A DNA stretch of 35,343 bases, from the NCBI GenBank assembly GCA_943355055.1, contig CALREA010000011.1:1-35343 (forward strand). The letters are read 5' to 3'. Source of the DNA: Candidatus Peribacteria bacterium. Its GTDB lineage: Bacteria; Patescibacteriota; Gracilibacteria; UBA1369; UBA12463. How positions within the stretch are numbered: the stretch's first letter is position 1; every line of letters begins with the position of its first letter. The notes beneath the pieces were generated by a model. The model saw nothing but the letters and a program-made list of their open reading frames with translations. It ran no database searches and was not told where the DNA came from. Position numbers and translations under genes: made by a program. Shown in pieces: positions 1 through 35,343 of the stretch.

Positions 1-1292
1 AGATAACGATCAATATATGCCTTGAATTCTTTACCCGCCATGTGCTCTAAGCGCTTTTTCATGAGGCTCGGAGTCTGAGTGATATCGAGAGCGAAAGTAA
101 GATTTTTGTCCTTTCCGGTTCCTATAATTTCACCATCACGATTAAGAATTGTAGGATGCAGAATGGTAAATACCTTCTTCGTATCGGAATCGAGTTGATT
201 AAAAACCGTTTCAAGAGCACCTAGTTTACTGATAAGCAAAGTACAATAGGCGGCATATTCAGTCGGATTAGCAACCGCTGCATTAGGTCTTGATAAATAA
301 AAATTAATTTCAAGCTTTTTCCCAAGCTCAGCAACGCGTTGTTCAAGAGTTTTATATGAGGTTTCAATAGCCTTTTTCTCAACCTCGGAATTACCTTTTG
401 GAGCCGGTTCAGGAGCAGCAGGCTTAGGAAGTTCCGGAGCAGGCGCAGGTGGCTCAACCGGATCCAGTTTCTTTCCCTCAACTTTGATACCGATATCGAT
501 AGCGGAAGTTCGGAAACGTTCACCCTGTTTTGAATTGAAATCGAGCTGAAACGCAGCCGGTTTGGCATCAGGAAAACCCTTTCCTAAATTCTGCGCTCGC
601 TGATACGCCGTTGCCAGATTGAGCAAACCAAATTGATTACAAAAAACAGCTTCATTATTTTTGAGGTAGAGATCTCTCGCTGCCTTATCTTCACAATCGA
701 TATATCCCTGAATAATTGCTTTGTTATCATCACGCAGCTGCTTTGATGCGTCCGGTTTGATAGAAACATTCAAAAGCTCTTTAAAGGCATTCACTTTCGC
801 CTGATGCCAAGAATCAGGAAGCCCCTGGACCTTACCGAGATTAAACTTCGAAGCATCAACACCTCCCTGAAATACAAGATCTCTATCGAGCTTCTTAGTA
901 TTAATTGCCCGAATAAGTTTACTCATAATATTCTTCGCCTTTCCTGTACGATCACGTGGACGATCATACTGGCCGGCCCGATAGGTATAAATCGCGTATC
1001 GAATATCCTCGGGACTCTCATCAATAATACCTTTCAATCGGTTCAATACCTTCTTCACGGGTTCCACGGAAGCTTTGACATCAGTGACAGCATCGGCGGC
1101 GGCATCTTTTACCCCCTTTTTTTTCTCATCTCGATCATCTTTCGCCTCAGCAATTTTATCAGCCTTGTCACCCTCCTTTGCTAAGCCCTCGGTTGCGTCC
1201 GCAGGAGGATCAACCGCTTTATCTGACGTAGCAGGATCCGGCAAATCAGCAGCACCCTCAGCCATATACACAAACCGACGATCGATAGCCAT
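1..1292 (-). CDS. Hypothetical protein, C-terminus truncated by window edge; Ala/Lys/Asp-rich N-terminus and Pro-rich linker
   Basis: Minus-strand reading from ATG at 1292 (alternative ATG 1265) is open to base 1: MAIDRRFVYMAEGAADLPDPATSDKAVDPPADATEGLAKEGDK...FKAYIDRY. Absent from the ORF track because no stop lies inside the window; track ORFs at 221-568, 584-769 and 804-1184 are in other frames. Confidence 0.8.
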   Translation of the reverse strand, partial: MAIDRRFVYMAEGAADLPDPATSDKAVDPPADATEGLAKEGDKADKIAEAKDDRDEKKKGVKDAAADAVTDVKASVEPVKKVLNRLKGIIDESPEDIRYAIYTYRAGQYDRPRDRTGKAKNIMSKLIRAINTKKLDRDLVFQGGVDASKFNLGKVQGLPDSWHQAKVNAFKELLNVSIKPDASKQLRDDNKAIIQGYIDCEDKAARDLYLKNNEAVFCNQFGLLNLATAYQRAQNLGKGFPDAKPAAFQLDFNSKQGERFRTSAIDIGIKVEGKKLDPVEPPAPAPELPKPAAPEPAPKGNSEVEKKAIETSYKTLEQRVAELGKKLEINFYLSRPNAAVANPTEYAAYCTLLISKLGALETVFNQLDSDTKKVFTILHPTILNRDGEIIGTGKDKNLTFALDITQTPSLMKKRLEHMAGKEFKAYIDRY

Positions 1293-1391
1293 ACAAACGA
1301 GGCATTTTTTTAGATTGAGCATCATTGGTGAGATTTGTTTAGATATATATTTTTATACATAAGTATACCATACAACATTAATTAATTCAAG

Positions 1392-3317
1392 CTACTTCTT
1401 CCTACTTTCCAGCTCTGCGAGCCTACGGAAAGTGCGAGCCAGATCAGGTAAAACTTCAGCTTTGCGGACTGCATACAACCCCAGACATCTCCGTGCCTCA
1501 TCGAAATTTCCGCCTTTTTCATACAATGAAGCGACCTTATCCAAATCATGCCCCTCGGCCTCGAGACGTCTAGCCATTTTCAGATACCATCGGTCAACGG
1601 ATGGCTCGGCCATATCAACCTCGGCCCTACCTTTATGTTTCGATTTTGAAGCAGCCATAGATCTTTGCGGGACCTCTCCTAATTTCTCATAGATCGTAAT
1701 AGCCTCAACACCACCACGCTTTTTAGCCATGATATGAAGCAAATCTACAGCAATGGTCGGTAAATTTTTCCAATCATAAGAGGCTTGAACAACAGCTACC
1801 ATCTCTGCATACAGCTCAAATTCATGAGCGGTTTTGATTTGTTGAAAAAATTTGAGCGCGTTGATCTGAGATTCCGGGATGTTTTTCGCCCCGGCATAGG
1901 CAAGGGCCGCCTGCATCCAATTACCTCGCGAAACCGCCTGCAAAGCGGATGTTTCATAAAGTTGTTTCGCTTTTGCCTTCTCTCCAACCTGTTCATACGA
2001 AAATGCCACATCATAGGACTCCTCACGGCCACCGACATTAGCGGCGATGATGGAATACTCTTTTTTCGCGAACTCCAATTCATGAGCGGCACGGAAATTA
2101 TCCCCCGCGTCACGGTGACGACCACTTACTCGATGATTATCACCCAAGAGGTGATAGATCAAATCCGCATCGCTATCATGGCGATTACGAGAAAGATTTT
2201 TCCGGGAATCCTCCGCAGAAACAGCACGATCCAAAATACCATTCCAAAACGTATGATTCATCGCCTGCGACCAGGCACGGTAGTATCGGTACCCATTAAA
2301 TCCGGAATAGGTTTTGTACTCTTCTTCCGTCATGGTACGGGAAAAACGTTCGGCATGGAGATCAACAATTGAAGCGGTAAGAAGTTGAATTTTTACGAGG
2401 AGCCACTTATCATCTTTGGCTCTGCGAAGCATATATTTCAATGCATGTGGTAGAAAAGAATGCTCCCCCATCGTCGCCTGATCCTCAGGAATACTCGCCT
2501 TCCCATACTTTCTCGCAAAACCGGTTGGAGGCGCCCACGGTAGATCATCAAGAGCCAAATTTTTGTATCCAAGATATGCACCTTTAGATCCCGATTGCGC
2601 GACCCATCGATCATCATCTTTCCGCAAACCATTATGCCTGAAATCCAACGCATGGAAAAATTCATGATGAAACGTATTTTGATTCTGATCAACGTCCGGA
2701 GAATATGCCATCACAATATGCGAAGGACCGTCTGAATATCCGCCAACTGATCCACCCAGATCACTCATCGTAATTTTGCTGGCCATGTGCACCTCTAATC
2801 CACTCATCTTCTCAAAAATCCCAATCGGATACTGATCAGCGGCTCGGCACAGCGCGTCAAGAAAAGGAAGAAAATTTTTCGGGTCTCCTTTCTCGACTTT
2901 TTGAACAAGACTAAACTCAGTGTAATGTTCTGTGACGCAACCGCACTCATCCGGTTTTCCCGCCTCATGAATCTTTTTTTTGAAATGTAAATCATCATGC
3001 TCCAAAACACGAGCATCCATACCATATTTTTCTCGCAAATAGACAACTCTGCTCATAACGGTCGGGTAACGCTCAGGAGTATATCGTTGCGCCTGGGCAA
3101 TACGCTCTTGCTCTTCGGGAGTTGCTGCGCTATTAGAATGGTGATGTATGGCATATCCTGTGGCCCCGAGCGCAGCGAGGGCGACAAAAGCCCTAACAGC
3201 TGAGATATTTCGAAATGCATCAAGCCCTTTTTGAAAAGGACCCTTTACCGGAGCTTTTTTCGAACCCTCCATGCGCTTACTATCGTGAGAATCGGAATTC
3301 AAAACTGGTGTACGCAT
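1392..3317 (-). CDS. Membrane-anchored zincin-like metallopeptidase with TPR-like C-terminal helical region
   Basis: 641 aa; one N-terminal hydrophobic segment (AVRAFVALAALGATGYAI); HExxH motif in FHHEFFHALDFRHNG; Ala-rich helical C-terminal half. Confidence 0.7.
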   Translation of the reverse strand: MRTPVLNSDSHDSKRMEGSKKAPVKGPFQKGLDAFRNISAVRAFVALAALGATGYAIHHHSNSAATPEEQERIAQAQRYTPERYPTVMSRVVYLREKYGMDARVLEHDDLHFKKKIHEAGKPDECGCVTEHYTEFSLVQKVEKGDPKNFLPFLDALCRAADQYPIGIFEKMSGLEVHMASKITMSDLGGSVGGYSDGPSHIVMAYSPDVDQNQNTFHHEFFHALDFRHNGLRKDDDRWVAQSGSKGAYLGYKNLALDDLPWAPPTGFARKYGKASIPEDQATMGEHSFLPHALKYMLRRAKDDKWLLVKIQLLTASIVDLHAERFSRTMTEEEYKTYSGFNGYRYYRAWSQAMNHTFWNGILDRAVSAEDSRKNLSRNRHDSDADLIYHLLGDNHRVSGRHRDAGDNFRAAHELEFAKKEYSIIAANVGGREESYDVAFSYEQVGEKAKAKQLYETSALQAVSRGNWMQAALAYAGAKNIPESQINALKFFQQIKTAHEFELYAEMVAVVQASYDWKNLPTIAVDLLHIMAKKRGGVEAITIYEKLGEVPQRSMAASKSKHKGRAEVDMAEPSVDRWYLKMARRLEAEGHDLDKVASLYEKGGNFDEARRCLGLYAVRKAEVLPDLARTFRRLAELESRKK

Positions 3318-3395
3318 AATAGAAAAATTACATCTTGATTATAACATAATTTATTAATTTAACAAATTTTTAATGCAATATGCTATACTTAACAT

Positions 3396-6020
3396 ATGGA
3401 ACAAAACAAAGCTCAACAGGGTCTTTCAACCTCAGAGGTAGCACAACGGCGAATTCAGTACGGACCGAACCGATTAGAGATGAAACAACGAAAATCACTC
3501 TTCCTACGGTTTTTTGAGGAGTTCCGGGACCTCATGGTTATCATTCTCGTTATCGCCACCGGTATTTCATTTATGGTAGGCGAAATAAGTGATGGAATAG
3601 TGATCGGCATTATCATTGTACTCAACGCCACGATCGGATTTGTACAAAAATATCGCGCGGAAAAAGCTGTCGAAGCTCTGAAAAAAATGCTTGCCCCTCA
3701 GGCACGAGTTCTACGTGATGGAAAACAAAAAATGATCCCTGCCGAAGAAATCGTTCCGGGAGATATACTGATACTCAATGAAGGAGACATAATTGGCGCC
3801 GATGGTGAGGTAGTCCATGAAAATGAATTTCAAACACAGGAAGCGATGCTCACGGGAGAATCTATGCCAGTGGAAAAATCGCTCAAAGAAGGGAAAAACA
3901 AAGTATACATGGGGACGATGGTCGCGCACGGCAGTGCGCGAGTCACGGTAACTCAAATCGGCTCCCTCACCGCCTTCGGGAAAATTGCATCTCTCACCAC
4001 AGCAACAGAAAAAGACAAAAGTCCGTTGGAAAAAGAACTTGATCATATAGGCGTATTCGTAGGGAAAATTACGCTCGTCATCGCCGCGATGCTCGTAGGA
4101 TACGGATACATTATTCAAGAAATCAAACTCTCAAAAGCGATTCTTTTTGCCGCGTCCGTCGCCGTCGCCGCTGTTCCGGAAGGTCTCCCGGCAACCGTCA
4201 CCATCGCGCTCGCCATCGGCGTACAGCGCCTCGCGCGCAAAAACGCCATCATGAAACAACTCTCCTCCGTAGAAACACTTGGCTCAACAACCGTAATAGT
4301 AAGCGACAAAACCGGCACTCTTACAAAAAACGAAATGATGGTTCAAACATTGATTACCACAACCCTGCATCTCGATATCGAGGGAAACGGCTACGATCCA
4401 AAAGGAAATATATACGACACGGTAACAAAAGATACACATACGCCATCCTCGGAAACCAATATAATCGCCGTCATTTGCGCCCTCTGCAACAATGCGAAAC
4501 TCATCATAAATCAAGAAACAAATCAATGGAGCATAATAGGAGATCCCACCGAAGCCGCGCTCCTGACGCTCGCGGAAAAACTCGGACTATCACAGGAAAA
4601 AGCGCTTACAGAAACGAAAATAATGCATGAATTTCCGTTCGATTCTCATCGCAAACGAATGAGTATCATAATCACAAACTCCGAAGGAAAAAAAATGCTT
4701 CTCGTAAAAGGTGCTCCTGATATGATGATGAAAGTCTGCACGAATATCGTATCCGGCGGATCAATATATAAACTCAGTGAACATGAACGCACGCAAATAC
4801 TCGAAGACAACGAAGAAGGTGCGAAAAAAGCGCTTCGCATGATCGCGTTCGCCTACAAGGAATTGGATAAAGATACGCAACAGCGGACCGTTGATGAAAT
4901 AGAAAAAGATCTCACCTATGTAGGCATGTGTGGCATCATCGATCCGGCTCGCCCGGAAGTAGCGGAAGCGATTACGCTAGCATACAAGGCCGGAATTCGA
5001 GTATACATGCTCACCGGCGACCATGGGCTTACGGCAAAAGCAATCGCGAACAACATTGGACTCGCATGTGAAAACATCATAACCGGAGAAGAACTACAAC
5101 GCATTTCTGACAAGCAACTACTGGAAATATTTAAACAGAAAACGCCGACTATTTTTGCACGGGTAAGTCCTCAAGACAAATTACGAGTCGTCTCGCTCCT
5201 GAAAGATACCGGTGAAATTGTCGCCGTCACCGGCGACGGTGTTAACGACGCGCCCGCGCTCAAACGCGCCGATATTGGCATAGCAATGGGTATTGCCGGA
5301 ACGGACGTTTCAAAAGAAGCAGCCAACATGGTTCTCGTCGACGATAGTTTTTCTACCATCATCACCGCCATTCAAGAAGGACGTACCATCTATGAAAACC
5401 TCAAAAAATTCATCATGTTTATTTTCGCTAGCAACATCGGCGAATTGTTTGTAATTTTTGGAGCTATCATATTGCAGATCCCCATGCCACTTACTGCCAT
5501 AACGATGTTGCTCATAAATATCGGAACGGATATATTTCCCGCGCTCGCGCTCGGCGTGGAACCGAGTAAAATTTCATACATGGAAACCGAACCAAGAAAT
5601 CCAAACAATAAAATTCTCAACGCATCATTCATCAAACGCATGATGTATATCGGTATTACCATCGGAGCAACTTCGCTCGCCGCGTACATGATCGGACGTC
5701 GCTTCTACACGCAAGAAACAGCCATGACACTCACCTACGCCACCCTGGTGATCGCCCAACTTTTCAACGCCTACAACGCAAAATCCGCCACACACTCATG
5801 CTTCATCAAGCCCTTCGGGAACCTCTATCTCATCGGCGCCATCATCCTCTCCGCGGCAATAACGATCGCCACCATTCAGATTCCATTCCTCCAAGAACAT
5901 CTCAGCACTACCTCGCTCACAATCAATCAATGGCTCATAGCCATCGCTCTTGGCACCATCACGCTCCTCGCGGAAGAAATCAGAAAATACATCGTTCGCC
6001 ATACAAAAATCGTAGTATAA
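3396..6020 (+). CDS. P-type cation-transporting ATPase (Ca2+/SERCA-PMCA-like, P2 type)
   Basis: 874 aa; TGES loop (LTGESMPVEKS), PEGLP, DKTGTLTKNEM phosphorylation site, TGDGVNDAPALKRADIGIAMG hinge, multiple TM segments. Confidence 0.93.
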   Translation: MEQNKAQQGLSTSEVAQRRIQYGPNRLEMKQRKSLFLRFFEEFRDLMVIILVIATGISFMVGEISDGIVIGIIIVLNATIGFVQKYRAEKAVEALKKMLAPQARVLRDGKQKMIPAEEIVPGDILILNEGDIIGADGEVVHENEFQTQEAMLTGESMPVEKSLKEGKNKVYMGTMVAHGSARVTVTQIGSLTAFGKIASLTTATEKDKSPLEKELDHIGVFVGKITLVIAAMLVGYGYIIQEIKLSKAILFAASVAVAAVPEGLPATVTIALAIGVQRLARKNAIMKQLSSVETLGSTTVIVSDKTGTLTKNEMMVQTLITTTLHLDIEGNGYDPKGNIYDTVTKDTHTPSSETNIIAVICALCNNAKLIINQETNQWSIIGDPTEAALLTLAEKLGLSQEKALTETKIMHEFPFDSHRKRMSIIITNSEGKKMLLVKGAPDMMMKVCTNIVSGGSIYKLSEHERTQILEDNEEGAKKALRMIAFAYKELDKDTQQRTVDEIEKDLTYVGMCGIIDPARPEVAEAITLAYKAGIRVYMLTGDHGLTAKAIANNIGLACENIITGEELQRISDKQLLEIFKQKTPTIFARVSPQDKLRVVSLLKDTGEIVAVTGDGVNDAPALKRADIGIAMGIAGTDVSKEAANMVLVDDSFSTIITAIQEGRTIYENLKKFIMFIFASNIGELFVIFGAIILQIPMPLTAITMLLINIGTDIFPALALGVEPSKISYMETEPRNPNNKILNASFIKRMMYIGITIGATSLAAYMIGRRFYTQETAMTLTYATLVIAQLFNAYNAKSATHSCFIKPFGNLYLIGAIILSAAITIATIQIPFLQEHLSTTSLTINQWLIAIALGTITLLAEEIRKYIVRHTKIVV

Positions 6021-6035
6021 ATACAGAAAAAAAAT

Positions 6036-6302
6036 ATGAACCTTCTCACCCATCTCCTCCAATTCAACAAGAAAGAACTGCGCGTAAAAATAAAAGTAAC
6101 TCCATCCTCTCCAAAAAACGAAGTAACCGGAATCATGGCTGACGGAGCCATAAAAATACGCATTCACGCCACGCCCGAACAGGGAAAAGCAAACGAACAG
6201 CTCGTCAAATTCCTCGCCGAAGAACTCGAAATCGACACATCAAACATTGAAATCATCTCCGGTCACACCTCCTCCCGCAAAGAAGTTTTTATTTACCTGT
6301 AA
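6036..6302 (+). CDS. DUF167 / YggU family protein
   Basis: 88 aa; VKVTPSSPKNEVTG...IRIHATPEQGKANEQLVKFLAEEL...ISGHTSSRKEV matches the DUF167 pattern. Confidence 0.85.
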   Translation: MNLLTHLLQFNKKELRVKIKVTPSSPKNEVTGIMADGAIKIRIHATPEQGKANEQLVKFLAEELEIDTSNIEIISGHTSSRKEVFIYL

Positions 6303-6307
6303 CATTC

Positions 6308-7204
6308 ATGGAAAAACTCACCAACATCAACGTCATCAAAAACCTTCTCATGGCCCATTCGCGGACCGATGGCACGAGTCAATTGACAGCCAAGAAATCA
6401 TTCGGTCAAAACTTCCTCATCAATGAACACGTACTCGATCAAATCATCGAAGCCGCGGAAATAAACGATCAGGACACCATCATAGAAATCGGCCCGGGTC
6501 TCGGCGTTCTCACGCGCGAACTCTGTCTCCGTGCAAAAAATGTCATATCCATCGAAAAAGATCGCGACATGCTAAAAATTCTGGATACCACCATTATCAA
6601 AGATACACCTGGCGCGAAGGCAAAAATCACCATCATCAACGAAGACGCCCTGCGCTGGACTCCAGAGTCAAACCAACTCACGACCAATAAACCCTATAAA
6701 CTCGTCGCAAACCTCCCTTACAACGTCGCCACAGCCATCATCCATAACTTTCTCGTCAAGACGGCCTACACCGAAACCAAACCAATTCTCATCGTCGTCC
6801 TCGTCCAAAAAGAAGTCGCCGACAAAGCATGCGCCACAACCGGCGACCACAACGTCCTCTCCCTCACACTCCAGCCATTTGCCACACTAAGAGTCATCAG
6901 CGATGTCTCCCCCGGGTCTTTCTACCCCGCCCCAAAAGTCACCTCCTCGATTCTCAAAATTACTCCCAGAATAACCCCCCTCCTTCCGGAAAACCTTTTC
7001 ACAACCTACTTCAAGCTCATCCACAGCGCTTTCACGCAAAAACGCAAAACCCTCACCAACGGCCTTCAATCAATTATTCCTAAACGCGACCTCCCCGATC
7101 TCCTCACCAAAGCCGGAATCGACCCCATGGCCCGCCCTCAACATCTGAGTATAGAGCAGTGGATCGCACTAGCTAGACAAGTACAAGCAAATATGATACA
7201 ATAG
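6308..7204 (+). CDS. rsmA: 16S rRNA (adenine1518-N6/adenine1519-N6)-dimethyltransferase
   Basis: KKSFGQNFLIN, IEIGPGLGVLTREL (SAM motif), NLPYNVATAI, PGSFYPAPKVTSSIL. Confidence 0.93.
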   Translation: MEKLTNINVIKNLLMAHSRTDGTSQLTAKKSFGQNFLINEHVLDQIIEAAEINDQDTIIEIGPGLGVLTRELCLRAKNVISIEKDRDMLKILDTTIIKDTPGAKAKITIINEDALRWTPESNQLTTNKPYKLVANLPYNVATAIIHNFLVKTAYTETKPILIVVLVQKEVADKACATTGDHNVLSLTLQPFATLRVISDVSPGSFYPAPKVTSSILKITPRITPLLPENLFTTYFKLIHSAFTQKRKTLTNGLQSIIPKRDLPDLLTKAGIDPMARPQHLSIEQWIALARQVQANMIQ

Positions 7205-7227
7205 AACATCAAATAAAAATAAAAACC

Positions 7228-7626
7228 ATGGAAATAACATCCACGCAACGACGAATTGACCGTATACAGCCGGGAACAACGGTAGAAGAAATGAAACAGC
7301 ATGTCCGGGACGCTACGGATCTCTTGAATATTCTCGACAAAGATAACGCCGCAATTTCCAAAATCAGCGACACGGTGAAGTCAAAACTCGCCACGATTCC
7401 AGCCATTGCAACACCCGAAACCGAAGACGAAACCAAAATCATCGACGCTCTGTTCCTCGGAATTATGAGTGTCAAAAAACTTCTCGCCCTCAAGGGCACT
7501 ACCACGCAATTCGATGATCAAATTACCGTATGGCAAGTCGCCCTCAACAACCTCCGTTACAAACGCGACTACACCACCGCTCTCAAGCTCAAAGACCTCC
7601 TCCGCAGCGTCCAGGAGAAAATTTAA
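7228..7626 (+). CDS. Small helical hypothetical protein
   Basis: 132 aa, co-directional and 23 bp after rsmA; no recognised motif. Confidence 0.6.
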   Translation: MEITSTQRRIDRIQPGTTVEEMKQHVRDATDLLNILDKDNAAISKISDTVKSKLATIPAIATPETEDETKIIDALFLGIMSVKKLLALKGTTTQFDDQITVWQVALNNLRYKRDYTTALKLKDLLRSVQEKI

Positions 7627-7692
7627 AGCTGGATTAGGCGCACATAATCTTCCATAAAACAAAAACTATACAATAAGTAAAGTCTATAGTAG

Positions 7693-7720
7693 AATAGTAC
7701 ACTAATTTTAAGGTACTATT
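7693..7720. promoter_or_regulatory. Perfect 8-bp inverted repeat upstream of the NHL/exosortase operon
   Basis: AATAGTAC (7693-7700), 12-nt loop, GTACTATT (7713-7720), 7 nt before the ATG at 7728. Confidence 0.6.
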
Positions 7721-7727
7721 ACATCAT

Positions 7728-9443
7728 ATGGACAAACATCATACATTCACGATCGATCAACTATCACCGTCAACACGCTCAAATTTCCAACCAAAACCGA
7801 TTTTTGTACGAGCTATCAACGCAATAAAAATCCGCACATCAGCAGGAATTCTGAGCCTCCTCGCGCTCACCGGATGCAACGATGAATCTATAGGAAATGT
7901 ACAAATCAATGCCGACACATCAATCACATCACCTGACGCGAGTATTCATAGAGAAGATATATTGGAAACCGTTGATGCCATTCAGCATAATGAAGTAAGA
8001 ACAAGAGAAAATGAAGATATTGGAATTATAGATGAAGTAAACATTCCCGATATAGCAACCGCGACAGACACGTCGATGAGTGAAGATGTATCGGAAACAT
8101 CGGAGATTGAGGAGAAAGATACTTTTATCGACAATACCGCAACCGACAGTAACGATAATGAAACTTGCACAAACGCCAATGAGGTAAAGATGAATCCAAA
8201 CGCCGTAAATGTAATCGGCCAATATGTAAACAGCGCCATATTGTACACAAGTGGATCTCCGAACAATGGAAGTGAAACTGCAAACACGATTGGCCTCTTC
8301 GCACCACATGCTATGACGGTAGACACGACAAATCACCGTTTATTTGTATCTGATACTTCAAATAATCGCATCCTCGTTTACAACCTAACGAACAGTAATA
8401 CCCAGGTAAGCGGCACTATAGCAGACTACACGGCAGACGCCGTACTAGGTCAGGCAAATTTCACGGCAAATGCACAAGGTACAACGAGTCAAACCTTAGC
8501 AGCACCGGAACAATTAGTATACGACAGTACAAACAATCTACTTTACGTAGCGGATTACGGAAACAAACGCGTTCTCATATATGATGTTGCCGCAATAACA
8601 GATGGGGAAGCCGCAGTAAAGGTATTAGGGCAAGCCAATTTCACCTCAAGCGAAATGGCAACGACAATAAGCGGATTCAGGGGTCCTCGTGGTTTAGCTT
8701 TAGACAGCAGCAATAATCGTTTGTTTGTAAGTGATGCCCAAGGTAATCATCGCGTGATGGTGTTCAATGTCGCAACAATTACAAACGGGGAGGATGCCGT
8801 AAACGTATTGGGACAAACAGATTTTACTTCAAGCACTACGGCTACATCACAAGGAAGACTGAGCAGTCCATACAGCTTAGCCTATGACAGTACCAATAGT
8901 CGTCTTTTTGTAAACGATGCCGGAAATTATCGAGTAATGGTATTTAATGTCGCATCGATCAGTGACGGAGAAAATGCTGTAAATGAACTGGGACAGACAA
9001 GCTTTACTGCTAATACTATGGCCGCAACTCAGAGTGGAATGTCATATGCATACGGAGTAGCCTATGATAGTACGAATGATCGTCTATTTGTTGGTGATAC
9101 ACCAAACAATCGCGTAGTAGTGTATGACACAGCCGCAATCACAGACGGCGAAGCAGCCGTAAATGTACTAGGGCAAACAACATTTACCGGACTCAGTGCC
9201 GCTACAACACAATCAGGATTAAGCGCTCCATATGGCATAGCTTATGAAAGCGGGAACGGATATGCGTATGTAAGTGATAGCGCAAACAATCGCGTCATGG
9301 TGTTTGATGCCGCCGTCAATCCGGGCTCCGGTACACCGGAATTCAGCACGGTAACATTACTTGGAACACTGCTCATAGGCATGTATGCCATGCACAAAAT
9401 GCGACTGGATTCTTCTATGGGGGGGGGCCGCGCGCTTCAATAG
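7728..9443 (+). CDS. NHL-repeat beta-propeller lipoprotein with C-terminal PEF-CTERM-like sorting signal
   Basis: Lipobox-like ILSLLALTGC; acidic linker; about six units of the form VLGQxxFT...PxGlAYDStNnRLFVsDxxNNRVmVFnvAxItdGEaAVN; C-terminus GSGTPEFSTVTLLGTLLIGMYAMHKMR (motif, hydrophobic helix, basic residues). Confidence 0.85.
   Translation: MDKHHTFTIDQLSPSTRSNFQPKPIFVRAINAIKIRTSAGILSLLALTGCNDESIGNVQINADTSITSPDASIHREDILETVDAIQHNEVRTRENEDIGIIDEVNIPDIATATDTSMSEDVSETSEIEEKDTFIDNTATDSNDNETCTNANEVKMNPNAVNVIGQYVNSAILYTSGSPNNGSETANTIGLFAPHAMTVDTTNHRLFVSDTSNNRILVYNLTNSNTQVSGTIADYTADAVLGQANFTANAQGTTSQTLAAPEQLVYDSTNNLLYVADYGNKRVLIYDVAAITDGEAAVKVLGQANFTSSEMATTISGFRGPRGLALDSSNNRLFVSDAQGNHRVMVFNVATITNGEDAVNVLGQTDFTSSTTATSQGRLSSPYSLAYDSTNSRLFVNDAGNYRVMVFNVASISDGENAVNELGQTSFTANTMAATQSGMSYAYGVAYDSTNDRLFVGDTPNNRVVVYDTAAITDGEAAVNVLGQTTFTGLSAATTQSGLSAPYGIAYESGNGYAYVSDSANNRVMVFDAAVNPGSGTPEFSTVTLLGTLLIGMYAMHKMRLDSSMGGGRALQ
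8211..9325 (+). repeat. About six tandem NHL-type propeller repeats (roughly 180 bp units) inside the CDS
   Basis: Recurring V/E-L-G-Q-x-x-F-T ... N-N-R-V-x-V-F/Y blocks spaced about 60 aa apart. Confidence 0.85.
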
Positions 9444-9465
9444 CGTAGAAATAAAAAAATAAAAA

Positions 9466-10413
9466 ATGGGACTCCTATCGAAAATTCCGAGGAACGCTTA
9501 CGGGTTCTGCATCCGCATGGTGCTGTTCCTAATTATATATAGCGTAAGTATATGGAAATATATTGACATCAATAACACGCTCTATGATGGGGGAGTTTTC
9601 GCAAACGTGCCATATATCGATTTTCTGATTTTTCCATGCGTCGGACTCTTTCTATTAGCCCGATGGAGCGAAATCAAAGAGATGGAGCGCTACCGAAACG
9701 GGATATTTCAAACGCTGATTTTTCTTTCACTCGCCGTCGGAGCCTACCTTGTACCGGCGTCATTTCTTGTTATGAATCAATATGTAAATAACATGCTGTT
9801 CAGCATCTACGTTCCACTATTGCTGAGCCAAATGTTTTTCCTCTTCGCAATATTCAATTTCCGATTTATAAAAAAATTCTCAAGAGACTTCGCACTATTC
9901 ACATCAATAATATTGATCATGCTCCTCGCTACATACACCATCGAACACTACTGGAAAGTGCTTTCCGGAAGCATTATGGGAGCATTGCACTATATACTAC
10001 CCCTCATAGACTCATCCGTGAAAATCGTAGTAAAATCCTATAGCATCACCATGAAGAATTTCAAGGTTAATATCGGCGCGACCTGCTCGGGAGTTTATTC
10101 GATCGTAGCTTTTTCCTTGCTATTTATTACGGCCCTCTATTTCGCATCCATCAAACACCGCATCAACAGATGGCTAGCGCTTATCGCATTATTAAGCGGG
10201 ATGGTAGCGGTATTCATACTCAACATCATTCGAATCGTCGTCATCATTCTGGTCGGGGCATACTACTCGCCGAAACTGGCGATACAATTTTTCCACGAAT
10301 ATCTCAGCGCGATGTTTCTCCTGGGATTATTCTTCCTTTATTTGAAATATATAATTCCCAAGATCGTTACGAAAGATCGAACACCATCTTCAACTGCTCA
10401 TTCATCTCTATAA
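9466..10413 (+). CDS. Exosortase/archaeosortase family transpeptidase-like membrane protein
   Basis: 315 aa, multi-TM; conserved Cys (GATCSGVYSIVAF), Arg (ILNIIRIVVII) and His (FFHEYLSAMF) in the expected order and in membrane segments. Confidence 0.85.
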   Translation: MGLLSKIPRNAYGFCIRMVLFLIIYSVSIWKYIDINNTLYDGGVFANVPYIDFLIFPCVGLFLLARWSEIKEMERYRNGIFQTLIFLSLAVGAYLVPASFLVMNQYVNNMLFSIYVPLLLSQMFFLFAIFNFRFIKKFSRDFALFTSIILIMLLATYTIEHYWKVLSGSIMGALHYILPLIDSSVKIVVKSYSITMKNFKVNIGATCSGVYSIVAFSLLFITALYFASIKHRINRWLALIALLSGMVAVFILNIIRIVVIILVGAYYSPKLAIQFFHEYLSAMFLLGLFFLYLKYIIPKIVTKDRTPSSTAHSSL

Positions 10414-11323
10414 CTTTTTCCCGTGCCGCCGCGGCAAAATCGTCAGCGCCGTATTTGTCCGATTTTTCATACGCAAAATTAATATCGCGAGATGAGTTGA
10501 CGATAGCGCCCATACCACCAGCATTGAAACACGGCAAAACGTCATCAATCGTGGCTCCCTGAGCGCCAAATCCAGGAACCAAGAAGATAGTGGTAGGCAT
10601 AATCGCGCGCAACTTTTTCGCCTGTTCAGGATAGGTCGCTCCCACCACCGCGCCGAGACAGGAATAACCCTCCTCACCAATATCATCAGCGCCCCAGGAT
10701 TCAGCGAAATGGCCGACAACGCCGAAAGCGGGTTCTGTTTCCGCTTGCGTTCCCGTCACGACCTTCAGATCCTGCAAATCCCCCGAACTCTTATTTGACG
10801 TTTTCACCAGCACAAATATCCCCTTCCCTGTATTTTTACAAACATCCATAAATGGCTTAATGCCATCCCATCCGAGGTAGGGAGTTACCGTAACGCTATC
10901 CGCGTCAAAGGCCGCGACCTTCTCTCCGAATATTTCTGTCGTGCCAAGAAACGCTTGTGCGTAAGCCTCAGCCGTCGATCCGATGTCATTACGCTTCGCA
11001 TCCGCAATCGTCAGAAGCCCTTTGGATTTCGCATATTTCAACGTATCCGCAAACGCCTGCACGCCTGCCGCCCCAAACATCTCATAAAAAGCAATCTGCG
11101 GTTTCACCACCGGGACCAGGTCGGAAATAGCATCAATTATCCCCATATTAAAGCGCAAAATCGCCTCTCCCGCAGCGGCAAAAACATCGTTCGGATACTT
11201 CGCTCGCGCCGCGGCGCGAATCGATTCCGGAATTTTATCAAACCTCGGATCCAGTCCGACACACACCACGCTCTTCTTCGCGCGAATAGACCGTATCAAT
11301 CTGTCTGAAAAATGTTCTGTCAT
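10367..11323 (-). CDS. pyrF: Orotidine 5'-phosphate decarboxylase (subfamily 2)
   Basis: CVGLDPRFDKIPES, FNMGIIDAI, KPQIAFYEMFGAAG, TIADAKRNDIGSTAEAYA, FLVPGFGAQGA. Confidence 0.93.
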   Translation of the reverse strand: MTEHFSDRLIRSIRAKKSVVCVGLDPRFDKIPESIRAAARAKYPNDVFAAAGEAILRFNMGIIDAISDLVPVVKPQIAFYEMFGAAGVQAFADTLKYAKSKGLLTIADAKRNDIGSTAEAYAQAFLGTTEIFGEKVAAFDADSVTVTPYLGWDGIKPFMDVCKNTGKGIFVLVKTSNKSSGDLQDLKVVTGTQAETEPAFGVVGHFAESWGADDIGEEGYSCLGAVVGATYPEQAKKLRAIMPTTIFLVPGFGAQGATIDDVLPCFNAGGMGAIVNSSRDINFAYEKSDKYGADDFAAAAREKVIEMNEQLKMVFDLS

Positions 11324-11366
11324 AGATTTTTTTTATAAAAAAAATTAAATCGCAAACGGGAACAAC

Positions 11367-12032
11367 TCACTCCTGCTTCGCATACGTGAGCCCCCACCCC
11401 TGCGGATCAGCCTTGTATTCCAAAATTTTATCAAACTGCTCCTGCGTAATCATCTCCTTCTCTTTCGCCACATCCAGGAGCGTATCGAAGTCAGTCAACG
11501 TGTGCAATGTAACCCCCTGTTCCTCAAACATCGCATACGTAGAAGGAAAACCATAGGTGAAAATCGCAATGACATCACTTGCCAAACTCTTGCCCTCCGC
11601 CCTCAGCACATCAATCGTCTTGAGTGAACTGCCACCGGTTGTGACCAAATCCTCGATAACAATCGTGTTGCTCGCCTCAGGCAACGTTCCCTCAATTTGC
11701 TTACCGGCACCGTGTTCTTTTGGCTTCGGGCGGACATATATCATCGGTGCCTCCAGCTGCATTGCCGCGAACGAAGCCCAAGGAATTCCAGCCGTTGCCG
11801 TACCGGCAAATACCGTATAAGGAACATTCCACTTTCGCTCCTCGCAAACCTGCGTGGCCAATTCGCACAACCCGTTGATAATTTCTTTTCGCACGTCAAC
11901 ATACGAAATCAACACACGATTATCCGTATAAATCGGCGCCTTCATTCCGGAAGTATAGGTAAAAGGAGGATCAAAACTAATCTTCACAGCCTTCACACTC
12001 AGGAGAATTTCAGCGATGCGACGTGAGTCCAT
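11367..12032 (-). CDS. pyrE: Orotate phosphoribosyltransferase
   Basis: FTYTSGMKAPIYTDNR and PRPP loop TIVIEDLVTTGGSSLKTI. Start set to MDSRR; the upstream extension in the track lacks family character. Confidence 0.9.
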   Translation of the reverse strand: MDSRRIAEILLSVKAVKISFDPPFTYTSGMKAPIYTDNRVLISYVDVRKEIINGLCELATQVCEERKWNVPYTVFAGTATAGIPWASFAAMQLEAPMIYVRPKPKEHGAGKQIEGTLPEASNTIVIEDLVTTGGSSLKTIDVLRAEGKSLASDVIAIFTYGFPSTYAMFEEQGVTLHTLTDFDTLLDVAKEKEMITQEQFDKILEYKADPQGWGLTYAKQE

Positions 12033-12239
12033 AAAATTGAAGTAAAAAAGTAGCGCTCGCGCAGGAGTATAAACCACGAGAAAGCGATGAGGAAAGCAAA
12101 AGATTGATCAGAAGAAGTACCAGTTTTTCCAGTGCCAAAAAATGGCTCGCAGAAGTCATAATAAACAAGAGTCTGTTGACTTAATCCGCTAATATTCTTT
12201 AAGCTAGTAATTTCCCGAAACTACATTTTATATGAGAAA

Positions 12240-12258
12240 AGGTACGGAAAACGTACCT
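12240..12258 (-). terminator. Perfect hairpin downstream of pyrK
   Basis: AGGTACG / CGTACCT with 5-nt loop; on the minus strand followed by TTTCTCATAT, so a weak terminator or regulatory hairpin between pyrK and pyrE. Confidence 0.45.
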
Positions 12259-12344
12259 GAACGTATATAAAACGCAGAAACGCGCATTGCGGTGTCCCCA
12301 AGTGGGCTGTGATTGGTTCGCTATCTATAAAACCCATTCTAAGC

Positions 12345-13190
12345 CTAATATGCATGTTTCCTACCAACAGAGTCGCGATGACTCACGCCGAAATCGCTAT
12401 TCTTCCGCGCCTTCGTATGATCCATCGCCGGACCTTCGGTGCAAACCGTGATACCCGTATCGTCCAAGCAGCAGTTACCGCACACTCCAAATCCGCACTT
12501 CATATAACGTTCTACGGAAACCTGACACGCTACTTTTTCTTTGAAGCATATATCACTCACGCGCTTCATCATGACTTCCGGACCCACGGCAAAGACGATC
12601 GTCTTTGTAAGTTTTTTCTTTCCGGCAGCGGTTTTTTTCATCTCGGAAATAATTTTTTCCAGAAGTGGAGTATTGTAACCCTTCATACCAACAGAACCGT
12701 CATCGGTAGCAATATGCAGTTTGACACCTTTTATTTTTTTCACACGATCCGTATAGAGAAGATGCTCTTTCGAACGTGCTCCTACAATGAAGTCGACGGT
12801 GCATTTTTTCGTCACAGCCTCCATGGCTAAATTATACAGCGGCGCGGCGCCATAACCACCGCCTACCGTAATCAGATGATCGCCAGGTTCATACTGAAAC
12901 GTTTTTCCAAAAGGGCCTCGTATACCCACACGATCCCCTACGTTCATCTCATGCAGCTTCTTCGTCATACCACCTACCGCAAAAATAGTGAGCCAGAACT
13001 CGCCTTTGCCGCTATCATAAGCGATAGACATCGGCTTCTCGTCAACACGTGGAATCCAAATATTCACAAACTGTCCGGGACGCGATTTCAAATCATAGGC
13101 AAATACAAACGTCTTCACGTGAGAAGTCTCACGGATAATTTTTTTAATCGGGAGTGTAATAGGGAAGGTATCGTGTTGTGTGACGTTCAT
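12345..13190 (-). CDS. pyrK: Dihydroorotate dehydrogenase electron transfer subunit
   Basis: FAD/NAD ferredoxin-reductase-like domain (RGPFGKTFQ, ITVGGGYGAAPLYNLA) and C-terminal 2Fe-2S motif CGFGVCGNCCLDDTGITVC. Confidence 0.9.
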   Translation of the reverse strand: MNVTQHDTFPITLPIKKIIRETSHVKTFVFAYDLKSRPGQFVNIWIPRVDEKPMSIAYDSGKGEFWLTIFAVGGMTKKLHEMNVGDRVGIRGPFGKTFQYEPGDHLITVGGGYGAAPLYNLAMEAVTKKCTVDFIVGARSKEHLLYTDRVKKIKGVKLHIATDDGSVGMKGYNTPLLEKIISEMKKTAAGKKKLTKTIVFAVGPEVMMKRVSDICFKEKVACQVSVERYMKCGFGVCGNCCLDDTGITVCTEGPAMDHTKARKNSDFGVSHRDSVGRKHAY

Positions 13191-13228
13191 AGTTTTTTCG
13201 AAGAAAAAATGATTGCTGTTTGATGATA

Positions 13229-14149
13229 TTACTCATGCATACTACCAATTACATCTTTTAGTTTTTTTACCTTGTTGATGCGGCACCACTCGTCCATCTC
13301 CTTGGTCATAAGGCCAAAAACCTCAACACCACGGTAGTAGACCGCAGTACCAACACCCACAAGTGTCGCACCCGCCATCATCATTTCGAGCGCATCGCGA
13401 CCATTATTGACACCGCCGGTTCCGATAATGGGCAATTTCGTCGCCTTGGAAATTTCATGGACGATACGAATAGCAAGAGGCTTGATGGCCGGGCCGGAAA
13501 TTCCACCCACCCGGTTCGCCAAGATCGGCTCCCTGGTCTCCAAATCAATCGCCAGGCCCGGCCCAACCGTATTGATACAACAAAACCCATCCGCGCCAGC
13601 TGCAGCCACACTACGGGCAATCTCCACAATACTGGTAACATTCGGCGACAACTTCACAATCACCGGCACGCGACCAACCCTCTTCTTCACCTCTCTACAC
13701 ACCTCCGCCGCGTCATCGCGCGAGCACGCAAACGGCTTCCCAAACTCATCTTCCACATTCGGACAGGAGATATTCACCTCGATAATATCCGGATGCAGCT
13801 TTGCAATTTCCTCAGCAATCTCACCATAATCAGACTTCTTACCCGCGATAATATTCGCGATAATCGGCGCTGTCTTCCTTTTATTATATTCAGCCATTTC
13901 TATTTTTGCCTTCTCGATACCCGCATCCGGCACACCAACCGCATTGAGCATATAATGCTCATTCGCAATCATCACCGGATTTGGATGACCCAGATGCTCC
14001 GTTAGCCAGAGTGACTTCGTCGTCACGCCTCCGGCCCCACTTTTTATCACATGATGAAAAGACGATGCGGTAATACCCAAAATTCCCGACGCCAGCACCA
14101 ACGGATTCCGGAACTCCACCCCGCAAAATGTTACCGAAAGATCAGTCAT
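13229..14149 (-). CDS. pyrD: Dihydroorotate dehydrogenase catalytic subunit (class 1B-like)
   Basis: FRNPLVLASGILG, EVNISCPNVEDEFGKPFA, VIVKLSPNV, INTVGPGLAID, IIGTGGVNNGRDALEMMMAGA; adjacent to pyrK. Confidence 0.93.
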   Translation of the reverse strand: MTDLSVTFCGVEFRNPLVLASGILGITASSFHHVIKSGAGGVTTKSLWLTEHLGHPNPVMIANEHYMLNAVGVPDAGIEKAKIEMAEYNKRKTAPIIANIIAGKKSDYGEIAEEIAKLHPDIIEVNISCPNVEDEFGKPFACSRDDAAEVCREVKKRVGRVPVIVKLSPNVTSIVEIARSVAAAGADGFCCINTVGPGLAIDLETREPILANRVGGISGPAIKPLAIRIVHEISKATKLPIIGTGGVNNGRDALEMMMAGATLVGVGTAVYYRGVEVFGLMTKEMDEWCRINKVKKLKDVIGSMHE

Positions 14150-14208
14150 GTTGCGCCAACGATAACAAAAAATAGAATCAAGCTCAAGCTAAAAGCCACG
14201 CGAAAGAC

Positions 14209-14247
14209 TTGACCCGGTATATATAAAAGTGTACACTATAAGTACAC
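14209..14247 (+). promoter_or_regulatory. Promoter and candidate autoregulatory operator of the toxin-antitoxin operon
   Basis: TTGACC (14209-14214), 17 bp, TACACT (14232-14237). GTGTAC (14229-14234) is inverted as GTACAC (14242-14247); GTACAC occurs twice at 11-bp spacing, overlapping the -10. Confidence 0.65.
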
Positions 14248-14264
14248 ATTTTATAAAAAATAAT

Positions 14265-14513
14265 ATGATTACAAAAGTTATCGGTATCAAGCAATTTAGA
14301 GGAAATATAACCTCATTTTGGCGTGAGGCAAAATTAAAAAACATTCGCTATATCGTAATGCATCACAGCAAGCCAATCCTGGAAGTAAATCCCATTGACG
14401 AAGATGAACTCATGCTGGAAACCGTAGTAAAAGATGTCAAAAAAGCACGGTCACAAGCGAAAAAAGGTAAAATCTATACGAGCGAAGAAGTCCGTAAAAA
14501 ATTAGGATTTTAA
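14265..14513 (+). CDS. Antitoxin, Phd/YefM- or RelB-like
   Basis: 82 aa MITKVIGIKQFRGNITSFWREAKLKNIRYIVMHHSKPILEVNP..., directly upstream of a RelE-like toxin. The track start at 14229 lies inside the promoter, so ATG 14265 is preferred. Confidence 0.8.
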   Translation: MITKVIGIKQFRGNITSFWREAKLKNIRYIVMHHSKPILEVNPIDEDELMLETVVKDVKKARSQAKKGKIYTSEEVRKKLGF

Positions 14514-14515
14514 TT

Positions 14516-14785
14516 ATGCATTACCGTCTAACATATACAAAACAGGCCTTAGATGATCTTTCTGATCTACCAAATAAAACCGGAAAGCGAATTTTTAATA
14601 AAATAGAATGGTTCAAAAACAATAACCCGATTCATTCTGCAAAAAAATTAATAAACCCGAATTACGGAACATACCGATGGCGAGTCGGTGATTATAGAGT
14701 TTTATTTGATGTTAATAGCAATGGTGAAATTCAAATACTGCTCATTTTGACCATAAAACATAGAAAAGATGTATATGAAAAATAG
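14516..14785 (+). CDS. RelE/ParE superfamily toxin
   Basis: 89 aa; YRLTYTKQALDDLSDLPNKTGKRI...NYGTYRWRVGDYRVLFDVNSNGEIQILLILTIKHRKDVYEK. Confidence 0.9.
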   Translation: MHYRLTYTKQALDDLSDLPNKTGKRIFNKIEWFKNNNPIHSAKKLINPNYGTYRWRVGDYRVLFDVNSNGEIQILLILTIKHRKDVYEK

Positions 14786-14825
14786 CCTCATTCATCCATT
14801 CTACCCTAGCCAGCTTTGAATATAC

Positions 14826-14854
14826 TTTACTTTAAAGCATAAAAATGGTATAAT
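14826..14854 (+). promoter_or_regulatory. Putative sigma70-type promoter
   Basis: TTTACT (14826-14831), 17 bp, TATAAT (14849-14854), upstream of the 14.9-16.2 kb segment. Confidence 0.5.
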
Positions 14855-14908
14855 AACAAAAAGCAACCTCGAATTCTAAGTCTTCTCAATCCATACACCT
14901 ACTACGAA

Positions 14909-15135
14909 ATGTACAAAAGCGCAAAAGTAATGGCAGGCATGTCGTATGAAGATTGGAGCGCCCTTCTCCAGAGCGTGAAAATCGCCTATAAACAGTCGTC
15001 GTCGACCGACAAAATAACCCCCGTCATCTCATTCCGATCGACGCCATCATCATGAGTAACCGCATCGCTCGCACAGGAAAATTCATCCACATGGGAGAAA
15101 TGGTAGGAGAAACATTGTCGTATATACCACTCTAA
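14909..15135 (+). pseudogene. Decayed, internally deleted paralog of the gene at 15141-16193
   Basis: ORF 14909-15055 (MYKSAKVMAGMSYEDWSALLQSVKIAYKQSSSTDKITPVIS...) resembles SKKDYDAILNMINFTYRNTSSADKIAPTIS of the downstream protein; ORF 15052-15135 (MSNRIARTGKFIHMGEMVGETLSYIPL) resembles its C-terminus SKIARAGGILGGL...ALPYISR. Confidence 0.6.
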
Positions 15136-15140
15136 ATTTT

Positions 15141-16193
15141 ATGGAAAATCAAAAACAAAACATCACGGAAAAACCTGAACAACCAAAAAGTGAGCCAAAA
15201 AAAGAAACAAATCCAAAAACTCCAGAAGTTAAAAACAAGCTCAGCCTATCGCTTGAAACATCCGCGAGACTTCTTGTGCATGTAGAAGAATTGGAGAAGC
15301 AATATCCTAATGAATTCAAAATGCTGAGTGAAAAATATCCACTCTTCAAAAAAAATATAGACAATCTCAATAGGATTATTGCCAGTCTGAATACCCGATA
15401 CGATTCAATAGACGAAACGGCACTGAGAAATGGAATCGAGGAATACAATGCACTCGCAAAAACCCAAAATTGGCTTATGCAAAAAATACTCGAAGAAACG
15501 GAAAAGAAAAATGAGATTAAATTGATCGAAATTGCCAACGGTCAAATCGAATTCGATGCAGCCTCTCTAAATCCAGCCGAAAAAACCGAATTACGGAACA
15601 TGGCAAAAGAAATGTATGAAATTATTTTCCCAAAATCCTATATAGACAAACTCGTTGATTTTGCGAATGGATCATACGCAGACATGGCCCATATTCCAAA
15701 AATATTTCAAAAAAATCTTCCACTTTGGGCGGTTGCAAAACAAGACGTGCAAGATTGGCAAAAAATTGGAGCAGCACCAATGAATGGAATCGAGGGAGCT
15801 GTACGAGGAGTCATAAGCCTCATGGACCCTGAAACCTATACCGAGGGATACGAAAATATAAAAACGACATGCAGCCTATCAAAAAAAGACTACGATGCTA
15901 TACTGAATATGATAAATTTTACGTACAGAAATACATCAAGTGCGGATAAAATCGCTCCAACAATTTCAACAATTGTTTCATTTCTTCTTATTTTTGGTGC
16001 AGCATCAAAAGTAAAAGGAGCACTGGGGAGCATAAAAGGAATGGAAAAATTGAGTGGTATTTTCGGGAAATCAAAAATCGCTAGAGCGGGTGGAATTTTA
16101 GGAGGCTTAACATTAAAAGGAGCATCATCAATTGGAAAATACGGTCCACTCACGGCCACTCTCGGAATCGCACTACCATACATATCACGATAA
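15141..16193 (+). CDS. Orphan hypothetical protein with charged helical N-terminus and hydrophobic Gly/Ala-rich C-terminus
   Basis: 350 aa intact ORF; C-terminal TISTIVSFLLIFGAASKVKGALGSIKGM...GGILGGLTLKGASSIGKYGPLTATLGIALPYISR. Confidence 0.75.
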   Translation: MENQKQNITEKPEQPKSEPKKETNPKTPEVKNKLSLSLETSARLLVHVEELEKQYPNEFKMLSEKYPLFKKNIDNLNRIIASLNTRYDSIDETALRNGIEEYNALAKTQNWLMQKILEETEKKNEIKLIEIANGQIEFDAASLNPAEKTELRNMAKEMYEIIFPKSYIDKLVDFANGSYADMAHIPKIFQKNLPLWAVAKQDVQDWQKIGAAPMNGIEGAVRGVISLMDPETYTEGYENIKTTCSLSKKDYDAILNMINFTYRNTSSADKIAPTISTIVSFLLIFGAASKVKGALGSIKGMEKLSGIFGKSKIARAGGILGGLTLKGASSIGKYGPLTATLGIALPYISR

Positions 16194-16198
16194 GAACA

Positions 16199-17515
16199 CT
16201 ATTCCTCAAAATTGAACTCCCTCCCTCTCCTCGCCGAGACAAATTTACTATCTTCATAGATCACATCTCCGCCAACAATCGTCGTAACTGGCCAACCCTT
16301 CAGGGTCATTCCTTCAAATGGTGACCAAGCACATTTCGTGAGAAGCTTGCTATTTTCAACTACTTTTTCCAAATCCATATCCAGAATCACTAAATCAGCA
16401 TCATAATTCAACTCAATTTTTCCCTTGTTCTTAATATGAAAAATCTCCGCGGGCTTTTGCGAAAGAAGTTGTGCCACGCGATCCAGATTTACAAGACCCT
16501 TATTCACTGCATCCAACATCACCGGCAAAATAGTCTCAATACCGGGAACACCGGCGGGACATTCTGCGTATGGAGCATCTTTTTCATTAAGCAGATGAGG
16601 CGCATGATCAGAGGCTACAATACTGATCGTGCCATCAGAAATACCACCCCAGAGAGCTTCCACATCTTCTTTACTTCGCACAGGAGGATTGATTTTAATT
16701 CGATTCGAAAGTTTTTCGTATGAGGTCGTATCAAACATCAAGTGATGAGGCGTAACTTCACAGGTGACTTTTTCAGAGGCAAATTTACGCATAATATCTA
16801 ACTCCTCCGCTGTCGTAATATGAGCAATATGTACCGATGCGTCATATTTTTTCGCCAGATGGAGAACGTGTTTCACGGCCTCCCTCGCACACTCGGGAGG
16901 CCTCACCACCGAATGATAGTCGCTACGCGCCCTCGCATCCTCCCCCGCGTACTCGGCCGCAAACCGCTCCAAACACTCCTGACTCTCCGCGTGTACCACA
17001 ACCGGAAACTTCCCGTGCGAGAATATATTTTCCAACGTCTCATCTTTTCTCACGATTAAATTTCCCGTCGACTCACCCATATACACTTTGATTCCGGCAA
17101 TATTACTCAATCGCTTGATCTCGTCGACATTATCATCCGTAGCTCCGAAGAAAAATCCATAATTCGCAAAAGAATTATCCCCTATCAGGTCACGTTTTTC
17201 CCCAAGCATTTTTTTGGAAATAATCGGAGGTGAATTATTCGGCATGTCGAGAAAACCGGTTACACCGGCCGAGATCGCCGCCATAGACCCCGTCGTAAAA
17301 TCCTCTTTGTACTCGCCTCCCGGCACCCTCATATGCACGTGCGCGTCAATCACCCCCGGAAAAATATATTTACCCGTACAATCAATCACCCGCTTCGCTT
17401 CTTCTTTATAATCCGGAGTAATCTCCACAATCACTCCACGTTCAATGACTACATCTCCCTCCCGAATACCATCCGGAAAGACAATTCTTCCTTTTTTGAG
17501 CACAAGATCAGCCAT
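16199..17515 (-). CDS. pyrC: Dihydroorotase
   Basis: PGVIDAHVHMRVPGGEYKEDFTTGSMAAISAGVTGFLDMPNNSPP, VVHAES, HIAHITTAEEL, CEVTPHHLMFD, SDHAPH. Confidence 0.93.
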   Translation of the reverse strand: MADLVLKKGRIVFPDGIREGDVVIERGVIVEITPDYKEEAKRVIDCTGKYIFPGVIDAHVHMRVPGGEYKEDFTTGSMAAISAGVTGFLDMPNNSPPIISKKMLGEKRDLIGDNSFANYGFFFGATDDNVDEIKRLSNIAGIKVYMGESTGNLIVRKDETLENIFSHGKFPVVVHAESQECLERFAAEYAGEDARARSDYHSVVRPPECAREAVKHVLHLAKKYDASVHIAHITTAEELDIMRKFASEKVTCEVTPHHLMFDTTSYEKLSNRIKINPPVRSKEDVEALWGGISDGTISIVASDHAPHLLNEKDAPYAECPAGVPGIETILPVMLDAVNKGLVNLDRVAQLLSQKPAEIFHIKNKGKIELNYDADLVILDMDLEKVVENSKLLTKCAWSPFEGMTLKGWPVTTIVGGDVIYEDSKFVSARRGREFNFEE

Positions 17516-17567
17516 GCCTTGATACTAGACAATATTTCGATTGAAAACAAGCCATCCATTATATCAC

Positions 17568-18983
17568 TCAATATCGGTAATGCTCAGACTTATAAGGACC
17601 TTCCTCGGAAACACCAATATATTTCGCCTGTTCGGAAGTCAACTTCGTAAGCTTCACTCCAATTTTAGCAAGATGGAGTCTCGCGACCTCTTCATCAAGA
17701 TTTTTTGGCAACCGGTGAACATCAACAGCCATATGGCCACGCTGTTGCCATAACTGGAGCTGAGCAAGAACCTGATTCGTAAAAGAAGCACTCATAACAA
17801 AGCTTGGATGTCCGCTGGCACAGCCAAGATTAACGAGGCGCCCCTCCGCGAGCAGGTAAATGGTAGGCCCACCCGGGAAGGTATAAGCATCCACCTGGGG
17901 CTTGATTGTCAGGCGACTGATGCCCGCTACCGTTTTTAAGACGTCAACCTGAATCTCATTATCAAAGTGGCCGATATTGCAAACAATTGCCTGATCCTTC
18001 ATTTTCCCCATATGATCAACCGTAACAACATCTCTATTTCCTGTTGTAGTAACATAGATATCACCAATACCAAGAGTATCTTCAATTGTTGTGACCTCAT
18101 AGCCCTCCATGGCCGCCTGCAAGGCACAAATAGGGTCTATTTCAGTAACAATAACACGAGCACCAAAACCGCGCATGGATTGGGAACAACCCTTGCCAAC
18201 CTCACCGTAACCGCAAATAACCACAACTTTCCCGGCTACCATCACGCCCGTAGCACGCTTAACACCATCAGCAAGCGATTCTCGACACCCATAGAGGTTA
18301 TCAAATTTTGATTTCGTCACTGAATCGTTCACGTTAAACGCAGGGAACAGGAGCTCTCCTTTTTTCATCATCTGATAAAGACGATGAACCCCCGTGGTTG
18401 TCTCCTCCGAAACACCAACCACCTGCTGCGCCACACGAGTCCAACGAGTCGCATCTTTGTCGAATGCTCTTGCTAAAAAAGCCATGAGCTCGCGGTAATC
18501 CATGCCCTCTAACGAAAAATCCTGCTTGAGAATATCAGGCGATTTTTCCACACGCGCGCCCTCATGAATCAGAAGTGTCGCGTCGCCTCCATCATCAACA
18601 AGCAAATCCGGACCACGGCCGTCAAAATCAAGGGCGCGTTCGGTGCACCACCAATACTCTTCCAATGTTTCGCCTTTCCAGGCGAAGACAGGGATACCGG
18701 CCGCGGCTATCGCCGCGGCCGCATGATCCTGTGTTGAAAAAATATTACAACTCGCCCACCTGACCTCCGCCCCCAGATACGCAAGCGTCTCAATAAGAAC
18801 AGCTGTTTGAATAGTCATATGGAGTGACCCTGTTATTTTAGCTCCGGCAAGGGGTTTACTCGACCCATATTTCTCCCGTATCGACATCAATCCTGGCATC
18901 TCCTTTTCAGCCACATCTATTTCTTTTCTACCCCATTCCGCTAAACCCATATCAGCAACCTTGAAATTCAAATCATGTTCCAT
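17568..18983 (-). CDS. ahcY: Adenosylhomocysteinase (S-adenosyl-L-homocysteine hydrolase)
   Basis: [86 protein letters not shown]-terminal PYKSEHYRY. Confidence 0.95.
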
Positions 18984-19000
18984 GGAAAAAATAGTAAATA

Positions 19001-20182
<1,182 letters not shown>

Positions 20183-21411
20183 GCCCAATTAATACGCTCG
20201 ATAGTATCAGTATAATGATCCAAATCTTTCTTGGGAATACTTTCATTTTTTCTGATAGCATCAAATTGCTGCTGCAAATTAAGTGTATCTAGATCATTCT
20301 GATATTTTGCCGTAACATCTTTAATGGACTTACCGGCTTTTAGATCAATCTGGATCGCCTTCAAGTAGACCTCAATATCTTTATTGATTTGAGCAAGTTG
20401 CGGATATTTTTTCGCAAAAGTATCGGTATATGATAACGCCCGTTGAAAAGCCGCTGAATTACCATCTCCAATGGATTGAAAAACATCTTTGGTCAATCCA
20501 CTTTTTTTCCACATCTCGCCATCAATATCCTGTTGCTGAAAAGAAGCATCCTGCTCAGGCGTCACGCCTATGGATTGAAAGGTAATATCGGAGGAAGGTA
20601 CTGAAGGCTCTTCGGCAACACCACGAACCGGTGCCTTGGTAGAACCTCCGGCAAACCACTCGAAACCACCTGTCTTTGGGTTAATAAGAACAAAGCCCAT
20701 ATCACGTATCTGCTTTCTGAGAGCCGGATCAGTAATTTTTGATCCCTTCAGAAACTCCTTCGCTAGTTGATACTTATAATATCCACCCTCAACAGCACGA
20801 TAAACAGCACTCCAAAATTCAACATGGTTCTCAACATCACCAACCTCGGGAAAATCTTTCCGTATTCGTTGCTCAATATAAGGCCTCGAATGTTCAAGGG
20901 CACGATTCTTTTTTACGGACTCCGCATGAATTGCCGAACGGCTCTTGTCACGAAGATATTTGTCAACTTCTCTTTGCAGCAGAGGAGTAAGGAGATGTTT
21001 TGAGTGTAAATAGAGTGGAATAACCTCTCCAATCTGCGAACCATTTTTCCCTTTCCATACCCACACAATACCTTTTTTATCAAGCAATCGATCCCCTGCT
21101 TGATATCGCTTCTCGATAGATGATCCGAAGGACTCCATTATCTGTAATTTTTTTGTAAAATCCGTCATTGTCGGATCAAAATCATCAAGTATCTGGCCAC
21201 TCACCAGCGAAAGAGCCTCCTTGGAGGTACCGAAAGGTATTGGAGCGTTTACTGTCTTTTTTTCCTCTAGCTGACGTTCAGGTGGTTTCTCAGTCATACA
21301 ATTTTCAATAAATTATATTATTACAATTATACCACAAAAGACATATTTAAACAAGGAGATAAGCCAAAAACTAAAGCTAGAAATAATAAAAATATCGTAC
21401 AATACAAACAT

Positions 21412-23169
21412 ATGCTCCAAAAATCAAAAATTACACACAATGCCACCCCAATTCATGAATATTTTTCATCGGAAAAATCGATAGGCCAACTCCAATGGCA
21501 GGAGCGTTTTTCGTTAGCCGAACTCAATGAGAAATATGTAGCACAAGGCATGGTGACGCATGAAGACACGCTCTACCATACGATTCACAAAAAGGATAAA
21601 AAATCCATTCTCATTATTTTCAACAAGGAAAACAAAAAGTTGCGGGTATTGAAGGAGATCGTACTACCGGCAGAGGCGACTCATACCAGCGGCCTCAAGA
21701 TCTACAAAAATAAATTTTACTCCATCGACTATCATAGTAATTATATCTACCAATTTGATTTTAAAGAACTGAAAGATAAACTCGAGCTCGAACTGATAAA
21801 AAAAGTACGTCTAACAAAAGAGGATCGTCAATTCGGATCATTTGAGATAGTGGAAATAAATGGAACAGAGTATCTGCTCGTGACAAGTTTCGCCACGGAC
21901 AACAAGCTCTATATAATGGATTTTCATCAATTTTTCCGCCAAAATAAAGGCTTCGAGTGCTCCCTCTTCTTCTCGGTCGAAAGCTCATATTTCACCCAAG
22001 GATTATTTATTCCAAAAGATAAAAAACGACTCTTTCATTCAGTGAACAGATTTGGGGTAGATTTTATCTATGAGCTGAATCTGGAACGCTTACTTACCGG
22101 AAAAAACTATCGCCTGGCAATCAGCAGGACATTTCTTGGACCGAACAAGATGATCGAAGATCTGGCGATTCAAGACAACATTGTCTACACCTCCGATGAG
22201 TTTACAAACAAGCTCTACAGCGCAAATTTGGGAAAAGCGATTCCGATGAAAAATTATAATTTTAATGATCTACGTGATGTAAAGTACTATGAGAAACTTC
22301 TCTCTCATCGCGCACGAGTATGGAATTTCGAGGAAAATACACTCGACGCTTTCATGGAAGTACTCACGACGAATATAAAATATATCGAAGTTGATCTGCG
22401 TTTTTCATCTGATGATATCGCCTATGTATATCATGATTCATACTTTGTTCACGGAAAAGAAAAATTCAGATTCGCCGAAAAAACCTGGTCCGAAATAGAA
22501 AGCTATCGATACGAGTATAACGATCTGCATATCAGCAAATTCAATGATCTAATCCAATATTTCGCCAAACATCGAAAAAAAGGACAGAACCTAGCCATCG
22601 ATCTTAAAGATTTTGGTTACGAACAGTTCATTTTTGACACATGCAAGAAACACAAAATCCTAGATTCGATAATAATCTTTACATGGACACCGCAAATTAT
22701 CATCGAGTTCGACAAGATTTTCAAAACAAGTAGAACAAGCTTTCCTTTATATTTTTCGCACGTGCGAGTCGATTCCATATTCAAATATTTTTTCATTCCC
22801 GCATTACTGAACTACAAGCACTTCTTCATCACATTTTTTGACTTCGTTTTAATTGGAAATACAAACTATAAAACTCCATTGGGTAAATATACCAAGGGGT
22901 ACCGTCATGTACCCTACTTCTCTAGCCTACCAAAAGATCTCAAAGAAATACTAAAGAAATATAAAGGTGGAATATGTGTCACAAAAAAATTATTTCGCTG
23001 GGGTGATGGCTTACTCAAAAAATATCAAAAAGAAGGCCTAAAAATAGCTATCTTCGGGGCAATGTTCGGTTTTATAAAAATTAACACCAAAGAAAAATTC
23101 GAATACGAGGCAAAAAAACCATACGTCGACATCGTCTTCATGGATGATCTCAATCAAATGGAAGCGTAA
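21412..23169 (+). CDS. Two-domain protein: N-terminal beta-propeller-like region plus C-terminal glycerophosphodiester phosphodiesterase (GDPD)-like domain
   Basis: 585 aa; GDPD signature SHRARVWNFEENTLDAFMEVLTTNIKYIEVDLRFSSDDIAYVYHDSYF (HR, ENT, EVD, HD). Confidence 0.72.
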   Translation: MLQKSKITHNATPIHEYFSSEKSIGQLQWQERFSLAELNEKYVAQGMVTHEDTLYHTIHKKDKKSILIIFNKENKKLRVLKEIVLPAEATHTSGLKIYKNKFYSIDYHSNYIYQFDFKELKDKLELELIKKVRLTKEDRQFGSFEIVEINGTEYLLVTSFATDNKLYIMDFHQFFRQNKGFECSLFFSVESSYFTQGLFIPKDKKRLFHSVNRFGVDFIYELNLERLLTGKNYRLAISRTFLGPNKMIEDLAIQDNIVYTSDEFTNKLYSANLGKAIPMKNYNFNDLRDVKYYEKLLSHRARVWNFEENTLDAFMEVLTTNIKYIEVDLRFSSDDIAYVYHDSYFVHGKEKFRFAEKTWSEIESYRYEYNDLHISKFNDLIQYFAKHRKKGQNLAIDLKDFGYEQFIFDTCKKHKILDSIIIFTWTPQIIIEFDKIFKTSRTSFPLYFSHVRVDSIFKYFFIPALLNYKHFFITFFDFVLIGNTNYKTPLGKYTKGYRHVPYFSSLPKDLKEILKKYKGGICVTKKLFRWGDGLLKKYQKEGLKIAIFGAMFGFIKINTKEKFEYEAKKPYVDIVFMDDLNQMEA

Positions 23170-23174
23170 ATGAG

Positions 23175-24101
23175 CTATACTTTCCCCATCACCATCGCCA
23201 GCAGTGCCATTCTCACCGGTACGCCATTCGCAGCCTGTCGGAAATAGGCAGCACCCGGGAGTTCATCAACATCGAGAGAAATTTCACCAACGCGTGGAAG
23301 TGGATGCATGATCGTAATATCAGGATTGAACTCCTCCAAAAACGCTCTCGTCACGACAAAAGCAAACTTCAATCGTTCGTACTCTTCCAAATCATCAAAT
23401 CGTTCACGTTGCACGCGGGTCGTGTACAACACATCGGCGCCTGTGATAGCTTCGCCAAAATTCTCCGTCACCTCAAACGGTATATTTTTTTCGCGTAAAA
23501 AATTCTCATACTCAGCCGGCATTTTTAAAGCCGCAGGCGAAGCAAAAACCAATTTCACATCAAAATGTCTCAGCAACAAGAGCAAGGAATGAACGGTTCT
23601 TCCATACTTCAAATCTCCAGCCATCACAATTTTTAACCCATCGATGCGTCCTTTTTCTTTCAAAATCGTATATATATCCAATAGAGCCTGGGTAGGGTGT
23701 TGGCCATGACCGTCTCCGGCATTGATCACCGGAACACTCGCCCCAAGGGCCATCTCCGCAACCGAACCAACAATCTTGTGTCGCATCACGATGACATCAG
23801 CGTACGCCTCCATCATCTTCCCCGTATCATACAATGTTTCGCCCTTCGAAAGCGAAGAGTCCGCCTCTCCAATCACGGTTACCGTTCTTCCGCCTAATCT
23901 CGCCATCGCGGTCTCGAAACTCGACCGCGTCCTCGTCGAAGGCTCATAAAACAGCGACGCCATCACACATCCCTTGAGAATATCGCTCGTCTCCTTTTTC
24001 TGCGCCACCGGCTCAAACGACTTCGCCACATCACAAATATGCAGAATATCCCCTCTCGAGAACTGTTCTGTGCTCAAAATGTCCATGCCTTTGAAATCCA
24101 T
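23175..24101 (-). CDS. pyrB: Aspartate carbamoyltransferase catalytic subunit
   Basis: [79 protein letters not shown]. Confidence 0.95.
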   Translation of the reverse strand: MDFKGMDILSTEQFSRGDILHICDVAKSFEPVAQKKETSDILKGCVMASLFYEPSTRTRSSFETAMARLGGRTVTVIGEADSSLSKGETLYDTGKMMEAYADVIVMRHKIVGSVAEMALGASVPVINAGDGHGQHPTQALLDIYTILKEKGRIDGLKIVMAGDLKYGRTVHSLLLLLRHFDVKLVFASPAALKMPAEYENFLREKNIPFEVTENFGEAITGADVLYTTRVQRERFDDLEEYERLKFAFVVTRAFLEEFNPDITIMHPLPRVGEISLDVDELPGAAYFRQAANGVPVRMALLAMVMGKV

Positions 24102-24109
24102 ACGACAAA

Positions 24110-24137
24110 AGTATATCCAAATTGAAGATTATAACAA
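24110..24137 (-). promoter_or_regulatory. Putative pyrB promoter
   Basis: Minus strand TTGTTA (24137-24132), 16 bp, TATACT (24115-24110); ATG at 24101, 8 nt after the -10. Confidence 0.5.
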
Positions 24138-24197
24138 GAGGTTCCCAAGAATAATTTCAACTTCCCCTTCCTCAAAACCTCGTTTACAATACGCCCA

Positions 24198-25334
24198 ATG
24201 AGAGGAAAAACATCAGCCACATCAAAATCAACTCCAGGTCAATCGGCAAAAATTCCAGCCAAGCTCATACTGGAAGATGGCACGATTTTCACCGGGACTT
24301 CTTTTGGCGCGCCTGTTTCGGTGCTAGGGGAAGCCGTTTTCAACACGGGTATGATGGGATATCCGGAGACACTCACCGACCCGTCTTACGAAGGACAGCT
24401 CTTGACCTTCACCTCTCCCCTGATGGGTAATTACGGTATTCCGGAAAATACCATTACCAACGGTCTCGAGGATCGATTCGAGAGCCCAAAAATTCACACT
24501 TCGGCTATTATCGTCAGCGAATACTCAGAAAATTACTCCCATTGGCAGGCAAAAATGTCGCTTGGAGACTGGCTAAAACAGCATAATGTTCCCGGAATTA
24601 CCGGCATAGACACTCGTGCCCTCACGCAACACCTTCGCACCAACGGAGCGATGCTTGGCAAGGTCGTCGTAGATGGCAAAGATCCTGGCAAGTTTCACGA
24701 CCCGAACAAAGACAATCTCGTCGCAGCCGTCGGCGTGAAAGAACCCATCACCTACAAAACAACAAAGGCTAAGGGAAAGGCAAAAACGATCGTCCTTCTC
24801 GACTGTGGGATAAAAAACAACTCCATCAGAAACTTCCTCGATCGCGGAGCGAATATCATCCGTGTTCCTTGGAATTATGATTTTCTCGCAAAAGGCATCA
24901 AATGTGACGGACTCTTCCTCTCAAACGGTCCCGGCGATCCCATGCTGATCAAAGAAACTCATGCTATCGTCAAAAAAGCCCTCACCGCCAAACTACCAAC
25001 CTTTGGAATTTGTCTGGGAAACCAGCTCATGTCCATCGCGGCCGGTGCCAAAACCTATAAGTTAAAATTCGGTCACCGCTCCCAAAATCAGCCCTGCATG
25101 GACCTGGATACCAAGCGCTGTTACATCACCACTCAGAATCACGGCTTTGCCGTCGATCCAAAAACCCTGCCAAAAAAAGACTGGTCCGTCTGGTTCGAAA
25201 ACGTCAACGACGGAACCGTCGAGGGCGTCAAACACAAGACCCTCCCCTTCTTTGCCGTTCAATTCCACCCGGAATCGACTCCTGGCCCATTAGATACCGA
25301 GTGGCTGTTTGATAAGTTCGTTAAAGTGCTGTAA
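24198..25334 (+). CDS. carA: Carbamoyl-phosphate synthase small (glutaminase) subunit
   Basis: LILEDGTIFTGTSFGAP, VFNTGMMGYPETLTDPSYEGQ, LSNGPGDP, FGICLGNQLMSIAAGAKTYKLKFGHRSQNQP, TTQNHGFAVD, AVQFHPESTPGP. Confidence 0.95.
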   Translation: MRGKTSATSKSTPGQSAKIPAKLILEDGTIFTGTSFGAPVSVLGEAVFNTGMMGYPETLTDPSYEGQLLTFTSPLMGNYGIPENTITNGLEDRFESPKIHTSAIIVSEYSENYSHWQAKMSLGDWLKQHNVPGITGIDTRALTQHLRTNGAMLGKVVVDGKDPGKFHDPNKDNLVAAVGVKEPITYKTTKAKGKAKTIVLLDCGIKNNSIRNFLDRGANIIRVPWNYDFLAKGIKCDGLFLSNGPGDPMLIKETHAIVKKALTAKLPTFGICLGNQLMSIAAGAKTYKLKFGHRSQNQPCMDLDTKRCYITTQNHGFAVDPKTLPKKDWSVWFENVNDGTVEGVKHKTLPFFAVQFHPESTPGPLDTEWLFDKFVKVL

Positions 25335-26379
25335 GGCTCATGACTCTGCCTCGAAACTCATCCTGAAGCGACTCCAATCGAAAGGCGTCCATATCGGGAA
25401 ACATACAAACAGCTGAATACAGTTTTCCCTCGAGCTTTCCGCGTGACATCTTGGAAGAGGTATTTTTCCATACCTGCATTTTGGTCTCAAGACGAGCATG
25501 ATGGACAATATCTTGAAATGCATCAACGCGTTTTTCTCGTAAATCTGGATCTGTGGATGATGGCAATATTGCAGAATATCCGCGACCTTCACTATATTTA
25601 CATTTCTCGGCATAAAAAAACGCCAGAAGAAAATCTCTCAAGAGTCTGCGTGCTTTTTCCTTTTCGGCCTGAGACGATGTCTCGGAATGAAGTGTTGAAA
25701 GTGAGAGTTCGATGTGTCTTGGAAAGAGCTGCTCTGACCTATTTTTTCGTCCTACGAAACTTCCAAAATGCCCCATGAATCGAGAAAATACTGCATCAAC
25801 ATATACAGCATTATTTTCCTCTCCGCGTGGCGCCTTATGACCCAATAAGTCATCAATAAGCCGTTGGATTGCCTCATCAATAAAGCTCCCTTGAAATCGA
25901 AGATCGGAACCGCTATACCGACTTGATGGCAAGAATGACCCTCTCCAGTAACTAACATTACCCAACATCGATACCTGAAACATTTTCTCATTTTTGTAAT
26001 CAAAGGGCTGTATTTTTTGATCAATAGTCTGATCCAGTGGAGACGGTGCATTTTCACCAATCTCACCGGGAAACAAGCCGGTATTATGAAGCGCAAGAAT
26101 CGTCTTGATCGAGTACGGTATGATGCCCTGTTGTATCCAGTGCGCATACTGACCTTCAATGGCTCTATACTGAGGATCACGACTATAGCCAAGACCTCTT
26201 ATGGCTGCTATTTCTCTCACACTACTACATTGATCTTGTCGCACTTCGTGATGCATCCGCAAAAAATCACGATAAACCTGATGCCTCGGATGGTACGTAG
26301 CATCCATATCGTCAGGAGTTATGCGAAGGTCTCGAATAGTCTCTTCCTGGCTTTCAGGCGGATTATGCACAAACAACAT
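25321..26379 (-). CDS. Orphan hypothetical protein
   Basis: Start set to MLFVHNPPESQEETIRDLRITPDDMD (26379), which sits about 20 nt downstream of a strong sigma70-like promoter; the upstream part of track ORF 25321-26715 would be antisense to the dnaQ-dinG 5' end. Confidence 0.65.
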   Translation of the reverse strand: MLFVHNPPESQEETIRDLRITPDDMDATYHPRHQVYRDFLRMHHEVRQDQCSSVREIAAIRGLGYSRDPQYRAIEGQYAHWIQQGIIPYSIKTILALHNTGLFPGEIGENAPSPLDQTIDQKIQPFDYKNEKMFQVSMLGNVSYWRGSFLPSSRYSGSDLRFQGSFIDEAIQRLIDDLLGHKAPRGEENNAVYVDAVFSRFMGHFGSFVGRKNRSEQLFPRHIELSLSTLHSETSSQAEKEKARRLLRDFLLAFFYAEKCKYSEGRGYSAILPSSTDPDLREKRVDAFQDIVHHARLETKMQVWKNTSSKMSRGKLEGKLYSAVCMFPDMDAFRLESLQDEFRGRVMSLTAL

Positions 26380-26406
26380 ATTACAAATAGAATGAAATAG
26401 AGCAGT

Positions 26407-26435
26407 ATTGTAAAGTAAATCAATAATCTTGTCAA
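26407..26435 (-). promoter_or_regulatory. Sigma70-like promoter for the 25321-26379 gene
   Basis: Minus strand TTGACA (26435-26430), 17 bp, TACAAT (26412-26407). Confidence 0.7.
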
Positions 26436-26544
26436 ATTTCAGCTTTAAAGTAAATAAAAGTAGGTCGATAAGGCCCCTTCTAAACCAGCAAAAACCTGCT
26501 ATAATGCCGCCCGATAGTTCTACAACTGGCTTCGTACCACACAC

Positions 26545-28983
26545 ATGTATATCGCGCTTGATCTCGAAACTACCGGCTTTGATCCGGTCTCTGACTATCC
26601 TATAGAGGTAGCAGCGATCAAGTTTGATGAACATGGCATTCACGAGCGTTATCAAACACTGGTGAACCCTGGTGTCCCTATCCCGCAGATCGTGTCGCAC
26701 ATCACCGGAATTCATGATGAAGATGTAGCAAGTGCACCCAAGCTAAGTGAGGTTTTTCAGCAAATCACCGAGTTCATCGGGGACCTTCCCATCGTCGGTC
26801 ACAACATCACCTTCGATACCAGCTTCCTCCGCAACAAAGGCTTCACTCTCGCCAACAACGTTGAATTCGACACACTTCCGTTGACGGCAATGTTATATCC
26901 AAAAATGCCATCCTACAGTCTCGAGACACTCTCAGCGGTTTTCGGAATAGCGGAAAAACAGGATCACCGAGCCATGAGTGACACGATCGCTTGCGCCACA
27001 CTCTTTCAGAAACTTTTGAAAAAAATTCGAACACTTAGTCCGGAAATATTACAAACTATTCACGCTATTTTTGGAGAAACAACGCCGCACTATGCGCAAC
27101 TCTTTCAGGGCGGTACAAAAAACGGAACATACATCGAAGAAAATCTCATCAGTAAGCCAAAAAAAGAATTTCAATCCAGCAGCAGGCAAGAGGAAATTCA
27201 GAAAGCTATCGGTGAAGCATTAGAAAAAAATGAAACGCTCCTCCTGGAAATCGGGATAGGAAACGGGAAATATGCTGCCATGGTCAGCGCTCTCATGCAG
27301 TATCACCAGACGCATAACAAAGAAAAAACCCTCATCACCCTCGCCACACCCGGACTACAAGAAAACCTCTTCCACAGCACATTTTCCGATAACAAAGATA
27401 TTATTCTTATCAAAGAAATGGGACGGTACTTATCTCCTGCCCGTTTGGAAAAAGAAATTCAAAAACAAAATAAATCATTTGAAGAGGCAGTATTTTTCTC
27501 AAAAATATATCTTTGGAGTACCTATACGGAGAAAGGAGAACAGGACGAACTTTGCCTCAATGGTGAGGAGTATCGGAAATGGGAAAGGATAAACGTAAAT
27601 CCATGGCACGGAAAAATTTCCGACGAACCCTACCTGCAAAAAGCCTATCAAGAACAAGACCAGGCGAAAATTCTCGTCTGTTATCACCGCGCTCTGGCAA
27701 AGGAAATTATCGCACCATCTAGCCATCTTTATGACATCAAAAATCTAATAGTTTGCGAAGCGGATCATTTTGAAAAACATATTTTCTCCGCGACATCACG
27801 CACATACTCCCTCGATGGATTGGAAGAAAAATACAAACTCAACGAAATGCTTCATGGTAGCGGAACATCCATCCTGTGGGAGAAAATACAATTTTTCTTT
27901 GGCATGCTCGGCCTGGTCTATCGCAAGTACACCGAACGCGATCTGGATATTCTTTTTATTCAAGACGCACACAAAAATACAAAAGAGTGGATGCAGATTA
28001 AAGAGCTCTATCAAACCATCACGAGCTATCTCACCGAGCACATGAGCGAACAACCGGATACCTACGGCGAACTTCTGGAAGAACTTACTATTCTCAAAAA
28101 TCTTTTTTCCGATACAAATGCTGACGCCAAACAGTCCATGGCGATGCTCGCGCAAAATCACAACGAAGAAATCCGCCTTCGATATATGCCGATTGAGACC
28201 ATGGAAACGGTATGGCAGATGCCATTTTTCAAGGATCAACAAACAAGAATCTTCCTCTCATCCACGATGCGCGTGGCAAAGTCATTTGATTATATCCGCG
28301 AGCGACTCTCGCTCCATGATGAAAAAATAAAAGAACTCGTGATAGGCCCACGTCCCGACCTAGTCGCCAACCTAAAAATTATCATCCCGGCACACCTCCC
28401 GGATCAGGAAAAATCCGACTACCCAATGCACGCCAACGCGCTGATGGGAAAAATTATCAAGGAAGCTCCAGGGAAAACAATCGCCATTTTCGGCTCAAAA
28501 CGCACACTCCATAACGCCTATTACGCCCTCGCGACAAACCTACAACGCAGCGACATCAACCTCCTCAGTCAAGATTTCAGCGGTGGTAAAGGTAAGATCG
28601 GAGAAAAGTACAAAGCCGATCCGCAGCACTCAGTCCTCTTTGGCACCTTCAACTTTTTCGAAAAAATCGACCTCAGCAAACTCCCCTGTGAGAATTTTAT
28701 ATTCCAAAAAATCCCATTTGATCCACCATCAGATCCACTCATCCAAATGCAAAATCAGCGCTACATGAACGCATTTACGCAGTACTCTCTCCCTGAAGCA
28801 ACTCTCCGCTTCCTCGGATTCCTCAATCAATTTCTCAAAAATCCTACACCCGCAACCGCGCAAAAAAATCTCTACATCTTCGACACCCGCATCCTCCACA
28901 AATCATGGGGAGATGTGCTAATCGACTCACTTCCTGAAGGAGTAACCGTTATGCGGGAGCTGCCTTCGTCGGCGTCGGCGTAA
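26545..28983 (+). CDS. DnaQ-like DEDDh 3'-5' exonuclease fused to a degenerate DinG/XPD-like helicase domain
   Basis: Exonuclease motifs ALDLETTGFDP, HNITFDTSFL, DHRAMSDT intact; DinG-like C-terminus (IFLSSTMRVAKSFDYI, YIFDTRILHKSWGDVLIDSLPEG) but motif I reads GIGNGKY and motif II reads CEADH. Confidence 0.85.
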   Translation: MYIALDLETTGFDPVSDYPIEVAAIKFDEHGIHERYQTLVNPGVPIPQIVSHITGIHDEDVASAPKLSEVFQQITEFIGDLPIVGHNITFDTSFLRNKGFTLANNVEFDTLPLTAMLYPKMPSYSLETLSAVFGIAEKQDHRAMSDTIACATLFQKLLKKIRTLSPEILQTIHAIFGETTPHYAQLFQGGTKNGTYIEENLISKPKKEFQSSSRQEEIQKAIGEALEKNETLLLEIGIGNGKYAAMVSALMQYHQTHNKEKTLITLATPGLQENLFHSTFSDNKDIILIKEMGRYLSPARLEKEIQKQNKSFEEAVFFSKIYLWSTYTEKGEQDELCLNGEEYRKWERINVNPWHGKISDEPYLQKAYQEQDQAKILVCYHRALAKEIIAPSSHLYDIKNLIVCEADHFEKHIFSATSRTYSLDGLEEKYKLNEMLHGSGTSILWEKIQFFFGMLGLVYRKYTERDLDILFIQDAHKNTKEWMQIKELYQTITSYLTEHMSEQPDTYGELLEELTILKNLFSDTNADAKQSMAMLAQNHNEEIRLRYMPIETMETVWQMPFFKDQQTRIFLSSTMRVAKSFDYIRERLSLHDEKIKELVIGPRPDLVANLKIIIPAHLPDQEKSDYPMHANALMGKIIKEAPGKTIAIFGSKRTLHNAYYALATNLQRSDINLLSQDFSGGKGKIGEKYKADPQHSVLFGTFNFFEKIDLSKLPCENFIFQKIPFDPPSDPLIQMQNQRYMNAFTQYSLPEATLRFLGFLNQFLKNPTPATAQKNLYIFDTRILHKSWGDVLIDSLPEGVTVMRELPSSASA

Positions 28984-29111
28984 CGTTGACAAGAAATACT
29001 TCAACCATTTTGTCATATTTCGTTCATCTTTTTGTCAGGACAATGTCAGGATTTTGTTATTAGTAAGCCATAAAAAATAATGGTATGCTATGAAAATCAA
29101 TAACTTACTTT

Positions 29112-29942
29112 ATGGTTCATAAAATTTTGAATATATCAGCCATACATCATCACGTATCAGATCCCGAGCAGTTGAGCGATCGCGAACTCCTGGAACTATG
29201 CCAGCACATGGGAAACATCGCGGTCAAATCTCGAAGGATGTTTATTGGTTTGTTGCCATTAGTCGCCCGTCGGAAGGTGTATGATGTGAAGAAATTTTCC
29301 TCGATCTTTCATTTTGCCTTGATGGTTGGCGGTGTGAGTTACGATGTAGTAGATGAGGTGTTGCGGCTCGATGCTCAGCTGATTAAATTACCGTTGCTGC
29401 GTCGTGCCTTGTATCGTGGAGAGATCGGCTGGTCCAAGATTCGGGCGGTTTTGTCGTTGGTCACGTCGGGGAATGAGACCCAGTGGTTAGGGCTGTTGAG
29501 AAGTCTTTCCAAGCCTGCCCTTGAGATCTATGTTCGGGATTATCGGCGACAGTGTATCAACGAACGTGTAACACTTTTTTCTAATCCACCTTCTTGCCTA
29601 TTAGAAAATAATAGTGCGCCATCATCTTTGCTCCCTAAAAATGATGAAAATAAAGCTGAAAATTTCCCCGGGGAAATTACTCGGTTAGAAAGTAAAGATG
29701 ATATAAGTCAACTCACCCGACTTTCTATTGTTCACCAGAGTGACAAAAATCAACAGCACTCATCCGAACAGCCATCCAGTTCCAAGCTCCAAGAACTCTC
29801 CATGCGCCGAGAAATATTTTCTTTTCCACTCAATTCCGCTTTGGCTGCACGACTTCGGCTTTATCGGCAAACAATGGAAAAACGGCTTAAGAGACTCATT
29901 ACCTGGGAGAATGTTTTGGAGGAACTGCTGAAAAAGGCTTGA
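29112..29942 (+). CDS. DUF222/HNH-endonuclease-family N-terminal-like protein lacking an HNH domain
   Basis: 276 aa; LSDRELLELCQHMGNIAVKSRRMFIGLLPLVARRKVYDVKKFSSIFHFALMVGG...ALYRGEIGWSKIRAVLSLVTSGNETQWL resembles the N-terminal helical region of DUF222-type HNH proteins; no HNH motif. Confidence 0.55.
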   Translation: MVHKILNISAIHHHVSDPEQLSDRELLELCQHMGNIAVKSRRMFIGLLPLVARRKVYDVKKFSSIFHFALMVGGVSYDVVDEVLRLDAQLIKLPLLRRALYRGEIGWSKIRAVLSLVTSGNETQWLGLLRSLSKPALEIYVRDYRRQCINERVTLFSNPPSCLLENNSAPSSLLPKNDENKAENFPGEITRLESKDDISQLTRLSIVHQSDKNQQHSSEQPSSSKLQELSMRREIFSFPLNSALAARLRLYRQTMEKRLKRLITWENVLEELLKKA

Positions 29943-29966
29943 CTCTCGTAACCTATTTGTTACAAT
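29939..29966 (+). promoter_or_regulatory. Sigma70-like promoter of yerC
   Basis: TTGACT (29939-29944), 16 bp, TACAAT (29961-29966); overlaps the stop codon of the upstream gene. Confidence 0.7.
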
Positions 29967-29972
29967 AGCACT

Positions 29973-29990
29973 GTTTTAACGTACTAAAAC
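29973..29990. promoter_or_regulatory. Palindromic candidate operator at the predicted yerC transcription start
   Basis: GTTTTA-ACGTAC-TAAAAC, beginning 7 nt after the -10 box TACAAT. Confidence 0.5.
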
Positions 29991-30003
29991 AATAAAACAT
30001 ACT

Positions 30004-30285
30004 ATGGAAAAGGAATTATACACAACATCGATGAACGAGCTCTATGAAGCCATCTTGAAGCTCAAGAACAAAAATGAATGTCAAAAGTTCTTCCGTGACC
30101 TGTGTACGCTTTCCGAACTACAGACCATGTCCGAGCGCCTCCAAGTCGCAAAACAAATTCAAAAAGGAACACCATACCGAACCATCGCCGAAAAAACCGG
30201 CTCGAGTACGGCCACCATCACGCGCGTAGCCCATTGGCTCCATCATGGAGAAGGTGGCTACAAACTGGCGTTGCATCGCGTCTAA
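30004..30285 (+). CDS. yerC: YerC/YecD family TrpR-related DNA-binding protein
   Basis: 93 aa; ELYEAILKLKNKNECQKFFRDLCTLSELQTMSERLQVAKQIQKGTPYRTIAEKTGSSTATITRVAHWL. Confidence 0.9.
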   Translation: MEKELYTTSMNELYEAILKLKNKNECQKFFRDLCTLSELQTMSERLQVAKQIQKGTPYRTIAEKTGSSTATITRVAHWLHHGEGGYKLALHRV

Positions 30286-30317
30286 ACGCGAATACATACA
30301 CCACAGAAACCATCTTT

Positions 30318-30352
30318 CCCGCATCGACCAACGATATCTGCGGGATTTTTAT
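30318..30352 (+). terminator. Rho-independent terminator after yerC
   Basis: CCCGCA (30318-30323) ... TGCGGG (30339-30344) followed by ATTTTTAT. Confidence 0.65.
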
Positions 30353-30376
30353 ATATATATTTTACAAAACGTATCC

Positions 30377-31054
30377 ATGAAAACTACAGAAACATCATCA
30401 CCTGTTACGCAGGAAAATACAGCAACGGGACGACAGCTTCAAATTGGAGTTATGGGATCAGCCGCAGATCTGAAGTATGAAAATCTACAAAATCTGGCCG
30501 AAGAAATAGCTACAAACCTCAAATATGATAACCGAATTCAGGATTTGGCGGAAGAAACCGGCTACTGGATAGCAAAAAATGGAGCAACGCTCCTTTTTGG
30601 CGCAGAAAAAGACTATGACTCACTTTCTACAGCGGCATGTAGAGGCGCAAAAAGAGGCGGAGGCACAACTGTTGGAGTGACCTATGGGAAAGGATTAAAT
30701 GACACATACGAAAAAGAGAATGTGGACGTCATCATTGCATCAGCACAAGAGCGTGGTGGTGGCCGAGAAGCCGTTCTCGTAACAAGTTGCGACGGAGTTA
30801 TAGCCATCAGTGGTGGCTCAGGAACGCTGACAGAAATGGCTATAGCCTACCAGGCCAGCAGACCAATCGTAGCCCTTCAGGGCACAGGAGGCTGGAGTGA
30901 CAAACTGGCAGGACAGTATCTGGATGCCAGAAATCGCATCCTTGTTGAAGTTGCGAAAAGTCCCAAAGAAGCCGTTGAACTCATAATAGCTCGCGTGAGA
31001 GAAATGGCTCTATGGAAGTACTGCGATTATTCAAAAATACCAAATAAATTATAA
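30377..31054 (+). CDS. LOG/SLOG (TIGR00725-like) Rossmann-fold protein
   Basis: LQIGVMGSAADLKY, GYWIAKNGATLLFGA, VISGGSGTLTEMAIAYQASRPIVAL-type motif (AISGGSGTLTEMAIAY). Start set to MKTTETSS (30377), after the terminator. Confidence 0.8.
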   Translation: MKTTETSSPVTQENTATGRQLQIGVMGSAADLKYENLQNLAEEIATNLKYDNRIQDLAEETGYWIAKNGATLLFGAEKDYDSLSTAACRGAKRGGGTTVGVTYGKGLNDTYEKENVDVIIASAQERGGGREAVLVTSCDGVIAISGGSGTLTEMAIAYQASRPIVALQGTGGWSDKLAGQYLDARNRILVEVAKSPKEAVELIIARVREMALWKYCDYSKIPNKL

Positions 31055-31058
31055 CACT

Positions 31059-32366
31059 ATGAAACGCTCAGAAACCCCCGCATCAACATCCGCAGCAGGC
31101 TGCTGCTTCGCCATCAATCCACCGGAAAATGTACCAAAGAACGAAAAGTACATTATGGTCTATCCATACAGCGACCCAGCAATTCCGTTTGAAATGCTTA
31201 CTCCGGAACAAATTACATTTTACTTCCACGTAACAAACAAGACGGGAAAGCCATCAACGCTACCCCTTCTCGGTGGTCCTCAGAAGCCAACATGTGCCGC
31301 CAACTGCTCCGGATGTTACTTCCAAACACTTCCCCCATATGAAATCGATCCGGAAACCGCGAAAAAAGTTGCAGCGGATTTCCGTGAACGAGGCTACGAT
31401 ATTGGGCTCATCACCGCAGATAGTTTCTCAGATATCGCCCTCAATGATATTTCGCAAGCGGGGTCGGCCTTCCGTTATGAAATAACAAAACAAAATGGAA
31501 ACGCCTGGACCAGTGGCAACCTCCTCTCTCGTGGCGGCTCATCGGACAGACTCGACAAGGGATGGGAGCTCGGCTATGGCATTATTACCATATCGCTCTA
31601 CAACACCGTGCTCGATCACCCTATGAAGGGTGTTCCGCGCACCGAACCCATTATCCGCACAATAAGTAACATCAAGGACTGGAACCGTACACGCTTCCCT
31701 AATGGCGGAGGCTACGACATTATCACCACGCAACTCATTAGCAGCAAGTCGTGTAATATCGAATCAATGAGAAAAGTGGCTCAATGGTGCCTGGAAAATG
31801 GGATCCGCGTCTGTAGATTCAACGCCTTCGCCAACTTCATGAACCAGGAAGAAATGCAGAAGTTCGAGCTCACCGCAGGAGACATTAAGCGATTTTGGAT
31901 ATCACTTGCACAACTCCAAGAAGAATTTCTCGACACCCCGCTGCAATTCGGAGTCAGTGAAGATATGTCGGCAACAGGAATAGAAAATTGCATTCCCTAC
32001 TTCAATCCGAAAGACGGCTGGGAGAAGTTCGACCCGGAAAATCCGTATTGGTGTCGAGCCGGATACCGGTTATTCTCGATCAATTCGATCACCGATGTCG
32101 TAAGTAGAAAAGCCAAACTGGCCATCACAGGATGCGTAGACAACTGGAGCAAGGCGCCAATCGGAGAAGTTCTTATAGACAGCGAAACAGGAAAATACTA
32201 TCCAACATTCAATGTCGAAGCCATAGAAATTCTACGTGCAGCCATCGTAAACAAAACCATCTCAACGTGCTGGGGCGGCGTAGGAAATCCAAACGGCAAA
32301 GAAGACACGAGAGGCATGATACCAAGCTCGGCAGATGAAAAAGATATTTTTGAAACAATAAAATAG
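31059..32366 (+). CDS. Radical SAM-like enzyme with additional C-terminal cysteines
   Basis: 435 aa; KPTCAANCSGCYF fits CX3CX2C; further conserved-looking Cys in GIENCIPYF, YWCRAGYRLF, AITGCVDNW and ISTCWGG; 4-nt gap to the upstream LOG gene. Confidence 0.7.
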   Translation: MKRSETPASTSAAGCCFAINPPENVPKNEKYIMVYPYSDPAIPFEMLTPEQITFYFHVTNKTGKPSTLPLLGGPQKPTCAANCSGCYFQTLPPYEIDPETAKKVAADFRERGYDIGLITADSFSDIALNDISQAGSAFRYEITKQNGNAWTSGNLLSRGGSSDRLDKGWELGYGIITISLYNTVLDHPMKGVPRTEPIIRTISNIKDWNRTRFPNGGGYDIITTQLISSKSCNIESMRKVAQWCLENGIRVCRFNAFANFMNQEEMQKFELTAGDIKRFWISLAQLQEEFLDTPLQFGVSEDMSATGIENCIPYFNPKDGWEKFDPENPYWCRAGYRLFSINSITDVVSRKAKLAITGCVDNWSKAPIGEVLIDSETGKYYPTFNVEAIEILRAAIVNKTISTCWGGVGNPNGKEDTRGMIPSSADEKDIFETIK

Positions 32367-32371
32367 CAGTT

Positions 32372-32418
32372 CAAAAAAAACCGGAGGTGGTGGTAAAAAA
32401 ATAACAATCCATCACCTC
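32372..32418 (-). terminator. Rho-independent terminator for the uvrB operon (minus strand)
   Basis: GAGGTGGTGG (32384-32393) pairs with CCATCACCTC (32409-32418), 10 bp with one G-U; on the minus strand it is followed by CGG and a run of eight T. Confidence 0.7.
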
Positions 32419-32427
32419 ATCCGAAAA

Positions 32428-32544
32428 TCATTCAAAAAAATCAGGAGTGACCCTTTTCAGAGCCACCCCGAGGCCGAAGCCATACATCAGCATTATAGCA
32501 AAAATCGAAAAAAACAATAGAAGACCTGAGGCACTAACGCTCAA
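32428..32544 (-). CDS. Possible 38-aa single-TM small protein overlapping the preceding gene
   Basis: TTG start at 32544 with AGGGA 8 nt upstream; SVSASGLLLFFSIFAIMLMYGFGLGVALKRVTPDFFE; ends before the terminator. Confidence 0.3.
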   Translation of the reverse strand: MSVSASGLLLFFSIFAIMLMYGFGLGVALKRVTPDFFE

Positions 32545-33154
32545 GAAATCTATCCCTAATCCATTTAGAAACAAAATAGGTTGTGGCAATGAGCTGATCT
32601 TTGTCTTGAGCTGTTGGCGCAATTTCAACGGCATTACGATGCCACATACGAATCTCTTCAATAATAGAGAAAACCCTACGTTTTGGATCGGAATATACTT
32701 CACAAAATATAGGGCCGCGGAGTACATGGGCAGCATAAGCACTTGGATATAATATTTTGCTCTCGGCATAGTCGAAAGGATGTAAATCAAGAGCCTGCAT
32801 AATCAATGGAGCTAGATGTCGCCGAACCCTGACAATGGACTCAAAATTACGCCTTTCATGTTCCTCAAACATCGCAAGTACCGTGCGCCCAAACCGCTCC
32901 GCAGGCTCATCAGAAACTCCATCACGTTGATTCGTGGCGATAAACCGATCCTCAGAAGGCATCAACATATCGTCATAAAATACCTGTTTCGCACATTCCA
33001 AAAGCACTTCTGCCATTTCTCGACGAACAATCAAATCATCCGTAAGTCCACGATCAGCCAACATATCCAAAGCGCGATTAGAATTTCTCCTAACCTTATC
33101 AGGGTCAAGAACCGCAACCAGATCACCTATTTCAGTCAACAATTGCGTACTCAT
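32534..33154 (-). CDS. Hypothetical protein translationally coupled to uvrB
   Basis: 206 aa; start ATG overlaps the uvrB stop as ATGA (33151-33154). Confidence 0.75.
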   Translation of the reverse strand: MSTQLLTEIGDLVAVLDPDKVRRNSNRALDMLADRGLTDDLIVRREMAEVLLECAKQVFYDDMLMPSEDRFIATNQRDGVSDEPAERFGRTVLAMFEEHERRNFESIVRVRRHLAPLIMQALDLHPFDYAESKILYPSAYAAHVLRGPIFCEVYSDPKRRVFSIIEEIRMWHRNAVEIAPTAQDKDQLIATTYFVSKWIRDRFLER

Positions 33155-35121
33155 ACCATCATTTTTTTAAGCTCCTCAATCTGATCCCTCAGCTCAGCCG
33201 CTTTCTCAAACTCGAGATTTTCGCTAGCCAACTCCATCTGCGACTCGAGCATGTGGACTACTTGACCCACCTCGCTCTTCGGAATCTTCTTCGCATCGAA
33301 CTTCTTCACATCTTCTTTCTTGCGGCCCATAGCGATATCTTTGATCGCCTTAATAATCGTTTGAGGAGTAATGCCATGCTCCTTGTTGTATGCCACCTGA
33401 ATCGCGCGTCGTCGCTCCGTCTCTCCAATAGCCATCGTCATCGCAGCGGTCATACGATCAGCGTAGAGAACCACCGTTCCGTTGATATTACGGGCCGCAC
33501 GTCCGATCGTCTGAATCAGCGCGGGACCCGAACGCAGGAATCCTTCTTTATCCGCATCCAGGATCGCTATAAACGACACCTCCGGCAGATCCAAACCTTC
33601 TCGAAGTAAGTTAATACCTACGATCACGTCCAGCACACCCAGACGCAACTCACGCAGGATCTCAATACGCTCCATGGTATCGATATCCGAATGTAAGTAC
33701 TTCACTTTCACGCCGGCATCCACGAGAAACTCGGTCAGATCCTCAGAAGATCGCTTGGTCAACGTGGTAATCAACGTACGCTCGCCCATCTTGATGCGCT
33801 CCTGAATCATATTCAAAATATCATCAATCTGATGCTTAGTTGGTCGCACCTCAACCACCGGATCAATAAGCCCCGTAGGACGGATAACCAGATCCACAAT
33901 TTTATCAGGATCCATCGCAACCGCACCCATTTCATACTTCGCCGGTGTAGCCGAAACATACACCGCTTGATTAATATGCTTCTCAAACTCTTCAAATTTC
34001 AACGGCCTGTTATCATGCGCCGATGGCAGACGGAAACCATAATCGATAAGCGTCTGTTTACGAGAATAATTTCCATTAAACATACCTCCAATCTGCGGAA
34101 TCGTAATATGCGACTCATCTACAATGAGCAAGAAGTCGTCCGGGAAGTAATCCAACAATGTCGCTGATTGTTGTCCCGGTTCTCGATCCGCCAAATACCT
34201 CGTATAGTTCTCAATACCGCTACAGTAACCCGTTTCTTGCAACAGTTCCAAATCATACTCCGTACGAGTTTTCAACCGCTCCGCCTCCACAATTTTTCCC
34301 ATTTTCAGAAACTCACTATGGCGAATTTCCATATCCGTACGAATTTTTTCCACGGCATTTTTAATCTTCTCCGGAGTCGTCACATCATGTTTCGCCGGGA
34401 ATATTGTTACCGACTTCAAATCGGTAATTACCTCACCCGTAATGAAATCCACCTCACAAATTTTCTCTATCTCATCCCCAAAAAACTCAACACGATACAC
34501 CGTATCCTTGTGCGGCGGAAAGATCTCCACGCTATCACCGAGCACATGGAACATACCCTGCTTGAACTCCATGTCCGAACGGCGGTACTGGATATCCGTG
34601 AGATGCCTGAGCAATTTATCTCTCTTCCTCTCTTCTCCTACCTTCAATTCAATAGCTAACTGTGAGTACGACGACACATCACCCAAACCATAAATACACG
34701 AGACAGAAGCCACGATTAACGTATCTTTTCTCGTCAATAAGTTTACCGTCGCTGCATGTCGGAACTTTTCAATCTCTTCATTGATCGAAGCATCTTTTTC
34801 AATATACGTATCCGACGCCGGCATATACGCCTCCGGCTGATAATAATCGTAATACGAGACAAAGTAGCTCACCGCATTATCCGGAAAGAGTTCCTTGAAC
34901 TCCGTGCATAGTTGCGCGGTCAACGTCTTGTTGTGAGCCAGAATCAGCGTAGGCTTCTGCAGTTGCTGAATCATATTCGCCATCACAAACGTCTTGCCCG
35001 TCCCCGTAGCACCCAGCAGCACCTGATCGCGCATGCCGGTTTTGGCGTTACGCACGAGCTTCTCGATCGCCTTCGGCTGATCCCCTTTCGGCTGATATGG
35101 TGAAACAAGTTTAAATTGCAT
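33151..35121 (-). CDS. uvrB: Excinuclease ABC subunit B
   Basis: FKLVSPYQPKGDQPKAIEKLV, LLGATGTGKTFVMAN, YYDYYQPEAYMP, LLREGLDLPEVSFIAILDADKEGFLRS, IQTIGRAARN. Start set to MQFKLVSP (35121). Confidence 0.97.
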   Translation of the reverse strand: MQFKLVSPYQPKGDQPKAIEKLVRNAKTGMRDQVLLGATGTGKTFVMANMIQQLQKPTLILAHNKTLTAQLCTEFKELFPDNAVSYFVSYYDYYQPEAYMPASDTYIEKDASINEEIEKFRHAATVNLLTRKDTLIVASVSCIYGLGDVSSYSQLAIELKVGEERKRDKLLRHLTDIQYRRSDMEFKQGMFHVLGDSVEIFPPHKDTVYRVEFFGDEIEKICEVDFITGEVITDLKSVTIFPAKHDVTTPEKIKNAVEKIRTDMEIRHSEFLKMGKIVEAERLKTRTEYDLELLQETGYCSGIENYTRYLADREPGQQSATLLDYFPDDFLLIVDESHITIPQIGGMFNGNYSRKQTLIDYGFRLPSAHDNRPLKFEEFEKHINQAVYVSATPAKYEMGAVAMDPDKIVDLVIRPTGLIDPVVEVRPTKHQIDDILNMIQERIKMGERTLITTLTKRSSEDLTEFLVDAGVKVKYLHSDIDTMERIEILRELRLGVLDVIVGINLLREGLDLPEVSFIAILDADKEGFLRSGPALIQTIGRAARNINGTVVLYADRMTAAMTMAIGETERRRAIQVAYNKEHGITPQTIIKAIKDIAMGRKKEDVKKFDAKKIPKSEVGQVVHMLESQMELASENLEFEKAAELRDQIEELKKMMV

Positions 35122-35203
35122 GCAACCTATCCTACACCATTTCAGGTGGCCAAGACAAGCCAAATATTCACATCAGGTGTATTTTTTAAGCTTCAAAAGA
35201 TAT

Positions 35204-35343
35204 TTAATCCACCGATTTCACATCCATCCTATCGTGCAAATAATGAAAAAAATGCAACATTGACAAGGTAAGTGAAGAATCCTGAGAAAGTCCCGGCGCA
35301 TAATAAGCAGAAAAATCATCATGGGTCATTTCAATATCCATAT
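35204..35343 (-). CDS. Partial CDS (3' end), hypothetical
   Basis: Minus-strand reading MDIEMTHDDFSAYYAPGLSQDSSLTLSMLHFFHYLHDRMDVKSVD*, open to the window edge; missing from the ORF track. Confidence 0.5.
   Translation of the reverse strand, partial: MDIEMTHDDFSAYYAPGLSQDSSLTLSMLHFFHYLHDRMDVKSVD

What the first reader, a model, noticed from the sequence alone, without database searches (positions are those of the whole stretch)
7728..10413. Dedicated two-gene sorting system: NHL-propeller lipoprotein with PEF-CTERM-like tail plus its own exosortase/archaeosortase
Seen: the substrate gene ends in GSGTPEFSTVTLLGTLLIGMYAMHKMR (short motif, hydrophobic helix, basic residues). The next gene, 22 bp downstream, carries the exosortase Cys/Arg/His triad in GATCSGVYS, LNIIRIV and FFHEYLS. 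Known: PEP-CTERM/exosortase and PEF-CTERM/archaeosortase systems use this architecture, and PEF variants are best known from archaea. Inference: this is a one-substrate system in a bacterium, probably displaying a single six-bladed propeller at the surface.
Basis: partly seen in the sequence, partly recalled or inferred. Interest (0 to 1): 0.82.

Follow-up and report, generated by a model that had tools for sequence, protein, structure and literature searches.

The report
One-client exosortase cassette in Peregrinibacteria
A tiny, uncultured bacterium carries a two-gene cassette made of one surface protein with a sorting tail and the membrane enzyme predicted to cut that tail, a protein-anchoring system known from Gram-negative bacteria and archaea and, as far as I could find, not described in this bacterial group.

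Summary
ORF 9466-10413 passes the curated exosortase/archaeosortase models (TIGR04178, PF09721), and Cys207, Arg256 and His277 are invariant across 14 aligned relatives. ORF 7728-9443 is a six-bladed NHL propeller ending in PEF, a hydrophobic helix and basic residues. The genome belongs to Candidatus Peregrinibacteria (Patescibacteria/CPR), inferred from named same-order relatives. A tail profile built beside exosortases found further secreted proteins with the same C-terminal tail. Over 356 genomes of the class, strong tail hits occur in 14 of 23 exosortase-positive and 0 of 333 exosortase-negative genomes. The window's genome (96% complete) has one tail, 22 bp from its enzyme: a dedicated one-client system. 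Same-genus genomes show an empty site, so the pair is a cassette, probably gained. Three NHL homologues in exosortase-negative genomes end in S-layer-homology domains instead. The tails resemble archaeal PEF-CTERM (TIGR03024) but score below its cut-off, and the window's tail does not hit at all. The best reading is cleavage at PEF and re-attachment to the envelope; cleavage, acceptor and the propeller's role are inferred. Phosphatidylserine decarboxylase, part of the pathway haloarchaeal ArtA needs, is absent. The lipoprotein part of the claim stays open.

The parts
7728..9443 (+). Substrate gene: secreted NHL-repeat protein with C-terminal PEF tail (571 aa)
   Evidence: ORF; PF01436 NHL E=2e-27; six blades in the predicted structure, PDB fold matches to NHL propellers
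7839..7877 (+). N-terminal hydrophobic segment ending in lipobox-like LTGC (residues 38-50); possible signal peptidase II site
   Evidence: sequence; LspA present in genome; lipobox absent from homologues
7878..8192 (+). Acidic linker of about 100 residues, predicted disordered, not present in homologues
   Evidence: alignment gap; pLDDT below 50 for residues 1-155
8193..9322 (+). Six-bladed NHL beta-propeller (six repeats of about 60 aa)
9324..9410 (+). PEF-type sorting tail: PEF, hydrophobic helix, K/R
   Evidence: profile matches; the only match in this genome
9419..9427 (+). G9 tract in the last codons of the substrate gene
   Evidence: only G/C run of 8 or more in the window; slippage outcomes
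9466..10413 (+). Exosortase/archaeosortase-family membrane enzyme (315 aa), Cys207/Arg256/His277
7627..10379 (.). Cassette absent from same-genus genomes G001 and G003 (empty site between the 132-aa ORF and pyrF); right junction near 10379, left junction only known to lie after the stop of the 132-aa ORF

Best explanation
A dedicated one-enzyme, one-client C-terminal sorting system. The NHL propeller is exported by a signal peptide and held at the membrane by its C-terminal helix. The neighbouring eight-helix exosortase uses Cys207, with Arg256 and His277, to attack near the PEF motif, removes the helix and transfers the protein to an acceptor in the envelope, so that the propeller is displayed at the cell surface, probably for adhesion or sensing. 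The pair moves as a cassette. Shown here: gene content, triad, tail conservation, co-occurrence, single client, empty site. Inferred: cleavage, thioester intermediate, acceptor, surface display, role of the propeller.
For: Enzyme above curated cut-offs and triad invariant over 14 relatives. Blind test: a tail profile from six seeds found tails in 6 of 10 further exosortase-positive genomes and 0 of 131 negative ones (Fisher p=2e-8). At class scale 14 of 23 versus 0 of 333 (p=2e-19); among genomes outside the first set 3 of 8 versus 0 of 202 (p=4e-5). The hits in exosortase-positive genomes are at the C-terminus of proteins that mostly have signal-peptide-like N-termini, while the two weak hits read in negative genomes fall mid-protein. 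Exactly one tail in this genome, adjacent to the enzyme. Empty site in G001 and G003. NHL homologues keep the tail in exosortase-positive G004 and G081 and carry SLH domains in exosortase-negative G054 and G090. The published definition of a dedicated system, one target usually encoded next door, fits (PMC3237569).
Against: No experiment. Genomes were not treated as phylogenetically independent in the tests. Nine of 23 exosortase-positive genomes lack a PEF-tail hit (four of these, G112, G129, G278 and G317, have an FSWW-type tail beside or near the enzyme; five are unexplained). G129 has an exosortase but its NHL giants end without a helix. The genome is 96% complete in 44 contigs, so a second client could be missed. 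A possible lipobox would give the client an N-terminal anchor as well.
Confidence: 0.75

Rival explanations
1. Cleave-and-release: the exosortase only cuts the tail and frees the propeller into the medium, with no covalent re-attachment.
For: No acceptor could be identified; phosphatidylserine decarboxylase, part of the pathway on which haloarchaeal ArtA depends, is missing from this genome and from 22 of 23 exosortase-positive genomes. PEP-CTERM proteins of Nostoc are detected in the exoproteome (PMC12188702).
Against: The same propellers carry SLH anchors in exosortase-negative relatives, which suggests that retention on the cell is selected. Other acceptors than phosphatidylethanolamine are possible.
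Confidence: 0.25
2. The tail is a plain C-terminal membrane anchor and the neighbouring enzyme acts on something else.
For: A helix followed by positive residues is enough to anchor a protein (general knowledge; the tail here has both).
Against: Tail and enzyme co-occur over 356 genomes with no strong tail hit in any enzyme-negative genome; P and E are invariant and F nearly so in 27 tails from 11 genomes.
Confidence: 0.07
3. The protein is an N-terminal lipoprotein that is anchored at both ends or through its lipid, and the sorting tail is redundant or vestigial in this genome.
For: LTGC lipobox-like motif and LspA in the genome; about 100-residue linker between it and the propeller absent in homologues.
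Against: The N-region before the hydrophobic stretch is unusually long; homologues use ordinary signal peptides; the tail still matches the profile at E=2e-11; the enzyme is intact and adjacent.
Confidence: 0.15

Closest known systems
Archaeal PEF-CTERM (TIGR03024)
   Same: Pro-Glu-Phe motif, hydrophobic helix, basic end; best curated match, 9 of 27 tails hit weakly
   Different: The tails scored individually were below the 23-bit cut-off (best 19.4) and the window's tail does not hit; consensus here is (V/I)PEFSTY; host is a bacterium
PEP-CTERM/EpsH exosortase (TIGR02595/TIGR02602)
   Same: Enzyme superfamily, Cys/Arg/His triad, tripartite tail
   Different: EpsH model scores 26.4 against a cut-off of 105.6; motif is PEF, not PEP; described as limited to bacteria with an outer membrane and exopolysaccharide genes (PMC1569441)
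Archaeosortase A/PGF-CTERM of Haloferax volcanii
   Same: Enzyme superfamily; tail of motif, helix, positive residues; anchoring of surface proteins
   Different: Motif PEF; the haloarchaeal system needs PssA/PssD homologues for lipid anchoring (PMC7157517), and Psd is absent here
Dedicated sorting systems (single target next to its enzyme; Haft and Varghese 2011)
   Same: One target in the genome, gene next door; protein families that swap anchors between relatives
   Different: That paper's examples are mainly rhombosortase and sortase; the enzyme here is an exosortase
ScyF, cyanobacterial NHL PEP-CTERM protein (NF035926)
   Same: NHL propeller with an exosortase-type tail; best NCBIfam hit of the substrate (51.6 bits)
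   Different: Far below the 350-bit cut-off; belongs to scytonemin synthesis, which was not looked for here

Membership tests
Exosortase/archaeosortase superfamily | Curated HMM above cut-off (TIGR04178, PF09721) | tested here: met
   43.4 vs 23 bits and 41.4 vs 25.7 bits
Exosortase/archaeosortase superfamily | Invariant Cys, Arg, His | tested here: met
   C207, R256, H277 invariant in 14 sequences
Exosortase/archaeosortase superfamily | About eight membrane helices | tested here: met
   Predicted model, pLDDT 86.3, eight long helices; prediction only, and no solved structure of the fold was found
Exosortase/archaeosortase superfamily | Co-occurrence with a tripartite C-terminal tail | tested here: met
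   14 of 23 enzyme-positive, 0 of 333 negative genomes
Exosortase/archaeosortase superfamily | Cleavage and transpeptidation | not testable with these tools
   needs experiment
EpsH-type exosortase (TIGR02602) | Score above the subfamily cut-off | tested here: not met
   26.4 vs 105.55 bits
Archaeal PEF-CTERM tail (TIGR03024) | Tail above curated cut-off | tested here: not met
   No hit for the window tail; other tails scored individually up to 19.4 vs 23 bits; best E among 27 tails 1.3e-4, bit score of that one not seen
PEP-CTERM tail (TIGR02595, PF07589) | PEP motif, model above cut-off | tested here: not met
   Motif is PEF; no hit for the window tail
Dedicated sorting system | One target in the genome | tested here: met
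   One tail at E<=1 with the seed profile and one at E<=0.05 with the larger profile in a 95.9% complete genome
Dedicated sorting system | Target adjacent to enzyme | tested here: met
   22 bp apart, same strand
Bacterial lipoprotein | Lipobox after a signal peptide, with LspA in the genome | tested here: inconclusive
   LTGC present, LspA present, but long N-region and homologues without a lipobox

The most novel reading that the evidence does not exclude
Scattered Patescibacteria use a PEF-type exosortase system of their own, spread as small cassettes, that covalently anchors secreted proteins to an envelope component other than phosphatidylethanolamine, as an exchangeable alternative to SLH anchoring of the same surface proteins.
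Probability: 0.5. Interest if true: 0.75.

Novelty: new variant of a known kind. Interest (0 to 1): 0.6.

Why it matters
How Patescibacteria attach proteins to their surface bears directly on how they hold on to host cells, and it is poorly known. The literature held here describes S-layer proteins and ordinary sortases in them, not exosortases. The window gives the smallest possible version of an exosortase system, one enzyme and one client side by side, which is a convenient unit to express and test. No solved exosortase structure was found in the PDB copy, so a compact 315-residue member with a confident model may also help there.

Tried and rejected
A genome-contig scan with the single enzyme found no relatives, and an alignment of all 14 was too diverse; five closer sequences worked and gave organism names. 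Phosphatidylethanolamine as acceptor, by analogy with ArtA, was tested through Psd and not supported. A PDB fold search of the enzyme gave nothing significant. Contamination of the window contig was considered and rejected: the P-type ATPase, rsmA and pyr genes on it match same-genus genomes G001 and G003 at 77-93% identity in the same order. Phase variation through the G9 tract was considered: slippage changes only the last residues after the tail and leaves the PEF helix intact, so an on/off switch is unlikely.

Full report
What is there. The window holds two same-strand ORFs, 7728-9443 (571 aa) and 9466-10413 (315 aa), 22 bp apart. The second passes the general exosortase/archaeosortase model TIGR04178 (43.4 bits, cut-off 23) and PF09721 (41.4, cut-off 25.7), but no narrower subfamily model (EpsH 26.4 vs 105.6; exosortase E 43 vs 150; XrtV 22.5 vs 313). 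In an alignment of 14 relatives Cys207, Arg256 and His277 are invariant. A model from that alignment is confident (pLDDT 86.3, pTM 0.85), with eight long helices and a short beta element before the catalytic Cys. No solved structure matches it by sequence or fold.

The substrate. Pfam finds NHL repeats (E=2e-27). The predicted structure shows six repeated blades, a disordered stretch up to residue 155 and a C-terminal helix at 541-561 just after P537-E538-F539. The fold search returns NHL propellers at E around 1e-17 to 1e-19. The N-terminus has a lipobox-like LTGC and the genome has LspA, but the homologues lack the lipobox, so 'lipoprotein' is open.

Whose genome. Named records of same-order relatives holding the enzyme are Candidatus Peregrinibacteria or Patescibacteria MAGs, so the window is assigned to that group by inference. 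Its contig belongs with its genus, because the genes around the pair match G001 and G003 in order at high identity.

The tail is a real signal. Six tails found beside exosortases align without gaps from PEF to a conserved lysine 18 residues on. A profile of them, run on 146 genomes, gave all hits at E<=1.5e-5 in exosortase-positive genomes (11 of 15) and none in the 131 negative ones. Leaving out the genomes that gave seeds this is 6 of 10 against 0 of 131, Fisher p=2e-8. Reading the hits, those in positive genomes, including the weak ones that were read, sit at the extreme C-terminus of proteins that mostly have a signal-peptide-like N-terminus; the two weak hits in negative genomes that were read fall mid-protein. 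With 27 tails the class-wide result is 14 of 23 positive against 0 of 333 negative genomes at E<=3e-4 (p=2e-19), and among genomes outside the first set 3 of 8 against 0 of 202. These p-values ignore relatedness between genomes.

One client. The window's genome, 95.9% complete, has a single tail, while other genomes have up to about seven. A sorting enzyme with one target, usually encoded next door, is what Haft and Varghese call a dedicated system (PMC3237569). The same genome has 34 SLH domain hits spread over more than ten ORFs, so the exosortase is a side route beside a large SLH-anchored set.

A cassette. In same-genus genomes G001 and G003 the order rsmA, 132-aa ORF, pyrF is kept, with about 28 bp where the window has 2.7 kb. 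Homology to pyrF resumes near window 10380, and the last codons of pyrF differ from the relatives, as expected of a junction there. G002 and G005-G007 have no match to either gene. G004, same genus, has an exosortase beside a dihydroorotase-like gene and an NHL-PEF protein on another contig. The window's enzyme does not group with that of G004 (some nodes are weak). Gain in this lineage is more likely than repeated loss, but that is inference.

Anchor exchange. Homologues of the propeller carry a PEF tail in exosortase-positive G004 and G081 (two proteins), and SLH domains in exosortase-negative G054 (two proteins) and G090. G063 and G067 run off the stretch and say nothing. G129, exosortase-positive, is an exception: its two giant NHL proteins end in FHFFGF/FHFFGW with no helix.

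Wider distribution. TIGR04178 is above cut-off in 17 of 381 Patescibacteria genomes drawn evenly. Outside this class, neighbours of the enzyme also end in P-E tails, such as IPEFSTYVYI (G689), (I/V)PE(F/Y)xxL in tandem (G401) and VVIPERL. In family f19 of the same class a second tail form, (V/A)PxFSWW, sits beside some of the enzymes.

Mechanism. By established knowledge of the superfamily, the Cys attacks near the motif, the helix is released and an acceptor resolves the intermediate. In Haloferax the anchoring depends on PssA and PssD homologues (PMC7157517). Psd (PF02666) is absent here and in 22 of 23 exosortase-positive genomes of the class, so that acceptor is not supported and the true one is unknown. 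That Patescibacteria lack an outer membrane is my own background knowledge and was not tested.

Known or new. The enzyme superfamily and the tail architecture are known. The tails are closest to archaeal PEF-CTERM (TIGR03024; 9 of 27 tails hit weakly, those scored individually below cut-off, the window's tail not at all). I found no paper in the held library that describes exosortases in Patescibacteria, but that library is open-licence only, and the 2012 archaeosortase paper was not held. I therefore file it as a new variant of a known kind.

Noticed in passing
window 9419-9427: G9 homopolymer in the last codons of the substrate gene, the only G/C run of 8 or more in the window; slippage would only alter residues after the tail (stop at 9443, 9448 or 9462).
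   Followed up: partly
L028 6871-7839; L029 9478-10884; L227 1392-4370; L156 419-1441: A second tail form, (V/A)PxFSWW followed by a helix and R/K, on proteins beside or near exosortases in family f19 of the class; no NCBIfam model matched the one tested.
   Followed up: partly
L228 5220-9576: In a Patescibacteria genome outside the class (G401), at least four small proteins with (I/V)PE(F/Y) tails lie around an exosortase gene.
   Followed up: no
L232 6369-7823: G689, another Patescibacteria class, has a protein near its exosortase ending IPEFSTYVYIATMCGGLIFLIKK, nearly the Peregrinibacteria consensus: possible transfer between classes.
   Followed up: no
L206 2664-3257; L211 1987-2541: Short (about 180-220 aa) exosortase-family enzymes in family f47 sit next to proteins ending VVIPERL or VVVPERL, helix, basic residues.
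   Followed up: no
L116 2346-8225 and 8327-14149: Two giant tandem NHL proteins in G129 share an abrupt C-terminus GGGDxFHFFG(F/W) with no helix, in an exosortase-positive genome.
   Followed up: partly
L018 9370-11520: Near the G049 exosortase, a 717-aa ORF ends in a Cys-containing stretch, helix and RRKR that resembles a MYXO-CTERM tail.
   Followed up: no
L123: A contig filed under a WOR-3 MAG encodes an exosortase fragment 66% identical to the Peregrinibacteria enzyme; likely a mis-binned contig.
   Followed up: no
window 10367-14149 and L022: In two genomes of the genus the exosortase sits next to a pyrimidine gene (pyrF in the window, a dihydroorotase-like gene in G004); probably coincidence.
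   Followed up: no
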